DNA of 64,000 bases from Coriobacteriia bacterium. GTDB lineage: Bacteria; Actinomycetota; Coriobacteriia; Anaerosomatales; PHET01. A program made the position numbers and the translations under genes. The notes beneath the pieces are model-generated. The model saw only the letters and a program-made list of their open reading frames with translations. It searched no databases and had not been told where the DNA came from. Positions 1 to 64,000 of this stretch are shown one piece after another. The DNA lies in the NCBI GenBank assembly GCA_034370385.1, contig JAXMKZ010000005.1, positions 186,001 to 250,000 of the forward strand, read 5' to 3'. How positions within the stretch are numbered: position 1 is the stretch's first letter; every line of letters begins with the position of its first letter.

Positions 1-1105
1 CGAGGAACGGCGCAGTGTACGTCGTCTCGAAGCCGCTGTTCAGAGTGTACCGAATACCTGCAAGGCCGGAGCCGCCCACGTTATCGGTGGCGGTGATGGA
101 AACAGTCACATCGGTGCTGACCCAGCCCGTCGGAAGAGTCGCCACGGTCGAGACCGGGGGCGTCATGTCCTTCACCACGAACGTGCGCGATGTCTGGGTC
201 GATACGTTGCCGGCCTTGTCTACGGCCCAGGCGATGACCGTGTGCGTGCCGAGCTGGGACACAGGGGTCGTAGTCGCAACCGCAGACATGACGGTCTGGG
301 TGGCGCCGTTGTCGATGCGATACTGGATGTAGCTGATGCCGGATGAGACTCCAGCCGATGTCGGATCACTCGCCGTGATGGTCGTGACCGCCGCCGCGCT
401 GTAGCTCGCGGTCGCGTCGATCGCCGCGGTGGGCTTGGTCTTGTCGATGCGAATCGTCGCGGACTTAGTGGTCTCGACGTTGAGGGTGGCATCGGTTGAG
501 TAGAACTCAAGGAGCGTGGCGCCCTCAGTCGGCACGGCGGATAGCGTCACACTCGTGGTGTTGTCCACGGTGGTGGTTGCTCCAGCGCCGCCGACGCGGT
601 ACGTGATGCTCTTCACTCCCGACATGTTGTTGTCGGTGGCCACAATGGACGGAACCACCGTCACCGACGTGTAGCCGCTGGCCGGGATGGCGGGATTCGC
701 TGTCCAAGTGGTGACCGGCGCGCTCAGGTCCTTCTGGATCAGAACTGTCTTGGGGGTGGATGTCTGGTCCAATGAGTTCGTGGCCGAATAGGTGATCGTC
801 GTAGTTCCGTCAGCGGCCACTGCCAAATCGATTGTCGCGGGCGACGTCGTGGTAGCCACAACCCCGGGCACGCCGTTGACGGTGTAGTTGATGCTCTTGA
901 TGGGTTCTGACGGTGAGGCTTCAACGGCCGTGATGCTCACCGTGACCGTCGCACTGCGAACCCACCCGCCCTCGGCGTCAATCGGCGTGGTGACGTGCGT
1001 GACCGTTGGCACAGGCAACGATACCGCCCAAGCCACCAACTGCATCGCGAACAACGCCGCGACTATCACGGCAGCCACCAAGGCAGCCTTACGCTTCGAA
1101 TTCAT
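1..1105 (-). CDS. Secreted Ig-like/OmpL47-type repeat protein, N-terminal part (cut by window edge)
   Basis: The reading frame is open from an ATG at 1105 to the window edge, so only the N-terminal ~368 residues are visible. A GAGGGAG ribosome-binding site lies just upstream. The protein starts MNSKRKAALVAAVIVAALF, a basic stretch followed by a hydrophobic export signal. It continues with Thr/Ser/Val-rich beta-sandwich repeats of about 90 residues, containing phrases such as ITATDNVGGSGLAGIRYTL and TVIAWAVDKAGNVS. These are typical of bacterial Ig-like/OmpL47-type and chitobiase-C-like extracellular modules. The likely role is a cell-surface or secreted adhesin-like or enzyme-bearing protein; any catalytic or sorting domain would lie outside the window. 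It lies downstream of another large secreted protein on the same strand, separated by a terminator-like hairpin. Confidence 0.8.
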   Translation of the reverse strand, partial: MNSKRKAALVAAVIVAALFAMQLVAWAVSLPVPTVTHVTTPIDAEGGWVRSATVTVSITAVEASPSEPIKSINYTVNGVPGVVATTTSPATIDLAVAADGTTTITYSATNSLDQTSTPKTVLIQKDLSAPVTTWTANPAIPASGYTSVTVVPSIVATDNNMSGVKSITYRVGGAGATTTVDNTTSVTLSAVPTEGATLLEFYSTDATLNVETTKSATIRIDKTKPTAAIDATASYSAAAVTTITASDPTSAGVSSGISYIQYRIDNGATQTVMSAVATTTPVSQLGTHTVIAWAVDKAGNVSTQTSRTFVVKDMTPPVSTVATLPTGWVSTDVTVSITATDNVGGSGLAGIRYTLNSGFETTYTAPFL

Positions 1106-1239
1106 TCGGGTACTCCCTCTCGTCAAACGGGCCCCTGAGGGGCAGTACAACGTAGACGAGTCTATCACGCAAGTCCTTACGGATTCCCAACCACACTGCG
1201 GGGCGCAAGGCCGAAGTGGCGACACCGGGGCATAGCGAG

Positions 1240-1265
1240 AGGCGGGGCCCTTTCGGACCCCGCCT
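1240..1265 (-). terminator. Hairpin terminator after the large surface-protein gene
   Basis: An 11-base arm at 1240-1250 pairs with 1255-1265 around a 4-base loop (TTTC on the plus strand), with one G-U wobble position. It sits 30 bases past the stop of the minus-strand gene ending at 1295. No clear U-tract follows, so termination is inferred from the stem and position. Confidence 0.5.
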
Positions 1266-1294
1266 CCGCGGTGAATCATGTTGCTTCGGTCAGA

Positions 1295-4200
1295 CTACCT
1301 GACCGACCTGCTCCCCGAAGCCCTTGAGGAGAAGGGGTGCGGCGTGTCACCGTGCGACACGACCACGCGGTAGGTGCCAGCGGAGCTGACGCCGATGTTT
1401 CCGCTGAACTTGTTCGTCGAGGCGCCGTTGGAAGTAACCCACACGGACCTGACCGAGCTCCACCTGCCGTTCACGAGTCGCTGAGCAGTCAGCTTGACCT
1501 TGAACTGCGTCGTGCCGTTGTACTCAGCAGGACCGCTGACGGTGCCGGACACCCTGAGCGTACGACCGCTCGTGGAGAGCGAAGGCGTCTGGAACCTGAG
1601 CGGGGCCTGGAGGTAAACGTCACGCTTGACGACGGTGGTGTAGCCACCATAGTAACCGTTCGCGGCCGCCCGCATCGTCGGCCAGGTGATCTTGGCGGTG
1701 ATGGTGTGCTTGCCACCGCTGAGACGACCGGTCGGGATGACGAACATGCCCGTCGAAGCAGACTGAACCAGCTTCAGGTTGCCAATCCAGACCTCGATGT
1801 TCTGAGCGCCATAGGCCTCAACATTGAGGTTGTAGTTCTTGCCCGGGGCGATGTAGATCTGATCGCCATTGCGGGCGCTGATGTTCTGGATTTTGATCTG
1901 AGCCTGGTTGAACAGGTTCTTGATGACGAGACCGTCCTTGAAGACCAGTCCGTCAACGGTGATGTCGTACTCGCCGGGAGCCATCTGGCCGACGCCATTG
2001 AAGACGCCAGTCGGAAGCAGCGAGCCATCACGGCCTACGTACGCCTCGCCGACGTAGTTGGAGTTGTTACGACCGTGGGTCGTGATGTCGCCAAGGTAGA
2101 TCTGGACGGCATCGCTCACGTGGGCCGGCGTGAAGCCAGCACCGGTGAGGTTGAGACCGGAGTCGAGCTGGGTGCCCTCGGCCATCAGCGTGGCTTCCTT
2201 GATGAAGTCAACCTCGGGGCGAGCCGGAGCTGCCACGACGGAGATCTCATCGTAGAAGACGTTGTTGTACCACGTGGCGAGTTCGAACGATCCACCAACG
2301 AGCGCGTAGCGCTTGCCGGCCGACTCGAAGGTGATCGACGAGTCGTCGAAGGCCGGGATGGAGAACGACACGGCGTCATACTTGCCGTTGTTGTCGGTGT
2401 CGACCATGGGGTCGCTGTCGAGAACGATATCGTTCGTCCACTGCGGGACGTTGACGCCGTCGCCGTGAATGTTGTTCACGTCGTAGCCGTAGACATTATC
2501 GCTGTAGAAGTCGACGTCGTTAAGGTCGTCCCACTGGACGCGCTGACCGGTCTTGATGTTCTCGGCCCAAGCGATGACCTTGGCGAGGGCACGATCGCCC
2601 GCACGCATGGTCGGCTCGACGACCGTGAACTTGGTCGCGTAGTCGGTGAAGTCAACGCCGGTGGTGAAGGCGTTGCGCCAGCGATCGAACACGCGCAGGT
2701 ACGCGGTGCCCGCGTTGGCGGACTTCACCGGAGCGGAGGCCTTACCCATGGCGTCGGTCGTCACGGTGACGGCCTGGCTGCCATTAGCGAAGCTACCGAA
2801 GGAGGTCGTGAACTTCAGGTCCCAGTTGGGAATCGGAGTGTTGAACGCCGAGTCGGTCACCGTGACGTTGTAGCCCATGGTATCCACGCCGTCAGCCAGC
2901 GCGATCATCTTGGCATCGCCCTCGGGAGTCGTGGCAAGAGCAGCCTCGACGCTCGCGCCGTGGAAGTAGGTGAAGCCGTAGCCCTCGAAGGCCTCGGTGT
3001 CGCCACACGGGTTGGCCCAGTCAGCGCTGCCGAAGAACACCGACGTGGTCGCACGAACCGGCGAGAACCAGCTTGAAGTACTGATCGGGCTCGGTGCGTT
3101 GCGGCGGCTGAGCGTGGGCTCAAACGACTTGACCTCGACGGTGGCAACGCCCTGGGCGTTGGTCGTCGTGTTGTAGACGTGACCCGTCGGCATGATCGCG
3201 TTGACCCGGTCGAACTTCGGAATCTCGAAGCGGACGGGGATGTTCGCGGTGCCGTTGGTGATCGTGTTGCCGTAGGCGTCGACAACGCGTGCGGTCAGGA
3301 CGATCTTGTCTTCGCCGCCAGCGGCTGCGTAGCCGAAGGCGTCGTCCATGTAGCTGTCAGACTTGTCGTTGTAGAAGGTGTCGCCGTCAGCGTAGGCCGC
3401 GGGAGCCTTCTTGTCAGCGGTGATCTTGAAGCCGACCGGCACACCGGCGACTTCCGGGTCCTCGCCTGTGATGTCAACGGTCGCAAACGCCGCGGGCATG
3501 ACGCTTCCGCTGCGGTGCTTCGCAGACACGGTCCACGTGTCGGGACCATTGGCAGTCATGAAGTTGAACGTGGTCGGCCAAGCGCTCGAGCTCGTGTTCG
3601 GGCCGGTGCCCGGGAAGAACGAGCCACCGCTACCGGAAGAACCGGCCGACTTCGACCAGCCGCGCCAGATGTAGCGGCTGACGATCGAGAGTCCGACGCC
3701 GTACTGGAACAGCCCGTTCTGCGAGTGAGCGTTCAGCTGGAACCAATCGGTGTCAATCGAGTGCTCGTCGAGCCAAGACGTGGGATTACCGTTGGCGTCC
3801 TGGAGCTGTATCTGGAAGCTCGGGGACGAACTGTCGGCCCACGTCATGGCGGTCGGCAGGATGACGACCTTGGCCGGCTCGCCGATGCCGCTCGTGTTGT
3901 TCGAAACGCTCACGGGGAGTGCCTCGTTGACAGTGGTCGTGCGGGTGTCGTCAACGAGAATCGATGCCGTGTTGACGCCCGGGGTCTTGGCGTACTGCCA
4001 GATCCACGAACCGGTGGAGTAGTTACCCACCTGCGCGCCATCGGTGAGGCCCGAGATGACCGGCGACGAATAGGTGGCGTAGCCGCCGACGTCGTTGCCG
4101 AACTGGTCCTTCGCGGTCGCGACGAGAGCAGTGTAGCCCTCAGCGCGGTTCACGTCGGCTGCCAGCGAGACGGTCTTGATGACGTCGGGAGCGACGGTCA

Positions 4201-5755
4201 TGCTCTCGGGACCGCAGTAGCAGAAGACCGGAACCCAGTCGGTATCCGCTACGCCGTCAGGCAGGGAGTCTCCGTTGAAGATGCGGACGGAGTCCGAGTA
4301 GCGCGGGTCGATCAGCTGGGTAACGGCGGGGTTGGCCGTCCACGGCGTACCAACGTTGTGGAGCCAGATCTTCGCGCCAACGCCCACGGCACCAGCGGTG
4401 GTCGGGGCCTTGAGGGCTACGTTGAACGTGAGGCCGTCGTCCGGATCCGCGGACTGGCGATCCACGAAGTTCGACAGCGTGACGAGCCAGCCTTCGGCCG
4501 TGTTCGTCGTCTCCACGGTCGGAGTGGAGCCGAACGAGTAAGCAAGATCGGCAATCCAGGCCGCGTGGTTCGGACCGTTAACGAGCTCGAACTCCTTCGG
4601 GAAGAGCACCGAGACTCCGTTGTAGTCGTTCTCGTTCGAGTCCCAGTTGCCAGCGGTAGAGTCGGGATCGTCGATATCGACGGTCCAGGTCGTCACTGCG
4701 CCGACGGTAGGGGTAACGGACGGGAGGACCTTGTATCCATCGCCACCGTCGCAGCTCTGCTCGATGGCCGGGTCACGAACGCCGTTGCCGAAAGTAACGA
4801 GCGAGGTGCCGTCGCCGACGGGAGTGTAGCGGCTACCAGTGTACAGCCAAACATAGCCACCGCTCCAGCTCGTGCTGACGACCGCGGTGTACTGACCGGT
4901 CATGGTGTCCGGTACCGACTGAAACTCGTCGGGGTCGACGATGCCCCCGTCGAACGAACCGTAGTCGAACGCGCCGCCCAAGCCGCCGATGGCGGCACCG
5001 TGGAGCGGCGTCCAGGTAGCGGCGATTGACTCCATATCAGGAGTGACGCCGGTCTGGTAGGTGTCGTTGTAGGGCGAGTAGCGGCCCCACGAGAACCCGA
5101 GGTACAAGGGATCCAAGTTCTGACCCATCACCGCTTCAGCGACGCTGAGCTGGCCGATCGGGTCCGTTGTCGGATCGTTGGGGTCCGATGACGAGTGGAC
5201 CCAGATCTCCGCATCGTCATTCGCGTAGCGCTTCACGACGCGGATCTTGCCGCCGCTCGTGAAGTCAACATCGCCGGCCCAGTACCACGGCAGCGCGCCG
5301 AGGGCGGCATCGAGAGCGTTCACGACACCCTGGACCGTGGTGGACGACGACACGACGACCGGAACGGTGGTGGTGTCGTACGAGAAAGACGGGTCGAACG
5401 ACCCGGAGAGGTCACCGGCGTCGACCGTCACGTAGAACTCATAGAAGGTGACACCCAGGGCGTTGAGGCCGCCACCTCCCAGCGTCTGTGCCTTGCCGGT
5501 GGCGTCGTAGCTCTCAGAGCTCTGCTGCTGCGCCTCTACTCCGGCGGTGCCGGTGGTGAAGACGCTCAGCGTGCCGTGAACTCCACGGTCGTACTCGCCG
5601 CCGGTGGCAGCGAAGTTCGCCGCGAGCACCGATGACGTCACGTTGCCGGTTTCGGCTGCGCCTGCGGGCATAACGACGAGCGACGCGAGCATCGCCACAG
5701 CACACATCGTGGATACGACGCGCCTGAGACGACTGTTGCGTACGAATTTCGTCAT
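1295..5755 (-). CDS. Large secreted surface protein with Ig-like domains, 1486 aa
   Basis: The start is placed at the ATG at 5755 because AAAGGAG lies 7 bases upstream; the frame extends further 5' without support. The N-terminus (MTKFVRNSRLRRVVSTMCAV, then a hydrophobic run to MPAGAAET) is a classic Sec signal with cleavage after Ala. The rest is long, Thr/Ser/Asp/Gly-rich and beta-strand-like, with several Ig-like stretches (for example DAYGNTITNGTANIPVRFEI and DSAFNTPIPNWDLKFTTSFG, resembling Big/invasin-type domains). No catalytic motif was recognised. The last ~80 residues form a domain (GRWSSVRSVWV ... AGTYRVVVSHGD) resembling the C-termini of two other secreted proteins in this window. 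There is no LPXTG motif or terminal membrane helix, so attachment may be non-covalent. Role inferred: S-layer-like or adhesin-like exoprotein. Confidence 0.8.
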   Translation of the reverse strand: MTKFVRNSRLRRVVSTMCAVAMLASLVVMPAGAAETGNVTSSVLAANFAATGGEYDRGVHGTLSVFTTGTAGVEAQQQSSESYDATGKAQTLGGGGLNALGVTFYEFYVTVDAGDLSGSFDPSFSYDTTTVPVVVSSSTTVQGVVNALDAALGALPWYWAGDVDFTSGGKIRVVKRYANDDAEIWVHSSSDPNDPTTDPIGQLSVAEAVMGQNLDPLYLGFSWGRYSPYNDTYQTGVTPDMESIAATWTPLHGAAIGGLGGAFDYGSFDGGIVDPDEFQSVPDTMTGQYTAVVSTSWSGGYVWLYTGSRYTPVGDGTSLVTFGNGVRDPAIEQSCDGGDGYKVLPSVTPTVGAVTTWTVDIDDPDSTAGNWDSNENDYNGVSVLFPKEFELVNGPNHAAWIADLAYSFGSTPTVETTNTAEGWLVTLSNFVDRQSADPDDGLTFNVALKAPTTAGAVGVGAKIWLHNVGTPWTANPAVTQLIDPRYSDSVRIFNGDSLPDGVADTDWVPVFCYCGPESMTVAPDVIKTVSLAADVNRAEGYTALVATAKDQFGNDVGGYATYSSPVISGLTDGAQVGNYSTGSWIWQYAKTPGVNTASILVDDTRTTTVNEALPVSVSNNTSGIGEPAKVVILPTAMTWADSSSPSFQIQLQDANGNPTSWLDEHSIDTDWFQLNAHSQNGLFQYGVGLSIVSRYIWRGWSKSAGSSGSGGSFFPGTGPNTSSSAWPTTFNFMTANGPDTWTVSAKHRSGSVMPAAFATVDITGEDPEVAGVPVGFKITADKKAPAAYADGDTFYNDKSDSYMDDAFGYAAAGGEDKIVLTARVVDAYGNTITNGTANIPVRFEIPKFDRVNAIMPTGHVYNTTTNAQGVATVEVKSFEPTLSRRNAPSPISTSSWFSPVRATTSVFFGSADWANPCGDTEAFEGYGFTYFHGASVEAALATTPEGDAKMIALADGVDTMGYNVTVTDSAFNTPIPNWDLKFTTSFGSFANGSQAVTVTTDAMGKASAPVKSANAGTAYLRVFDRWRNAFTTGVDFTDYATKFTVVEPTMRAGDRALAKVIAWAENIKTGQRVQWDDLNDVDFYSDNVYGYDVNNIHGDGVNVPQWTNDIVLDSDPMVDTDNNGKYDAVSFSIPAFDDSSITFESAGKRYALVGGSFELATWYNNVFYDEISVVAAPARPEVDFIKEATLMAEGTQLDSGLNLTGAGFTPAHVSDAVQIYLGDITTHGRNNSNYVGEAYVGRDGSLLPTGVFNGVGQMAPGEYDITVDGLVFKDGLVIKNLFNQAQIKIQNISARNGDQIYIAPGKNYNLNVEAYGAQNIEVWIGNLKLVQSASTGMFVIPTGRLSGGKHTITAKITWPTMRAAANGYYGGYTTVVKRDVYLQAPLRFQTPSLSTSGRTLRVSGTVSGPAEYNGTTQFKVKLTAQRLVNGRWSSVRSVWVTSNGASTNKFSGNIGVSSAGTYRVVVSHGDTPHPFSSRASGSRSVR

Positions 5756-6184
5756 TGACTTACTCCTTTCAATAACTCTCGAGTGATCGTTCGGATGGAT
5801 AGGTATTACTGACACTGACACCTGTCCCGGGTTACTTCGACTAAGTGATCGCGTCGCCGGGACCTCTCAGGTGGAACGTCGACGTGCCTGACGCTCTCCG
5901 TCCCGAGGCGCTGCGTGCCCCAATCCATCCCCCCTCACGGGCTTCTGTCGGTGCCCCAGAAGGCACCCTTCTCCCTCACGTACATGACACAAAGCGGCAG
6001 CGAGCAGCGCTTTGCCGCTGCCACCCGATGGCATTGAAGCACAAAAGCACTGAGTGCAACAAGCCCATCGGAGTGGTGGATACCCTTCTTTCCGCTGCTC
6101 TGACACCCTGCATAACGAACTCTTCGTGAGTTTCTTACACGCTGAGGCAAAACTCGTCCGCTATTTCGGTGTCTACGGCTCGGT
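5756..6184 (-). other. 430-bp non-coding leader/intergenic region with several hairpins
   Basis: No convincing gene is present between gyrA and the surface-protein gene. Reading on the minus strand it contains: a GC-rich hairpin that can fold two ways (AGCGGCA at 5993-5999 with 6013-6019, or 5996-6002 with 6016-6022) followed by CTTTGTGT, a possible gyrA terminator; a 6-bp hairpin GGTGCC/GGCACC at 5950-5967; and a longer stem at 5820-5872. The short frames in it lack ribosome-binding sites. Confidence 0.5.
5820..5872 (-). promoter_or_regulatory. Bulged stem-loop in the leader of the surface-protein gene
   Basis: GTCCCGG at 5824-5830 pairs perfectly with CCGGGAC at 5857-5863. The helix extends outward with ACCT (5820-5823) pairing AGGT (5869-5872) across a 5-base one-sided bulge (5864-5868). 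It ends 65 bases before the start codon at 5755. A regulatory RNA role is inference; it does not match a riboswitch class I recognise. Confidence 0.35.
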
Positions 6185-8785
<2,601 letters not shown>

Positions 8786-9313
8786 CTAGAGGTCTCCTCG
8801 CTGCTTCAGCAATCGGTAGATCAGCCAGAAGGCCGATCCGACGAACCCTGCCCCGAACACAATCAGTACCGCCGCACCCGTACGGGCCACTCCGGCCCCG
8901 GCCTGGGCTGACGCCGCCTTGGCAAGCGCCGCCATGCCCCAGAACAACATCATGACCCCGATCGGCAGGAGCACGATCGAGGCTCCGATCGTCACCTGCA
9001 CCGCTGGCGCTGCCACATCCGGCTCCTGCGCCGCGAGCCCCGCCAAGAGCTCCGTCACCTCGGCATCGCTCGGGCCGCTGCGTGTTGCCGGCGCCTCGGG
9101 CTCCGGGCTCGATGCCGTCGGCTCCACCACCACAACCACTTCGGCCGCCTCAGGCGCCCCCGCCGCTCCAGCGGCCTCCGGCGCCTGGTCAGGCTCGACC
9201 GCGCGCCGCAGCTGCAGCTCTTCGAACGCGTCGCGCTCCCACGGCGGCGGCTCGAATCGCTTCGGCTCCCTGCGGTCGGACTCCTTGCGGAAGTCGAATC
9301 CCTGGTCGTCCAC
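8786..9313 (-). CDS. Small two-helix membrane protein between gyrB and gyrA, 175 aa
   Basis: Hypothetical protein in the 1.0-kb space between gyrB and gyrA. The N-terminal ~100 residues are charged then Pro/Ala/Glu-rich and probably disordered, starting MDDQGFDFRKESDRREPKRF. Two transmembrane segments follow, around residues 106-132 (IGASIVLLPIGVMMLFWGMA) and 145-169 (AAVLIVFGAGFVGSAFWLIY), with a basic C-terminus. The start is GTG at 9313 with a GAGGGGAG element. Its stop abuts the gyrA start. Many actinobacteria have a DUF3566 membrane protein next to gyrA, but this one is in a different position and does not resemble that family. Function unknown. Confidence 0.8.
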   Translation of the reverse strand: MDDQGFDFRKESDRREPKRFEPPPWERDAFEELQLRRAVEPDQAPEAAGAAGAPEAAEVVVVVEPTASSPEPEAPATRSGPSDAEVTELLAGLAAQEPDVAAPAVQVTIGASIVLLPIGVMMLFWGMAALAKAASAQAGAGVARTGAAVLIVFGAGFVGSAFWLIYRLLKQRGDL

Positions 9314-9340
9314 GACCCGGTCGCGCTCCCCTCGTCTTGG

Positions 9341-11380
<2,040 letters not shown>

Positions 11381-11409
11381 CTATAGGGTGAAACAGGTCG
11401 AAATGGCTC

Positions 11410-11958
11410 TCAGAGGCCCCCAGACGGCTCCTCGCGCGTTTTGACAGCCTTCTGACCCTTCTGCCACTCCATCGAAGCCACCGTGGCCTTCACGACCGCC
11501 TCACGGAGCTGCGGGTCCTCTATGACTCCCGCCGACGCCTCGACCTGAGCGCGTTCGTTCAGGGACAGAGGCTGCGCGAGTTCCGGGGCCGGCTGATAGT
11601 AGGTGTCCTTCTCTTCCTCGACTCCCTCCTGGCGCACGCGCTCGCGAACCGCTCGAGAGACAGTGAAGCGGATGGTCCTGACCAACTCCTTACCGAGTTC
11701 TTCATTGAGACGCTTCGCGTAGGGGCCGGCCAGCGCAGAAAGCTCGGAAGCCCACACGTTGGAGTCCACATGGACCACGAGTTCGCCCGAGCGCAGATGG
11801 ACCCGGGCCGTATGCTCGGCCACCGTGGGCCCAGCCGTCTTCTCCCAAGCCTCATTGATCCGCATCTGCAGATAGCGCCCGTCGCTCTTCACGTCGAGCC
11901 TTCGACCCAAGACGTCCAGCGCGCTTGCTAGCGGGGTCTGTTTGCCGGCCCTCTTCAC
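11410..11958 (-). CDS. dciA: DciA-family (DUF721) helicase-loader-like protein
   Basis: 182 residues. The N-terminal half has the DUF721/DciA layout: a short helical start (ASALDVLGRRL), a WEKTAGPTVAEHT helix, and RSGELVVHVDSNVWASEL-type strand-helix, followed by LNEELGKELVRTIRF. In bacteria without DnaC/DnaI, DciA interacts with the replicative helicase DnaB at initiation. Its ATG overlaps the recF stop codon by 4 bases, so the two genes are coupled, the usual actinobacterial arrangement recF-dciA-gyrB. The C-terminal ~70 residues are charged and less conserved. Confidence 0.85.
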   Translation of the reverse strand: MKRAGKQTPLASALDVLGRRLDVKSDGRYLQMRINEAWEKTAGPTVAEHTARVHLRSGELVVHVDSNVWASELSALAGPYAKRLNEELGKELVRTIRFTVSRAVRERVRQEGVEEEKDTYYQPAPELAQPLSLNERAQVEASAGVIEDPQLREAVVKATVASMEWQKGQKAVKTREEPSGGL

Positions 11959-13046
11959 GGCAGCTCCACCACCTTTGCTCGAGCGATGAGCTCCTCGGAG
12001 AAGTAGCCGAGGTTCGTCGTCGAGATCACGGTCTGGGCCGCTTCACCGACAAGGGAGGCCAGTGCGTGTCGCCGTCCCTCGTCGAGTTCAGACATCACGT
12101 CATCGAGAAGAAGGATTGGCTTTGCTCCCGCCACCTCTGCAACGACGGCCACCTCTGCAAGTTTGAATGCGAGAGCTATAGACCGCTGCTGCCCCTGTGA
12201 GGCAAAAGCTCGTGCGTCCTTCCCGTTGATGTGAAACACGATCTCATCGCGGTGCGGGCCTGTGAGGGTGGTCCTTCTTGTTCGCTCATCGTCCTTCTTG
12301 GCTGCGAGATGCCTCTCCATGGACGCCGCCTCATCCTCATCTGAAACCGCTGTGCCGTCTCTGTCCCATGACGGTACGTACCAGGCCTCCAGCGGCCCGT
12401 CGCCGGCGATATCTCCGTATACCTCAACAGCTTCTTCCATGATTCTGTCGAACAGTCTCCTTCGATGAATGACCAGTCTCGAGCCTAGTGAGACGAGGCG
12501 CTCATCCCAGGGGGCAAGCAGATCATCAGAAGTGTCGTCCTGCCTCAGAAGCGCGTTCCTCTGTCTCACCACGCGCTCATACTCGAGCCGGAGTCTTCCG
12601 TACGTCTTGGACAGCTGGCCGCCTATCCCATCAAGAGCAGCCCTTCGGCGCTCGGCCGAATCCTTGACTATCTTGAGATCCTCGGGCGTGAAGACGACAC
12701 AGGGAATGATGCCTGACACGTCTGACACAGACTTCTTAGCCTTGCCGTTGACCCGATAGAGTCTGCGACCCCCCGCGGTGATGGTCAGTTCAACGGTGTG
12801 GTGGCGCTCGCCCTCCGCTGCTTCAAGGGTCAGCTTGGCTTCAGGGGCTCCGATTCTCACGAGATCTGCCCACGCCGGCCGGCGGAAAGAGTCGGCTTCG
12901 GTGAGCATCTCGAGAGCTTCGACCAGGTTGGTCTTACCTACGGCGTTAGGACCAACAAGGACCGTGAGCTGCGAATCGATAGTGAGTCCGTAGTCCTCAT
13001 AGTTCCTGAAGTCCTTGACCAACAGTCGGGTGACCGTAAAGCCCAC
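11955..13046 (-). CDS. recF: DNA replication/repair protein RecF
   Basis: 363-residue SMC-like ATPase that helps load RecA at gaps. Walker A is GPNAVGKT at residues 32-39. The ABC-type signature SQGQQRSIAL is near residue 276 and Walker B LLLDDVMSELD near 313. The N-terminus LLVKDFRNYEDYGL is typical. It begins with GTG only 3 bases after the dnaN stop codon and has no good Shine-Dalgarno sequence, so it is probably translated by coupling to dnaN. Its stop overlaps the dciA start. Confidence 0.96.
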   Translation of the reverse strand: MGFTVTRLLVKDFRNYEDYGLTIDSQLTVLVGPNAVGKTNLVEALEMLTEADSFRRPAWADLVRIGAPEAKLTLEAAEGERHHTVELTITAGGRRLYRVNGKAKKSVSDVSGIIPCVVFTPEDLKIVKDSAERRRAALDGIGGQLSKTYGRLRLEYERVVRQRNALLRQDDTSDDLLAPWDERLVSLGSRLVIHRRRLFDRIMEEAVEVYGDIAGDGPLEAWYVPSWDRDGTAVSDEDEAASMERHLAAKKDDERTRRTTLTGPHRDEIVFHINGKDARAFASQGQQRSIALAFKLAEVAVVAEVAGAKPILLLDDVMSELDEGRRHALASLVGEAAQTVISTTNLGYFSEELIARAKVVELP

Positions 13047-13049
13047 GGT

Positions 13050-14156
13050 CTAACCCAAGCGAACCGGCATGAGAAGGTAACGGAAATCCTCGCCCTCGCT
13101 CGACCTGAGAAGCCCGGGCTTCATGGCACTTTGGATCAGGAGGGAGACAGTGTCGGTACTCACGGAAGCCAGACCGTCCGTCATGAAGGAGTGGTTGAAA
13201 GCGATCTCGACGTCTTTTCCTTCGACCTTGACCATGAGGTCTTCTGAGGCATCTCCGACGTCTTGAGTTGTGGCTGACAGGGAGAGAGTCTGATCCTCAA
13301 CACTCACAGAGACCCTCAGGGGAGCATTGTGTAAAGCCAGAAGAGAGACCCTCTTTACCGCCGCCGCCAGTTCGTCGGTGGCTATGGTGATGACCGTGTC
13401 ATCGTCTGAGCGCTCAGGCACAAGCTGCTTGTAGTTGGGGAACGTCCCCTCTATGCGCCGAGCTACGAAGGTGGTTTCTCCCGACTCAAACACGACCTGG
13501 TTGTCTGAAACGCCCACGATCACATCAGACGAACCCGCGGCGATCTTGGTCGCTTCATCCAGAGCGCGACCAGGAACCACCACCTCGATCTGTGCGCCAG
13601 CTGATTCTTCGAGGATTACCTCATCCATCGCTAAGCGGTAGCTGTCGGTGGCAACCATCTTGATCATCGGCCCATCGATGACCATGAGTACTCCGGTGAG
13701 AACCGCCCGTGTCTCGTCACGCGAAACCGCCTTAGCCACCTTTCTCACCATCGAGGAAAGCACTGAAGACGGAAGTTTGAAAGACTCCGAAACGGCTACC
13801 TCGGGGAACTTCGGAAAATCAGATGAATTCAGTGTCTTCACCGTGAATGCGGACTGTTGACACCTCACAAGAACATGATCGCCTTCAGTCTCAAGGGTGA
13901 CCGCTGCTTCGGGCAGTGAGCGAACAATGTCGGTCAGGAGACGTCCTGGTATGACCACCTGTCCACCGTCATCGGTCAGGGCGGGAATGGAGTGTTTCAC
14001 TGAGACTTCCAGGTCGGTTGACTGGAGGGTCAACAGGCCATCGTCTGCAGAGAAATAGATACCGGAGAGTATAGGAAGCGTTGACCGAGAGGACATTCCC
14101 TTTGACACGATAGACAGAGCCTCTACGAGCTCACTACGGGCGATGCTTAACTTCAT
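13050..14156 (-). CDS. dnaN: DNA polymerase III beta sliding clamp
   Basis: 368 residues, full length for the clamp. The N-terminus MKLSIARSELVEALSIVSKG, the internal LLTDIVRSLPE, FVARRIEGTFPNYKQLVPE and the C-terminal LMPVRLG are family hallmarks. It forms a ring dimer that tethers polymerase to DNA. GAGAGG lies 8 bases before the ATG. It is followed at 3 bp by recF. The 234 bp between dnaN and dnaA holds DnaA-box-like sites. Confidence 0.97.
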   Translation of the reverse strand: MKLSIARSELVEALSIVSKGMSSRSTLPILSGIYFSADDGLLTLQSTDLEVSVKHSIPALTDDGGQVVIPGRLLTDIVRSLPEAAVTLETEGDHVLVRCQQSAFTVKTLNSSDFPKFPEVAVSESFKLPSSVLSSMVRKVAKAVSRDETRAVLTGVLMVIDGPMIKMVATDSYRLAMDEVILEESAGAQIEVVVPGRALDEATKIAAGSSDVIVGVSDNQVVFESGETTFVARRIEGTFPNYKQLVPERSDDDTVITIATDELAAAVKRVSLLALHNAPLRVSVSVEDQTLSLSATTQDVGDASEDLMVKVEGKDVEIAFNHSFMTDGLASVSTDTVSLLIQSAMKPGLLRSSEGEDFRYLLMPVRLG

Positions 14157-14268
14157 TGTTTTCCTCTCTTAGATATCTACACTCAATAACAATCATCATA
14201 AGGACGGTGGATATGTGGACGCTGACCGTTTGTGCTGGTGGCGAACCGCGTATCCATTCTTTTGCGGG

Positions 14269-14325
14269 TGTGGATAGACGGCTCATCTCATCCACAGTAT
14301 CCACACCCTCTGTCAAGAATCCACA
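14269..14325. promoter_or_regulatory. Cluster of four DnaA-box-like sites in the dnaA-dnaN gap
   Basis: Sites with one or two differences from TTATCCACA: TGTGGATAG at 14269-14277 (minus orientation), TCATCCACA at 14288-14296, GTATCCACA at 14297-14305 and GAATCCACA at 14317-14325. In several actinobacteria the origin lies in this gap. Here it may be a second origin sub-region or a DnaA-responsive control of dnaN. Confidence 0.6.
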
Positions 14326-14390
14326 CAGGAGACGAGTTGTCCCCCTCTAATCCAGAGGTTGTCCCCATGTATTTCAACAGGCCCCCGGGT

Positions 14391-15770
14391 CTAACCCTTC
14401 TGTTTGACGATGTTTGTCAGTTGTTGAATCTGGTTGTACACGTCGCGTTGGGCGCTCATCAACTTCTGGATCTTGTCGTTGGCGTGCATGACGGTGGTGT
14501 GATCGCGCCCTCCGAACTCCTCTCCTATCTTAGGAAGAGACAGATCGGTGAGTTCACGGGCCAGGTACATAGCCACCTGTCGAGGATAGACGATTGGCTG
14601 GGATCGTTTGCTTCCAATCAGCTCAGAATCACTGATGTTGTAGAAGCGACAGGTTTCTCGCTTGATTGTGTTGATGGATATCGGCTGCTGTGACTGATCG
14701 GGAAACAGGTCACGCGTGACCTGTTCGGCCATCTTCACATCCACCACATCGCGTCGCGAGAGCTCACAGTAGGCCATGATCCGGTAGATGGCCCCCTCCA
14801 TCTCGCGGATGTTTGGCGTGGAGCGTTCAGCCACGTAGCCCAGTGCCTCATCTTCGAATACCACGCGCTGGGATTCGACGAACTGGCGAAGGATGGCCAA
14901 CCGGGTCTCATAGTTCGGAGGCTGGATGTCAGCCTCAAGGCCCATCGCGAACCTGCTTTGATAGCGCTCATCCATATTGAGGTCGCGGGGCGGTCTGTCG
15001 GATGCGAGAACGATGGCTTTTCCTCGCTGGCGCAACTCGTTGAAGGTGTGGAAGAACTGGTCCTGTGTACCCTGCTTCTTCTCAAGAAACTGAATGTCGT
15101 CGATCAGCAGAACGTCGACAGAACGATATTTCTGCCGAAACGTGTTGGTGGTCTTGGCGCTGATCGACTCGACGAAGTCGTTGATGAATTCATCAGACGT
15201 GACGAACATGACCTTCTTGTGAGGGAAGTTCAGGTTCACGTAGTTGCCGATGGCCTGCAGAAGATGCGTCTTCCCAAGCCCGGAGCCGCCCCACAGGAAC
15301 AGCGGGTTGTACTTGAGTCCCGGCTGCTCGGCCACGGCCATCGCGGCATTTCGAGCAAAGGCATTGGATTCGCCGACGACAAACGAATCGAAGGTGAACT
15401 TAGGATCGAACAACGGCCGCTCGCGATCCGCTTCTGATGTCTTGGTCGCAGGGGCCACCCTCTGCGGTTCGGGAGCAGGTGCCTCTACCGGAGCGGGTTC
15501 GGGTGTGGACGGAGCCGCCCCGGGGTCCACGACGATGCGGACCCGAAGATCGGTCCCTACCACCTGACGCAGGGCCGAGCTGAGGCGCTGCGCGTAGCGC
15601 TCTTCAAGCCACGACCGAGCGAACTCGTTTTGAACTCCCACGACGAATACGCCGTCATCAGTGAGGTCGAGAGGGACGGTGTGTTCGAACCATGTCGTGA
15701 AGCTCGGAGGATTGAGTTCTTCGCGGATGACCGCAAGAACGTCCTCCCAGATAGCCTTGATGTCCGGCAT
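14391..15770 (-). CDS. dnaA: Chromosomal replication initiator DnaA
   Basis: 459 residues. Domain I starts MPDIKAIWEDVLAVIREELN and contains the SFTTWFEH helix. A Pro/Ala/Glu-rich linker lies near residues 80-115. The AAA+ domain has Walker A GGSGLGKTH near 163-170, Walker B VLLIDDIQFLEKK near 222 and LASDRPPRDL (sensor 1). Domain IV contains EEFGGRDHTTVMHANDKI, the DnaA-box-binding signature, near residue 415. AGGGG lies 8 bases before the ATG. It sits 30 bp after the ATPase/HTH gene on the same strand, so these two are likely co-transcribed from the box-rich region. Confidence 0.97.
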   Translation of the reverse strand: MPDIKAIWEDVLAVIREELNPPSFTTWFEHTVPLDLTDDGVFVVGVQNEFARSWLEERYAQRLSSALRQVVGTDLRVRIVVDPGAAPSTPEPAPVEAPAPEPQRVAPATKTSEADRERPLFDPKFTFDSFVVGESNAFARNAAMAVAEQPGLKYNPLFLWGGSGLGKTHLLQAIGNYVNLNFPHKKVMFVTSDEFINDFVESISAKTTNTFRQKYRSVDVLLIDDIQFLEKKQGTQDQFFHTFNELRQRGKAIVLASDRPPRDLNMDERYQSRFAMGLEADIQPPNYETRLAILRQFVESQRVVFEDEALGYVAERSTPNIREMEGAIYRIMAYCELSRRDVVDVKMAEQVTRDLFPDQSQQPISINTIKRETCRFYNISDSELIGSKRSQPIVYPRQVAMYLARELTDLSLPKIGEEFGGRDHTTVMHANDKIQKLMSAQRDVYNQIQQLTNIVKQKG

Positions 15771-15800
15771 ACGATAATCCCCTGTCGAGCGAGTGTGTGA

Positions 15801-16673
15801 CTAAAGAGAGCTGGTGAGACTATCGAGATAGGACAGGCCGCGGTCGGTCAGCGTTCGCTTGCCGCCCTCTGCATCGATCAGGTCGAACTCCTCAAGCGAC
15901 GCAAGGTCGCGATAGGCTGTGGAGATCCCAATGCCCAGCTCCTTGGACACGAGGCTCGGACCGGCCGAACCACTCTCCATCACAAGGGCCAGCACCTGCT
16001 TCTGTCGCGTTGTGAGAAGGGGGCCGGCCACATACTCGGCTTCCGGTGCGCTCAGAAGCGAAGGGTCTGCCGATTGACCAGGATCAGACTCGGGGGCTTG
16101 CGGCAGATGGCCTGTGGACCGGAAGACCCCGATGGGTGGTTTGGAGTTGGAGCCCGAAGAGACGGTGACCACGGCGCCGCGACCGAGGTTGTCCTCGATG
16201 GTGAGGGCTCCTCCGCTGAAGCCAAGATAGTCTCGGACCAGCGGAAGACCCGAGCCCACCCCCCGGATATAGGGCTTCATGGATGAGTCGGCAGTGGTGA
16301 AGCCCGGCAGAACGGCGTGATCCTTGTCGGCGATTCCCGGGCCCCGATCGGCGAAGCGAATCGTGCGCCCCGAGTTCAGGATCGAGACCACGGGCTCCGA
16401 AAAGTCCGCATGGATGAAGTTCTCGGAAACCTCTCTGATGACGGAGTACGGGATGTCCCCGCCCTGGTCGCTCGCGAGACGGTGAACGGTGGACGCCAGG
16501 GCTTCGATGTACTCGGCCACGGGGCCGGGTCCGACGTCGACAACCCGAGGCGAAGAGCCGGGACCCTCATATACAGCTACGCGCGCGAGAGAGCAGACTG
16601 CGCCGTGGCCGGCAACGCCAGCCGAAGAGCGCCGACCGAGGCTTTCCATGCTTGATGAGTAGAACGCCTTCAT
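15801..16673 (-). CDS. GHKL ATPase domain fused to a C-terminal winged helix, upstream of dnaA
   Basis: About 290 residues with the start at ATG 16673, preceded closely by GGGGG; ATG 16649 is an alternative and the upstream TTG at 16763 is unlikely. Residues ~75-195 form a histidine-kinase/anti-sigma-type ATPase fold: N-box IREVSENFIHADF, G1 box FADRGPGIADK and G2 box RGVGSGLPLVRDYLGFSGG. No phosphoacceptor histidine domain or membrane helix is visible. After a Pro/Ser-rich linker the last ~70 residues (TTRQKQVLALVMESG, ELGIGISTAYRDLASLEE, LTDRGLSYLDSL) look like a winged-helix DNA-binding domain. It lies between dnaA (30 bp downstream) and the oriC candidate. An ATP- or partner-gated DNA-binding regulator of dnaA or the origin is inference. 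Confidence 0.8.
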   Translation of the reverse strand: MKAFYSSSMESLGRRSSAGVAGHGAVCSLARVAVYEGPGSSPRVVDVGPGPVAEYIEALASTVHRLASDQGGDIPYSVIREVSENFIHADFSEPVVSILNSGRTIRFADRGPGIADKDHAVLPGFTTADSSMKPYIRGVGSGLPLVRDYLGFSGGALTIEDNLGRGAVVTVSSGSNSKPPIGVFRSTGHLPQAPESDPGQSADPSLLSAPEAEYVAGPLLTTRQKQVLALVMESGSAGPSLVSKELGIGISTAYRDLASLEEFDLIDAEGGKRTLTDRGLSYLDSLTSSL

Positions 16674-16682
16674 TTCCCCCAG

Positions 16683-17250
16683 CTTTCCACAATGAGTCGG
16701 TATTCCACAGGCAAATCCACACGGTTGTGTTGCGGACCGGCCTGCTTCGAGATCAAGCGACAAGCCCTCTGAGCAGCACGTTCATCTGATGCGAACAGGT
16801 ATTCGACCTGCGCGACGTGGCGTTTCTTACCTTGTCCACAGAACTTTCCACACTGTGGAGAATGTGGGCAATCCAGCACCGAGCATGTCGGGCACGAACC
16901 CGCTGCTGACAGCGGGTGTATCCAGCACCAGAGCAGGTCGGGCTTTCTGCGGAGACTGTGGAAAGTGCCCTAGCCGGGCGGGCTTGCTGTGGAAACGCCC
17001 ACCAGGCGAAGCGCCTGCCAGAGGGTCGCGGAGGGATCCGAACCAAAGCGGCAGACCCGCCACGTTCCCGAGATGCAACACGTAGATGAAAAGCACTGAT
17101 AGAGAGCTTGTTTCAAGGTACGGCGCCAGGGGCTGAGCCCCCAGTAGACACGGCGGACTCTAGCACTGGCCCCGGAGACCCTCAATCATTCTTGAGAAGT
17201 TATCCACAGGTTCCACAAGCACGAGTCCTGCCTTTTCCACAGTGTCCACA
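16683..17250. other. oriC: Candidate chromosomal origin (oriC): DnaA-box array
   Basis: Roughly 700 bp without a gene, between the dnaA-side minus-strand block and the rpmH-side plus-strand block. DnaA-box-like sites: 16683-16691, 16701-16709, 16713-16721, 16832-16840, 16844-16852, 16855-16863 (reverse), 16957-16965 (reverse), 16988-16996 (reverse), 17200-17208 (perfect TTATCCACA), 17209-17217, 17233-17241 and 17242-17250. Many are TTTCCACA-like, suggesting a lineage-specific relaxed box. No obvious AT-rich unwinding element stands out. Gene direction diverges here, consistent with bidirectional replication. Confidence 0.8.
16871..16943. repeat. Direct repeat flanking a hairpin inside the oriC candidate
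   Basis: A 23-base unit beginning ATCCAGCACC and ending GTCGGGC occurs at 16871-16893 and again at 16920-16943, with one inserted base and one substitution. Between the copies lies an 8-bp perfect hairpin, ACCCGCTG at 16898-16905 with CAGCGGGT at 16910-16917 and a 4-base loop. No U-tract follows. Confidence 0.6.
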
Positions 17251-17304
17251 GATTGCGCTCCGAGTTATTGGCTGGCAGGAGCGCCCGATTCGGACTATTC
17301 ATCA

Positions 17305-17334
17305 TTGACGGGTGCGACAAGCCGCACATATAAT
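17305..17334 (+). promoter_or_regulatory. Promoter for rpmH-rnpA
   Basis: TTGACG at 17305-17310 and a perfect TATAAT at 17329-17334 with an 18-base spacer, 47 bases before the rpmH start codon. This is one of the best housekeeping-type promoter matches in the window. Confidence 0.8.
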
Positions 17335-17381
17335 CGTCGGGCTTTGCCCCGGGAACGACGGGGACAGCCCTAGGAGGAACA

Positions 17382-17516
17382 GTGAAGAGAACGTACCAGC
17401 CTAATGTTCGGAAGCGTGCGAAGACGCATGGCTTCCGTGCTCGCATGGCAACCCGCGGAGGGCGCGCCGTTCTGGCTGCCCGTCGCCGGAAGGGTCGCAA
17501 GGTTCTAAGCGCGTAG
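17382..17516 (+). CDS. rpmH: 50S ribosomal protein L34
   Basis: 44 residues starting [20 protein letters not shown] and ending KGRKVLSA, the near-invariant, highly basic L34 sequence. The start is GTG with TAGGAGG 7 bases upstream. It is the first gene of the plus-strand block to the right of the origin, 31 bp ahead of rnpA. Confidence 0.97.
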
Positions 17517-17547
17517 ACCACCGCGATCCAGTGTGGACGGTGGCGTA

Positions 17548-17877
17548 ATGAGCACGATCAAGTCGTCGCGCGACATCCAGGCGATCTTCAGTCGGTCCCG
17601 GCGGGTGGCTCACCCGCTCGTTGTGGCCCTCATAGCTCGGACACCAGAAGGACGCGGCCGTGAGGGCCGCGTCGTCTTCGTGGCGGGCAAGCGAATCGGA
17701 AATGCGGTCACGCGCAACCGTGCCAAGAGGGTCTTGCGCGCGGCGTACCGTATTAGGGGTGGATCGTGGCCCGGCTACGATATCGCCCTGGTCGCCCGAG
17801 AGGGCACCGGCACCGCGAAGCCCGATGAACTACTCGCAGCGCTTGAGGATGTCGTTTCGAGGGGCGGGGCCGCCTGA
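17548..17877 (+). CDS. rnpA: Ribonuclease P protein component
   Basis: 109 residues from ATG 17548; a GTG at 17533 is in frame but adds only MDGGV. The protein subunit of RNase P assists the RNA subunit in 5' maturation of tRNA. The RNR signature is present in [20 protein letters not shown], preceded by RVVFVAGK. Gene order rpmH-rnpA-yidD-yidC-jag is the standard one. Its stop overlaps the yidD start (TGATGA). Confidence 0.93.
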
Positions 17878-18116
17878 TGACCGCAGGAGAGTCTCTCCGG
17901 GCCACTCCTCGGCGCATCGCCGTGCTTCTGGTACGTGGTTACCAGATGTTCATTTCGCCGCTCACTCCCCCATCTTGTCGGTTCACGCCGTCTTGCTCGT
18001 CATATGCGCTAACATCATTCGAGCGCCACGGGTTGCTCAGGGGCGGCTGGCTCGCCGCTAAGCGGATCGCCCGCTGCCATCCCTGGTCCCCGGGCGGACA
18101 CGACCCCGTGCCCTAG
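17877..18116 (+). CDS. yidD: Membrane protein insertion efficiency factor YidD
   Basis: 79 residues with the conserved core [23 protein letters not shown] and [13 protein letters not shown]. YidD is a small membrane-associated protein that helps YidC-dependent insertion. The start overlaps the rnpA stop. Length and motifs are complete. Confidence 0.93.
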
Positions 18117-18146
18117 CCGGCCATATCAGATAAGGAGTCGACCCTC

Positions 18147-18947
18147 GTGGGTGAACTCTGGGAAGCATTCAAACAGATCATCTTCGACCTGCTGCAGTGG
18201 ATCGAGGGGTTCACGGGTGATTGGGGCTTGGCGATCATCGTGCTGACGGTGCTCGTGAGGCTGGCGCTGATGCCCCTGACCATCAAGCAGACGAAGTCCA
18301 TGTATGAACTGCAGCGGATCCAACCCAAGATCAAGGAACTGCAGAAGAAGTACGCGGACGACAAAGAGAAGCTGCAGGAGGAGACCCTCAAGTTCTACCA
18401 GGACAACAAGGTCAACCCGTTTGGCGGCTGCCTCCCGATGCTCCTGCAGATGCCGCTGCTCTTCGCCCTTTACCAAGTTCTGGGAGGAACCGCCGGCAGC
18501 CCGGGGATCATGATGCAGTACCTTGAGAACACCGGCGAGGTGGGGAAGTTCTTCTTCCTTATTCCAGATATTGCCAAGACGCCGGGCATGGTCTTTCAAG
18601 CCGAGGGGCTGGTCGCTACCCTGCCCTATGTGATTCTCGTCGCCCTCTTCGGACTCAGCGTGTGGCTGCCGCAGGCGTTGATGCCCGGCGAGAAGCAGCA
18701 GAAGATGATCGGCGCCTACATGGGCGTGATCATGCTGTTCTTCGGCTGGACCGCGCCGGCTGGCGTGCTTCTGTACTGGGATGTATCGAGCATCTGGGGT
18801 GTTGCCCAGCAGCAGATCATGATGGCTTCGATGAAGAAGGGCGAGCACGAGGAGCAGGAGCTCGCCGCCTTAGCCGCAGCCGAGGCAGCGGCGGCCAAGA
18901 AGGACTCCGCCGCCAAGGCGCGCTCCAATAAGAAGAAGAAGTCATAG
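18147..18947 (+). CDS. yidC: Membrane protein insertase YidC/OxaA
   Basis: 266 residues from GTG 18147 with AAGGAG upstream. It is the short, Gram-positive-type insertase without the large periplasmic domain. The first core helix LAIIVLTVLVRLALMPLTIK contains the arginine of the hydrophilic groove. The cytoplasmic helical hairpin follows (QRIQPKIKELQKKYADDKEK), then LPMLLQMPLLFALYQVL and three further helices. The C-terminus is basic (SNKKKKS). It inserts membrane proteins alone or with SecYEG. Confidence 0.95.
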   Translation: MGELWEAFKQIIFDLLQWIEGFTGDWGLAIIVLTVLVRLALMPLTIKQTKSMYELQRIQPKIKELQKKYADDKEKLQEETLKFYQDNKVNPFGGCLPMLLQMPLLFALYQVLGGTAGSPGIMMQYLENTGEVGKFFFLIPDIAKTPGMVFQAEGLVATLPYVILVALFGLSVWLPQALMPGEKQQKMIGAYMGVIMLFFGWTAPAGVLLYWDVSSIWGVAQQQIMMASMKKGEHEEQELAALAAAEAAAAKKDSAAKARSNKKKKS

Positions 18948-18990
18948 AAGAGCGAAGCATCTGTCATCGCGTCCGACAAGGAGCGTGAAC

Positions 18991-19752
18991 ATGGAACGGG
19001 AGTGCATCACGGTAGCGCCCACGGTCGAGGAGGCCGTTGACGCCGCACTCGAGGAACTCGGGGTCCAGCAGGACGCCGTGGAGTACGAAGTCCTCGAGTC
19101 ACCGGGTAAGGCCATCTTCGGTCTCGGCTCGGACAAACAGGCTCGCGTGCGCGTGTGGATCCGGCAGTCATACTTGGAGGACCTCGAGGAAGCCAAGAAG
19201 GTGGCGGACGAGGTGCTTGACCTGGAAGTGGAACCCGCTACCACTCAGGCAGCTGCAGAGGCGGCCCCCGAAGAGCCCGAGCTGAGCGATGAGGACCTTG
19301 ATAAGGTGGCCGACACGGCCGTTACCGCACTGAAGCAGACGCTCGCCCATCTGGGGCTGCCCGAGCCGACGATTGAAGAGTACGAGGGCGATGAAGGAGA
19401 GATTATTCTCGACATCATCGGTGGCGAACTCGGCATCCTCATAGGACGGCATGGGCGCACATTGGACGCTCTTCAGACCGCGGTTGGTGCTATCACAACG
19501 CGCCAGCTGGGCTTCCGGTATCCCGTGGTTGTAGATGTTGAGGGCTATCGGCACCGCAGGCGGCAGAAGATCGAGGACATTGCTCGTAGGGGTGCCGAGC
19601 GCGCAGCGAAGCATCGCCAAGACGTGAGGCTGAGACCCATGACTTCGTTCGAGCGCCGCGTGGTTCACGTAGCGCTTCGAAGTGATGCGAGAGTCGTCAC
19701 GTCCAGCGAGGGCCAGGACCCTTATCGCCAGGTCGTGATCTCCCCGAAGTAG
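18991..19752 (+). CDS. jag: Jag/KhpB RNA-binding protein
   Basis: 253 residues from ATG 18991, chosen because GGAG lies 7 bases upstream (the GTG at 18985 would be only 1 base away). The Jag N-domain (VEEAVDAALEELGV, VLESPGKAIFGLGSDKQARV) is followed by an acidic linker, a KH domain with GGELGILIGRHGRTLDALQ and an R3H domain with RRGAERAAKHRQDVRLRPMT and RVVHVALRS. Members bind RNA and influence cell-envelope gene expression. It is followed by a strong terminator. Confidence 0.93.
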   Translation: MERECITVAPTVEEAVDAALEELGVQQDAVEYEVLESPGKAIFGLGSDKQARVRVWIRQSYLEDLEEAKKVADEVLDLEVEPATTQAAAEAAPEEPELSDEDLDKVADTAVTALKQTLAHLGLPEPTIEEYEGDEGEIILDIIGGELGILIGRHGRTLDALQTAVGAITTRQLGFRYPVVVDVEGYRHRRRQKIEDIARRGAERAAKHRQDVRLRPMTSFERRVVHVALRSDARVVTSSEGQDPYRQVVISPK

Positions 19753-19775
19753 GCGACGCGCACGGGAAGCTCCGA

Positions 19776-19799
19776 GCAGGGCCCCGTGAGGGGCCCTGC
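19776..19799 (+). terminator. Terminator after jag
   Basis: A perfect 10-bp stem, GCAGGGCCCC (19776-19785) with GGGGCCCTGC (19790-19799), loop GTGA, followed by TTCGTT. It ends the rpmH-jag transcript and separates it from the parS-rsmG region. Confidence 0.85.
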
Positions 19800-19852
19800 T
19801 TCGTTCGGGGCGGAAAACGGGGCCGAGTTCCCGACCTCTGTCTGCGAGACGA

Positions 19853-19868
19853 TGTTTCACGTGAAACA
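19853..19868. promoter_or_regulatory. parS: parS centromere site 1 (perfect)
   Basis: TGTTTCACGTGAAACA matches the bacterial parS consensus exactly. The palindrome extends to 26 bp (19848-19873), longer than the 16-bp core. It lies in the 157-bp space between jag and rsmG, about 2.6 kb from the oriC candidate and 1.6 kb upstream of parB. Confidence 0.95.
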
Positions 19869-19901
19869 TCGTCGGATATGATGATGGTCGGAGTCCTTGG
19901 A

Positions 19902-19917
19902 GGTTTCACGTGAAACA
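19902..19917. promoter_or_regulatory. parS: parS site 2, overlapping the rsmG start codon
   Basis: GGTTTCACGTGAAACA matches parS with one change at the outer base. It lies 33 bp from site 1. The rsmG Shine-Dalgarno (GGAGG) overlaps its left edge and the GTG start codon (19910-19912) sits at its centre. Confidence 0.9.
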
Positions 19918-20638
19918 TCAGACATCTCGGCAGGAACAGAAACTGACCCATTGGCTCCTCTCAGCGGGCATACCGGTTGAGCCTACGGCGGTGGCGCTGA
20001 TCGTCCGACATGCCGAGTGGCTGCTTGAGACGAACAAGTCGCTCAACCTCACGTCGCTCTCCGATCCCGAGGACATACTTCGCCTCCACGCCTTGGACTC
20101 TCTCCTCGTTCTGCCGGAGGTGCGCTCCGCAGGCAGCGGGCTGATCGTGGATATCGGCAGCGGTGGGGGCTTCCCCGGACTACCGCTCGGCGCAGCCCTT
20201 GGTCGAACCACGCTCCTGGTGGACTCGGTGAAGAAGAAGGCTGACGCACTTAGGCGCTTCACGCTGCAGGAAAACCTCGAGTCGTGGGTTTCTGTCAGCG
20301 GAGAACGCTCTGAAGCATTGGCGCGCTTGCAGGGAGCCGTTGCCGACTGCGTTGTGGCTCGCGCGGTTGCTGAACTGCCGGCACTGGTCGAACTGGCCGC
20401 TCCCCTCTTGCGTCCCCAGGGAGTTCTGGTGGCTCTGAAGGGGCAGCCGGATGCCGAGGAGCTCAGGAGGGGCGAGGTCGCGGCGCGACGTTGCGGGCTT
20501 GTGGTATCAGCCGATCGGGCCTACGAGCTCCCCGATGGAGGCGAGCGACGGCGGGTGATCACCTATCTCAAGACCGGAGAGCCGGAGGTTGAGCTCCCTC
20601 GACGTGAAGGAATGGCGACGAAGCGCCCTCTCGCCTGA
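19910..20638 (+). CDS. rsmG: 16S rRNA (guanine-N7) methyltransferase RsmG
   Basis: 242 residues. The SAM-binding motif VDIGSGGGFPGLPLG lies near residues 77-91, preceded by the N-terminal helical region with LNLTSLSDPEDILRLHALDS. VARAVAELPALVEL and LVALKGQ are family features. It methylates G527 of 16S rRNA (E. coli numbering). The start is GTG, placed by GGAGG 6 bases upstream. That start codon lies inside a parS site, so ParB binding could affect its transcription. Origin-proximal rsmG-parA-parB order is conventional. Confidence 0.95.
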   Translation: MKHQTSRQEQKLTHWLLSAGIPVEPTAVALIVRHAEWLLETNKSLNLTSLSDPEDILRLHALDSLLVLPEVRSAGSGLIVDIGSGGGFPGLPLGAALGRTTLLVDSVKKKADALRRFTLQENLESWVSVSGERSEALARLQGAVADCVVARAVAELPALVELAAPLLRPQGVLVALKGQPDAEELRRGEVAARRCGLVVSADRAYELPDGGERRRVITYLKTGEPEVELPRREGMATKRPLA

Positions 20639-20703
20639 CTGTTGTGTTCCGGCGTGGTGGTCTATACTCTGGTCACATTTCCATCTGAGGGAGGGGTCAC
20701 ATC

Positions 20704-21492
20704 GTGAGTGCGTCTGGACCCGTGGCTGGTCGTGCCCGCGTTCTCGCAGTGGTCAACCAGAAGGGCGGGGTCGGAAAGAGCACCACAGCAGTCAATCTTG
20801 CTGCCTCGCTGGGCGAGCTTGGCAAGAAGGTGCTCCTGATAGACCTCGACCCCCAGGGAAACGCCACTTCCGGCTTCGGGCTGAACAAGAACCAGCGTCA
20901 GCTCTGCGTATACAATGCGCTGCTCGGAGACACCGATATTGCCGAGATCATCGAGCCCGTCCAGATCGAGCACGTCTTCGTGGTGCCGGCGACCATACAG
21001 CTGGCGGGTGCTGAGATCGAGCTCGTCTCGGCGATGAGCCGGGAAACCCGTCTCAAGGGCATGGTTGATTCGGTGACCCACGACTTTGACTTCATCATCA
21101 TCGACTGTCCGCCTTCGCTGGGACTCCTGACGATCAACGCGCTGACGGCCACCGACGGTCTCCTGATCCCGATCCAGTGTGAGTACTATGCTCTCGAGGG
21201 GCTTTCGAAGCTTCTTGACAGCGTTCGGCTGGTCAAGACCCATCTCAATCCCGACATCGAGGTCTTCGGGGTCGTCATGACGATGTATGACTCCAGAACC
21301 CGACTTGCGGCGCAGGTGGTGGACGAGGTCAGGGACTTCTTTGAAGAGAAGGTCTTCCAGACGATGATTCCTCGAACCGTTCGACTGTCCGAGGCTCCGA
21401 GCTTCGGAATGCCGGTGAACCTGTACGATCCATCGGGCAAGGGCGCTCTGGCCTACCGCGAGCTGGCGAAGGAAGTGATCGATCGTGTCTAG
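20704..21492 (+). CDS. parA: Chromosome-partitioning ATPase ParA (Soj)
   Basis: 262 residues from GTG 20704 with GAGGGAGGGG upstream. The deviant Walker A KGGVGKSTT is at residues 20-28, with LLIDLDPQGNATSG, IIIDCPPSLGLLT and the C-terminal SFGMPVNLYDPSGKGALAYR. It binds DNA nonspecifically when ATP-bound and moves ParB-parS complexes. It overlaps parB by 8 bases. A TATACT -10-like element at 20663-20668 could give the pair its own promoter. Confidence 0.96.
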   Translation: MSASGPVAGRARVLAVVNQKGGVGKSTTAVNLAASLGELGKKVLLIDLDPQGNATSGFGLNKNQRQLCVYNALLGDTDIAEIIEPVQIEHVFVVPATIQLAGAEIELVSAMSRETRLKGMVDSVTHDFDFIIIDCPPSLGLLTINALTATDGLLIPIQCEYYALEGLSKLLDSVRLVKTHLNPDIEVFGVVMTMYDSRTRLAAQVVDEVRDFFEEKVFQTMIPRTVRLSEAPSFGMPVNLYDPSGKGALAYRELAKEVIDRV

Positions 21493-22357
21493 AAGAGGAC
21501 TCGGACGAGGACTGTCCGCGCTCATCCCGAGCGCCTCACAGGAGTCGCACGCCGGCGAAGAGGTCACCGAGCTGGCCACCGACCTCCTGAGCCCGAACCC
21601 GGATCAACCAAGAACCGATATCGACGAGCAGAGCATCACCGAGCTCGCCGACTCGATCAAGAAGGTGGGCCTGCTTCAGCCCATCTTGGTCAGGCCGCTT
21701 GGCGAGGGCTACCAGATCATCGCGGGCGAGCGCAGGTGGAGGGCGTGTCGCGAACTGGGGCTCGAGCGCGTGGCGGTCCGGGTCAGGTCATCAGATGACG
21801 TCGAGTCACTGGAACTGGCTTTGATCGAGAACCTGCAGCGAGAGGACTTGAACGCGATCGAAGAGGCCAGGGGCTACCGTAAGCTCCTGTCCAACTACCA
21901 GATGACTCAGGCGGAGCTGGCCGACAAGGTTTCAAAGTCCCGGTCTGCAGTGACCAATGCGCTGAGGCTCCTCGACTTGCCCGAGGAGGTGCAGGAGATG
22001 GTGTACTCCTCTCGCCTGTCGGCGGGCCATGCGCGGGCCATCCTCGCCGTTCCCGAGGAGTCGGCACGCATTCGGCTGGCTGAGAAGATCGTCGCCGAGG
22101 GGCTTTCGGTGCGCGCGGCCGAAAGTATCGCCAAGCTCCTGGCATCCGGACAAGGCGAGAGGGCGCCGCGCCCCGTCGCTCCTAAGTCCTTTAAGCTGGT
22201 GGCCCGCAAGCTCAGGCGGCTCTTGGGCACGAACGTGCGGGTTCGCGCAGGGAAAGACAAGAACAAGATCGAGATCGAGTTTCGCAGCGAAGAGGACCTG
22301 GAGCGAATTGTCCGGACCCTCACCGAGGGTGAGATTCGAACGGCGGAGGCAGACTGA
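21485..22357 (+). CDS. parB: Chromosome-partitioning protein ParB (Spo0J)
   Basis: 290 residues. The N-terminus SRRGLGRGLSALIP carries the ParA-interacting motif. The CTP-binding domain includes NPDQPRTDI, IIAGERRWRA (GERRWRA from residue ~80) and ENLQREDLNAIEEA. A helix-turn-helix (TQAELADKVSKSRSAVTNAL) reads parS, and a C-terminal dimerisation domain follows. It slides and spreads from the two parS sites upstream of rsmG. It starts at GTG inside the end of parA and its stop overlaps the next gene's ATG. Confidence 0.96.
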   Translation: MSRRGLGRGLSALIPSASQESHAGEEVTELATDLLSPNPDQPRTDIDEQSITELADSIKKVGLLQPILVRPLGEGYQIIAGERRWRACRELGLERVAVRVRSSDDVESLELALIENLQREDLNAIEEARGYRKLLSNYQMTQAELADKVSKSRSAVTNALRLLDLPEEVQEMVYSSRLSAGHARAILAVPEESARIRLAEKIVAEGLSVRAAESIAKLLASGQGERAPRPVAPKSFKLVARKLRRLLGTNVRVRAGKDKNKIEIEFRSEEDLERIVRTLTEGEIRTAEAD

Positions 22358-22650
22358 TGCGAAAGGGTATGGAATATTTTGCCATTGGGCTGGCGGCAGG
22401 CGCGTTAGCCGGGTTCGTGGTCGGGCTGCTTGTCGCTCCCTCAAGTGGAGCCACCACCCGCCGGCGATTGGCGAACGAGGCCCAGCGTGCGGCGGAGTTC
22501 GCCCGCCAGATGGCTGACAGAGCGGAGCAGGCCGCTGACGCGTTGGGGGGCCGTGTCGACCACTACCTTGGACGCGACGAGGAGGTAGCTTGGCGCAAGG
22601 TCAACGAGATACGCGAGGAGCTGAGCGGCTACACGCCCATGCAGGGCTGA
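22357..22650 (+). CDS. YtxH-domain small membrane protein
   Basis: 97 residues. One N-terminal transmembrane helix (AIGLAAGALAGFVVGLLVAP) is followed by SSGATTRRRLANEAQR, the YtxH-type signature APxSGxxTR, and a charged amphipathic helix. Its ATG overlaps the parB stop by 4 bases, so it is made with ParAB. The function of YtxH proteins is unclear; a link to stress or the envelope is assumed in other species. Confidence 0.85.
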   Translation: MRKGMEYFAIGLAAGALAGFVVGLLVAPSSGATTRRRLANEAQRAAEFARQMADRAEQAADALGGRVDHYLGRDEEVAWRKVNEIREELSGYTPMQG

Positions 22651-22703
22651 GTCGAGGAGATGTCATACCCCTGTGCCACGCTGCCTTCTGAGGGGGTGGC
22701 GGA

Positions 22704-25523
22704 GTGGCGCTGAGACTCATACTGGGGCCTGCGGCCTCGGGCAAGGGCGACAGGATCTATGAGACCCTGGCTGATGCTGCGTGCCGCGAGCAGCCATCCC
22801 TGGTGCTACCCACAGCGATCGACGCCAGAGCCTCGCTGCTCGAGCTCGCGCGGCGGGGGATCCGCGGCGTGGCGGTCAATACGTTCGACGAGGCGGTCGC
22901 CCGGATGTGGATGCTCCACGGGGACGGGCGACGCCTGGTGACAGCGGCGAGCCGGGCTACGCTCGTGCAGTCAGTCATAGAGCGGTCCGCGAGCAACCAA
23001 ATGGGAGAATCTGGGAGGACCCGGGGCTTCGCCCTGTTGGTGGCTGATGTTGCCCGCCGCGTGTCGGTGCCCGCTCCCGCTCCTGCAGACACCGCCGCCC
23101 GGCAGATGGCCGAGATCATTCGTGAGTACCACCGGGCCCTGGAGCTCGCAGGATTCATCGAGCCGGTGAGCGCGACGGAGCTCCTCGCGCGGCGAAAGCC
23201 CGATCCGGGGGGCCCTTGGTGTGCGATGCGCTTCACGGACTTCGACCCGGCGCAAGAGGCACTGCTGCTCACGCTGGCACAAAGCAGAGACGTCGTCGTG
23301 GCGCTGACCTGGTCTGACGGGGCCGCCACGGAGGGGATCACTCCCTTGGTCGACCGTCTACGCACGCGAGCGGAGACCGTTGAACTTGCCGCCGAACAGG
23401 GGAGGACTGATCCACACCTGCGGGCCTTCACTTCGGCGCTCTTCGAGGCGTCAGAATCTCTCGTGATGGGCGACGCGGTGTCGTTCCATGAGGCGAGCGG
23501 GGGTGACGCCGAATGTGTGCTGGTGGCCAACGCCGTCCGCGAAGCCCTGAATTCAGGCGCTGACGCAGGAAGCATCGCAGTGACCTTCCGTGATCCGGGC
23601 CGTCGGCTGGACTCGATCGGTGCTGCGCTGAGTGCCCGGGGCGTTCCCACCCACGTCGACGTGCGCGTCCCCTTCTCCCGAACGGCGTTCGGCGCCGCGA
23701 GCCTGGCGCTGCTCGATGCGTGCGCGGGGAGGGGAGAGCCCAGAGAGCGCCTGTTAGCCTTCTTGATGAGCCCCTGCTCGGGACTCGACAAGGACGTGGT
23801 GGCACGACTGGATCGAACCTGGCGCTCGAAGGGGTTAGACCCTCGGAGCGGCGTCGAGGAAGCCATCAGGGCAGCGGGAGGAGGAGCCTCATCCGCCGCG
23901 CGCCTCCTGCAGCTGGGCAAACAGGTCGTTCGCAGTCGAGTGGATGTCCGGAGCTCCGCGGATTGGCAGAAAATGGCAGGGCTGCTGCTGGCGCATGCGT
24001 CTGCCTCTGAAGACGCCTTCTGTGGTGCATCACCCGGGCCTGACAGCGCCGCCCACCGCGCGCTGCTGGCTGCCGTCTCTGACACCGCGGCGATCGGTGA
24101 GGGGGTAGGCGAAGAGCAGTTCTCGCAGGCCTTGCGCTCGGTCGAGGTTTCTACTGCCCCGGGGAAGCGTGCCGACGAGATTCTGGTGACCGAGGCCCAT
24201 CGACTCAAAGGGCAGCGCTTCGACGTGGTCGTGGTGGGCGGGCTGAACGCAGACGAGTTCTCGCCCGAACCTAGGGAGTCGCTGGCAGCAGCGATGCTGA
24301 TGCGCCTCGGAAGACCGGTCGGTCACGACGAGCGGCTGGTCGAGAGGGCCTTGTTCCACTCGGTGGCCACTCGTGCACGGCAGAAGCTGGTTCTCGTCCG
24401 GCAGGCCTTCGATGAGCGGGGAGAGGCGTTGAGGCCTTCGGCTTTCTGGGAGGAGGCGCTTGATGTGTACCGGGGCATCGAGGCCGCGGTCGACGGCTCT
24501 ACGCCGGCCAGCATCCCCATCGGGAGGCTTTCTCTGGCCAGCGCCGTCGAGGCCGCTCCGGCGTACCTGCCCGGACGAGTTCAGGCGCGCGCAGCGGCTC
24601 GCTCCCTGGCTCCGCGCGTTCCGGACAGAGGCATCCTCGCCGATCAGACAGTCCGATCCGCACTGGCAGACAGGCGAACCTTCAGCGTCTCGGAGGTCGA
24701 ACGCTACCTTCAGTGTCCGTACAAGTGGTTCATGGAGACGGCCTTGAGGCCAAGGGAGATCGACCGTGCGTTCGACGTTCGCGAGAAGGGGAGTCTGGCG
24801 CACGAGATCCTGGCCGAGTTCTACCGGGCGTGGCGCGCGCTCGGGCATGCGCGGGTGACGCCCGGTCACCTCACCGAGGCGCTCGAGGAGCTGGAGACAG
24901 CGGGCCGTGCGTGCGCGCAGGCTCGCACCCGCTCAGGCGGCCAGAGGCTTTCAGAGGAGCTGGACATCGCGGACGCGCACGCGTGGGCGCGGGCCGTGGT
25001 GATCGACGACGCGGAGTTCCTGCCGGGCTTCCGGCCGGCACAGCACGAGGTGGCGTTCGGCTCCGACGATGAGCAGCCGATGGTCCTTGCCGGGCTGGAG
25101 CTCAAGGGGTTTGTCGACCGCATCGACGAAGGACCAGAGGGGCTCGTCGTCATCGACTACAAAGCAGCAGCTCAGCTGAAGGGATGGAGCAGCTTCGCCA
25201 CAGCGGGGTTGATCCAGGTGCCCATCTACGCGGCGGTCGTGAGCAAGCTCCTCGGTCGTCCCGTGGTGGGCGCTGTGTATCGCTCGCTCTCAACGCTGAG
25301 TGCCCGAGGGGTATGGATCGACGGCGCTATCGACCTGGGCGGGCGCGGTTGCGGTCGAGACGGAGTAGATCGGGAAGAGCTCGACTCCGTCGTCGCGGAC
25401 GCCGTCGATCGACTGGAGGGGGCCGTGAGGCGTATCAGGTCGGGCGATATCGCGCTCGACCCAGCAACCGGCGCCTGCAGAAGGTGTGGGTTCGCCGGTC
25501 ATTGCGAGGGCGCGCGCCGATGA
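22704..25523 (+). CDS. addB: AddB-like helicase-nuclease subunit with iron-sulphur nuclease domain
   Basis: 939 residues from GTG 22704 (GAGGGGG upstream). The N-terminus LRLILGPAASGKGDRIYETL gives an AddB-type Walker A. The middle is a divergent, inactivated-looking UvrD-like fold. The C-terminal PD-(D/E)xK nuclease has FVDRIDEGPEG and VVIDYKAA (catalytic K near 819). Four cysteines, ~671 (YLQCPYKW) and C925, C928 and C934 (CRRCGFAGHC), match the 4Fe-4S staple of AddB nucleases. With the next gene it would process double-strand ends for RecA loading. It overlaps that gene by 4 bases. Confidence 0.88.
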   Translation: MALRLILGPAASGKGDRIYETLADAACREQPSLVLPTAIDARASLLELARRGIRGVAVNTFDEAVARMWMLHGDGRRLVTAASRATLVQSVIERSASNQMGESGRTRGFALLVADVARRVSVPAPAPADTAARQMAEIIREYHRALELAGFIEPVSATELLARRKPDPGGPWCAMRFTDFDPAQEALLLTLAQSRDVVVALTWSDGAATEGITPLVDRLRTRAETVELAAEQGRTDPHLRAFTSALFEASESLVMGDAVSFHEASGGDAECVLVANAVREALNSGADAGSIAVTFRDPGRRLDSIGAALSARGVPTHVDVRVPFSRTAFGAASLALLDACAGRGEPRERLLAFLMSPCSGLDKDVVARLDRTWRSKGLDPRSGVEEAIRAAGGGASSAARLLQLGKQVVRSRVDVRSSADWQKMAGLLLAHASASEDAFCGASPGPDSAAHRALLAAVSDTAAIGEGVGEEQFSQALRSVEVSTAPGKRADEILVTEAHRLKGQRFDVVVVGGLNADEFSPEPRESLAAAMLMRLGRPVGHDERLVERALFHSVATRARQKLVLVRQAFDERGEALRPSAFWEEALDVYRGIEAAVDGSTPASIPIGRLSLASAVEAAPAYLPGRVQARAAARSLAPRVPDRGILADQTVRSALADRRTFSVSEVERYLQCPYKWFMETALRPREIDRAFDVREKGSLAHEILAEFYRAWRALGHARVTPGHLTEALEELETAGRACAQARTRSGGQRLSEELDIADAHAWARAVVIDDAEFLPGFRPAQHEVAFGSDDEQPMVLAGLELKGFVDRIDEGPEGLVVIDYKAAAQLKGWSSFATAGLIQVPIYAAVVSKLLGRPVVGAVYRSLSTLSARGVWIDGAIDLGGRGCGRDGVDREELDSVVADAVDRLEGAVRRIRSGDIALDPATGACRRCGFAGHCEGARR

Positions 25524-28500
25524 CACACGATCTGAACCAAGAGCAGCGCGCAGCGGTCAGGGCGCTTTCGGGACCCGTGCTGATCAGTGCCGGGGCGGGC
25601 TCCGGCAAGACCCGTACCCTGTGTGAGCGATTCACCCTCGCGACGCACGACGTTCCGGATGACGGCTGGAGCTCTGCGGCCGTGGACCAGATCCTCGCCA
25701 TTACCTTCACGGACAAGGCGGCCGGAGAGATAGCCGAGCGGGTCAGAGCCACGCTCAGGCAGCAGGGGAGGAAGGCAGACGCCAGCCGCATCGACGGTGC
25801 GTGGATCTCGACGATTCACGGCCTGTGCAACCGCCTGCTTCGCCGGTATGCCCTCGAGGCGGGACTCGATCCCGCGTACACGGTCGCTGACTCCGTGGAG
25901 CTGGAGCGCCTGAGAGAGAGCGCGTTCGACGCCGCCGCCCGCCGAGAGGTCGAGCACGCGGACGTGCGGGGGCTGTTTGAGGCACTGAGGTTTGCCGATG
26001 TCTACGGTGCGGTCATCGGGGCCGCAGGCAGCCCCTCGGTGCAGCTTCGGGGCCTCTCGTCACTGCGTCCCCCGCAGACCGAACGCTCGAGCGCGGAGGT
26101 CCTATCAGATGCGCGGGAGCTGTTTCTCGGTGCCGCGGGGAGTGTGGCGTTCTGTGACTCACAGGCCAAGACCGCGGCAGAGGTCGAGGAGCACTGTTCT
26201 CGCACGTGCGCGGCACTGTTCGACATCGAGGCCGAGCGGCTCGACGAGGTCGAGCTGGCCCGGCGCGTCCAGGCGGCTCTCGCCACGTACGGTCCCCGGC
26301 GCACGGCGGTGGCGGCCATCGCCCAGGTTCGGGAACACATTGAATCACGCCACCGGGAGCTGTGCGTCGAGATCACCGAGATCGTGGGAGCCATCCAAGC
26401 ACGGGCTATCATTCGGCTCGTGACTGCCTTTGCGGAGGAGTTCGCTGCGCTCAAACGGGCGCGCGGCGTACTGGACTTCGACGACCTGCAGATCGAGACC
26501 CGCCGCCTGTTGCTGGCGCGTCCGGACGTCAGAGAGCGGTGCCGAGCGCTGTTCAGGCTGACCATGGTCGACGAGTTCCAGGACACGGATGCGCTCCAGA
26601 CAGGGGTCATCCAGCAGCTGGCCGGCGATGACCTGTGTACCATCGGCGACGAGAGACAGGCGATCTACGGCTTTCGGGGAGCGGACGTCGGGGTCTTCCG
26701 AGCGCACGTCCGGGCGATGGGCACACGCGGAGCCCGGGCGTTTCAGCTGCGCACCAACTACCGGTCCCACCGGGACATCCTCGGTTTCGTGAACGCGCTG
26801 TTCGGCCGGCCGGAGGTCTTCGGTGAGGAGCTGATCGCGCTTGCGCCGGGGCGGACAGAACCAGATCCGCCTGTGATCACGGGGGACGGGCCTCGCATCC
26901 ACCTCGCGGTCGGTGACCTTGAGTCGTACGGTCGATCGGCCTCGCGCGAGCTGGAGGCGATGTGGGTGGCCACGCGCTTCGCTCAACTCAGGGACGAGCA
27001 GGGACTCGACGCGAATGACATGGTGGTGCTGGTGCGGGGGTACACCCATGCCGACGTGTACGCCGCCGCTCTGCGCCAGAGAGGCTTCGAGGCCGCGGTG
27101 GTCGGTGGCAACCGGCTGTTCGGGTTGTCAGAGACCGCCATGGTACGCGTTCTTCTCCGGGTGATCGCCAACCCTCACGACGAGACGGCGCTCGTGCATC
27201 TTCTGGCCGGCGAGGCGGGGCGCATCACCGATGACGGTCTGTGGCTGCTCGCTCGCCTTCGGCATGCGGACCAACCGGTGGGTGACATGTGGGAGGCGCT
27301 GGCATCGCCGCCCGACGAACTCGGCGAAGAGGATCGCGCACGGGCAAGGACGGTGCGGGAAGCGGTTGACGCGGCGCGCGTACGAGTGGGGGGCGCCTCG
27401 CTGGCGGAGCTGCTACTGACGGCGCTTGAGCAGCTGGATGCCGATCTTACGATGCTATCGCGAGGGGCTGAGGGAAAGCAGGCGTTTGCCAACGTTCTAC
27501 AGCTCACCCGCATGATTCGTTCGCTGGAGGATCAGGGGGTGGTGGGCCCGGCCGCCGTGGAGGCCCGCCTCGCGGCCATGCAGGAGTATGGGGTCAAGGC
27601 GACGCCGGCGGTGGTTGTCGACGAGGGCTCCCGGGCGGTTCGGATCATGTCGGTACATGCCGCGAAGGGGCTTGAGTTTCCCGTTGTCGCTGCCGTTGAG
27701 TTGGACGGATACGTGAAGGCGGGCGCCTCGGGTCCGGTGAGCATGGGGGCGCTTTCGGACGAGCAAAGCATCACGGTCGCGGTGAAGCCCCACTCCGATA
27801 TCGCCGCGCACGTCGGCGACCGGGGCACGTTCGCGCGCATGGTGACCGAGGAGAAGGCCGCGGAGGCCGAGGAGTCCAAGCGCCTCTTCTACGTCGCCTG
27901 CACCCGTGCCCAAGAGGCATTGCTGCTGTCGGGCGCCGTCAAGCTCAGCAAGCCGCCGAGCGAGAACGACCCGCAACCCATGACTCTGCTGCGACGGGCC
28001 GTGCTCGACGTCACGGAGCGCTCTGCTGACGGACGGGGCGGTGCCGTCGTCGGAAACTGCACCGTTACGGTGGACGTGCTCTCGATGCCGGATGAAAGCC
28101 AGGGCGTCGACGACGCGGAGCCCACGCCGGACGAACCGGGGGCAGGGCAAGCTCCGCAACGAGGTTCTCAGGCGCTGCCAACCGCCGGCCCCGAGCCCAT
28201 CACGGCTTGCGGCTCGACGCAGGCACCGGTGCGGCTGTCGTTCAGCGACGTATCGATCTATCAGCGCTGCAGTATGCGTTTTCATGCCGAGCGCGTGGCG
28301 CGGGTGGGGAGGCTCGAGGTCGTTGAGAAGGGGGGCTCCGCGGGATTCGGCTCCGCGGTGCACCTGGTGCTGCAGCTGGCCACAACGGGGCAGATGCCCG
28401 CGTCTGAGCGGATCGACGCGATAGCCCGTGCGTTCTCCCTTGGCGAGGAGGGGAGGGCCGAACTCGAATCGGCGGCCCAGGCGTTTCTCGGCTCCGCCGT

Positions 28501-28987
28501 GGCCGCAGAGCTCCTCGCGTGTGACATCGTGAAGCGAGAGTGGCCTTTTGTGATTCGCCTGCAGGACGACGAGCACTTCTTCGATCTCTCGGGCAGTCTG
28601 GACGCGTACGGCCGAAGCGGGGATGAGGCGCTCATCATCGACTACAAGACCGGAGGCCGAGCAGACGACGAGGGTCTGGAAGAGAGGTACCGGTTGCAGG
28701 CGGGCTGCTACGCCCTGGCTGCGGCCCACGATGGATGCAAGGCCATTCGCATCGTCTTCGTCCGACCGCAGGTGTGCGATGAAGCCGGTCGCCCGCAGGT
28801 GGTCGAGTTCAGCTTTGGGCGCGACGACGTCGTGCACGTCGAGTCACAGCTCAAGAGCGTCCACGAGCGCATGCGCTCGTGCGAGTACGCTCCGCTTCGG
28901 CACTGGGACAGCAGTGCGTGCGAGGAGTGTCCCATCGCCCGGACGGCGTGTCGCGTACCGGCGCCACCGAGCAGACCGCGAAGCTAG
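25520..28987 (+). CDS. addA: AddA/AdnA-like UvrD-family helicase-nuclease
   Basis: 1155 residues from ATG 25520, which overlaps the addB-like stop (ATGA); the frame continues upstream but inside addB. SF1 motifs are complete: Walker A SAGAGSGKT (23-31), VDEFQDTDALQ (~349), GDERQAIYGFRG, SVHAAKGLEFPVV (~712) and RLFYVACTRAQEALLL. The C-terminal RecB-type nuclease has GSAVHLVLQL and LIIDYKTGG (~1039). Unusually for AddA, it also has a cysteine set: C~916 (IYQRCSMRF) and C1134, C1137 and C1144 (CEECPIARTAC). This is as expected for an iron-sulphur nuclease and recalls AdnAB. Its stop overlaps that of rlmN on the other strand. Confidence 0.9.
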   Translation: MTHDLNQEQRAAVRALSGPVLISAGAGSGKTRTLCERFTLATHDVPDDGWSSAAVDQILAITFTDKAAGEIAERVRATLRQQGRKADASRIDGAWISTIHGLCNRLLRRYALEAGLDPAYTVADSVELERLRESAFDAAARREVEHADVRGLFEALRFADVYGAVIGAAGSPSVQLRGLSSLRPPQTERSSAEVLSDARELFLGAAGSVAFCDSQAKTAAEVEEHCSRTCAALFDIEAERLDEVELARRVQAALATYGPRRTAVAAIAQVREHIESRHRELCVEITEIVGAIQARAIIRLVTAFAEEFAALKRARGVLDFDDLQIETRRLLLARPDVRERCRALFRLTMVDEFQDTDALQTGVIQQLAGDDLCTIGDERQAIYGFRGADVGVFRAHVRAMGTRGARAFQLRTNYRSHRDILGFVNALFGRPEVFGEELIALAPGRTEPDPPVITGDGPRIHLAVGDLESYGRSASRELEAMWVATRFAQLRDEQGLDANDMVVLVRGYTHADVYAAALRQRGFEAAVVGGNRLFGLSETAMVRVLLRVIANPHDETALVHLLAGEAGRITDDGLWLLARLRHADQPVGDMWEALASPPDELGEEDRARARTVREAVDAARVRVGGASLAELLLTALEQLDADLTMLSRGAEGKQAFANVLQLTRMIRSLEDQGVVGPAAVEARLAAMQEYGVKATPAVVVDEGSRAVRIMSVHAAKGLEFPVVAAVELDGYVKAGASGPVSMGALSDEQSITVAVKPHSDIAAHVGDRGTFARMVTEEKAAEAEESKRLFYVACTRAQEALLLSGAVKLSKPPSENDPQPMTLLRRAVLDVTERSADGRGGAVVGNCTVTVDVLSMPDESQGVDDAEPTPDEPGAGQAPQRGSQALPTAGPEPITACGSTQAPVRLSFSDVSIYQRCSMRFHAERVARVGRLEVVEKGGSAGFGSAVHLVLQLATTGQMPASERIDAIARAFSLGEEGRAELESAAQAFLGSAVAAELLACDIVKREWPFVIRLQDDEHFFDLSGSLDAYGRSGDEALIIDYKTGGRADDEGLEERYRLQAGCYALAAAHDGCKAIRIVFVRPQVCDEAGRPQVVEFSFGRDDVVHVESQLKSVHERMRSCEYAPLRHWDSSACEECPIARTACRVPAPPSRPRS

Positions 28988-30060
28988 CGAGGGGCGGATT
29001 CGTCCGCGGCAGCTCTTTGTCGAAGCTGTCCGCAGGCAGCGTCGATATCGGCACCGCGTTCCGTCCTCACGGTCGCGTTCACTCCCGCTGCATCGAGACG
29101 GCGCGCGAACTCGTCCACGCGCGCTCCCGGCGCTCGCCCGTGACCCGTGCCCGCAACGGCGTTCATCGGGATGAGGTTCACGTGCACGAGCAGGCCCTGA
29201 CAGAACGAGATGAGCGCGCGGAGCTCGTCGTCGGTGTCGTTGGCGCCTTCGACGAGCGCGAACTCAAGCGAAGGGCGGCGCCCGGTCGCTTCCGAGTAGC
29301 GCTCGAGCGCGCCGCGAAGCCGCGTCAGCGTTTGTCCCCGGACACCCGGCATGAGGGCGTCACGGGTCGTTTGCACGGCGGAGTGCAGCGACACGGCCAG
29401 GGTGAACTGCTCGGGCTCCTCGGTGAACCGTTCGATCCCGGCAATCAGCCCGCAGGTGGAGACGGTGAGGTGCCGGGCTCCGATTTCCAGCCCATCGGGT
29501 GAGTTCATGAGACGCAACGCGCCGAGTGTCGGCTCGTAGTTCGCGAACGGTTCGCCTTGGCCCATCGCCACGGCGTTGGATACGCGCGCGCCGAAGTCGT
29601 CGCCCACCAGCCGAACCTGGTCGAGCATCTCGCCCGGTGCAAGGTCGCGTGTCAGCCCCGATGCCCCTGTCGCGCAGAAAGAGCACCCCATCGCGCAACC
29701 CGCCTGCGTCGAGAAGCAGACGGTCAGCCGATCCATAGCCGGGAGCCCGACGCACTCCACGGTGGCCCCGTCCGCCAGACGGATGAGGTACTTGCGGGTG
29801 CCGTCGCTTGAGACCTGACGCTCTAAGACGCTAGGGAACGGCAAAGCGAACCGGTCTGCGAGCTGGGCTCGCAGACCGGTAGGCACATCGGTCATCTGGT
29901 CGTAGGACCGGGCTCCACGCCCATACACCCAGCGCACGATCTGGGCCGCCCGGTAGCGCGGCTGATCGAGCGACTCGACGAGTCGGGCGATGCCGTCCGC
30001 GTCAAGCGTCTTGAGACCCACCGCTTCGGGGAAGCGGGATCGGGTGGGCGTCGCTTCCAC
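28984..30060 (-). CDS. rlmN: 23S rRNA/tRNA adenine-C2 methyltransferase RlmN (radical SAM)
   Basis: 358 residues. The radical-SAM cluster motif is C122-AMG-C126-SF-C129, and GQGEPFANY is the typical RlmN phrase. C343 in DIDAACGQL is the position of the methyl-carrying cysteine. It methylates A2503 of 23S rRNA and A37 of some tRNAs. GTG start, a few bases after the rubrerythrin stop, so the two are likely co-transcribed. Its stop codon shares the CTAG palindrome with the converging addA-like gene. Confidence 0.94.
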   Translation of the reverse strand: MEATPTRSRFPEAVGLKTLDADGIARLVESLDQPRYRAAQIVRWVYGRGARSYDQMTDVPTGLRAQLADRFALPFPSVLERQVSSDGTRKYLIRLADGATVECVGLPAMDRLTVCFSTQAGCAMGCSFCATGASGLTRDLAPGEMLDQVRLVGDDFGARVSNAVAMGQGEPFANYEPTLGALRLMNSPDGLEIGARHLTVSTCGLIAGIERFTEEPEQFTLAVSLHSAVQTTRDALMPGVRGQTLTRLRGALERYSEATGRRPSLEFALVEGANDTDDELRALISFCQGLLVHVNLIPMNAVAGTGHGRAPGARVDEFARRLDAAGVNATVRTERGADIDAACGQLRQRAAADESAPR

Positions 30061-30065
30061 GAAGG

Positions 30066-30581
30066 CTAGCGGCCCTCGAGCTCGGCCAGAGCGCTCAGAT
30101 ACTCCTCGCGGTGCTCGCCCTCGAAGCGACCGACGGCGCGGAAGTACGACGCGATCTCGGGGAAGCCTTCGTCTTCGGCGATCTGCGCAAAGCCCGGATA
30201 CATGTCCGTGGCCTCGTTGTCCTCGCCATGGGCGGCCGCACGCAGGTTGTCAGCGGTCGTGGTCGCACCGCCGGAGATATAGGCCCAGTGGCCCAGTGCG
30301 TGCGCAGTCTCCTCGGCAGCAGCTCGGTCGAACGCCTTCATGGCGCTCTCGGGGGCACCTTCGAGCTCGGCGATGCGCTTCCACAGGGTGTAGCGCCTGT
30401 TGGCCTGCGACTCGCCGGCGAAGGCCGCGAGCAGGCTGTTGAGCGTCTCGGTACCGGTCAGATCGCCGGGGCCGTCGTACTCCTTGAACGCGGTCTTGGG
30501 CGCTCCGCAGACGGGGCAGTGCTCCGGCGCAGGGCCGATGTGGTAGTAGCCACATCCCAAACAACGATACTTCTCAACCAT
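30066..30581 (-). CDS. rbr: Rubrerythrin with N-terminal rubredoxin domain (reverse type)
   Basis: 171 residues. The rubredoxin-like Fe(Cys)4 site is at the N-terminus (C7, C10, C22, C25 in YRCLGCG and HCPVCGAP), the opposite order from classical rubrerythrin. The di-iron four-helix bundle follows, with [24 protein letters not shown] and FEGEHREEY ligand helices. It reduces peroxide in anaerobes. GAGAGAGG precedes the ATG. A Fur/PerR gene lies upstream on the same strand, suggesting peroxide- or iron-linked control. Confidence 0.93.
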
Positions 30582-30623
30582 GGTCGTCCTCTCTCTCGTT
30601 TCATTCGGTCCGTTATCAATACC

Positions 30624-30650
30624 CCCGATTCGCCGTATGAGGCGGGGGAA
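30624..30650 (-). terminator. Hairpin after the Fur-family gene
   Basis: CCCCCG (30624-30629) pairs with CGGGGG (30645-30650), with possible inner GC pairs, followed on the minus strand by TATTGAT. It lies 23 bases past the stop of the Fur-family gene and before rubrerythrin. It may terminate or only attenuate. Confidence 0.45.
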
Positions 30651-30673
30651 GTGAACGCGATCGGGCGGGGAGG

Positions 30674-31087
30674 TCAGGCCTCAGAGCACGGCGGACACAC
30701 CGCGTGCAGCGTCACGTCGATCCGGCGAACGGGCACACCGGCGGCCCGCTGGAGCGCCGCGCCCGTGTCAGGCGGCAGAACCATGTCGTCGACGCGACCG
30801 CAGCGGTCGCACACGACGTGCGCATGGTCTGCCGGCTCAGGGTCGAAGCGCAGGGTGCCTGACACGTCCAGCTCGCGGATCATGCCGGCCTGTGCGAACT
30901 CGTGCAGCGTCTTGTACACGGTCGACAGCGAAACACCGGGGAGCTGCTCGGAGACGTGCCGGGCGACGCTGTCGGCACTGGGGTGCGTCACGTTGCCCTC
31001 GAGCGCCGCGATCACCGCGCGCCGTTGCGGGGTAACCCGGTAACCCGCGGCTCTCAGCCGGGTGATCGCCTCGTCGGACGTGAGCAT
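30674..31087 (-). CDS. Fur-family metal/peroxide-responsive repressor (Fur or PerR)
   Basis: 137 residues from ATG 31087 (GAGG 7 bases upstream); the open frame extends 38 codons into AT-rich promoter DNA. The winged helix has [20 protein letters not shown] and [18 protein letters not shown]. The metal sites include HAH (88-90) and two CxxC pairs, C93/C96 and C131/C134, for structural zinc. The rubrerythrin neighbour favours a PerR-type role and the nearby haem proteins would also fit Fur; sequence alone does not decide. Confidence 0.9.
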
Positions 31088-31111
31088 AGCAGCCTCAATT
31101 CGGAACGAATA

Positions 31112-31129
31112 GCAATTAGGAAACATTGC
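31112..31129. promoter_or_regulatory. AT-rich inverted repeat upstream of the Fur-family gene
   Basis: GCAAT (31112-31116) and ATTGC (31125-31129) with an 8-base spacer, embedded in an AT-rich island unusual for this DNA, 25 bases before the Fur-family start. It is a candidate autoregulatory operator; it is not a canonical Fur or Per box. Confidence 0.35.
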
Positions 31130-31305
31130 GAATAATAGCACCGCCGCGGGCGAAGTCAAGGGTGCAGTATTCAGCAGCAGTGGGGTAGCATAAGCGGTCA
31201 CACGGTCAGGTCATGCGGGAGAGGGCCTGAAACGGGTACCAAGGAGTTGCAGAAGAGCAGGCGGTCGCCTAGACGGCGAAACGACTTGAGTACGGGAGGG
31301 GCAGG

Positions 31306-32673
31306 ATGAGGATGAAACACAGAGCAGTCGTGGCGCTTGCTGTGGTACTGGCGCTGACTCTTGGGGTTGGCGCGACGATGGCACTGGCTCAAGGTGTGCC
31401 GGTCGAGAAAGGCAACGCCAAGCCAGAGGACTTCCCGCCGGTGGTGGGATGTGGATGCCACTCGGCCCTCATCGATCAGTGGTCGAAATCCATGCACGCG
31501 CAGGCGCTGACCGACCCGCTCTACCTCAGCAAGCTCGCTGAAGGCCAGAAGGCGACGGATGGCGCTCTTGGGGCGTTCTGCAACAAGTGCCATGGCCCCG
31601 CGGCGACCATGACCGGCGAGATCGGCAACAAGCAGCTCTCTGCGGGAGTAGCGGGTGGCGTGAACTGCACCTGGTGCCACCAGGCGGTGGGCAATGCGGG
31701 CGAGCCCGCGAACGTCTCGCAACTGGTGGTGCTTGATGGCGTGCGACGCGCGCAGATCAAGGACCCCCAGGCTCCGCACCCCGCTCAGTACTCCGCGTTC
31801 CACGAGAGCGCCGAGATATGTGGGGGATGCCACAACGTGAACCACCCGGTGAACGGCATGCACCTGGAGGCAACGTACACTGAGTGGCAGAAGAGCCCGT
31901 GGGCCGCAGAGGGAGTGACCTGCCAGGATTGCCACATGAGCAAAGCTCCCGGCGAGATCGGGCCCTTCACGGGACAGGCCGCCGGTGGTGCTCCGGAGCG
32001 AGACAACCTGTATGCGATGACGTTCACGGGAGCCCAGGTTGAGCTGGGCGATCCCGTACTGGCTACCGCCATGCTGCAGTCTGCGGCGACCGTCAAACTG
32101 GAGGCGCCGGAGATCCTTGCCAGCGGCTCATCTGACGTGACGGTCACCATCACCAATGTGGGCGCGGGGCACTATCTGCCCACGGGACTCACTGAGATTC
32201 GTGAGATGTGGCTGGAGGTCTACACCGTCGATGAAGCCGGTGCAAAGGCCGTCATCGGCGAGCACATGTTCGGGACGATCCTTGAAGATGCCGAGGGCAA
32301 CTCGCCGGCCGAGCTGTGGGACGCGGTCAAGATCAAGTCGGACGACCGCATCCCGCCGCGCGAGTCCGTGACCGACAAGTTCTCATTCACGATGCCGGCA
32401 GGCGCCGAGCAGACGACGCTGACCGCAGCACTGTTCTACCGTTCCGCGCCCGAAGAGATGGCGAAGAAGGCCGGACTCAAGAATCCGACGACAGAGATGG
32501 CGAAGGCCACACAGGTCGTCTACGCCAGCGAGCAGGCGCAGCTCCAAGCGGCGAAGACGGACGTGGGCCAGGGCAAGTTCTTCGACGGGCTGAACCTGTT
32601 CGTGGCGCTGGCCGGGCTGGCCGTCGTCGCGGGTATCGTGTTCTGGTTCACGCGTCGCAAGAGGACTGCCTAG
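31306..32673 (+). CDS. Membrane-anchored multihaem c-type cytochrome
   Basis: 455 residues. A Sec signal (residues 3-28, cleavage near LAQG) leads to an extracytoplasmic domain with four canonical CxxCH sites: CNKCH 92-96, CTWCH 121-125, CGGCH 172-176 and CQDCH 206-210. The first expected site is shortened to C49-G-C51-H52 (CxCH). QWSKSMHAQALTDPLY resembles cytochrome c554-type proteins. Residues ~240-400 form a beta-rich domain. A C-terminal helix (LNLFVALAGLAVVAGIVFWF) with an RRKR stop-transfer anchors it. GGGAGGGG precedes ATG 31306. Likely role: electron transfer at the outer face of the membrane; the redox partner is unknown. Confidence 0.88.
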   Translation: MRMKHRAVVALAVVLALTLGVGATMALAQGVPVEKGNAKPEDFPPVVGCGCHSALIDQWSKSMHAQALTDPLYLSKLAEGQKATDGALGAFCNKCHGPAATMTGEIGNKQLSAGVAGGVNCTWCHQAVGNAGEPANVSQLVVLDGVRRAQIKDPQAPHPAQYSAFHESAEICGGCHNVNHPVNGMHLEATYTEWQKSPWAAEGVTCQDCHMSKAPGEIGPFTGQAAGGAPERDNLYAMTFTGAQVELGDPVLATAMLQSAATVKLEAPEILASGSSDVTVTITNVGAGHYLPTGLTEIREMWLEVYTVDEAGAKAVIGEHMFGTILEDAEGNSPAELWDAVKIKSDDRIPPRESVTDKFSFTMPAGAEQTTLTAALFYRSAPEEMAKKAGLKNPTTEMAKATQVVYASEQAQLQAAKTDVGQGKFFDGLNLFVALAGLAVVAGIVFWFTRRKRTA

Positions 32674-32700
32674 CACGCACGTCGGGAGCGGGAATGACGA

Positions 32701-32727
32701 CGGGCCCCGGCATCGCGCCGGGGCCCG
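32701..32727. terminator. Bidirectional terminator between cytochrome and HtrA genes
   Basis: A perfect 11-bp stem, CGGGCCCCGGC (32701-32711) with GCCGGGGCCCG (32717-32727), loop ATCGC, followed by TTT on the plus strand. It lies between two converging genes and probably serves both. Confidence 0.85.
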
Positions 32728-32760
32728 TTTGGCATCCTAAGGCACGGACCCGGAACAACG

Positions 32761-34164
32761 TCAGGGTGTCGCGTCCTCGCTGGGCGTGGTGTCTTCGCTG
32801 CCGACAGGCAGCTCTTCCGGCTTGTCGCCGACGACGACGTCCGTCGTGACCTTCTGGCCACCTCGATTCAGCTCGAGCGAGACGGTGTCACCGACCTGCT
32901 TGCGTCGAACCAGCAAGATGAGGTCGTCCATCGAGCGAACCGGCTTCCCATCGAGCGTGACGACGACGTCACCGGGCTTGACGTCGGCCTTCGATGCTCC
33001 CGATCCGGGGCCGACGCTCACGACATAGGCTCCCTCGTCAACCGACAGATCCTCCTCAGCAACCAGCTCCGGGATGACCGTCCGGCCGACGATTCCGATG
33101 TAGGGGTGGCTCACCGAACCACCTGCGATGAGCTGCTCTGCGACTCGAACAGCGGTGTTCACCGGCACGGCGAATCCGATTCCGCCGCTTGCGCCCGAAT
33201 CCGAGTAGATGGCTGTGTTGATGCCGACGAGAAGGCCGGTGCGATCAACGAGCGCTCCGCCGGAGTTTCCCGGGTTGATGGCAGCATCGGTCTGGATCAC
33301 ATCGACGAGGGGGTAGACGTTCTCAGCGCTGCCAAAGTCGGGCAGAGACCGTCCGAGTGCCGAGACGACTCCGGAGGTGACGGAGTGCTCGAGACCGAAC
33401 GGGGAGCCGATGGCCACGACGGTCTGTCCGACGAGGAGATCAGTTGAGCTTGCCGCCTCGATCAGCGGGATCGAGGAGTCGACCTTGACCACGGCGATAT
33501 CGGTCTCCGGATCCTTGCCGATCAGCTCGGCCGGAACGGATGCGCCCGATGCGTCGCGCACGGTGATCTTCGTGGCGTCGTCAACGACGTGGGCATTGGT
33601 GATGATGTAGGTTCCGCCGCCCTCAGCGCGCTTGTACGCCACACCTGATCCGGTACCGCCCTTGGGAACGCCGGGGTGATCGCCGGGGAGTCCGCTCTGG
33701 CCGCCGCTGACCTTTTCGCCGCTCACGTCGAGATTGACGACCGAGGGGACCGCGGCGGCCGCGGCCGCGACGACCGGCTCCTCAGTCTTGGACGGGACGA
33801 CCGTGACCTTAGTGGCGCTCCGGCTTGCCGTCGGAGCATCGCCAAGAACCAGCTGTGCGCCGATGAAGCCGCCTGCAAGCCCCGCGAACAGCGCCACGAT
33901 GAACGAGAGCACAACGGCGACCAGCACCCCACTGCCAGGGCGGCGAGGTGCGGGCGCGGAGGGCTCGGCAGGAGCCACCGGGGGTACAACCGGGGGTACT
34001 GCCGACGGCACCGGGGAGGGCGTCTGGGCCACCGGCGGAGGCACTGCCGCGGGAGACTGAGGCTCGACAGGTGGTGTTGCCGAAGGCGTCGTTGGTTCGA
34101 CGGGTAGCCCCGCGATGGGAGGCGGTTGGGGGGGAGTGGGTTGCTGGGGGGTTTCTTCGGTCAT
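32761..34164 (-). CDS. HtrA/DegP-family membrane-anchored serine protease
   Basis: 467 residues. The cytoplasmic N-terminus (~1-75) is Pro-rich, followed by one transmembrane helix (~79-103). The trypsin-like domain has the triad H192 (TNAHVV), D222 (ETDIAVVKVD) and S301 (NPGNSGGAL). One PDZ domain (~365-450) contains VGPGSGASKADVKPGDVVV. The tail is acidic. It fits extracytoplasmic protein quality control. It is transcribed convergently with the cytochrome gene. Confidence 0.93.
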   Translation of the reverse strand: MTEETPQQPTPPQPPPIAGLPVEPTTPSATPPVEPQSPAAVPPPVAQTPSPVPSAVPPVVPPVAPAEPSAPAPRRPGSGVLVAVVLSFIVALFAGLAGGFIGAQLVLGDAPTASRSATKVTVVPSKTEEPVVAAAAAAVPSVVNLDVSGEKVSGGQSGLPGDHPGVPKGGTGSGVAYKRAEGGGTYIITNAHVVDDATKITVRDASGASVPAELIGKDPETDIAVVKVDSSIPLIEAASSTDLLVGQTVVAIGSPFGLEHSVTSGVVSALGRSLPDFGSAENVYPLVDVIQTDAAINPGNSGGALVDRTGLLVGINTAIYSDSGASGGIGFAVPVNTAVRVAEQLIAGGSVSHPYIGIVGRTVIPELVAEEDLSVDEGAYVVSVGPGSGASKADVKPGDVVVTLDGKPVRSMDDLILLVRRKQVGDTVSLELNRGGQKVTTDVVVGDKPEELPVGSEDTTPSEDATP

Positions 34165-34198
34165 GGAGTGCTCCTTGAGTCGAGGCTTCTCCGCACAT

Positions 34199-34240
34199 CG
34201 GTGAGAGCGTGCGATGATGGTCGACGGCCATCATTCACCG
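34199..34240. promoter_or_regulatory. Interrupted palindrome between HtrA and MFS genes
   Basis: ATGATGG (34214-34220) pairs with CCATCAT (34228-34234), and an outer CGGTG (34199-34203) pairs with CACCG (34236-34240). It sits in the 91-bp divergent promoter space, 15 bases before the transporter start codon, as expected of an operator. No regulator gene lies adjacent. Confidence 0.4.
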
Positions 34241-34255
34241 TGAGGATACCCCCGG

Positions 34256-35725
34256 ATGTCAGCGATTCACGAACACACCACAGAAGAGCCGCTGACATGC
34301 GTGCCCGGAGCCGTGAGGCCGGGGGCCGTCCTGACCGTGCTGGTAGCGGGCACCATTCTGGCCCCGCTCGATGCGAGCATCGTGAACATAGCCCTGCCTT
34401 CGATGGCGGCCCAGTTCGACGTTCGGCTCACCCTGGTCAGCTGGGTCACCACGGCGTACCTGCTCACGAGCGCCGCGCTGCTGCTATCGATGGGGCGACT
34501 CGGCGACGTGTGGGGCCTGCGGCGTCTCTACATCGCCGGCCTCATCGTCTTCGGAGTCGGTTCTCTCGCGTGCGCTGTCTCGCCGAGCATCGGCTTTCTG
34601 ATCGCGGCGAGGGTGCTTCAGGCCAGCGGCTCCGCGATGCTGTTCGCGGCGGGGCCTGCGCTCGTCACGCGAACGTTCCCTCCGAACCGAAGAGGGTGGG
34701 CGCTCGGGTACATCGCACTCGCGGTCTCACTGGGACTGACCGCCGGGCCCGCCCTGGGTGGGGTTCTGGTCGGGACATGGGGATGGCCCAGCATCTTCAT
34801 TATCAACCTGCCGATAGTAGCGGTCGTCACCGTCATGTCGTGGCGGCTGCTACCCGATGAGTGTCCGGCGGGCGGCCGTTTCGACATCCCCGGGGCCCTG
34901 CTGTCGGGGATGGCACTCTTCTTGGTCCTGATCGGACTTGGTGGGGCCGACCGCGCGGGACTCATCTCGCCGGCGGTGATCGGGCCGGTTGCGGTAGGCC
35001 TGCTCCTGGGGGCGGTCTTCGTGTGGTGGGAGCATCGAGCGATTGCCCCTATGGTCGATATGGCGATCTTTCGCGTCAGAGCGTTCTCGGCGGGAATCAC
35101 AGCAGCGACGCTCGCCTACCTTGCCCTGTTCGCGGTCACGTTCACGATGCCGTTCTACCTGGTACGGGTGCACGGGTTCGACGCCAGAATCGCAGGCCTC
35201 GTTCTGACCGCTACGCCCATCACGATGGCGGTGTTGGCCCCGATCGCCGGAAGACGGTCGGACCGTAAGGGAAGTCGCACGCTGGCGACAGCAGGCATCG
35301 CGGTGCTGGGCGGCGGGCTGTTCATCGCGTCGTTCCTGGAGGAAGGCACTCCGATCGCGCTGATCGTCGCCGCGCTCGTGGTGGTTGGCTCGGGCATGGC
35401 GGTGTTTCAGACGCCCAACACTTCAGCAGTGCTGAGGGCGACCCCTCGCTCCAGCTCAGGAGTCGGCTCGGCGTTCGTTGCGGAGGCCCGAAACGTCGGG
35501 ATGTCGTTGGGGATCGCGCTGACAGCCGCCATCGTCAGCGCCGCGGTCGGGGCGCAGGGTCTGCCGGGAGGCGAAGGCCCGATACCCGAGGCGGTCGCCA
35601 CCGCTTTCGTGGGCGGTATGTCGACGGCACTGAGGGTGGCCGCGGTCATTGCGTTGGGAGGCGCCGCGGTTTCGTGGTTCGGTCGCGAGGCCGACCCGGT
35701 TGAGGGTGTCGGGGTCAAGCACTAG
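34256..35725 (+). CDS. MFS drug/proton antiporter, DHA2 (EmrB/QacA) type
   Basis: 489 residues, about 14 membrane helices. LDASIVNIALPSMAAQFD near residue 38 and the loop MGRLGDVWGLRRLY are DHA2 hallmarks; ALVTRTFPPNRRGWALGY follows. Such proteins export toxic compounds in exchange for protons. The substrate cannot be told from sequence. ATG 34256 with GAGG ten bases upstream; it diverges from the HtrA gene. Confidence 0.9.
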   Translation: MSAIHEHTTEEPLTCVPGAVRPGAVLTVLVAGTILAPLDASIVNIALPSMAAQFDVRLTLVSWVTTAYLLTSAALLLSMGRLGDVWGLRRLYIAGLIVFGVGSLACAVSPSIGFLIAARVLQASGSAMLFAAGPALVTRTFPPNRRGWALGYIALAVSLGLTAGPALGGVLVGTWGWPSIFIINLPIVAVVTVMSWRLLPDECPAGGRFDIPGALLSGMALFLVLIGLGGADRAGLISPAVIGPVAVGLLLGAVFVWWEHRAIAPMVDMAIFRVRAFSAGITAATLAYLALFAVTFTMPFYLVRVHGFDARIAGLVLTATPITMAVLAPIAGRRSDRKGSRTLATAGIAVLGGGLFIASFLEEGTPIALIVAALVVVGSGMAVFQTPNTSAVLRATPRSSSGVGSAFVAEARNVGMSLGIALTAAIVSAAVGAQGLPGGEGPIPEAVATAFVGGMSTALRVAAVIALGGAAVSWFGREADPVEGVGVKH

Positions 35726-35754
35726 ACTGGCTGAAGCCACGAACAGGAGGCACG

Positions 35755-36285
35755 GTGACCGACGAGACAAGCGCGCCCGATCCGATCGAAGAGCAGCCCC
35801 AGGTGGCTTCCGATCCCGAGATCGCTGCCATCGCGGATTCGCTCGACGAGCCTGAGCCCGACGCGGAGCCGGAGCCTGTGCTCGACGATGCGGCGCCGGT
35901 GGAGCCAGAGGCTGTCGTCGCGGCGGCCGTGCACGATGCGGCGGCCGACCGAGTGTCGTGGTGGCCATTCCTCGTCTATCTGGCGCTCTGGTTCGTCTTT
36001 GCTGGAGTGACCGTGTGGCGCTTCTACAACATGTCCCCCGGTCAGGCGATCTACGATTCTTCAGACTACGCGCTCTCCGTCTTCGCCGGGATCGCCCTGG
36101 CTCTTGCCGGTCCCATCCTGGTACTCGCCACGTGGGTTGCGGCGTGGGGCAAGCCGGGCTCAAGTAAGTGGGGGCTTCTCGTCGATGCGCTGTTGAAGGG
36201 TTCTGTGGTAACGCTCGGGGGCGTCGCTCTGTGGTGGATCGCTCTCATGGTCGTCGATCAGCTGAGGCTCGGGCGCATCTTGTGA
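35755..36285 (+). CDS. Hypothetical three-helix membrane protein with acidic N-terminus, 176 aa
   Basis: Residues 1-65 are rich in Asp, Glu and Pro (DEPEPDAEPEPVLDDAAPVE) and probably disordered in the cytoplasm. Three transmembrane segments follow: FLVYLALWFVFAGVTVWRF, LSVFAGIALALAGPILVLAT and SVVTLGGVALWWIALMVV. GTG start at 35755, 29 bp after the MFS gene and 20 bp before ddl, so probably in one transcript with both. No family recognised. Confidence 0.75.
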   Translation: MTDETSAPDPIEEQPQVASDPEIAAIADSLDEPEPDAEPEPVLDDAAPVEPEAVVAAAVHDAAADRVSWWPFLVYLALWFVFAGVTVWRFYNMSPGQAIYDSSDYALSVFAGIALALAGPILVLATWVAAWGKPGSSKWGLLVDALLKGSVVTLGGVALWWIALMVVDQLRLGRIL

Positions 36286-36305
36286 GCGAGGGAGTGGAAG
36301 TCGCC

Positions 36306-37253
36306 ATGACATCGATCGGAGCGCACGATGTGCGGGTGGCCGTCCTCATGGGGGGACGATCCGCAGAACGCGAGGTTTCCCTCAACACGGGAGCGCAGGT
36401 CTCTTCCGCTCTGGAGGAGAAGGGCTTCGGCGTTGTGGAGATCGACACGGGAGACGCCGACTTCGTCGCGCGCTTCGCCTCGAGCGACTGCCACGTGGCG
36501 TTCATCTGCCTGCACGGCAGGTTTGGCGAGGACGGAACGGTTCAGGGCCTGTGCGAGCTGCTCGAGACCCCTTACGTCGGCAGCGGAGTGCTCGCCAGCG
36601 CTTTGGCGATGGACAAGGTGATGAGCAAGCTGTTCTACCGGGCGATGGGTCTACCAACACCCGAGTTCATGGTACTCAAGCGCGGCGAAGAGCTCGATAC
36701 CGGCGCGGTTGTCGCCATGCTCGGAGACAAGTGCGTGGTCAAACCCGCGAACGAGGGTTCGGCCCTCGGTGTGACCATCGTTCACGAGCCGGCTGAGTTG
36801 GCACAGGCGGTGGGCCTTGCCCTGACGTATGACCGGACTGTTCTGATCGAACGCTTCGTCGCGGGCGTCGAGGTGACCGTCGGGGTTCTGGGTAACGAGC
36901 ACCCCTTGGCGCTTCCCGTGATCGAGATCGTGCCGGAGCACGAGTTCTACGACTACGAGAGCAAGTACGTGCCGGGCATGAGCCACCACATCATTCCCGC
37001 GCGAATCAGCGAGGAGGCGCGTGCCGAGTCAGAGCGCCTCGCTATCGCAGCGCACGAGACCCTAGGCTGTCGGGGCATGTCGCGTTCGGACTTCATCGTG
37101 TCCGCGAACGGGGCCGTGCAGCTGCTCGAGACCAACACGATCCCGGGAATGACCACGACCTCGCTGCTCCCGGACGCGGCACGGGCTGCGGGAATCGAGT
37201 TCCCGGACCTGTGTAGCCGCCTCGTCGAGCTGGCGCTCGAGCCGCGCAGGTAG
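36306..37253 (+). CDS. ddl: D-alanine--D-alanine ligase
   Basis: 315 residues from ATG 36306. The N-terminal VAVLMGGRSAEREVSLNTG, HGRFGEDGTVQGLCELL and YVGSGVLASALAMDK are hallmark Ddl motifs; the ATP-grasp part has VVKPANEGSALGV, and the C-terminal substrate site has RSDFIV and LLETNTIPGMTTTSLLP. It makes the D-Ala-D-Ala dipeptide of peptidoglycan. No other mur gene is adjacent. The start was preferred over upstream in-frame GTGs because GGAAG lies five bases before it. Confidence 0.93.
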   Translation: MTSIGAHDVRVAVLMGGRSAEREVSLNTGAQVSSALEEKGFGVVEIDTGDADFVARFASSDCHVAFICLHGRFGEDGTVQGLCELLETPYVGSGVLASALAMDKVMSKLFYRAMGLPTPEFMVLKRGEELDTGAVVAMLGDKCVVKPANEGSALGVTIVHEPAELAQAVGLALTYDRTVLIERFVAGVEVTVGVLGNEHPLALPVIEIVPEHEFYDYESKYVPGMSHHIIPARISEEARAESERLAIAAHETLGCRGMSRSDFIVSANGAVQLLETNTIPGMTTTSLLPDAARAAGIEFPDLCSRLVELALEPRR

Positions 37254-37355
37254 TGGCCGATAGCCCTCGTGGCGGGCACTTCTTGGTGTAGTCGAGGCGT
37301 GTGGGGGATACTGACTTCGAGGGGAACGCGGAAACGACGCGCCAGGGAGGATCCG

Positions 37356-37874
37356 ATGAACTGTTCGAACTGTGGTAACGCCAACGCCGAGGGCTCTCAG
37401 TACTGTGCAAGTTGCGGCGCCCAGCTCTTTGGTCAGGCGGCTCCGCCCGCCCCGCCGGTACCACCCGCTCCTGAGGGATATGGGCAGCCCGCCGCCGCCG
37501 GTTATGACGAGCAGGTCGCGGGGGGTTACACCGTCGCGCCGCCGCCGGCAGCTCCGGCTCCGCCCGCTTATGGCCAACAGTACACGCAACCGCAGATGCA
37601 CCCCCAGCCCGGCTACGCTCCGGCCCCGCCGGTCAAGAACCACCTGGTCATGGCGATTCTTGCCACGGTTCTGTGCTGCATTCCGCTGGGCGCAGTCGGC
37701 ATCATCTACGCAGCGCAGGTGAACTCGAAGCTGGCATCGGGTGACTATGCCGGCGCCCAGCGGGCATCGAAGAATGCCTTGATCTGGTCGTGGGTCGCTA
37801 TCGGCGGAGGACTCATCGGTGGAGTGCTGTACGCGGTGCTCGCCATCCTCGGCGTCGTGGTCGACAGCCTCTAG
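37356..37874 (+). CDS. Zinc-ribbon plus CD225/dispanin-type membrane protein, 172 aa
   Basis: ATG 37356 follows GGGAGG at 5 bases. The N-terminus is a double-Cys zinc ribbon (CSNCGNANAEGSQYCASCGA). A ~75-residue Pro/Ala/Tyr/Gln-rich region follows (residues 25-95). The C-terminal domain (NHLVMAILATVLCCIPLGAV, VNSKLASGDYAGAQRASKNA and a final helix) is a CD225/dispanin fold, one re-entrant and one transmembrane helix. Function in bacteria unknown. It is followed 11 bp later by a DUF2752 gene, a common companion of such proteins. Confidence 0.85.
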   Translation: MNCSNCGNANAEGSQYCASCGAQLFGQAAPPAPPVPPAPEGYGQPAAAGYDEQVAGGYTVAPPPAAPAPPAYGQQYTQPQMHPQPGYAPAPPVKNHLVMAILATVLCCIPLGAVGIIYAAQVNSKLASGDYAGAQRASKNALIWSWVAIGGGLIGGVLYAVLAILGVVVDSL

Positions 37875-37885
37875 TCGGCGGACGA

Positions 37886-38323
37886 ATGCATAGCGCGACG
37901 GGAATCACCGATGGACCAGCGGCGAAGGCGTCTGCGGTGGAGCGCTGGTTGCCCGTTGCTGGCTGGGTCGCTCTATTAGGCGGTGCTGCGCTCATCGTGT
38001 CCGGATGGGATCGGCTGGTTCCGCCGTGTCTGTTCAGAGAGATCACGGGGCTCTACTGCCCTGGGTGCGGCAGCGGGAGAGCGCTGCTGGCCCTGTCACG
38101 GTTCGATCTGACCGCCGCACTCAGCGCAAACCCGCTCGTGACGCTGGGTCTGCCGCTCATTCTTGCCGGGCTCGCTATTGAGACCGCCGACTCATGGGGG
38201 CTCGTGCGCAGACGATCGCGTTTCGCCAAGATGCTGCCCTTGGCCGTACTGATCGTGGTGTGTGCGTTCTGGGTGCTGCGCAACATCCCCGTGTGGCCAC
38301 TCCAGACGCTCGCTCCGCATTAG
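37886..38323 (+). CDS. DUF2752 membrane protein
   Basis: 145 residues from ATG 37886; the ribosome-binding site is weak, consistent with coupling to the upstream gene. The diagnostic motif is PCLFREITGLYCPGCGSGRA between the first and second membrane helices. Further helices are LVTLGLPLILAGLAIE and MLPLAVLIVVCAFWVL. Function of the family unknown. Its stop overlaps the converging kinase gene. Confidence 0.85.
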   Translation: MHSATGITDGPAAKASAVERWLPVAGWVALLGGAALIVSGWDRLVPPCLFREITGLYCPGCGSGRALLALSRFDLTAALSANPLVTLGLPLILAGLAIETADSWGLVRRRSRFAKMLPLAVLIVVCAFWVLRNIPVWPLQTLAPH

Positions 38324-38976
38324 GAGAGCGGCAGCTCCAAGCGCACCACGGTTCCGCCTCCCGGGCGATCAAGGACGATGGCGGAGCCGCCCGAGCTCTC
38401 GATCACGTTCTTGACCACGACCAAGCCGAGGCCCGTGCCCGGCGAACCATCGTCTCGCTCGAGCCGCACGAACGGCTCGAAGACAGTCGATTTCTCTGCA
38501 TCGGGTATGCCGGGGCCGCAGTCGGCGACCTCGATCACCGCCACCCGACCCTCAACGCTCACGCTGACATCGATCGGTCCCTCGGCGGCGTACTTCGCGG
38601 CGTTGGACAGTAGGTTCTCCATGACGCGTGCCAGCGTCACAGGGTCCACGTTGACCGCTGACGTTGTCCGGAGTTGCACCTGGACATCCCTGCCGGTGGC
38701 GACTCGGGCGTCCGCGACGGATTGGTCGGCGATGGCACCCGTATCCGCTGTGTCGTGCTTGCGATGGGCACCGACGCGGCCTGCGATGGTGTCCCCCACG
38801 AGTTCATCCGCGCGCGCGATCGCGGCGTCTATGCCGCTGTGGGCGGCATCGCGTTCTGTTGCCGAGAGGTCAGCGCGGCGCAGCAGTGCGCTGTAGCCGG
38901 CGATGACGGTGAGGATCCCGCGCAGGTCGTGTGCACACAGGGCGAGGTCCGCCGGTGCGGGTCGGGGGTCAGCCAT
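38320..38976 (-). CDS. Small soluble sensor histidine kinase, 218 aa
   Basis: It contains only the kinase core: a HisKA-like helix with LCAHDLRGILTVIAGYSALL (phosphoacceptor H near residue 16), N-box NLLSNAAKYA, G1 DCGPGIPDAE and G2 GTGLGLVVVKNVI. No sensor domain or membrane helix is visible and no response regulator is adjacent, so it is an orphan kinase whose input is unknown. It lies convergent with the DUF2752 gene. Confidence 0.85.
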   Translation of the reverse strand: MADPRPAPADLALCAHDLRGILTVIAGYSALLRRADLSATERDAAHSGIDAAIARADELVGDTIAGRVGAHRKHDTADTGAIADQSVADARVATGRDVQVQLRTTSAVNVDPVTLARVMENLLSNAAKYAAEGPIDVSVSVEGRVAVIEVADCGPGIPDAEKSTVFEPFVRLERDDGSPGTGLGLVVVKNVIESSGGSAIVLDRPGGGTVVRLELPLS

Positions 38977-39080
38977 GCACGCTCCTCAGCGGTCCGAGCG
39001 GTCGCCACTCCGCGGATGCGGAGCGTTACTCCCCCTCGACAGCTACGAAGGTACCCCTCCACGCCGCCACAGGCAACGGT

Positions 39081-39947
39081 CTACCTGCGGGGAAGCGATG
39101 AAGCTGCGAGGGCTCTTCCTGTCGGGGTGGCCGCCAGCCCGCCGGTGGATGTCTCGCGCAGGCTCGGCGGCAACGAGCGGCCGACGTGGGCCTGGGCATC
39201 GACGACCTCGTCGAAGGGGATTCGACAGCACACATCGGCCATCGCGAGTTCGGCGGCAGCAAGGGCCACGGCGGCGCCGGTCGCGTTGCGATGCACGCAG
39301 GGGACCTCGACCAGGCCTCCGACGGGATCGCAGATGAGCCCCATCAGGCCTTGAAGCGCGAGGGATGCGGCATGGCCAACCTGCTGGGGCGACCCGCCCG
39401 ACAGCGTCACGGCTGCCGCTGCTGCCATTGCGGCTCCCGAGCCGATCTCGGCCTGACAGCCCCCGGCCGCTCCGGACAGCGTGGCGCGCGAAGCGATGAT
39501 GCCCCCGATGCCCGCCGCGACGAAGAGCGCGTCGATCAGCAGTTCGTCATCGGCTGCGGCGCGCTCAGCGATGGTGAGCACCACGGCGGGCAGGATGCCC
39601 GAGGCGCCACCGGTCGGTGCGGCGACGACTCTGCCCATGGTCGCGTTGACCTCGGCTGTTGCCAGAGCAGCTGCCAGCGTAGCTGCGAAGGTTCCACCGA
39701 TGGGTCCCCCCTCAGAGGTGCTCACCCGCTTGGCGTCGCCGCCCACGAGTCCGCTGCGCGACCGCGTGTCCGCAGCCAGTCCGCGGGCGACCGCCTCGCG
39801 CATCGTTAGCAGGGTGTCGAGCATCCGCGTCCTGAGGACGACGACTGCCTCACCGGACTCCTCGGCCTCGCGCGCTATCACGGCTGCGACGAGCGAACCG
39901 GCTTCGAGCCCATCCTGGCTCAATTCTGCGTAAGATGTGTATGCCAC
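39081..39947 (-). CDS. sdaAA: L-serine dehydratase, iron-sulphur-dependent, alpha subunit
   Basis: 288 residues from GTG 39947 (AAGGAG upstream); the frame extends 52 codons 5' without support. Typical phrases: VVLRTRMLDTLLTMREAV, MGRVVAAPTGGASGILP, LSGAAGGCQAEIGSGAAMAA and DPVGGLVEVPCVHRNATGA, which supply the cysteines for the 4Fe-4S cluster that activates serine. It converts L-serine to pyruvate and ammonia. The beta subunit gene lies 4.6 kb away at 44545. A TACAAT -10-like element at 39982-39987 may drive it. Confidence 0.93.
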   Translation of the reverse strand: MAYTSYAELSQDGLEAGSLVAAVIAREAEESGEAVVVLRTRMLDTLLTMREAVARGLAADTRSRSGLVGGDAKRVSTSEGGPIGGTFAATLAAALATAEVNATMGRVVAAPTGGASGILPAVVLTIAERAAADDELLIDALFVAAGIGGIIASRATLSGAAGGCQAEIGSGAAMAAAAAVTLSGGSPQQVGHAASLALQGLMGLICDPVGGLVEVPCVHRNATGAAVALAAAELAMADVCCRIPFDEVVDAQAHVGRSLPPSLRETSTGGLAATPTGRALAASSLPRR

Positions 39948-40097
39948 TGACGTCTCCTTGCACAGTGTCTTCTCAGGGGTGATTGTACGCTCGTGGAGGA
40001 TTGCGTGAGGTGGCCCGCGCGTGGCACCGCACCTGCTCAGCACCGGGCACGGTTCGACGCGACCGAGTTGCGGAGTCTGGACACGAAGGGGTTTGCC

Positions 40098-41375
40098 ATG
40101 CACAGCCGTACCGCCGCACTCGCCGCACTGATCGCGCTGCTCACCGTCTCTCCGGGCATCGCCGTAGCGCGTCCAGCGGCCCCGGTCGCTGTCGACGCGT
40201 ACGTTTCAGACGTCTTCCAAGAGAACGTACACCCCGAAGACTTCCTCCGGGTCGTGAATCTTGAGTGGCCCTTGGTGGAGGATGCAGGCGCATACGAAGT
40301 GAGGAGTCCGAACAGGGGGTGGTCGTTCCGGTGCCAGTCGGTGTTCGAGACGCTGACCCCGAGCGATCCGCGCACCGCGGTTGTCGACGGGTTGCCTCTT
40401 GAGATGATCTTCGCGAAGGGCTTCTCGGCCACGTGGCACCTTCCGCTCGGCACCGTGACGACGCCCGGCGGAGGTACGGTGACGCTGTTCCCTGCGGGCG
40501 AGACCGAAGTCGAGATTCGGGCATTGCCAACGAGCACGTCACCGATCATCGAAGCTAGTGACCCTGTCACCGCGACCGTGACGTGGCGCGATCAGCCGAC
40601 GGTATCGACGATTGCGGTCGTACCAACGCCCTGGGGCGTCCGCATTGTGCGAGCCACCAGCGGAGGTCAGCTCACGCTCGCCGGTCGGCTCGAGGCGAGG
40701 GTGGCTCGCGGAACGTTTGGCCAGGTCGAACAGTACTCGAGGGTCGGCAGCGCCGAGACCTGGGACCCGCTGAGGGATCTGTCGGACTATCCGGCTCGCG
40801 GCATGACGTCGCTCGTTCTTGGAGCAGACCCCACCGTGTGGCCTCGTTACGGGTACGTGTTGCCGGGAGGCTTCACCTACGGGCGCGTTCGTGCGGGTTC
40901 GACGGTGTTTGATCCGCGGACGGCGGTGGTCACGTATCGGCAGAGCTTCGCGGGCGACATCCTTGAAGTCCCCGACGATAGCGACCAGTTCGTTCGCCTT
41001 GGGGCGTCGGTCACCGATAGAACCTACAGGCCGAAGGTGGCACCGCGCCTGGGGAGGCCGACCGTCGCGCAGAGAATGGGACGAGGCACGAAGTCATGGA
41101 CCGCGACGATCTCGGACGCAGCGAGGGCCAAGGCGCCCGTTCGGTGGGCGCTGTATCGGAAGAAGGCCGGAGTCGCCGCAGGAACCGTCCCCGCCACGGG
41201 CTGGGCTCGCGTCGCCAGAGGCACGGCGCGCTACAGCTCTCTGTCCGGGCCGCTCTCCCGGTACCGGGTTACCGTTCCGGTGTCGAAGAGCGGAACGTAC
41301 CGGCTCGACGTGACCTACCCGGGCTCGTCAGTGGCTCGTCCCGATGGCTTCTCGAAGTCCTTCAGCGCGCGATAG
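40098..41375 (+). CDS. Secreted protein with C-terminal beta-rich domain, 425 aa
   Basis: ATG 40098 with AAGGGG upstream. A signal peptide (TAALAALIALLTVSPGIAVA) precedes a mature protein with no recognised catalytic motif; the first part has beta-rich stretches (YEVRSPNRGWSFRCQSVFET). The last ~110 residues (GTKSWTATISDAARAK, VRWALYRKKAG, SKSGTYRLDVTYPGSSVA) resemble the C-terminal domain of the RCC1-repeat and large surface proteins here, and may mediate surface attachment. Function unknown. A terminator follows. Confidence 0.78.
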   Translation: MHSRTAALAALIALLTVSPGIAVARPAAPVAVDAYVSDVFQENVHPEDFLRVVNLEWPLVEDAGAYEVRSPNRGWSFRCQSVFETLTPSDPRTAVVDGLPLEMIFAKGFSATWHLPLGTVTTPGGGTVTLFPAGETEVEIRALPTSTSPIIEASDPVTATVTWRDQPTVSTIAVVPTPWGVRIVRATSGGQLTLAGRLEARVARGTFGQVEQYSRVGSAETWDPLRDLSDYPARGMTSLVLGADPTVWPRYGYVLPGGFTYGRVRAGSTVFDPRTAVVTYRQSFAGDILEVPDDSDQFVRLGASVTDRTYRPKVAPRLGRPTVAQRMGRGTKSWTATISDAARAKAPVRWALYRKKAGVAAGTVPATGWARVARGTARYSSLSGPLSRYRVTVPVSKSGTYRLDVTYPGSSVARPDGFSKSFSAR

Positions 41376-41406
41376 CCCAGGGGCATCAGGTTCAGTTCGG
41401 CAAAGG

Positions 41407-41430
41407 GCCTCCGCCGCCAAGGACGGAGGC
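41407..41430 (+). terminator. Terminator after the secreted-protein gene
   Basis: GCCTCCG (41407-41413) pairs with CGGAGGC (41424-41430), followed by TCTT, 31 bases after the stop codon at 41375 and just before the feo promoter. Confidence 0.7.
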
Positions 41431-41432
41431 TC

Positions 41433-41461
41433 TTGACGTGCGGCCGACAGCGGAATAGTAT
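41433..41461 (+). promoter_or_regulatory. Promoter of the feo unit
   Basis: TTGACG at 41433-41438 and TAGTAT at 41456-41461 with a 17-base spacer. The -10 element forms the first bases of an inverted repeat, so repressor binding there would occlude polymerase. Confidence 0.7.
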
Positions 41462-41493
41462 GTGCGTACACCATGACTTAGCACATACTAAGT
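41456..41493. promoter_or_regulatory. Two overlapping inverted repeats at the feo promoter (candidate iron-regulator operator)
   Basis: Repeat 1: TAGTATGTGC (41456-41465) with GCACATACTA (41481-41490), perfect over 10 bp with a 15-base gap. Repeat 2: ACTTAG (41476-41481) with CTAAGT (41488-41493), perfect with a 6-base gap, similar in layout to DtxR/IdeR/MntR sites (TTAG...CTAA). Both lie between the -10 box and feoA. Confidence 0.6.
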
Positions 41494-41514
41494 CCTTCGC
41501 ACAGGGAGCCTTCA

Positions 41515-41790
41515 ATGCCCGAAACCGAGCGCACTCAGATCGACCCTCTTGCGTGCGAGACGTGCGCACTGTCCAGCGCTCGCGGTGGCGATCACATCGA
41601 GATCATCGCGGTCGAAGATGAACACGCTCGGGTTCAGGCCCTGAGATTCGGCATGGCGGAAGGTGCATGTGTGCAGTGCATCACCCGTATCCCGGCGGGC
41701 CCCATCGTGATCAGAAGCGGCCGGCAGGAGATCGCGGTCGGCAGGTCACTTGCGGACCGCATCCGAATCCGCCGCACGGCCCGCAGCTAG
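41515..41790 (+). CDS. feoA: FeoA-domain protein, 91 aa
   Basis: Residues ~25-85 form the SH3-like FeoA barrel (DHIEIIAVEDEHARVQALRF, GMAEGACVQCITRIPAGPIV). An extra N-terminal segment has CETC (C14, C17), not typical of FeoA. FeoA assists ferrous iron uptake by FeoB. It begins the unit feoA-feoB-(8-Cys protein). Confidence 0.88.
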   Translation: MPETERTQIDPLACETCALSSARGGDHIEIIAVEDEHARVQALRFGMAEGACVQCITRIPAGPIVIRSGRQEIAVGRSLADRIRIRRTARS

Positions 41791-41848
41791 CGCCAGCGCG
41801 ACGGCCGCGTGGAAGAGACCCAGCGACTGACCCGCAAGGAGTTACTAG

Positions 41849-43735
41849 ATGACGCCCACATCTGACCCCACAAAGACCGCCGACGCGCTGTGCCACTGTC
41901 ACCCGAGCGGCACGGAGGCGAGGCAGGGCGTCGACACCGTCGTCCTTGCGGGCAACCCGAACGTAGGCAAGTCGGTGGTATTCGCCGCCTTCACCGGCAC
42001 GTATGTGGACGTCTCGAACTTTCCGGGCACCACGGTCGAGCTCATGCGGGGCCGCTTCGGCGACATCGACGTCATCGACACGCCGGGTGTGTACGGAGTA
42101 TCGAGCTTCAATGACGAGGAGCGCGTCGCCCGCGACATCATCCTCACCGCTGACGTGGTGGTGAACGTGGTCGACGCGGTCCACCTCGAGCGCGATCTCT
42201 TCTTGACTCTGCAGCTGATCGACATGGGCAAGCGCATGGTGGTCGCGCTCAACATGGCCGACGAGGCGCGCAAGCGTGGAGTCGGCATCGATCGGGACCT
42301 GCTCGAAGACCTTCTGGGCGTTCCGGTCATCGAGACGGTGGCCGTCACCGGCGCGGGCATGGAGGAGCTTAAGACGTCGCTCGCACGCGGACGCTCGGGA
42401 CACGCCGACCACGAGCTGGAGTCCGACATCATCGAGATGGCCACGCTCGTAGGCACGCGGGCGGAGGCCCTCATGGTGCTTGAGGGCGATACGGTCGTCA
42501 GTGAGAGACACGGCATCGAGCCGCGAGCGCTGCGTGACGAGATCTACCTCAGGCGGCGCGACCGCGTGAACGACATCTGCCACCACGTGGTCACCGAGAC
42601 CACGCAGGGAGCGTCGTTCTCGGCTCGGCTCTCGCACTGGATGATGCACCCGGCGACGGGTCTGCCGATGCTTCTACTGCTGCTGTGGGGGATGTGGATC
42701 ATCCTCGGGCAGTGGATAGCCGGCGGTGTGGTCGGCGTGCTCGAAGAGAGCCTGATGCTTGCCTACTGGGTTCCGTTCGTCCAAGGCCTCGTCGAATCGG
42801 TCTTCGCTACGGGATCGGCCATGTACACCATCCTGGCCGGGGAGTTCGGCGTGCTCACCATGACCCCCACGTATCTTGTCGGGGTGATCCTTCCGCTTGT
42901 CGTCGGCTTCCAGCTGCTGATGGCGCTCTTGGAGGATTCGGGCTACCTGCCACGCGTTGCGGCGCTCGCCGATCGTTCGCTTACCAGTGTGGGGCTCAAC
43001 GGACGGGCGATCATTCCGCTGATCCTGGGCCTGGGCTGCGTGACGATGGGAACGCTCACCACGCGCATCCTTGGCAGCAGACGTGAGCGCTTCATCGCCA
43101 CCGCGCTCATGGCCATCGCCGTTCCCTGCTCCGCGCAGCTTGCCGTCATCGCCGGCTTGATGGCCAGGACGGGCCCCTACTACTCCGCGCTGTACGTCTT
43201 CTTTCTCGTCGTGGTCTTCGGAGTCGTTGGGGCGGTGCTCAACCGGTTCGTGCCGGGGCAGTCCACCGATCTGCTGATCGACCTACCGTCGCTGCGGATA
43301 CCGCGGCTGGACAATGTCGTGCGCAAGAGCGGCACCAAGGTGTGGCACTTCATGAAGGAGGTCACCCTGTTCTTCGCGGCTGGTGCGTTGATCATCTCGG
43401 TGCTCGAGGTGACGGGTGTCCTCGGCTGGATCATCACGGTAGCGGCGCCACTGACCGTGGGCTGGCTGGGGTTGCCCGCGGAGGCGGCGACCGCCTTCGT
43501 GATGGGCTTCGTGCGCCGTGACTTCGGCGCCACCGCGTTCTTCACGATGGAGCTCACCGACGCCCAGCTGCTCGTCGGCATGGTCACCATCACGCTGTTC
43601 GTGCCGTGCATCGCCTCGGCCATGGTCATCCTCAAGGAGCGAGGATGGGGCTTCTTCGTCGGCCTGTTCGCCGGATCGATCGGGGTCGCGTTTCTCGTGG
43701 GCGGGCTTATCGCCCGGCTGCTCGGGGTGGTGTAG
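41849..43735 (+). CDS. feoB: Ferrous iron transporter FeoB
   Basis: 628 residues. The GTPase domain has G1 GNPNVGKS (35-42), G3 DTPG (77-80) and G4 NMAD (135-138). The membrane domain has paired gate segments, PLVVGFQLLMALLEDSGYLPR, the Cys-containing LGLGCVTMGTLTTR and NVVRKSGTKVWHFMKEV. It imports Fe2+ anaerobically. Odd feature: the N-terminus carries a CHCH motif (C15-H18), a possible metal-binding extension before the GTPase. It is shorter than E. coli FeoB (about 770) but within the range of compact versions. ATG follows GGAG at the usual distance. Confidence 0.95.
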   Translation: MTPTSDPTKTADALCHCHPSGTEARQGVDTVVLAGNPNVGKSVVFAAFTGTYVDVSNFPGTTVELMRGRFGDIDVIDTPGVYGVSSFNDEERVARDIILTADVVVNVVDAVHLERDLFLTLQLIDMGKRMVVALNMADEARKRGVGIDRDLLEDLLGVPVIETVAVTGAGMEELKTSLARGRSGHADHELESDIIEMATLVGTRAEALMVLEGDTVVSERHGIEPRALRDEIYLRRRDRVNDICHHVVTETTQGASFSARLSHWMMHPATGLPMLLLLLWGMWIILGQWIAGGVVGVLEESLMLAYWVPFVQGLVESVFATGSAMYTILAGEFGVLTMTPTYLVGVILPLVVGFQLLMALLEDSGYLPRVAALADRSLTSVGLNGRAIIPLILGLGCVTMGTLTTRILGSRRERFIATALMAIAVPCSAQLAVIAGLMARTGPYYSALYVFFLVVVFGVVGAVLNRFVPGQSTDLLIDLPSLRIPRLDNVVRKSGTKVWHFMKEVTLFFAAGALIISVLEVTGVLGWIITVAAPLTVGWLGLPAEAATAFVMGFVRRDFGATAFFTMELTDAQLLVGMVTITLFVPCIASAMVILKERGWGFFVGLFAGSIGVAFLVGGLIARLLGVV

Positions 43736-43738
43736 ACG

Positions 43739-43957
43739 ATGACGATCCTGCCGGTCTGCCCCAGCTGCGGGCTCGAGTCACCCGAGGTGCGCTGCCCGCG
43801 CTGTAACGCGCTCAAGGCGATTGGTTGCAGCGGCGCGTGCACGATGTGCGGCTCCAAGAAGACCTGCTCGACCGGGAGCGCGCCCGCGGGCACTGCACGG
43901 CCCAGCGACGAGGCGCGCGAGGACGAGGAGCACCCGGGCACGCCGCTCGAGCGCTGA
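43739..43957 (+). CDS. Small 8-cysteine zinc-ribbon-like protein in the feo unit, 72 aa
   Basis: ATG 43739 lies 3 bases after the feoB stop. Cysteines: C7, C10, C19, C22, C30, C34, C37 and C43, arranged CPSC...CPRC...CSGACTMC...C. The tail is Asp/Glu-rich and disordered. It resembles a zinc ribbon followed by a second Cys cluster. The location suggests a role with FeoB comparable to FeoC, which also can carry a cysteine cluster, but there is no FeoC winged helix here. Function not assigned. Confidence 0.75.
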   Translation: MTILPVCPSCGLESPEVRCPRCNALKAIGCSGACTMCGSKKTCSTGSAPAGTARPSDEAREDEEHPGTPLER

Positions 43958-44004
43958 GGGCACCTGGCGGGTCGGGGGTGGCGGGCTGCGATACACTCGC
44001 AACC

Positions 44005-44532
44005 ATGGACAACTCACTCTTCATCCGCCGGGCGGGCGAGGCCGACATCGGAGTGCTCGTCGACTTCAGGCTCGAGATGTTTCGCGCTATGGGCTGGACC
44101 GACGAGGGCCGGCTCGTTGAACTGGCCGAGCGCTACGACCTCTACGTCCGCGCCGCCATGGTCAGCCGCGACTTCGTGGGGTGGATCGCCGAGCTGGACG
44201 GAGAGGCGGTCGGATCGGTGGCCGTGCTGTGGGAGGTCGTGCCGCCGACGGTTCGCAATCTGAGCGGGCGGCAGGCGTACATACTGGCGCTCTACGTGGT
44301 GCCGGCAGCCCGACACCGCGGAATCGCGACCCAGTTGCTTGAAACCGCAGTGGGTTACGCCCGGGAGGAGGGCGCCGACGTGGTGTCGCTCCATTACAGC
44401 CCTGCCGGGCGCAGCCTGTACGAGCGCTTCGGGTTCGCGTCGTCTCCGGAGATGCGCCTGTTCACCGATCCGGATAGCGCCTCATGGGCGCCTGTCGCAC
44501 CCGCACACACGGATGCTGACGACGCGGACTGA
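44005..44532 (+). CDS. GNAT-family N-acetyltransferase
   Basis: 175 residues from ATG 44005. IRRAGEADIGVLVDFRLEMF is a common GNAT start, and YVVPAARHRGIATQLLETAV holds the acetyl-CoA-binding RxxGxA/G motif. GRSLYERFGFASSPEMRLF completes the fold. Substrate unknown. There is no Shine-Dalgarno site; TACACT (43992-43997) ends 7 bases before the ATG, so the mRNA may be leaderless. Confidence 0.85.
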   Translation: MDNSLFIRRAGEADIGVLVDFRLEMFRAMGWTDEGRLVELAERYDLYVRAAMVSRDFVGWIAELDGEAVGSVAVLWEVVPPTVRNLSGRQAYILALYVVPAARHRGIATQLLETAVGYAREEGADVVSLHYSPAGRSLYERFGFASSPEMRLFTDPDSASWAPVAPAHTDADDAD

Positions 44533-44544
44533 AGGAAGCCCCTT

Positions 44545-45216
44545 TCAGATCGCGGGCACGCTCCGGACCGCCGACACGCCTGAGAGCGCGGCGATACGAT
44601 CGGAGGTCGCATCATCGACCTCGGCATCCGTCTCGATGAGCATGAGCGCACGAGCGCCCCGGCGTTCGCGGGACACGCTCATCCGCGCGATGTTGACCCC
44701 GCTTTCGGCGAGAATACCCGTCACGGCCGCTATCTCGCCCAGCCGGTCCTCATGCTCAACCACGAGGAGGGGCATTTCGCCTTCGATCTCGACGTCGAAG
44801 CCGTCGATGGCGGTGATGAGGACATCACCCCCTCCGAGCGAGGACCCGCATACCGACATCGTGTGACCATCGTGCGCGCGCAGCATGAGCCGCGCGGAGT
44901 TCGGGTGCACCTCGCCCAGGTCCGCTTCGGCGAACGTGACCGTGAGCCCGCTGTGCGTGGCGAGTTCGAACGCGGTCACGATGCGCGCATCGTCGGGCGT
45001 GAGTCCCAGCAGGCCTGCGACCAGTGCCAGATCGGTGCCGTGACCGGTGCCGGTGGAGGCGAAGGACCCGTGGAGTTCGATGTGAGCGGCTTGGGGCGTT
45101 CCGCCGAACACCGCGCGCGCGAGCGCTCCGAGCCGGACCGCACCCGCGGTGTGGCTGGAACTCGGTCCGATCATGATGGGACCGACGACGTCGAAGATGC
45201 TGCGTTGGCGTGCCAT
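44545..45216 (-). CDS. sdaAB: L-serine dehydratase, iron-sulphur-dependent, beta subunit
   Basis: 223 residues from ATG 45216 (a GTG five codons upstream is also possible). Typical start SIFDVVGPIMIGPSSSHTAGA, then HGSFASTGTGHGTDLALV and NSARLMLRAHDG. The C-terminal ACT domain (LLVVEHEDRLGEIAAVTGIL) probably binds serine. It pairs with the alpha subunit encoded at 39081; the feo unit, the GNAT gene and a secreted-protein gene lie between them. Confidence 0.93.
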   Translation of the reverse strand: MARQRSIFDVVGPIMIGPSSSHTAGAVRLGALARAVFGGTPQAAHIELHGSFASTGTGHGTDLALVAGLLGLTPDDARIVTAFELATHSGLTVTFAEADLGEVHPNSARLMLRAHDGHTMSVCGSSLGGGDVLITAIDGFDVEIEGEMPLLVVEHEDRLGEIAAVTGILAESGVNIARMSVSRERRGARALMLIETDAEVDDATSDRIAALSGVSAVRSVPAI

Positions 45217-45225
45217 TCGCTCATG

Positions 45226-45249
45226 GTACACCGCAGTTCCATGGTGTAC
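45226..45249. promoter_or_regulatory. Inverted repeat in the divergent promoter space of sdaAB
   Basis: GTACACC (45226-45232) pairs with GGTGTAC (45243-45249) around 10 bases, between sdaAB and the divergent membrane-anchored gene. A TATGCT -10-like box at 45268-45273 lies downstream. It could bind a regulator of either gene. Confidence 0.4.
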
Positions 45250-45322
45250 TCGCTGTACCCGGGAGAGTATGCTGTGTCGGCGCGTGAGCGCCGTTCAGGC
45301 AGGCAGGGAGAAGGAGAATCGA

Positions 45323-45904
45323 ATGACAGAGCAGACCCAGAGTTCGAACCAGCAGACCATCGTCATCGGTCTGGTGGTCATCGCGGCGCTTCTCGCGGTG
45401 ATCGTGGGAGTCTTGGTGTATCAGCAGACCCAGAACGCGATTCCGGCACCGACCGTCCAGTCCGCACCCACCGGCGCGGCAGGCGACGCGGCAGGACAGC
45501 AGATGCCTCCCACCGGAATGGGCGGAGCGGCGATGGGCGGCAGTGCCGCGCCGGCTGAGTTCGACCCGAAGACAGCCACCGCAGTACCGGAGGGCACCGA
45601 GCCCGAAGCGTTCGTCGAGGGCTACTACAAGGCATGCGAGGACGGCGACTGGACGGGCGCGTTCGACGCTCTTCCGGTAGACAAGAAGGCCGGCAACTCG
45701 CCGGACGCTCTGAAGGAGCAGGTCAGCGGCTACGGCATCAAGGGTTTCAAGATCACCGGTGCGACGACCGAGGGTGACAAGAGTATCGTCAAGGTCGAGC
45801 AGGTCACCGGCCAGTACGGCACGTTCGAGAACACGTGGACGTTCGTCAAGGGCGACAAGGGCGTCTGGCTTGTCGAGAGCAAGGCCGTCACCGGCATGAA
45901 GTAG
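45323..45904 (+). CDS. Membrane-anchored extracytoplasmic protein, 193 aa
   Basis: ATG 45323 with AAGGAG upstream. An N-terminal anchor (TIVIGLVVIAALLAVIVGVL) is followed by a Pro/Gly/Met/Ala-rich linker and a C-terminal domain from ~95 (PEAFVEGYYKACEDGDWTGA, NTWTFVKGDKGVWLVES). This resembles the NTF2-like/DUF4878-type fold with a conserved FVEGYYKA(C) helix and paired strands. Function unknown. Followed by a strong terminator. Confidence 0.75.
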   Translation: MTEQTQSSNQQTIVIGLVVIAALLAVIVGVLVYQQTQNAIPAPTVQSAPTGAAGDAAGQQMPPTGMGGAAMGGSAAPAEFDPKTATAVPEGTEPEAFVEGYYKACEDGDWTGAFDALPVDKKAGNSPDALKEQVSGYGIKGFKITGATTEGDKSIVKVEQVTGQYGTFENTWTFVKGDKGVWLVESKAVTGMK

Positions 45905-45931
45905 TGCCCACGGCATGAGTGCACGACAGTG

Positions 45932-45955
45932 CGGCCGCCCCGAAAGGGGCGGCCG
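45932..45955 (+). terminator. Terminator after the membrane-anchored protein gene
   Basis: A perfect 10-bp stem, CGGCCGCCCC (45932-45941) with GGGGCGGCCG (45946-45955), GAAA tetraloop, followed by TTTCG. Confidence 0.85.
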
Positions 45956-46010
45956 TTTCGTGTTCGGGGGAAAGGCCGCGCAGTCGGTGGCGAGTGCTAC
46001 GCTGGCGCGT

Positions 46011-48908
46011 ATGCATCCAGCCCTTGCACAGATCATCGTTCCCGGGACCGACGACGACGTGAGCGCCGCCTACGCCACGCTTCCCGAGCGCGCGCGCGAT
46101 GCCGTCTTCGGGTTCGAGGACGAGGTGTGTATCGTCGATCTGGAGACCACCGGCTACGACGCTTCGCGAGATCGCATCATGGAGATCGCCGCAGCGGTGA
46201 TGAGGGGTCCCGAGGTTCTTGACCGGTTCGCGACCTTCGTCGACCCGCTCATGCCGGTACCGCTGGAGATCACCAAGCTCACGGGAATCGACGACGCGAT
46301 GCTTGAGGGGGCCCCTGGAGCGGAGGTTGCGGTGGGTCGGCTGCTCGAGTTCATCGGCGATCGGGACGTCGTCGCTCACAACGCATCGTTTGACCGCTCG
46401 TTCGTCCGGAGCGTGACGGGCTCACTTCCCGGCCGCGGCGAGTGGATCGACTCGCTGGTGCTGTGCAGGCTGGGGATGCCGCGGCTGCGGAGCCACCGGC
46501 TGCAGGATCTGCGGCTGGCGTTCGCCCCCGAGATCGATGGTGCCGCACATCGAGCAGACGCCGATGTGGAGGCGCTCTGTCACGTATGGAGATGTGCTCT
46601 TGTGGGCATCTCCGACCTCGATCCGGGGGTGTTGTCGCGAATCGTCGGCCTCGGCGACGGCGCGGCGTGGGCAGAGCGCGGCTGGCTTGCCCGGATAGCC
46701 GCCGCCAACACCAGCGCGGGCTACGACCTCAAAGAGGTGCGTCGCCGAAGGGTGGCTGCAGACAAGGCCGAGGTGCTGGACGACGCACACGAGGTCGCCT
46801 GCGTCTGCCCGGATGTCGAGAGCGTATGCGCCCACTTCAGCCAGACCGGTGCAGCCGGGCGCATGTACGAGGGATACGAGCATCGTGCCGAGCAGGTGCA
46901 GATGGCGCGCGCGGTCATCGCTGCGTTCGAGCACTCCACGATGGCCGCCATCGAAGCCGGGACCGGCGTGGGCAAGTCAGTGGCCTATCTGGTTCCGGCG
47001 GCCCTGTTCGCCCTGGAGAACCGGGTGGGCGTCGGAATCGCCACTAAGACGAACGCGCTCATGGACCAGCTCGTCTACCACGAGCTGCCCCGGCTGAAGA
47101 CCGCTCTGGGCGAGGATCTACGCTACGCGGCGCTCAAGGGATACGACCACTACCCGTGCTTGCGCAAGATGGAGCGGGCGGCCGGCGAACTCGACGACAC
47201 CGCCGAACCGGAGTACGTGGGGGCCCTTGCGATGCTTCTTGCCTGGTCCAGTCAAAGCGCCTGGGGCGATCTGGACGCCGTCAACCTGCACTGGCGTCGG
47301 GAGCTTCGGGCGGCGGTACAGGCGAGTCAAGCCGACTGCACCCATCGGCGCTGCCGCTTCTTTCCCAACCTGTGCTATCTACACGGCGTGCGCAGGCGGG
47401 CCGCGAGCGCACATATCGTGGTCACGAACCACGCGCTGCTCTTTCGCGATGTGGTCGCGCAGGGAGGCATCCTGCCGCCGATCAGGCACTGGATCGTGGA
47501 CGAGGCCCACTCGGCTGAAGCTGAGGCGCGCAAGCAGCTGACCGTCGGAGCGGCGCACCTCGAACTGGCCACCGTGCTCTCCGGGCTTCATGGCCGGCGT
47601 GGCGGGGTCCTCGACGCTATCGGCCGCATTCTGAAGGGCCGTGAGGGCGCGGAGTCTGCGCTGGTGCCGATCGTCCGGATGGAGGAGGAGTGCCAGCGGT
47701 GCGCGACGCTCACTGACTCGCTGTTCGACTTCGTCAAGGACCTCGCACCGCTGGCTGGATCAAGCGAGTATGACTCGGCCGAGGTGTGGGTGACGCCGGA
47801 GATTCGCCAGAGTGGTCCCTGGGGCACCGTCGCATCCACGGGCGCGTCGCTCGCCAAACGGCTTGCGCGGGTGCTCGAAGAGGGCAAGACCCTTGGCGGA
47901 GCGCTCGAGGACCTTGGTCCCGAGCTGGCCGATCAGCGGGCGGACCTGAGCGGTCTGCTGGCTCGTCTGGCGGACCAGAGGGACGGGCTGGTAGCGGTTG
48001 TCGACGGCGAGGACGGGACGCTCGTGTACTCGGCCGTGCTGGACCGGCGACGGGGGGTCGATGCCGAACGGCTGGTGGCGGCTCGTCTCGACGTGGGCGA
48101 GGTGCTGGCCGACGACCTCTTCGGTCGCGTCAGCAGCGTGGTCTTCACGTCGGCCACCATCGCCGCAGGGGACTCCTTCAGTCACTTCGCACATGGGGTC
48201 GGGCTGGATCTGCTGCCCCCCGATCGCTGGGCGACGCTGCGGTTGGCCTCAAGCTACGACCTTGAGCGCCAGATGGCGGTGTTCGTCCCGACAGACCTGC
48301 CGCCGCCGAACGAAGACGGCTACCTGGAGGTGCTCGAGGGGCTGCTCGAGGAGGTGCACGTGGCGATGGGGGGCAGCGTACTCACGCTGTTCACGAACCG
48401 AAGAGACATGGAGCGCCTCCATGCCCTGCTGGAGCCGCGCCTACGTGGCGAGGGAATCGACCTGATCATGCAGCGGCGAGGCACGTCGGCCAAGCGGCTG
48501 CGCGACGAGTTCCTCGCGGACGAGCGGCTGAGCCTGTTCGCGCTCAAGAGCTTCTGGGAGGGGTTCGATGCCAAGGGCGACACGTTGCGCTGCGTCGTCG
48601 TCCCTCGCCTGCCGTTTGGGCGCCCGACCGATCCCTTGTCGTGCGAAAGAGAGCGCCGGGAGGGGAGGGCGGCGTGGTCACGGTACGCGCTGCCGGAGGC
48701 GGTCATCGAGCTGAAGCAGGCCGCCGGCAGGCTGATTCGCTCCAACGAGGACACCGGCTGTCTCGTCATCGCCGATGCACGCGTGGTGCAGAAGGGCTAC
48801 GGAGCGCGGTTCCTCGACGCGCTCCCGGTGGCCGACGTGGAGCGTATGCCTCGAGCCGACGTGATCGCCGAGGTGCAGCGACGCTTCGGGCGCGCGGCGA
48901 CTGACTGA
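46011..48908 (+). CDS. dinG: Exonuclease-DinG helicase fusion
   Basis: 965 residues. The N-terminal DEDDh exonuclease (residues ~38-200) has VDLETTGYDASRDRIMEIAA (D43, E45) and DVVAHNASFDRSF. The XPD/DinG SF2 helicase has Walker A IEAGTGVGKSVAYL near 315, DEAH in WIVDEAHSAEAEAR near 495, and four Cys near 382 (YPCLRKM) and 442-455 (CTHRRCRFFPNLC) for a 4Fe-4S cluster. LKSFWEGFDAKGD and LPFGRPTDPL belong to motifs V/VI. Gram-positive DinG proteins commonly carry this exonuclease. It fits DNA repair or R-loop removal. ATG 46011 has no ribosome-binding site; TACGCT ends 7 bases before it (leaderless candidate). Confidence 0.92.
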   Translation: MHPALAQIIVPGTDDDVSAAYATLPERARDAVFGFEDEVCIVDLETTGYDASRDRIMEIAAAVMRGPEVLDRFATFVDPLMPVPLEITKLTGIDDAMLEGAPGAEVAVGRLLEFIGDRDVVAHNASFDRSFVRSVTGSLPGRGEWIDSLVLCRLGMPRLRSHRLQDLRLAFAPEIDGAAHRADADVEALCHVWRCALVGISDLDPGVLSRIVGLGDGAAWAERGWLARIAAANTSAGYDLKEVRRRRVAADKAEVLDDAHEVACVCPDVESVCAHFSQTGAAGRMYEGYEHRAEQVQMARAVIAAFEHSTMAAIEAGTGVGKSVAYLVPAALFALENRVGVGIATKTNALMDQLVYHELPRLKTALGEDLRYAALKGYDHYPCLRKMERAAGELDDTAEPEYVGALAMLLAWSSQSAWGDLDAVNLHWRRELRAAVQASQADCTHRRCRFFPNLCYLHGVRRRAASAHIVVTNHALLFRDVVAQGGILPPIRHWIVDEAHSAEAEARKQLTVGAAHLELATVLSGLHGRRGGVLDAIGRILKGREGAESALVPIVRMEEECQRCATLTDSLFDFVKDLAPLAGSSEYDSAEVWVTPEIRQSGPWGTVASTGASLAKRLARVLEEGKTLGGALEDLGPELADQRADLSGLLARLADQRDGLVAVVDGEDGTLVYSAVLDRRRGVDAERLVAARLDVGEVLADDLFGRVSSVVFTSATIAAGDSFSHFAHGVGLDLLPPDRWATLRLASSYDLERQMAVFVPTDLPPPNEDGYLEVLEGLLEEVHVAMGGSVLTLFTNRRDMERLHALLEPRLRGEGIDLIMQRRGTSAKRLRDEFLADERLSLFALKSFWEGFDAKGDTLRCVVVPRLPFGRPTDPLSCERERREGRAAWSRYALPEAVIELKQAAGRLIRSNEDTGCLVIADARVVQKGYGARFLDALPVADVERMPRADVIAEVQRRFGRAATD

Positions 48909-48949
48909 AGCGTCGGGTGAGAACCGCGTGCCTGCGACGCGCCGGGCGG

Positions 48950-49897
48950 TCAGTTCTTCCGCGTGTGCGTTGCCAGCTCGCTCGCGGCCAACTCTCCGAC
49001 AGCACGCCGCACTTCCTCGGGCGCGAGGACCTCGACGCCGCCGAGCCGCGCGACCACGTGGCGCGCGATCCAGCCAGTACCACCGTAGGGGACTTCGACG
49101 GTGAGCGCGCCGTCGCCGGCCGCTTCCGTCACGACGGCTCCCGGCCACTCGCGAGCGAGGAACTGGGCATCAGGGCCGAAGCGCAGCACCGCCGCGGGAA
49201 GCCCCGCCAGGCGTTGCAGGTTGCCGCGCTGCGGACTGCGTGCCGCGTCGGTGCGTGGCTCGAAGCGCTCGCCGGTCGGGCTGGCCGACCGGATCCGGTC
49301 CACGCGGAAGGTGCGCCAGCTCGTGGTCTGCCGGCACCACGCCGTCAGGTACCACGCGCTCCGCTCGGCGTAGAGCGATGACGGTTCGACTGCGCGCCGG
49401 GAGGACTCGCTCGCACCGGCTCGTGCGTACTCGAGGTGCACGACATCGTGGACTCCGATCGCCTGCGCCAACACGCCGAAGACCTCGGCCGAGTGACCGG
49501 TGGAGGCGGACCGGATCGTGTGTTCGAGGTCCTCAGGATCGAAGTCCGCTGCACCGGCGCCGGTAAGCAGCCTTGCCAGCAGGCCGTCGTCGGCACTGAA
49601 GCCGGCCGACCGGAGTGCCGCGGCCAGAGCCCGTGCTTCGTTTCCCGACAGGCGCACCGGGCCGCGCAGCCCCGGAAGCTCACCCGTGACAAGCAGCCAC
49701 CCGTTCTGGACGATCAGGGGAAGGCAGTCGTCCGGGTCGTAAGGCGCCACACCGCAGACCGCCAGTACCTTGAGGCTCTCGGTGAGCGCGATCTCGTCGA
49801 CGCCAAGCGTGATGGCGAGGTCGGAGATGCGGTGCTTGGTCATCGGTTTGAGCGTATTGAGCAGGGCTATCAGATGGCGGGCGGGCACCTCAGGCAT
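48950..49897 (-). CDS. pafC: WYL-domain transcription regulator, PafC-like
   Basis: 315 residues. The N-terminal helix-turn-helix (RHLIALLNTLKPMTKHRISD) is followed by a middle region and a WYL domain with RAVEPSSLYAERSAWYLTAWC and SWRTFRVDRIRS, then a C-terminal WCX extension. It overlaps the pafB-like gene by 8 bases, as PafB and PafC do. In mycobacteria PafBC activates most RecA-independent DNA-damage genes. No Pup-proteasome genes are next to it here. Confidence 0.85.
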   Translation of the reverse strand: MPEVPARHLIALLNTLKPMTKHRISDLAITLGVDEIALTESLKVLAVCGVAPYDPDDCLPLIVQNGWLLVTGELPGLRGPVRLSGNEARALAAALRSAGFSADDGLLARLLTGAGAADFDPEDLEHTIRSASTGHSAEVFGVLAQAIGVHDVVHLEYARAGASESSRRAVEPSSLYAERSAWYLTAWCRQTTSWRTFRVDRIRSASPTGERFEPRTDAARSPQRGNLQRLAGLPAAVLRFGPDAQFLAREWPGAVVTEAAGDGALTVEVPYGGTGWIARHVVARLGGVEVLAPEEVRRAVGELAASELATHTRKN

Positions 49898-50855
49898 GAG
49901 CGCCCTCCACCCTCTTGAGACCGGCGACGATCGCGTCTCTCACACCAAGGGGCTCGAGGATGGCGAGGCCGGGACCGTTCTCGACGGTAAAGGTCGCGAG
50001 CCGGGCCACCGAGCAGGCCGACACCGCCCACAAGGCAGAGCCATCGTCTTGTACCGCAATCGTCCCATGAGCGGAGGCGACAGCGGGCGCTCGCCAAGCG
50101 ACCGCGGGTGCGAAGCGAATCACCGCCTCGAAGGGCGGGTCATCGCCTATCTGGAAGGGTAGCGCGACGTAGGACGAGACATCAAAGGAGTCCGGCCTGT
50201 CGAAGTCCGGGGTGCGCGGCTTCGCCCGGTTGGGGCTGACCTCGCTCATCCGGGCTACCGCGAACGTGCGCACCGCGTCCTTGGCCGGGTCTCTGGCCAC
50301 GAGGTACCAGCGCCCGTCGTGGACGAACAGCCCATACGGTTGGACGGTGCGAGTCGAAGGCCGTCCACCGGCGTCGGTATAGGAGAGAGAGACCCACTTG
50401 CACGCCTCAACGGCGCCGCTGAGCTCCGCGACGACCGAGCCCTGGCGCTCCGGGTCTTCATCCGCTATGAGCGCCGTGACGGGGTCTCGTCGGGAAGCGG
50501 CGGACACCTTCGCCAGGGCGAGGCGGAGATCCTCAGGGAAGGGGAAAGAAGGGTCGTCCAGCAGCGCTGTCCCCGCGACGCGGAGCGCGGCAGCGTCGGT
50601 GCCGGTCAGGTCGAATGTCGACACATAGGTGGCCGAGACATCGAGGCGGTAGCGCCCGGATTCGTCGGATTCGATGGAGAAGCCCATGCGGCGCAGGTCG
50701 TCCTTGTCGCGCTCGAACATACGCAGGAAGGCGACCTCTTCCTGGTCGTCGGGGTAGCCGTACACTTCGCCGCGCACGTCGGCCGCGGTCACCGGCTCGC
50801 GCGCGGCAGCCAGATAGAGCGCGAGATTGACGAGTCGTTCGACAGCCATCGACAC
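49890..50855 (-). CDS. pafB: WYL-domain transcription regulator, PafB-like
   Basis: 321 residues from GTG 50855 (GAGGGG 9 bases upstream); ATG 50849 is the alternative. The N-terminal winged helix (MAVERLVNLALYLAAAREPV, FLRMFERDKDDLRRMGF) is followed by the WYL domain with RTVQPYGLFVHDGRWYLVAR and a C-terminal ligand-sensing region. Likely to form a heterodimer with the overlapping PafC-like protein. It lies next to the converging exonuclease-DinG gene, in keeping with a DNA-damage theme. Confidence 0.86.
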   Translation of the reverse strand: MSMAVERLVNLALYLAAAREPVTAADVRGEVYGYPDDQEEVAFLRMFERDKDDLRRMGFSIESDESGRYRLDVSATYVSTFDLTGTDAAALRVAGTALLDDPSFPFPEDLRLALAKVSAASRRDPVTALIADEDPERQGSVVAELSGAVEACKWVSLSYTDAGGRPSTRTVQPYGLFVHDGRWYLVARDPAKDAVRTFAVARMSEVSPNRAKPRTPDFDRPDSFDVSSYVALPFQIGDDPPFEAVIRFAPAVAWRAPAVASAHGTIAVQDDGSALWAVSACSVARLATFTVENGPGLAILEPLGVRDAIVAGLKRVEGAHA

Positions 50856-51174
50856 GTGGATGATCCCCTCGTTCAGCGCAATCGCGCCTCAGCGCGTCTC
50901 GACGTCGATTGTAGCGCCTGCGAAGGTCGAAGGACTCATGCCCGGAAAAGGAAACGAGGCGCGTGGGGGGCGCGCCTCGTTCAATATTCGAGCGGGCGGG
51001 CCCCACCTATGAGGGGGGGAGGAAAGGCGGGTCGCCCAGCTCGCCCATGTGGAAAGCAAGGCGCGTGCCGACTTTGCATGACTGCTGAGATTCATCTGCG
51101 TGGGAGCTCTGACCCAAGGGGACGGCTTTGCAGCAAGGCGATGAGTGCGGTACAACTCGACGGGGAGGAGAGCG
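50856..51174. other. 319-bp intergenic region with a strong terminator-like hairpin but no upstream gene
   Basis: Between divergent pafB and the PAS-protein gene. A perfect 11-bp stem lies at 50953-50981 (AACGAGGCGCG with CGCGCCTCGTT, 7-base G-rich loop). On the minus strand it is followed by TTCCTTTTCC; on the plus strand by CAATATTC. No open frame with a ribosome-binding site ends before it on either side. It could end a small RNA or attenuate the pafB leader. The rest (50982-51160) shows only short repeats. Confidence 0.5.
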
Positions 51175-52287
51175 ATGGCGTCGGACCGCACACAGCAGCT
51201 GGAAGCGTTCTCAGTCGGCGATGCCGGAGCCGTGCTCGAGGCACTCATGCGGAGGTCGGGGGAGTGCATCCACGTGCTCGATCTTGACGGTCGGGTCGTA
51301 CGATGGAACGCGGCCTGCGAGTGCACGTATGGCTGGCGCGCTGCTTCGGTGCTGGGGGAGGTACTGCCGTTTGCACTTGAAGCGCGCAAGTCGCGCGTCC
51401 TCCACGATATCCGGATGCTGGCGGCGTCGGGGAAGGTGACCGAACGTGAGGGGACCTTCGTGCGGCCCGACGGCAGTAGGATAAGGGCTCGAATGACGGT
51501 CATCCCAGTGTCTGATCACGATGGTCTGCCCTGTGGAGTGGCAGTGGTTTCGCGGGAGGCGTTGTCTGACGAGAGGCTGGATCGCCAGAGAAACGAGATC
51601 GCCGATTACGTCGCACAGGGGCTGGCGGCCCCTCTCAGTGTCATCGCCAACACTGCGGCGCTCATGGCGCGCGCTGAGGTGGGTGGCGACCCCGCCCGCC
51701 GCGCCCGCCTCGTTGCCTCGATCCAGGCTCAGGCCCGCATAGCGGGTGAGCTGGTGAACGATCTGACGAATGTGTCGCTGCTTGCGCGGGGAGAGCTACT
51801 GCTGAACCGTGAGCCTGCGGACGCACGAGCGATCGCGTCGCGGGCCGTGGCCTCGCTTGGCCAGGACGGACGGCGTGTCGTGGTCGACTTCGATCCGACG
51901 GTCCAGCCCCTACCCGTGGACGCCGCGAAGGCCGAGCGCGCCATACAGCTGTTGACGCGCCAGACGATCGACTCGCTGCCCGCCGGAGGACTCGTGAGCG
52001 TGAGTGTGCTTGATGCGGATGACGAGGTCATCATCAGGATTGTCGGCCGAACCCGGCCGCAAGGCGACGATGAGTCCAATGAGTACGTGGCGCGCCCCGC
52101 AGGAACCGACGACGGCATCGGCGCCGCCGAAGCAGGTGTGATGCGATACTTGGCTCGCGGGCTCATTGAGGCCCACGGGGGAACGATGAGCGCCGATATA
52201 CTGGAGGCGGGGGGCCGAGCGTTTGAGCTTCGCCTCCCCGCCGACGGAGGACCCGCCCGCCTCAACGGAAGAACGAACCTTGGCTGA
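51175..52287 (+). CDS. PAS-domain protein with degenerate histidine-kinase core, 370 aa
   Basis: ATG 51175 follows GGGGAGGAG. Residues ~20-125 form a PAS fold with ALMRRSGECIHVLDLDGRVV, WNAACECTYGWRA and FVRPDGSRIRARMTVIPVSD. The next helices align with a HisKA dimerisation domain, but the phosphoacceptor region reads IADYVAQGLAAPLSVIANTA, with no histidine where SHELRTPL would be. The ATPase domain also lacks a clear N-box asparagine and G1 (QLLTRQTIDSLPAGGLVSVS), while the final LARGLIEAHGGTMSAD and GGRAFELRLPAD remain. It may bind a signal and act by protein contact. It overlaps the next gene. Confidence 0.78.
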   Translation: MASDRTQQLEAFSVGDAGAVLEALMRRSGECIHVLDLDGRVVRWNAACECTYGWRAASVLGEVLPFALEARKSRVLHDIRMLAASGKVTEREGTFVRPDGSRIRARMTVIPVSDHDGLPCGVAVVSREALSDERLDRQRNEIADYVAQGLAAPLSVIANTAALMARAEVGGDPARRARLVASIQAQARIAGELVNDLTNVSLLARGELLLNREPADARAIASRAVASLGQDGRRVVVDFDPTVQPLPVDAAKAERAIQLLTRQTIDSLPAGGLVSVSVLDADDEVIIRIVGRTRPQGDDESNEYVARPAGTDDGIGAAEAGVMRYLARGLIEAHGGTMSADILEAGGRAFELRLPADGGPARLNGRTNLG

Positions 52288-53209
52288 GCCGACGAACAGC
52301 CCCGACTTGACGCCAACGCGCCGTCCGCGTTGGGTCGTCTGGGTGATTGCTCTTGCGGGCGTCGCCGTCGCTCTAGGCTTGGTCTGGGCGGGGGTGACCG
52401 TCACGCAAGGGCGCGCCGCAAGCGGCGAGCTTGACCGCGCCACACAGCTCGTCGAAGAAGCCGACGTGATCGTGGTGGAAGTGGACAAGGTGATCGGGAG
52501 CCAGGTGACCTCCGAGCTTGCCACGGCGGCGGTGACGGCGCGGGCGAGCGTGGCCACCGCATCGGCCCTTCTGAATGAAGCGGTCGCGCTCATCGACAGC
52601 TCTGAAGCGGGCCTGTCCGGCAGCGAGGCCAAGCGAGGCGAGATGCTTCGAGAATCGGCCGAGGCGCGCCTGGCGATGATGCTCCAGGCGCCGGCGATCC
52701 TCGACACGAACCTCAGGGCTGCGACCGCCCTTCCCTTGGCACAAGAGGCATGGGACCACGTGGTTGAGGCGGACCGACTGTCCGACGGAGCGGTTGTCGC
52801 GTACAACCGGCTCACCGGCAAGGGAGTCAGGGAGTCCATGCGGCTGAACAAGCGCGCTGCTGCCAAGCTCGCGCAGGCCCGAGACGGGTTCGAGGCGGCG
52901 GAGCAGGCGTTTCCGGAGGCGGCCTTCGAGGCCTACCTGGCGTACGTGGCGATGAGGGTCGAGCTCAACGGGTTGTCTATGCGCTCGGACGCGGATTGGA
53001 TCGCGGGCCGACTGGAGCAGGCGAACGCCGCTATCACGACGTACAACGATCTGGACGGGAAAGCCGTGGCGGCGGCCAAGGCGCTGCCGACGACCCCCGG
53101 CGACGCGGTCGCGGCGGGGTACGCAGCTGTCGCGAAAGCGGCCACCGACGAGTACTACGCAGCGCGGAGGCGAGCGACGAGCGCCGATGCGCAACTCAGG
53201 GGCCGCTAG
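52280..53209 (+). CDS. Single-pass membrane protein with long helical extracytoplasmic region, ~309 aa
   Basis: No ATG is near the 5' end. The start is placed at TTG 52280 with GGAAG upstream, overlapping the previous stop by 8 bases; TTG 52223 is an alternative. One transmembrane helix (VVWVIALAGVAVALGLVWAG) is followed by an Ala/Glu/Leu-rich, mostly helical domain (TAAVTARASVATASALLNEA, AAAKLAQARDGFEAAEQAFP) that resembles four-helix sensor or coiled-coil regions without matching a family I know. It lies between the PAS-protein gene and a polytopic membrane protein gene. Confidence 0.65.
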   Translation: MAEPTNSPDLTPTRRPRWVVWVIALAGVAVALGLVWAGVTVTQGRAASGELDRATQLVEEADVIVVEVDKVIGSQVTSELATAAVTARASVATASALLNEAVALIDSSEAGLSGSEAKRGEMLRESAEARLAMMLQAPAILDTNLRAATALPLAQEAWDHVVEADRLSDGAVVAYNRLTGKGVRESMRLNKRAAAKLAQARDGFEAAEQAFPEAAFEAYLAYVAMRVELNGLSMRSDADWIAGRLEQANAAITTYNDLDGKAVAAAKALPTTPGDAVAAGYAAVAKAATDEYYAARRRATSADAQLRGR

Positions 53210-53231
53210 CAGGCCAGGCGAAGGAGACACG

Positions 53232-54029
53232 ATGACGTCGGTTGAGTTCTGGAGCAGCTGGTGGTGGCCTGCGCTGACCGCAGTGACAGGGCTCGTGTTC
53301 GCCGCGCTCGTCTTCGCGCAGTGGTTGGCGCGTCGCAAGGCTCACCAGTTGTGTTGGGCTGTCGGTCTGTTGATGTACGCGGTCGCGGCGATGATGGAGG
53401 CATGGTCCGAGTACACCGGTGTCTGGGATCCGACGGTCTATCGCATCTACATCGTGCTGGCGGCGTCACTGGTCGGATATCTCGGTAGCGGATCGGCATA
53501 CCTGATGATCCACAAGCGGCGTTGGGTCGCGCATGTGTATCTCGCGTATAACATCGTGCTCACAGCGATCTTTCTGATCGGAGCCTTCACCGCCGAGCTT
53601 CGCATGGAGTACCTGGTTCCCGGGATCACCGTCGGAGGCCAGGCCCTGGGTGCGCCGGGGTCGTTCCCCCGGTACCTGTCGATGTTCATCACCATCCCCG
53701 GTACGTTCTTCTTGCTGGGAGGTGCGATCGTCTCGGTGTGGCGTTTCGCCCGCAAGAAGGAGTACGCGTACCGGATGTGGGCGAACGTTCTCATCGCCGC
53801 GGGCACGGTGCTCATCGCCTGGGCGGGCTCCCTGGCTCGTGCGGGGCAAGCGGTCGGGCTCTATCCCGCTGAGATGGTGGCGTCGGCACTCCTGCTGGCG
53901 GGATTTCTCATGGCGGGCGACCTGAAGAAGGGTGCGCATGCCGCGATCGAAGCCGGTCAACAGCGCCGAGCCGCCCAGGCCGAAGCTGCCGACGGGGCGG
54001 CCCAGAGGCCCGATCAGCCTTCGTCGTAG
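53232..54029 (+). CDS. Seven-helix membrane protein, 265 aa
   Basis: ATG 53232 follows AAGGAG. Roughly seven hydrophobic helices, including WPALTAVTGLVFAALVFAQW, LCWAVGLLMYAVAAMMEAWS, IVLAASLVGYLGSGSAYLMI and MWANVLIAAGTVLIAWAGSL, then a basic, Ala/Glu-rich cytoplasmic tail. The layout recalls membrane-sensor (7TM) domains, but no family is recognised. Third gene of the PAS-protein unit; its end overlaps the converging Crp/Fnr gene by 16 bases. Confidence 0.75.
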   Translation: MTSVEFWSSWWWPALTAVTGLVFAALVFAQWLARRKAHQLCWAVGLLMYAVAAMMEAWSEYTGVWDPTVYRIYIVLAASLVGYLGSGSAYLMIHKRRWVAHVYLAYNIVLTAIFLIGAFTAELRMEYLVPGITVGGQALGAPGSFPRYLSMFITIPGTFFLLGGAIVSVWRFARKKEYAYRMWANVLIAAGTVLIAWAGSLARAGQAVGLYPAEMVASALLLAGFLMAGDLKKGAHAAIEAGQQRRAAQAEAADGAAQRPDQPSS

Positions 54030-54730
54030 CCGCTGCTCACGCTGGCGAGGGCGCGCACGTCGAAGATGGTGATGGTGCCGCCGTGCACCTCGAGAATGCC
54101 GTCGTCTTTGAGGCGCGCGAACGCCCGCGAGAGCGTTTCGGGCACGGTCCCGAGCGCCATCGCGAGCTCGCTTTTCTTCATGCCGAGTTCCACGACGAGG
54201 CCTTGGGGATCGGGCTTACCTCCCTGCAGCGCGCGCTGGAAGAGGTAGCGGGCGAGTCGACCGGGCACATCGAGCGCGAGGGTGTGGACGACGCTTGTGA
54301 AGTTGACCACGCGGTTGGCCAGGTCGGCGATGAGCGTGCGGGCCACCTGCGGCTCTGACTCGAGCAGGTCGAAGAGCGCCTCAGACGGCAGGAGGGCCAC
54401 CGTGGCGGCGGTCGCCGTCTCGATGTGCGCGGGGTAGCGCCCGCCGGACAACGATGCGACGGCGGCAAGCGGGTCGCCGGTCTCCATCGTCTCGAAGGTG
54501 AGCTGCTTTCCGTCTGCTCCCAGGTAGAACGCCCGGGCTCGTCCGGCGATCACGATCCCAAACTCACGCGCGGGCTCTCCTTCGACCGCGAGAGTGGTGC
54601 CCCGGGGCACGTCCCGGACCTGCGCGCGATGCGCCAGCTGCACCACCGCCTCATCGCTTGCCGTGCGCCACAGCCTGCAGGCGCGAAAGGCGGACCAGAC
54701 GTCGGCTCTGAGCTCTCTCTGGGCGCTCAC
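54014..54730 (-). CDS. Crp/Fnr-family regulator (probably NO/hcp-type)
   Basis: 238 residues from GTG 54730 with GAGGAAG upstream; an upstream ATG lies in the promoter. The cyclic-nucleotide-binding-like domain (RGTTLAVEGEPAREFGIVIA, GRARAFYLGADGKQLTFETM) is followed by a long helix and a C-terminal HTH with MKKSELAMALGTVPETLSRA. There are no N-terminal FNR cysteines. Divergent from the ygbA-ferredoxin-hcp genes with an FNR-like box between, it is a candidate HcpR/DNR-type NO-responsive regulator (inferred from context). Confidence 0.87.
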   Translation of the reverse strand: MSAQRELRADVWSAFRACRLWRTASDEAVVQLAHRAQVRDVPRGTTLAVEGEPAREFGIVIAGRARAFYLGADGKQLTFETMETGDPLAAVASLSGGRYPAHIETATAATVALLPSEALFDLLESEPQVARTLIADLANRVVNFTSVVHTLALDVPGRLARYLFQRALQGGKPDPQGLVVELGMKKSELAMALGTVPETLSRAFARLKDDGILEVHGGTITIFDVRALASVSSGYDEG

Positions 54731-54782
54731 AGGCTCTTCCTCACTGGTTACCTGACTGCAAGGGTAAGAATTCTCCGCCCTC

Positions 54783-54796
54783 TTGACCTGCATCAA
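54783..54796. promoter_or_regulatory. FNR/DNR-like operator between regulator and NO-stress operon
   Basis: TTGAC-CTGC-ATCAA, differing by one base from TTGAT-N4-ATCAA. The -10-like TAGCGT at 54819-54824 would put transcription start near 54831, which centres the box at about -41.5, the class II activator position for the ygbA-fdx-hcp operon. Confidence 0.7.
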
Positions 54797-54876
54797 GGAT
54801 ACGGCGAAGCGGCGTGGGTAGCGTAGCAGTCGCCGGGGGCCTTCAGGGTTTGCGGCAGGAAAGGAGTTCTCAGATC

Positions 54877-55326
54877 GTGAACGAGCGATTCACCGGGAAG
54901 ATGGCGGACAAGCAGGTGGCGCACGACGTCACCGTGCTCGCGGACTTCGTGCAGCTCTGGTGCGATGGGCACCACGCGGAAGGTAAGCGCACGCTCGTGG
55001 AGACCGATGCTGCCAGGCTGGGCGTCTACGGACGCAAGACGCCCACGTTGTGCGCAGAGTGCGTAGCCCATCTCGCGTATGGCGAGAAGCGCCGCGCCTA
55101 CTGTCCGAAGGACCCCAAGCCGTTCTGCGCACACTGCGACACCCACTGCTACTCCGCCGAGGAGCGGCTCTGGCAGCAGCAGATGATGCGCTACTCCGGT
55201 CCCCGATCGTGGCGCAAGGGCCACGCGATCGATGGCATCAAGCACGTGTTAGGGGCGCGCACGTGGCGCCGAGAGATGGCGCGACGGGCCGCCCAGGCCC
55301 CCGCGAGACGAGAGGAAGACTCATGA
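54877..55326 (+). CDS. YgbA_NO-family (nitrous-oxide-stimulated promoter) protein
   Basis: 149 residues from GTG 54877 (AAAGGAG ten bases upstream). FVQLWCDGHHAEGKRTLVET, PTLCAECVAHLAYGEKRRAY, CPKDPKPFCAHCDTHCY and MMRYSGPRS follow the E. coli YgbA pattern with seven conserved cysteines (C29, C59, C62, C76, C84, C87, C91). E. coli ygbA is NO-induced (NsrR regulon). It probably binds an iron-sulphur cluster. Its stop overlaps the ferredoxin start. Confidence 0.85.
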   Translation: MNERFTGKMADKQVAHDVTVLADFVQLWCDGHHAEGKRTLVETDAARLGVYGRKTPTLCAECVAHLAYGEKRRAYCPKDPKPFCAHCDTHCYSAEERLWQQQMMRYSGPRSWRKGHAIDGIKHVLGARTWRREMARRAAQAPARREEDS

Positions 55327-55709
55327 CAAAGACGGTCAACCGCCAGATCGTGCGGATCGACGAGGAACTGTGCAATGGATGCGGCGTATGCGTCAGCCCG
55401 TGTGCCGAGGGCGCCATCGTGCTCGTCGACGGCAAGGCGAAGGTGGTTCACGAGGAGCTGTGCGACGGTGCCGGCTTCTGTCTAGGGGTGTGCCCGACCG
55501 GCGCACTGACCCTTGAGTATCGCGAGACGGTCCCCTTTGACCATGACGCCGCCGCGCCGATCATCGAGGAGAAGAAGGCGAACTACATCGCCCAGCACTG
55601 CTTCAACTGCAGCGCTTCCGAGGACGAGCGGCCGCTGCTGCCTGTACGCATCAAGGGTGATTCGACGTGGGTGTGCACGAGGTGCCTGCCTGCGCTCATC
55701 CACGGCTGA
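55323..55709 (+). CDS. Ferredoxin of the hcp operon, 128 aa
   Basis: A first 4Fe-4S site C17-x2-C20-x2-C23-x3-C27 (CNGCGVCVSPC) is complete. The second, CDGAGFCLGVCP (C47, C53, C57), lacks the second cysteine, the CDG-type pattern also seen in other Hcp-associated ferredoxins. An extra pair of CxxC, C93/C96 and C118/C121, lies at the C-terminus and could bind another centre. It likely donates electrons to Hcp, encoded next. ATGA overlap with the YgbA gene. Confidence 0.87.
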   Translation: MTKTVNRQIVRIDEELCNGCGVCVSPCAEGAIVLVDGKAKVVHEELCDGAGFCLGVCPTGALTLEYRETVPFDHDAAAPIIEEKKANYIAQHCFNCSASEDERPLLPVRIKGDSTWVCTRCLPALIHG

Positions 55710-55759
55710 TTGGGTCAACGACCCTACCCAGACACCCCAGACCCGACGAGAGGAATCGC

Positions 55760-57406
55760 ATGACAACCCAGCTATCCGAGATGTTCTGTAACCAGTGCGA
55801 GCAGACGGCCAAGGGAACAGGCTGTACCAAGGTCGGCGTCTGCGGGAAGAACCCCGACGTCGCCGCGCTTCAGGACCTGCTCGTGCACGCGTGTCGCTCG
55901 CTGGCCGCGGTTGCGGCTTCGGCCCCAGCCGGAACCGACCTGAACGTGGAGTCGCGATTCGTCGAGGATGCGCTGTTCACCACGCTCACCAACGTCGATT
56001 TCGGTGCGGAGACAGTGGCCGCGAAGGTGGACGAGGCCCTGCGCCTGCGCGACGACCTGGCACAGCGGCTCGGACTGCTCACCTCGGTGCACATGATCGA
56101 CTCGGCCCTGGGGCGCGACGTGGCAGGCAAGATCGAGCTCGCGGCCTCGCTCGGCAGCCCGTGGGACATCACGCGCGACATCGACGTGCAGTCGCTTCAG
56201 GAGACCACGCTCTATGGCATGAAGGGCATCGCGGCCTACGCGCACCATGCCCGCACCCTCGGCCAGACGGACTCCGAGATCGATGCGTACCTGTTCCGCA
56301 CCCTCGTTTCGCTGGATGATCAGGCTCTCGGCCTTGAGGAGTGGGTGGGCATCGCGCTCGAGTGCGGCAAGGTCAACCTGCGCACCATGGAGATCCTCGA
56401 CGCCGCGAACACCGGCACGTTCGGGCAGCCCGAGCCGACCAAGGTGACCCTGGGTCAGCGTCCGGGCAAGGCGATCCTCATCTCCGGTCACGATCTGGCA
56501 GACCTCAAGGCGCTTCTCGAACAGACCGCGGGCACGGGCGTCGACGTCTACACCCACGGCGAGATGCTCCCGGCGCACGCCTACCCCGAGCTCAAGAAGT
56601 ACGACAACCTCGTGGGCCACTTCGGCACCGCGTGGCAGAACCAGCACAAGGAGTTCACCGAGTTCCCCGGCGCCATTCTGCTCACCACCAACTGTCTGAT
56701 GCCGCCCAAGGCCGAGTACAAGGAGCGCCTCTTCACGGCGAACGTCGTCCAGTTCCCCGGTGTGCCGCACGTGCATCGCGACGATCTGTCGGCCGTCATC
56801 GAGGCGGCGCGGGCCTCCCAGGGTTTCGCGTGGGACACGACTGTCGGTGAGGTCATGGTCGGCTTCGGCCACAACACGATCCTTTCCGTCGCCCCGACCG
56901 TCATCGAGGCCGTGAAGTCCGGTGCCATTCGCCACTTCTTCCTGGTCGGCGGCTGCGACGGTGCGCGCCCGGGCCGTAACTACTACACCGAATTCGTCGA
57001 GGAGACCCCCAGCGACACGATCGTGCTGACGCTTGCCTGCGGGAAGTTCCGCTTCTTCGACAAGGATCTCGGCGAGATCGGCGGACTGCCGCGCCTGATG
57101 GATGTGGGCCAGTGCAACGACGCCTACTCCGCGATCAAGGTCGCTGCGTCGCTTGCAGATGCGTTCGAGTGCGGCGTGAACGACCTGCCGCTGTCGATGA
57201 TCCTGTCGTGGTACGAACAGAAGGCCGTAGCGATCCTGTTGAGCCTGCTGTATCTGGGCATCACCGACATCCGGCTTGGCCCCACACTGCCGGCGTTCAT
57301 CACGCCCAACGTGCTCGGAGTGCTCGTCGAGAACTTCGGCATCAAGCCCATCGGGGCGAGCCCGCGCGAGGACCTGGTCGCGATTCTCGGACACGCGGAG
57401 GCCTAA
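55760..57406 (+). CDS. hcp: Hydroxylamine reductase / hybrid-cluster protein (Hcp)
   Basis: 548 residues from ATG 55760 (GAGAGG upstream). N-terminal cluster ligands C10, C13, C22 and C28 (CNQCEQTAKGTGCTKVGVC). The hybrid-cluster region has FFLVGGCDGARPGRNYYTEF, LTLACGKFRFF and DVGQCNDAYSAIKVA. Hcp reduces NO to N2O and can reduce hydroxylamine. Operon: YgbA protein, ferredoxin, Hcp, small haem protein. The FNR-like box upstream suggests NO or low-oxygen induction. Confidence 0.96.
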   Translation: MTTQLSEMFCNQCEQTAKGTGCTKVGVCGKNPDVAALQDLLVHACRSLAAVAASAPAGTDLNVESRFVEDALFTTLTNVDFGAETVAAKVDEALRLRDDLAQRLGLLTSVHMIDSALGRDVAGKIELAASLGSPWDITRDIDVQSLQETTLYGMKGIAAYAHHARTLGQTDSEIDAYLFRTLVSLDDQALGLEEWVGIALECGKVNLRTMEILDAANTGTFGQPEPTKVTLGQRPGKAILISGHDLADLKALLEQTAGTGVDVYTHGEMLPAHAYPELKKYDNLVGHFGTAWQNQHKEFTEFPGAILLTTNCLMPPKAEYKERLFTANVVQFPGVPHVHRDDLSAVIEAARASQGFAWDTTVGEVMVGFGHNTILSVAPTVIEAVKSGAIRHFFLVGGCDGARPGRNYYTEFVEETPSDTIVLTLACGKFRFFDKDLGEIGGLPRLMDVGQCNDAYSAIKVAASLADAFECGVNDLPLSMILSWYEQKAVAILLSLLYLGITDIRLGPTLPAFITPNVLGVLVENFGIKPIGASPREDLVAILGHAEA

Positions 57407-57410
57407 GGTC

Positions 57411-57812
57411 ATGAAGCGAGCCCTTCTCATCTCGGTCGTCGCAGTTGCCGTGCTGGTCGGTGCAGGGGGATTCGTGTACGCGTTTGGGACGCCTCAGGCA
57501 CCCGACGTCGCCGCTCCAGCGGCGGTGCCGGGTGCAGCGGCGGGCTTGTCGCCCGAGGAGGCGACGGCCCCGCAGGTTTCGCCCGTACCCCCAACGGAGC
57601 CGGGAGACGGTTCGTCGACCATGGGCGGAGGCGACCCTTCTGCACGGGGCAAGAAGGCCCCGCCGGCGGACCCCAGCGCTCCGCTCGCCCTGGAGATTCC
57701 GGGGTGCGTGTGTCACAGCGATGACCCGAAGCTCGTCGAAGAGCACGCGGGCTATCGCATGAATCAGTGCGCCGGCTGCCACGTCGGCGGTACGCCGACG
57801 GGTCAGGAGTAG
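57411..57812 (+). CDS. Small membrane-anchored c-type haem protein, 133 aa
   Basis: ATG 57411 directly follows hcp (4-bp gap). An N-terminal signal anchor (ALLISVVAVAVLVGAGGFVY) precedes a Pro/Ala-rich linker to ~90. The C-terminal 40 residues hold one canonical haem site C120-AG-C123-H124 and a shortened one C99-V-C101-H102, with H112 between. Probably exported and able to carry one or two haems. Its position suggests extracytoplasmic NO/redox chemistry, unproven. Confidence 0.75.
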   Translation: MKRALLISVVAVAVLVGAGGFVYAFGTPQAPDVAAPAAVPGAAAGLSPEEATAPQVSPVPPTEPGDGSSTMGGGDPSARGKKAPPADPSAPLALEIPGCVCHSDDPKLVEEHAGYRMNQCAGCHVGGTPTGQE

Positions 57813-57924
57813 CACGCGCCACCGCTGTTTCAGCGACGTCGAACCTCCGAAGTGCCAGCGGGTACGATAGGATAGGGGAGGCACCCGCCACCGAGCGATT
57901 CGCCGTCTTTCGTTAGGGGAAGCG

Positions 57925-59736
57925 ATGGCTGAACTGATCGAGCACGTCCGCGCCCTTGCGAGTGAGATCGGGCCGCGGCCCGCAACGAGCGACGGTGAGC
58001 GCCGCGCTGCCGAGTGGATCGAGCGCAGTTTCGCGGCCCGCGGACTCGCGACTGAGCTGCAGTCGTTCGATTCGATTCGCACGTACTCCTGGGCCTACGT
58101 TCTCTACAACCTGGCTACCCTGGCGGCCGCATTCGTCGCCGGTTGGTGGCCGCAGTTTGCATGGCCGGCGTTCGCGGTGTCGGCGATCGTGGCGTTCTTC
58201 CTCTGGACCGATCTTGACACGCGGTGGGGCCTGACGCGCTTGATGCCGAAGAGGCCAAGCCAGAACGTCATCGCGCGGCACGTCCCGCGAGCCCGCCGGG
58301 GCGAGAAGTTCAAGCGCATCGTGATCGTCGCCCATTACGACTCCGCCAAGTCATCGCTGGCCTTCTCGCCGGGGCTCGTGGGCAACTTCGCCACGACGAT
58401 GGGCCTGATGAAGATCGCGACCTTCCTGACCCCCGTGTTCGTGCTGGCGCTGGCTCTGCCGTGGACCCGGGCCTATGAGCCGTGGGTCTGGTACGCGACG
58501 CTGGCGGTCGCCGCCTACCTGATCGTGCCCGTCGTCATCAATATCCACCGGGAGATCGCGATGCCGTTCGTCGCGGGGGCCAACGACAACGCCTCGGGCG
58601 TCGCCGCCATGATCGGGGTCATGGAGCGGCTCGTGCCGGAGGCGGACGCCACGTCGCTGTCGACGTCGCAGTTTGGTGCCGTTCGACGTGACGCGCGGGC
58701 GGCCTACGACGAAGATGTGGTCCCGTCGGGGGCTGAGCTCCGCTACACCCCTGCCGGCCCGCCTGCTGAAGAGACCGCAGCCCTGCCCGATGACTTCACG
58801 TGGGCCGAGCCGGTGGCTGCGGCTCCCCGGGGTCAGTCGGTGCTGGACTTCGACACCATCGACTTCGTTGCCGTCGCAGACAATCCCGCCGCGGCGCGCG
58901 CCACCACCGGCCCTTCTGAGGGCTGGGCCGCCGACACGGGCGGGCATGCCGCACTCCCGGTCGACGTACTGCCGGCTGACGTCGCGGGTCCCGCTGTCGA
59001 CGAGATCGTTCCGGCCCGTCGCGAACGCAAGCCGCTATTCGGAGGCTTGGGACGAAAGAAGAAGGGAGCCGACGCCGCTCCGCGCGAGTGGCTCGGCGTC
59101 GACGAAGACTTCGATGCGCGCAAGGCCGGCAAGAACATCGGCAGCTGGGACAACTTCGACGAGGACGCGGATGACGACGGGTTCGGCTGGAAGGGCGGCT
59201 GGGCCGGCGATGACCCCATCGGCGACCCCGATTTCGCTGCCAGCGAGGCTGCCCGCATTCGCCGTCGTGTCACCGAGTCGATCGACCGCGAGCTGACGGA
59301 GAAGGAAGTCTGGTTTGTGGCCACCGGTGCCGAAGAGGTCGGAACACTGGGCATGCAGGCGTTCCTGAGAGACTACGGCGAGGAGCTCCGCGATTCGCTC
59401 ATCATCAACATCGACGGCTGCGGCGCCGGAGTTCTGCACTGGGTAAGCGCCGAGGGGATGGCGCGCCGTTATCGCGCGAACGCTCGGCTCGTCGGACTCG
59501 CTCGTCGCGTCTCGCGTGAGACCGACACGCTCATCAAGCCGCGGCTCTACAAGGGGATGTCGACGGACGCGACCCCCGCGTTGGCCCGTGGCTACAAGGC
59601 CATCAGCATCATGGCGTTCGACCCGAACGGAATGCCGGCCAACTGGCACTGGAAGACCGACACGGTGGACGCTCTGGACCCCGAGCTCATCGAGAAGACG
59701 GCGGAGTTCGTGACCGCTATGGTGCGCGAGGCGTAA
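57925..59736 (+). CDS. M28-family (aminopeptidase-like) protease with membrane helices and a large insert
   Basis: 603 residues. Metal-binding motifs: VAHYDS (~H136), GANDNASGVAAMIG (~D220) and ATGAEEVGTLGM (E/E ~467), with NIDGCGAG in the C-terminal part. Two elements interrupt the fold: membrane helices (YSWAYVLYNLATLAAAFVAG; MKIATFLTPVFVLALALPW; VWYATLAVAAYLIVPVVIN) and a ~240-residue acidic, Pro/Ala-rich, probably disordered stretch between the Asp and Glu ligands, which in most M28 enzymes are only ~35 residues apart. It should be a membrane-bound zinc peptidase; activity is uncertain. The start ATG has GGGGA upstream. Confidence 0.83.
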   Translation: MAELIEHVRALASEIGPRPATSDGERRAAEWIERSFAARGLATELQSFDSIRTYSWAYVLYNLATLAAAFVAGWWPQFAWPAFAVSAIVAFFLWTDLDTRWGLTRLMPKRPSQNVIARHVPRARRGEKFKRIVIVAHYDSAKSSLAFSPGLVGNFATTMGLMKIATFLTPVFVLALALPWTRAYEPWVWYATLAVAAYLIVPVVINIHREIAMPFVAGANDNASGVAAMIGVMERLVPEADATSLSTSQFGAVRRDARAAYDEDVVPSGAELRYTPAGPPAEETAALPDDFTWAEPVAAAPRGQSVLDFDTIDFVAVADNPAAARATTGPSEGWAADTGGHAALPVDVLPADVAGPAVDEIVPARRERKPLFGGLGRKKKGADAAPREWLGVDEDFDARKAGKNIGSWDNFDEDADDDGFGWKGGWAGDDPIGDPDFAASEAARIRRRVTESIDRELTEKEVWFVATGAEEVGTLGMQAFLRDYGEELRDSLIINIDGCGAGVLHWVSAEGMARRYRANARLVGLARRVSRETDTLIKPRLYKGMSTDATPALARGYKAISIMAFDPNGMPANWHWKTDTVDALDPELIEKTAEFVTAMVREA

Positions 59737-59780
59737 GGCCGCGCGTTTGTGGCGCCGCCCGGCCGATGCCCGGCGGTCGG

Positions 59781-60422
59781 CTAGAAGTCCACGTCGTGGT
59801 CGACGCGTGCGGTGCGCCGCACGGCGATGCGGCTTGCGTAGAAGCTCATCGCGGTGCCGCCGACCATGAGCACCGTGCTCGCCCAAAACACCGGCAGCAT
59901 GAACGGTGAACGCTGCAACACGGCTACCACGATGCCGAACACGATGAACCCCAGATGCAGAAGCCCGCTACCGAGCTTCGTGAAGCGCCCCTCAGTGAGG
60001 TAACTCGGACCCTTGGCTCCGACGGCGGTCATGACCACCACGGCCACCTGAATGAGGGCCGCGAGTGCGAGGTAGACCGCGATGCCGTCTGCGAGCGAGC
60101 GCGTCACGAGGTAGGCTCCGACGCCTCCCGCCACCATGAGTGCGGACACCACGATGAGGGTGCGGCGGGCAAACAGGCGCTTGGGGACGCACAGGCCCAT
60201 CACGACGACCAGCCCCATGAGCTGCGGGGCCGCGATCGCGTTCATGGCCTCCACGTAGCCCGTGTAGGAGACCTGCTCCCAGCCGGGAATCGTGCGCTGG
60301 GCCCACCACACGTAGATCGTCCCGAGGAAGCTTTGCACACCGAGCCCTCCCAGCAGCACCACCGTCAGAACCGTGAGGCCGAAATCCCAAGAGCGCTGGC
60401 GCGTAGTCTCTAGTTCGCTCAC
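59781..60422 (-). CDS. Polytopic membrane partner of the CcsA-like protein, 213 aa
   Basis: GTG 60422 overlaps the CcsA-like stop by 4 bases (GTGA), so the two are translated together. About six hydrophobic helices (TVLTVVLLGGLGVQSFLGTI, LIVVSALMVAGGVGAYLVT, LALAALIQVAVVVMTAVGA, LGFIVFGIVVAVLQRSPFML). It does not look like ResB/CcsB, the usual CcsA partner. Role in cytochrome c biogenesis is inferred only from the neighbour. Confidence 0.7.
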   Translation of the reverse strand: MSELETTRQRSWDFGLTVLTVVLLGGLGVQSFLGTIYVWWAQRTIPGWEQVSYTGYVEAMNAIAAPQLMGLVVVMGLCVPKRLFARRTLIVVSALMVAGGVGAYLVTRSLADGIAVYLALAALIQVAVVVMTAVGAKGPSYLTEGRFTKLGSGLLHLGFIVFGIVVAVLQRSPFMLPVFWASTVLMVGGTAMSFYASRIAVRRTARVDHDVDF

Positions 60423-61441
60423 AGCCCTCTCACCGCCTCGAGGACGAGCGCTGCGAACTGCGTCGGTGCCGCCAGGGCGTAACTGTGGGCACCGGGGACG
60501 ACGTAGGTGGTCACGTAGGTCAACACCAGAATCGCGAACGATAGCAGCGACAGGCCGGCCACCGTCTTCCACATGCCCTGGCGGCGCAGGTACAGCCGGG
60601 CGTGCAGGTAGGCGGTGTACAGAAGCCACATCATGAGCGACATGTTGACCTTGCCGCTCCACCACCAGGAGTCGCCGCTCCACGCCAGGATCGCCCACGG
60701 GAAGCCGATGAGCATGCCGAACGTCAGCGGTAGGTAGCCGAAGCGCGCCCACCGGTAGGAGGTCGTCTCGTACGCAGAATGGCGATGCGAGATCATGAGC
60801 AGCGTGGCCAGGAACGACAGCGCAAACGCGCCGTAGCTCAGAAACAGAAGCGGGGGATGCACCCACATGTACCAGGCGTTGTAGTAGTACTGCATCGCGT
60901 TGTACATGCCCTCGAAGGCCTGCTGCGCGGGCACGCCCCCCATCGAGGTTGCTTGCAGATAGCCGGTGAACTGCCCGATGAAGCCGGGTACGGGATCGGT
61001 GAAGGGCTGGCCCACGAGGGCGGCACCTGCGGCCAGAACCGCGGTGATGAGCATCGCGCCCGGCAAGAGTTCTTCTCGGTGGCGCCGCATCACGCTGCCC
61101 AGCACCGCGACGGCGAGCGCCCAGACGAAGAGCTTCTCAGACTCCACCCACAGAGGCACCGCCACCCGCCCCGCGATGACGCCGGTAGCGGGATCGACCA
61201 CGGCCGAAAGCTGCCAGAGCTCGAAGTGGAACCAGGCCAAGACGGCCTCACCCATAAGCAGCAGCCCGGTCATGCCCCCAAGGACCCATCCGCGCCAGCG
61301 GCGGGCAGCCGGAAGCACCGCGGCCAGGCCGAGAAGCAGCGCGGCTGCAACCAGTAGCGCTTGGTACGGAGTACCGATCAGCGCAAGCGTCTGCGTCAGC
61401 GACTGCAGCTCGGCATAGGTCTGTTCGGGCGAAGCGGGCAT
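60419..61441 (-). CDS. ccsA: Cytochrome c assembly protein, CcsA/CcmC-type
   Basis: 340 residues from ATG 61441, preceded by GGAGCGCGG. Multiple helices with family features: the HPPLLFLSYGAFALSF helix, the Trp-rich segment around WSGDSWWWSGKVNMSLMMW and further His-bearing helices. Such proteins handle haem for attachment to c-type cytochromes, several of which lie in this window. A TATACT at 61469-61474 would start transcription inside the alternative GTG start, supporting the ATG. Confidence 0.85.
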   Translation of the reverse strand: MPASPEQTYAELQSLTQTLALIGTPYQALLVAAALLLGLAAVLPAARRWRGWVLGGMTGLLLMGEAVLAWFHFELWQLSAVVDPATGVIAGRVAVPLWVESEKLFVWALAVAVLGSVMRRHREELLPGAMLITAVLAAGAALVGQPFTDPVPGFIGQFTGYLQATSMGGVPAQQAFEGMYNAMQYYYNAWYMWVHPPLLFLSYGAFALSFLATLLMISHRHSAYETTSYRWARFGYLPLTFGMLIGFPWAILAWSGDSWWWSGKVNMSLMMWLLYTAYLHARLYLRRQGMWKTVAGLSLLSFAILVLTYVTTYVVPGAHSYALAAPTQFAALVLEAVRGL

Positions 61442-61468
61442 CCGCGCTCCAAGATCGGCGACCCCCAC

Positions 61469-61474
61469 AGTATA
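61469..61474 (-). promoter_or_regulatory. -10 element of the ccsA unit
   Basis: TATACT on the minus strand, 27 bases before the ccsA start codon; no good -35 box is seen. The predicted start lies just after it, upstream of the GGAG ribosome-binding site. Confidence 0.4.
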
Positions 61475-61508
61475 GATGCTTGGCCCGTATCAGCGGTTCT
61501 CGTTAGCC

Positions 61509-62768
61509 CTATCGCGTGACCCGAATCGTTCGGGAGGTGGCCGATTTCGCGGCAGCGTAGCGGCTGTCGCCCGAGTGCGAGGCGTAGATCCGCCACGTGC
61601 CGACGCTGGCGGACAAGAACCGTACCGACGCGCTGTAGCGGGAGTACGTCGAGTAGTTCGTGACCTTCGCCGGAAGGTAGCCACGCGTCTTCCACGTGCC
61701 GTTGGCCTGGCGTTGCTGCAGGTAGACACGCATGACCTTCGTCCCCGCCACGTGCCGCGGCTTGAGGTTGCCGTATACCGTGAAGGGTCGGTTGACCTTC
61801 GCGCTGGCCGGCACGACGGGGGTTCCTATCGCCGGTCGCGTCTTTGCGATCAAGTTCCAGCCGGACACGTTGCACTGCCCCTTGCCGTTGTCGCCGGTGG
61901 CGAGAACCTTGCCGGCCGAGGTCAGGGCGACGGTGTGATACGAGCCGCCCTCGACAGCGGTGACGCTCTTCCAGGAGCCGGTGTTGCGCTGGCCCTCAAG
62001 GTTGCGACCGAGCGCCACGACGGTGCCGTCCGTCTTGAGGGCGACCGTGTGCCATCCACCGCCGGCGATGGCCTTGACTCCACTGAGGCCGGAGGTGTTG
62101 CACTGGCCGGAGTCGTTAGCGCCCACCGCCACGACGGTGCCGTCGGTCCTCAGCCCAATGGTGTGGGTGATTCCGCACGCGATCGCTTTGATGCCGCGCA
62201 TCTCGGAGACGTTGCACTGGCCATGGGGGTTCTGGCCGGTTGCTACAACCGTCCCGTCCCTCTTGAGGCCCACGGTGTGGTTCCCGCCGGCAGCGATAGC
62301 GATGATATCCCGCCACGTGGAGACGTTGCACTGACCGTAGGCGTTGTAGCCCACAGCGACGACGGTACCGTCTGTTTTCAGGCCCACCGTATGGCCGCCG
62401 CCGCCAGCCACTGCTTTGACGTTGCTCCACGCAGATGTGTTGCCTTGTCCGTCGTTGTTGTGGCCGACGACCTTCACCGTGCCGTTCGAAAGCAGGGCGA
62501 CCGTGTGATAGCCGTGCGCGGAGATCGCGACGACCGACTTGAGGCTGGCTACATTGGTCTGGCCAGCGAAGTTGGAGCCCACTCCTACCGCGGTGCCATT
62601 CGACTTGAGCCCGATCGTGTGATCCACTCCGGCGGCCAGCCCCGGCGTTGCCGCGACGGCGGCAGTCGGACTGAGCATCCCCACCGTCCCGAGCACGAGG
62701 ACGGTGAGTACGGCGACCACTGCTACCTGTCGCTGACTCAGGGTGATAAGCGGCGTGTGAGTTCGCAT
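61509..62768 (-). CDS. Secreted RCC1-repeat protein, 419 aa
   Basis: A signal peptide (VAVVAVLTVLVLGTVGMLSP) is followed by seven ~38-residue RCC1-type repeats with the pattern HTVGLKTDGTVVAVGYNAYG, consistent with a beta-propeller. From residue ~315 a separate domain follows (IGTPVVPASAKVNRPFTVYG, VSNYSTYSRYSASVR-type stretch, VGTWRIYASHSGDSRYA), similar to the C-termini of the surface proteins at 1295 and 40098. Bacterial RCC1 proteins are often exported; the binding partner is unknown. ATG 62768 with GGAG upstream. Confidence 0.87.
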   Translation of the reverse strand: MRTHTPLITLSQRQVAVVAVLTVLVLGTVGMLSPTAAVAATPGLAAGVDHTIGLKSNGTAVGVGSNFAGQTNVASLKSVVAISAHGYHTVALLSNGTVKVVGHNNDGQGNTSAWSNVKAVAGGGGHTVGLKTDGTVVAVGYNAYGQCNVSTWRDIIAIAAGGNHTVGLKRDGTVVATGQNPHGQCNVSEMRGIKAIACGITHTIGLRTDGTVVAVGANDSGQCNTSGLSGVKAIAGGGWHTVALKTDGTVVALGRNLEGQRNTGSWKSVTAVEGGSYHTVALTSAGKVLATGDNGKGQCNVSGWNLIAKTRPAIGTPVVPASAKVNRPFTVYGNLKPRHVAGTKVMRVYLQQRQANGTWKTRGYLPAKVTNYSTYSRYSASVRFLSASVGTWRIYASHSGDSRYAAAKSATSRTIRVTR

Positions 62769-62894
62769 GCGCGTTCACTCCGTTCGGCCAAGAGGCTTCC
62801 CCTGCGTTGGTCCTTCCCCGGGCTCGATAGTAGCAAACGATTGTCGGCCCACGAAATCGAGGTCTGTTGCGCCCTGTGTGCCCGCGGCGCCGGT

Positions 62895-62924
62895 TTGCTG
62901 CTCTTCCCGCGCCACGGGTACACT
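62895..62924 (+). promoter_or_regulatory. Possible promoter of the GGDEF gene
   Basis: TTGCTG (62895-62900) and TACACT (62919-62924), 18-base spacer, 55 bases before the ATG. Confidence 0.4.
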
Positions 62925-62979
62925 CACATTCCGTGCACGGGCCGAGGGGTCGTGCCGTCGAAGGGAAGCGCCGCACCCC

Positions 62980-64000
62980 ATGTGGTTCAGCCGATTGCGC
63001 AAACGTGTCGAGCGCGCGCTCATCGTTTCGTGGCGCGAGCAGCCCAGCCGTCACGACATCGAGGCTCTGCAGGCGAACATCCGCCGCGTCGGCCTTGTGA
63101 TCAGGGTCCGCTGGACCCTGATCGGCGTACTCGCGATCTTCTCGTTGCTCGCCGCCTCGGCGTACATGACGCTCATGGACGTCAGCGAACTAGCGAGTCT
63201 CATGGCCATTCCGGCGCTCAGCTTGGGCTTCGTCGTCGTCTATAACGCCTTCTACGCAGCGAACTACCGCCGGCTTGGCAACATCGCGGTATGGAACAAC
63301 CTGCAGCTGGCCCTCGATGCGGTGGTCGTCACCGTCCTCGTCTACTTCAGCGGAGGCGTGAACTCCTGGTTCTGGTCGATGTATGCGCTGTTCATCCTTG
63401 AAGCGGCGTTCATCCTGCCGCGAAGCAGGTCGGCGTGGCTGCACGCCGCCTTCAGTCTCGCGTTGCTCACCGTGGTCGAGTGGGGGGAGTTCTTCGGACT
63501 CTGGCCCCACGTGGCCATTCCCTTCGCCAACGCCGAGGTCCACACCGATTTCGTGTTCGTCTCAGTGCGTTATCTGTGGCAGGTCGCCGTGCTTCTGGGG
63601 ACCGCCTCGGTGGCGACTCAGCTTGTCGGTGAGTTCCGGCGGGAACTGGCAAGCCGCCGCTCCCAGGCGCTGATGGATGAGATGACCGGCTTGTACTCGC
63701 GTTCGTATTATCTGCGCTCCCTCGCCTCCGAGATCAGGCGCGCCGAGCGCGACGGCAGAGAGTTGCACGTGCTCTTGGTCGACATCTACCGCTTCGGCGA
63801 GTTCAACACGCGTTTCGGATACGAGCGGGGCGACGAGATGCTCGTTGCCGTCGCTGGGGCGACCTCAGCCGCGCTGATACCGACCGGCGATGCGATCGCC
63901 ACCACGAACCTGGTTTCCCGGTTCGGCGGCGAGGAGTTCGCCGTGCTCTACGCCGAGGACGAGCGACTCGACGCGGCCCCGCTGACGGCTGATGCGCTCG
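62980..64000 (+). CDS. Membrane-bound GGDEF-domain diguanylate cyclase (C-terminus beyond window)
   Basis: The frame is open from ATG 62980 to the window edge (~340 residues). Residues ~45-225 contain about six membrane helices (RWTLIGVLAIFSLLAASAYM, LASLMAIPALSLGFVVVYNA, FAVALL-type stretch), an integral sensor. The GGDEF domain begins with MDEMTGLYSRSYYLRSLASE and reaches FGGEEF; the GGEEF signature is the active form. It synthesises c-di-GMP from GTP. GAAGGGAAG lies 11 bases upstream of the ATG. The remainder and any EAL domain are outside the window. Confidence 0.88.
   Translation, partial: MWFSRLRKRVERALIVSWREQPSRHDIEALQANIRRVGLVIRVRWTLIGVLAIFSLLAASAYMTLMDVSELASLMAIPALSLGFVVVYNAFYAANYRRLGNIAVWNNLQLALDAVVVTVLVYFSGGVNSWFWSMYALFILEAAFILPRSRSAWLHAAFSLALLTVVEWGEFFGLWPHVAIPFANAEVHTDFVFVSVRYLWQVAVLLGTASVATQLVGEFRRELASRRSQALMDEMTGLYSRSYYLRSLASEIRRAERDGRELHVLLVDIYRFGEFNTRFGYERGDEMLVAVAGATSAALIPTGDAIATTNLVSRFGGEEFAVLYAEDERLDAAPLTADAL

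Follow-up and report, generated by a model that had tools for sequence, protein, structure and literature searches.

A GHKL ATPase–winged helix gene conserved beside dnaA in Actinomycetota encodes a candidate replication regulator

Introduction

What is the role of a protein that joins an ATPase domain to a winged helix and is encoded directly before dnaA, at the edge of an origin-like region? The question is raised by a 64,000-nucleotide stretch of a Coriobacteriia bacterium genome (contig JAXMKZ010000005.1, positions 186,001 to 250,000), referred to below as the window. Control of DnaA synthesis and of origin firing is poorly known outside E. coli, Bacillus, and Caulobacter. A protein encoded before dnaA across most deep branches of the phylum, including the gut genera Collinsella, Olsenella, and Adlercreutzia, is a specific and testable candidate regulator. 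A search of papers accessible without subscription for GHKL proteins linked to dnaA or oriC found nothing on the ATPase protein.

Results

A GHKL domain is joined to a C-terminal winged helix

The ATPase gene occupies positions 15,801 to 16,673 of the window on the minus strand and encodes 290 amino acids between an ATG start and a TAG stop codon. Its GHKL ATP-binding domain (residues 27 to 176; positions 16,146 to 16,595, minus strand) was located by a profile match, residue conservation, an AlphaFold2 model, and a fold match. The HATPase_c profile (PF02518) matches residues 76 to 171 with 33.3 bits against a cutoff of 26.4 and was found in all 45 family members examined at E ≤ 0.01. The C-terminal winged helix (residues 219 to 290; positions 15,804 to 16,019, minus strand) was assigned from profiles, the model, and residue conservation; winged helix-turn-helix (wHTH) families match residues 219 to 287 with scores below their cutoffs. 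In the AlphaFold2 model, a confident GHKL domain is followed by a disordered linker (residues ~177 to 208) and a confident winged helix, and the GHKL domain modeled alone reached a pLDDT of 95.8 and a pTM of 0.90. Only ~26 to 50 residues precede the GHKL domain in the family. In Collinsella and Olsenella (L049 to L052), the linker exceeds 100 residues and is rich in Pro, Gln, Ala, and Gly.

The N, G1, and G2 boxes and the Bergerat fold that define the GHKL superfamily are all present, as judged from the profile, the box residues, and fold matches. Among 92 homologues, the ATP-site residues N85, H88, D109, G111, G113, G138, G142, and G166 are invariant. E81, at the general-base position of the E-x-x-x-N box, is Glu in 90 sequences and Gln in 2; both Gln sequences are from Adlercreutzia (L041 and L042). 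In the winged helix, R255 of the recognition helix STAYRDL and R273 of the wing are each Arg in 87 of 92 homologues. This pattern is what selection for nucleotide binding and DNA contact would be expected to leave. A preliminary description of this DNA, made from the letters alone, had reported intact N, G1, and G2 boxes, a fused winged helix, and the lack of a membrane segment. Residue invariance bears out the first of these claims and the model together with the sub-cutoff wHTH matches the second, while inspection by eye and the soluble two-domain model agree with the third.

Since the domain matches HATPase_c and, weakly, many histidine kinase families, the protein could be viewed as a fragment of a degenerate sensor histidine kinase. 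We regard this as very improbable. No HisKA family matched any of the 45 members at E ≤ 0.01, in agreement with the preliminary claim that a phosphoacceptor His is missing, and a C-terminal wHTH stands in place of the kinase core. The ATP site is strictly conserved and hence not degenerate. When folds similar to the GHKL domain alone were ranked by TM-score (a ranking in which kinases hold lower E-values than DIP2311), the top entry was DIP2311 of Corynebacterium diphtheriae (PDB 3lmm), with a TM-score of 0.77 to 0.79 and a root mean square deviation of 3.0 to 3.2 over ~160 columns. This is clearly above histidine kinases and branched-chain dehydrogenase kinases, which gave TM-scores of 0.45 to 0.58 with deviations mostly of 6 to 10.

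The ATPase gene and dnaA stay together

In the window, dnaA (positions 14,391 to 15,770, minus strand) lies 30 bp downstream of the ATPase gene on the same strand. To see how far this arrangement extends, the neighborhoods of 98 distinct copies of the gene were examined, 92 with downstream sequence and 6 ending at a contig edge; 3 of these 6 are closed genomes numbered from dnaA. In 92 of the 92 loci with downstream sequence, the next gene is dnaA on the same strand, at a median distance of 35 bp, with overlap of the two genes in some. The conservation of the ATPase gene beside dnaA is therefore far beyond chance. No other gene constantly adjoins it. The usual divergent neighbors on its other side are rpmH, rnpA, yidC, and jag. 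In Adlercreutzia (L041 and L042), the divergent neighbor of the ATPase gene is instead dnaN-recF-gyrB, and rpmH is found on the far side of dnaA, with the ATPase-dnaA pair intact. The survival of the pair in a rearranged rpmH/dnaN order argues for a unit rather than a passive neighborhood. Together with the constant linkage and the short gap, it strongly supports the unit proposed in the preliminary description. Homologues scattered without linkage to dnaA, which would speak against such a unit, were looked for, and among the genomes examined none was relocated away from dnaA; the fusion stays beside dnaA in every locus with downstream sequence.

No terminator-like site was found between the two genes, and they are thus probably cotranscribed, as far as the sequence indicates. 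Pairwise distances of the ATPase protein and DnaA are correlated (r = 0.68; 0 of 500 permutations). Divergence rates are similar, with a mean identity of 42% for the ATPase protein and 46% for DnaA.

Because operon partners often interact, the protein could act by partner switching, its GHKL domain binding DnaA or a sigma or anti-sigma factor in an ATP/ADP-dependent manner while the winged helix makes mainly protein or nonspecific DNA contacts. The N-box has the form E-x-x-x-N, in contrast to the N-x-x-x-N box of most histidine kinases, and the SpoIIAB model is weakly matched by 17 of 92 family members. Both observations are in line with partner switching, and so is the example of NifL, which acts by binding NifA (PMC9866876). 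However, the recognition-helix and wing arginines kept in most homologues fit a DNA-binding role, and dnaA is the sole constantly adjacent gene that could encode a partner. Overall, we consider partner switching unlikely.

The gene is widespread and was lost repeatedly

Presence of the ATPase gene was scored with a profile built from 45 sequences at a threshold of E ≤ 1e-15. In the class Coriobacteriia, 282 of 300 genomes carry an orthologue (281 of the 299 good-quality ones); in a sample drawn from the phylum, 154 of 397 do. Named carriers are Coriobacteriia metagenome-assembled genomes, Collinsella, Olsenella, Adlercreutzia, and Candidatus Aquicultor. The window's own genome carries a single copy; its remaining matches are short and weak, as ordinary GHKL proteins would give.

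The gene is absent from 18 class genomes. In 12 of them, dnaA likewise gave no match at E ≤ 1e-40, and in 1 the contig starts inside dnaA; these 13 absences are probably assembly gaps. The other five genomes (G003, G012, G046, G145, and G213) are real losses: dnaA is present, the sequence read upstream of it contains no ATPase homologue, and the rest of the genome gave no match at E ≤ 1e-15. With at least five losses within the class, the gene is not universally required.

Among 20 genomes from the phylum without the ATPase gene, dnaA is present in 19, and the sequence read upstream of it contains no homologue. In a DnaA tree built with FastTree and rooted on two Bacillota, 17 absent genomes, including Nonomuraea, form one clade (support of 0.84) nested among carriers, and ~7 further absences are isolated. 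This topology suggests that the ATPase gene was present in the ancestor of the phylum and may have been lost once in the clade that holds Actinomycetes, with some seven further losses, the exact number being uncertain because the deep nodes are weakly supported. Its absence from the branch to which the usual model species belong would account for the lack of studies on it. Two dnaA regions from Bacillota were also inspected: Paenibacillus has rpmH-dnaA without the ATPase gene, and the Acetoanaerobium record begins at dnaA.

A phage, viral, or plasmid origin of the gene was considered and rejected: viral contigs and phages contained no relatives, and plasmids gave only unrelated histidine kinase–like matches. 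Three PLSDB "plasmids" carry a chromosomal dnaA region, namely, those of Acetoanaerobium (NZ_CP154629.1), Paenibacillus (NZ_CP054613.1), and Nonomuraea (NZ_LT559118.1) (L155, L156, and L157, respectively); these records are probably chromosomes or large chromosome pieces.

An origin-like region with a conserved predicted promoter lies upstream

The 708 bp of intergenic DNA that separate the ATPase gene from rpmH (positions 16,674 to 17,381) form an origin-like region. It contains 12 DnaA box–like 9-mers at positions 16,683 to 17,250, compared to 0.38 in shuffled sequences of 708 bp, and the sliding GC skew changes sign between ~12 and 18 kb of the window. Divergently oriented rpmH (positions 17,382 to 17,516, plus strand) bounds the region. 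A second, smaller group of four boxes is located in the gap between dnaA and dnaN (positions 14,269 to 14,325). The preliminary placement of the gene between dnaA and the DnaA boxes is therefore right for the main array but not for these four boxes.

A promoter for the ATPase-dnaA pair is predicted from order-level conservation at positions 17,157 to 17,185 on the minus strand (TTGAGG-17-TAGAGT), ~480 bp upstream of the ATG. Among 32 order-level relatives, 28 have a promoter of the form TTGTTG-N17/18-TAGAAT within the box region, ~460 bp ahead of the start codon; conserved upstream promoter sequence is thus shared in the order. A plain consensus promoter scan of the window did not report the site at 17,157 to 17,185. 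In relatives, this promoter and the predicted rpmH promoter (positions 17,305 to 17,334) have a common −10 box followed by a similar CG-rich stretch (TAGAATCGGC and TATAATCGTCGGGC). The CG-rich stretch after both −10 boxes could be a discriminator of the stringent-control type.

Downstream of the promoter, a conserved element (ACCTTGAAA..; positions 17,097 to 17,119, minus strand) is a candidate second −35 box or operator. This element, ACCTTGAAAAC, is strongly conserved in order-level relatives, usually ~40 bp downstream of the promoter (also in L121). We considered ACCTTGAAAAC as the specific operator of the ATPase protein and rejected it. Class genome G012, which has lost the ATPase gene, keeps both the promoter and ACCTTGAAAAC before dnaA, so the element is not specific to the ATPase protein, and an extra copy elsewhere in the region exceeded the 95% level of controls in only 4 of 32 cases. 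Possibly, ACCTTGAAAAC serves as an additional −35 box (TTGAAA) or is bound by a different factor. Expectation-maximization motif discovery, run after masking of the DnaA boxes on the intergenic regions of 32 order-level relatives, yielded promoter elements only. The conserved intergenic motifs are thus DnaA boxes, promoters, and ACCTTGAAAAC, and no operator for the ATPase protein was found among them.

The failure to find an operator near dnaA is what one would expect if the protein were a transcription factor with distant targets and its gene had merely kept its place in an old operon, without any regulatory tie to replication. Gene order around the origin is generally conserved, so old neighbors can persist, and dnaA is apparently intact after the five losses in the class. 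On the other hand, the pair has remained together in Adlercreutzia despite its changed order relative to rpmH and dnaN, and in the genomes examined the ATPase gene never occurs away from dnaA. Distant targets thus appear to us a rather improbable explanation.

Discussion

We favor the following scenario, to which we assign about an even chance: the protein would be an ATP/ADP-gated GHKL–winged helix regulator that binds DNA and controls the dnaA operon, the origin, or both, in feedback with dnaA. The ATP-gated control of dnaA or of origin firing suggested in the preliminary description is thus plausible. It would be a soluble, DIP2311-like regulator belonging to the ancestral actinobacterial dnaA operon. 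First, the GHKL domain would bind ATP (and ADP), and the nucleotide state would alter the conformation of a dimer, as in other GHKL proteins. There is a precedent for this step, since the GHKL domain of NifL controls a regulator without a kinase role (PMC9866876). The change in the dimer would then move its pair of C-terminal winged helices, tethered by flexible linkers, to new positions. Last, the winged helices would bind DNA within or close to the rpmH-dnaA region and so tune transcription of dnaA, opening of the origin, or both. Since the regulator would be made from the same transcription unit as DnaA, a feedback loop would arise that could tie the supply of the initiator to the cellular ATP/ADP state.

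Nucleotide binding, dimerization, and DNA binding are ascribed to the ATPase protein by analogy, and it is the domain type that suggests DNA binding and its dependence on ATP. A conserved position in the operon does not prove that the operon is the target. A broader version of the proposal, in which the protein is a replication-control factor inherited from the actinobacterial ancestor, binds to either the origin or the dnaA promoter, couples initiation to the energy state, and was lost in the clade of model Actinomycetes, is more doubtful and is offered only tentatively. If the GHKL domain does serve as a nucleotide gate on the winged helix, this would give a function to the architecture.

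Relation to known systems

The wHTH of 60 of 92 family members weakly matches Csa3. Like the protein studied here, the CARF-wHTH regulators Csa3/CasR combine an N-terminal ligand-binding domain with a C-terminal wHTH; however, their ligand domain is CARF rather than GHKL, and the window protein falls under the family cutoff. The gene was also considered as a CRISPR or defense regulator, and this was rejected since PADLOC and NCBIfam matches were weak and confined to the wHTH.

SpoIIAB/RsbW anti-sigma factors are GHKL proteins as well, small and soluble, and their N-box has the form E-x-x-x-N. In contrast to the ATPase protein, they have no wHTH, are linked to sigma factors, and are not linked to dnaA. 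The window protein scored 11.2 bits with the spIIAB model against a cutoff of 135, and the neighbors of its gene are dnaA and rpmH rather than a sigma factor gene.

The GHKL domain of NifL binds ATP and ADP, has no kinase activity, and gates the transcription factor NifA (PMC9866876). The likeness, a GHKL domain that serves regulation and not phosphotransfer (PMC9866876), is an analogy that concerns mechanism alone: NifL contains PAS and H domains, binds the activator NifA, and is devoid of a wHTH.

The only close structural match found for the GHKL-wHTH architecture is DIP2311 (PF22168, DIP2311-like_C), a structural genomics entry that is also the top match by E-value of the full-length model in Foldseek. 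In DIP2311, as in the window protein, the winged helix comes after the GHKL domain, so the architecture already has a precedent. The identity between the two proteins is only 16 to 20%, and PDB chains of DIP2311 comprise 477 to 556 residues, compared to 290 here, with extra N-terminal sequence that is presumably an AlbA_2 domain. AlbA_2 and a HATPase_c_4-type GHKL domain are what we take to be the defining domains of the DIP2311-like (PF22168/COG2865-type) family. Neither the AlbA_2 nor the HATPase_c_4 profile matched any of the 45 family members at E ≤ 0.01, the profile of the PF22168 C-terminal domain matched 1 of 45, and no NCBIfam model covers the dnaA-linked GHKL-wHTH proteins as a family. 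The preliminary statement that no characterized family has this architecture at this position therefore needs to be narrowed: the domain order is that of DIP2311, while the family and its linkage to dnaA have no match in the libraries and papers searched. The dnaA-linked family differs from DIP2311 in being short, in escaping the AlbA_2 and HATPase_c_4 profiles, and in having a fixed genomic home.

Follow-up and report, generated by a model that had tools for sequence, protein, structure and literature searches.

Here we report a shortened form of the c-type haem-binding motif that appears to be kept unchanged across many species and in several kinds of predicted electron-carrying protein of an uncultured bacterial group. 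The canonical motif (CxxCH) has two residues between its cysteines and the short form (CxCH) has one. The window, by which we mean the whole stretch of 64,000 nucleotides that was analysed, holds two such sites, one in a small protein encoded directly 3′ of hcp and one in a predicted pentahaem cytochrome (Table 1). Both had been picked out in a first-pass annotation as standing ahead of canonical motifs, and closer inspection confirms them: the sites are CxCH and not CxxCH, and each protein also has at least one CxxCH. Taken as a whole, the observations are best explained by reading CxCH as a shortened c-type haem motif, which would have arisen in the pentahaem protein by the loss of one residue and would make the small protein a two-haem carrier; we consider this explanation probable. 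Genome annotation counts haems by CxxCH, with longer forms added in some pipelines, and so either miscounts CxCH proteins or, as with the small one, has no family model for them. A short motif conserved in nature would also allow a direct test of how exacting haem-attachment systems are about the spacing of the cysteines.

Table 1. Features of the window discussed in the text, with positions counted from its first nucleotide.
Feature	Position	Strand	Remarks
Pentahaem c-type cytochrome (predicted), beta domain and C-terminal membrane helix	31306..32673	+	Motifs; model pLDDT 89.9; 5ze8 Z 29.1
CGCH, haem-1 site of the pentahaem protein (predicted)	31450..31461	+	One residue shorter than in relatives
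CRP/FNR-type regulator	54014..54796	-	Divergent from the cluster
YgbA_NO family protein (PF11756)	54814..55326	+	E 6e-17; conserved neighbour
Ferredoxin (4Fe-4S dicluster)	55329..55709	+	Conserved neighbour
hcp, hybrid-cluster protein / hydroxylamine reductase	55757..57406	+	PF03063 E 6e-160; TIGR01703 E 2.5e-214
Small protein, 133 aa	57411..57812	+	Hydrophobic N-terminal anchor, Pro/Ala-rich linker, C-terminal CVCH-x17-CAGCH domain
CVCH, short haem motif of the small protein (predicted)	57705..57716	+
Conserved His (CH-x9-H) of the small protein, candidate distal haem ligand	57744..57746	+	Alignment H112 invariant; 55/55 homologues
CAGCH, canonical haem motif of the small protein	57768..57782	+
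Small membrane protein beside the CcsA-like gene	59781..60413 (about)	-	Adjoins the CcsA-like gene in 14/14 loci having it
CcsA/CcmF-like protein	60419..61468	-	PF01578 E 9e-21; WWWSGKVNMS replacing the WWD motif; both periplasmic His kept

The short spacing of the small protein is invariant wherever the protein was read. A search of its own genome and 60 relatives, all of one order, gave a credible match in 48 of the 61 genomes, from which 49 proteins were read (31 from the 30 best loci and 18 from further matches); the other 13 genomes had no match judged credible and were hence left out of the reading. All 49 have CxCH, as do all six homologues read from elsewhere in the phylum, and the full arrangement of CxCH-x17-CxxCH with a histidine at CH-x9 is found in 55 of 55, although the genomes are related to one another and neither these nor any later counts are sets of independent events. 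That histidine is a putative distal ligand, and as the only extra conserved histidine for two motifs it would leave one haem with no obvious distal ligand, unless pairing in a dimer or with a partner protein supplies one. The search expression permitted one to three residues between the cysteines, and no CxxCH version was present among the 55 homologues read, so that what stood in the place of CxCH can be asked here only of an internal repeat and by analogy with other families. The repeat comes from four of the six loci outside the order, in which the small domain forms the N-terminal end of a longer, six-motif protein that has another five CxxCH; in all four, one of the canonical motifs repeats the CH-x9-H spacing, which we read as an internal repeat with CxCH standing where the other copy has CxxCH. 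The small protein matches no Pfam or NCBIfam model, and its profile found only MtrF in the PDB (E 0.22). A hydrophobic stretch at its N-terminus was read by eye. In the fused proteins (L280, L281, L284 and L285) the six-motif cytochrome also holds a zinc-ribbon-like CxxC...CxxC stretch.

In the pentahaem protein, CGCH comes first and is followed by four CxxCH, after a signal-like start read by eye. The protein is present in 37 of the 61 genomes of the order, which yielded 40 matches; two are fragments missing the haem-1 end, and the 38 readable homologues all have CxCH at haem 1. Conserved spacing in related proteomes, one of the checks that the first-pass annotation had proposed, is found in both proteins. 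Outside the order, 396 genomes sampled from the phylum gave 22 copies readable at haem 1 (17 with CxxCH, one with CxCH and four with C-T-TGA-H) and three further fragments unreadable there. The single CxCH copy, on contig 71 of genome G363, has a companion in the same genome with CxxCH. The CxCH columns align with the CxxCH of copies from outside the order, the missing residue forming a single gap, and in a tree of 58 rows all 38 CxCH rows (37 from the order and that of G363) form one clade (100/100), with the TGA rows in a separate clade (100/100) beside CxxCH rows. These relationships indicate that the pentahaem CxCH is a canonical haem site that lost one residue and has kept its short form since; if CxxCH is ancestral, short spacing would have arisen twice in this family.

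The structural model of the pentahaem protein points to the same canonical site. It resembles Thermochromatium tepidum cytochrome c552 (5ze8) and the ExtKL type in overall fold and in the order of the haem sites, aligning with 5ze8 at rmsd 2.7 over 326 residues (VIA-align; Z score in Table 1) and with a Foldseek E of 1.7e-17. Among the VIA-align rows, 5ze8 alone extends over the haem part, the others matching the region of the beta domain. At the site aligned to haem 1, 5ze8 carries a canonical CANCH, and it is in having CxCH there, together with a C-terminal membrane helix, that the protein of the window differs from c552 and the ExtKL type. A passage of PMC11976967 links ExtKL-like proteins with c552; the match of the window's protein to the NCBIfam ExtKL model (NF040886) is weak, at 57.6 bits for a cut-off of 250.

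The first-pass annotation had supposed that the motif recurs in this lineage, and this has held up: CxCH is found in at least four protein families of the genome, at places that are conserved in relatives. The third family is a multihaem membrane protein encoded on contig 19, in which ten of the twelve motifs are CxxCH and the other two CxCH; both short sites are present in 14 of 14 close orthologues (its own copy included). Of the further homologues, three have CxCH at the first site alone and one at the second alone, whereas both sites are CxxCH or more widely spaced in paralogues and remote homologues. Full-length copies of this twelve-motif family keep 11-12 sites, only the spacing having changed; in the homologues L318 and L320 the same places have longer spacings (CNDVGCH and CRTRCH). 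The fourth family is a lipoprotein of 63 aa on contig 29 (L297, about 120146-120334), which ends in CSCH and three more residues and was found in four of the 61 genomes, with CxCH in all four. The gene just before it encodes a second small lipoprotein, in which a similar His-Pro is followed by a canonical CGNCH. The occurrence of CxCH in separate families argues that the spacing change recurs. CxCH and CxxCH share the same Cys-His end and stand at homologous positions in the pentahaem and twelve-motif proteins and their relatives; homology to a canonical haem site is seen in these two families directly and in the small protein by the internal repeat only.

The data speak directly to sequence, homology, conservation and gene neighbourhood; for the CxCH sites we infer haem occupancy, bond chemistry, topology and a role in electron transfer. 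The second cysteine and the histidine stand where they do in CxxCH, the one predicted to form the normal thioether and the other to serve as proximal ligand. The first cysteine, one residue nearer, might reach the other vinyl group through a tighter loop, bond to it through an extra sulfur, or stay free. The pentahaem site would be a canonical one that was shortened by one residue and then retained, and in the small protein CVCH and CAGCH would most likely each bind a haem on an extracytoplasmic domain anchored in the membrane.

An alternative is that the CxCH pair binds no haem at all, the four cysteines and His of the small protein holding zinc or another metal and the short sites of the multihaem proteins being decayed haem sites that persist for structural reasons. 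In favour of this, CxC...CxxC is an arrangement often seen in metal sites, none of the homologues read for the small protein has CxxCH, and its longer relatives hold a CxxC...CxxC stretch outside their haem motifs. The same six-motif relatives, however, have five canonical haem motifs beside CxCH. Decay, for its part, would not leave both cysteines and the histidine invariant, nor keep the pentahaem site in 38 of 38 homologues of the order, nor give full-length twelve-motif copies in which 11-12 sites persist and spacing alone differs. We regard the absence of haem from these sites as unlikely.

If CxCH is a shortened haem motif, it joins a small set of departures from CxxCH. A passage of PMC3601427 describes CX3CH, CX4CH, CX15CH and the CxxCK of NrfA as non-standard haem motifs of c-type cytochromes; these variants are longer or have the histidine replaced, whereas the CxCH loop is shorter, and the CcsA-like candidate for its attachment does not track it (see below). 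The same source notes an extra sulfur between cysteine and haem at altered spacing, and reports that System I haem attachment goes wrong when the cysteine spacing is altered, which we have counted against the CxCH reading. In the open-access literature searched CXCH occurred as a haem motif only once, in a passage of PMC11218250 where it is one of the haem expressions listed for the FEET multihaem search; this is a search setting and not evidence of haem binding, and because the literature covered was open-access only, the absence of CXCH elsewhere is weak evidence.

The pentahaem copies with a TGA codon at haem 1 may extend the pattern. In the four loci concerned (L264, L266, L268 and L270, of family f24 in the phylum sample) the site reads C-T-TGA-H in every case, and all four genomes have a tRNA-Sec above the cut-off, as do the genome of the window and others with no TGA site. 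In each of the four loci a CGAGC/GCTCG hairpin, a candidate SECIS element, starts about 17 bases past the TGA. C-T-UGA-H is consistent with a possible selenocysteine in a haem motif of the same short spacing, which would place selenium beside the proximal histidine of the haem iron. The related ExtKL of Geobacter has been reported as a putative selenoprotein (PMC5877670), and CXUH had no occurrence among the open-access matches listed. It is possible, if somewhat less likely than not, that C-x-(C/U)-H is a genuine class of haem site, repeatedly evolved and selected, which has its own bond chemistry, tunes particular haems and is served by the ordinary attachment systems of the cell. The bond in such a class may be a tight double thioether, a persulfide bridge, a single thioether or, in the UGA clade, a selenoether.

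The genes around the small protein suggest a setting for it. Both YgbA and hcp are part of the nitrosative-stress response, and with the CRP/FNR regulator and ferredoxin they make up, as judged from gene content, an Hcp nitrosative-stress cluster in which the small gene sits. The neighbourhood was compared in 37 records, mostly titled Coriobacteriia or Actinobacteria/Actinomycetota and one Anaerosomatales; because the pattern that retrieved them already contained CxCH, they informed the comparison of neighbouring genes and not the conservation counts. In 34 of the 37 the small gene comes after YgbA and ferredoxin; the other three records start within hcp, at a contig end. The CRP/FNR gene is present in at least 31 and the CcsA-like gene with its partner in at least 14, both lower bounds since several contigs are short. 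hcp was found in 29 loci, and in eight (L212, L214, L218, L227, L229, L231, L237 and L238) it was not, the ferredoxin gene being followed directly by the small CxCH gene with YgbA alongside. The small protein would most likely be a small electron carrier, or a haem protein linked to NO or nitrite, working with this cluster.

The CcsA-like pair that the first-pass annotation had placed about 3 kb downstream is real and lies 2-4 kb away. The suggestion of that annotation that the pair handles CxCH amounts to a dedicated lyase, as NrfI is for CxxCK and a CcsA-type protein for CX15CH (Wolinella), and according to a passage of PMC3601427 these two unusual motifs do have dedicated biogenesis proteins. 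The linkage is also suggestive: the CcsA-like gene is found with a strong match (E below 1e-50) in 38 of the 61 genomes of the order, all 38 of which encode at least one of the two CxCH proteins, small or pentahaem, and of the 33 genomes with both it and the small protein, 24 carry them on one contig within about 6 kb. In the 42 rows compared, a conserved WWWS[GP]K[VI]NMS, or a close variant of it, takes the place of the WWD motif, and every row keeps the HPP and PG.H histidines. The gene nevertheless does not occur where, and only where, CxCH does. Fifteen genomes of the order (two of them under 75% complete) and three outside it (G062, G078 and G093) have the small CxCH protein and lack the gene, and among the 23 genomes of the order without the gene, 17 encode a CxCH protein of one kind or the other. 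Conversely, genomes such as G120, G238, G301, G312 and G408, outside the order, have the gene with a CxxCH pentahaem protein and no small CxCH protein found. We have therefore set a dedicated lyase aside as quite improbable, given that co-occurrence does not track the motif, although the linkage is real. CcsA/CcmF-like proteins with the WWD replacement are spread over several lineages of the phylum, and the genome has five other PF01578 proteins. The small membrane partner matches no NCBIfam model, and the longer open reading frame over it (59781-60866) no Pfam model.

Motif frequency had been proposed in the first-pass annotation as one check, with a count no higher than random as one part of the refuting outcome. 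For the bare motif such a count is what we obtained: CxCH (TGYNNNTGYCAY) has 148 sites genome-wide as against 192 in a reversed control. GCxCH (GGNTGYNNNTGYCAY) has 25 as against 14, just four of the 25 lying in plausible secreted haem-type proteins. Bare motif counting thus fails to separate haem sites from noise and was, in our judgement, the wrong test; with counts not clearly above the control, the question becomes the conservation of particular sites. Two coincidental CxCH strings in the window would agree with the bare counts, which do not exceed the control, but have practically no chance of being the explanation because CxCH is conserved across the order and beyond. The inventory took in 100 of the 148 sites and all 25 GCxCH sites, about 43 non-GC sites on later contigs being left out, which makes the list of CxCH proteins in the genome incomplete. 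Within the window a further CHCH lies near the N-terminus of FeoB (41849-43732), where it is presumably cytoplasmic and not a haem site.
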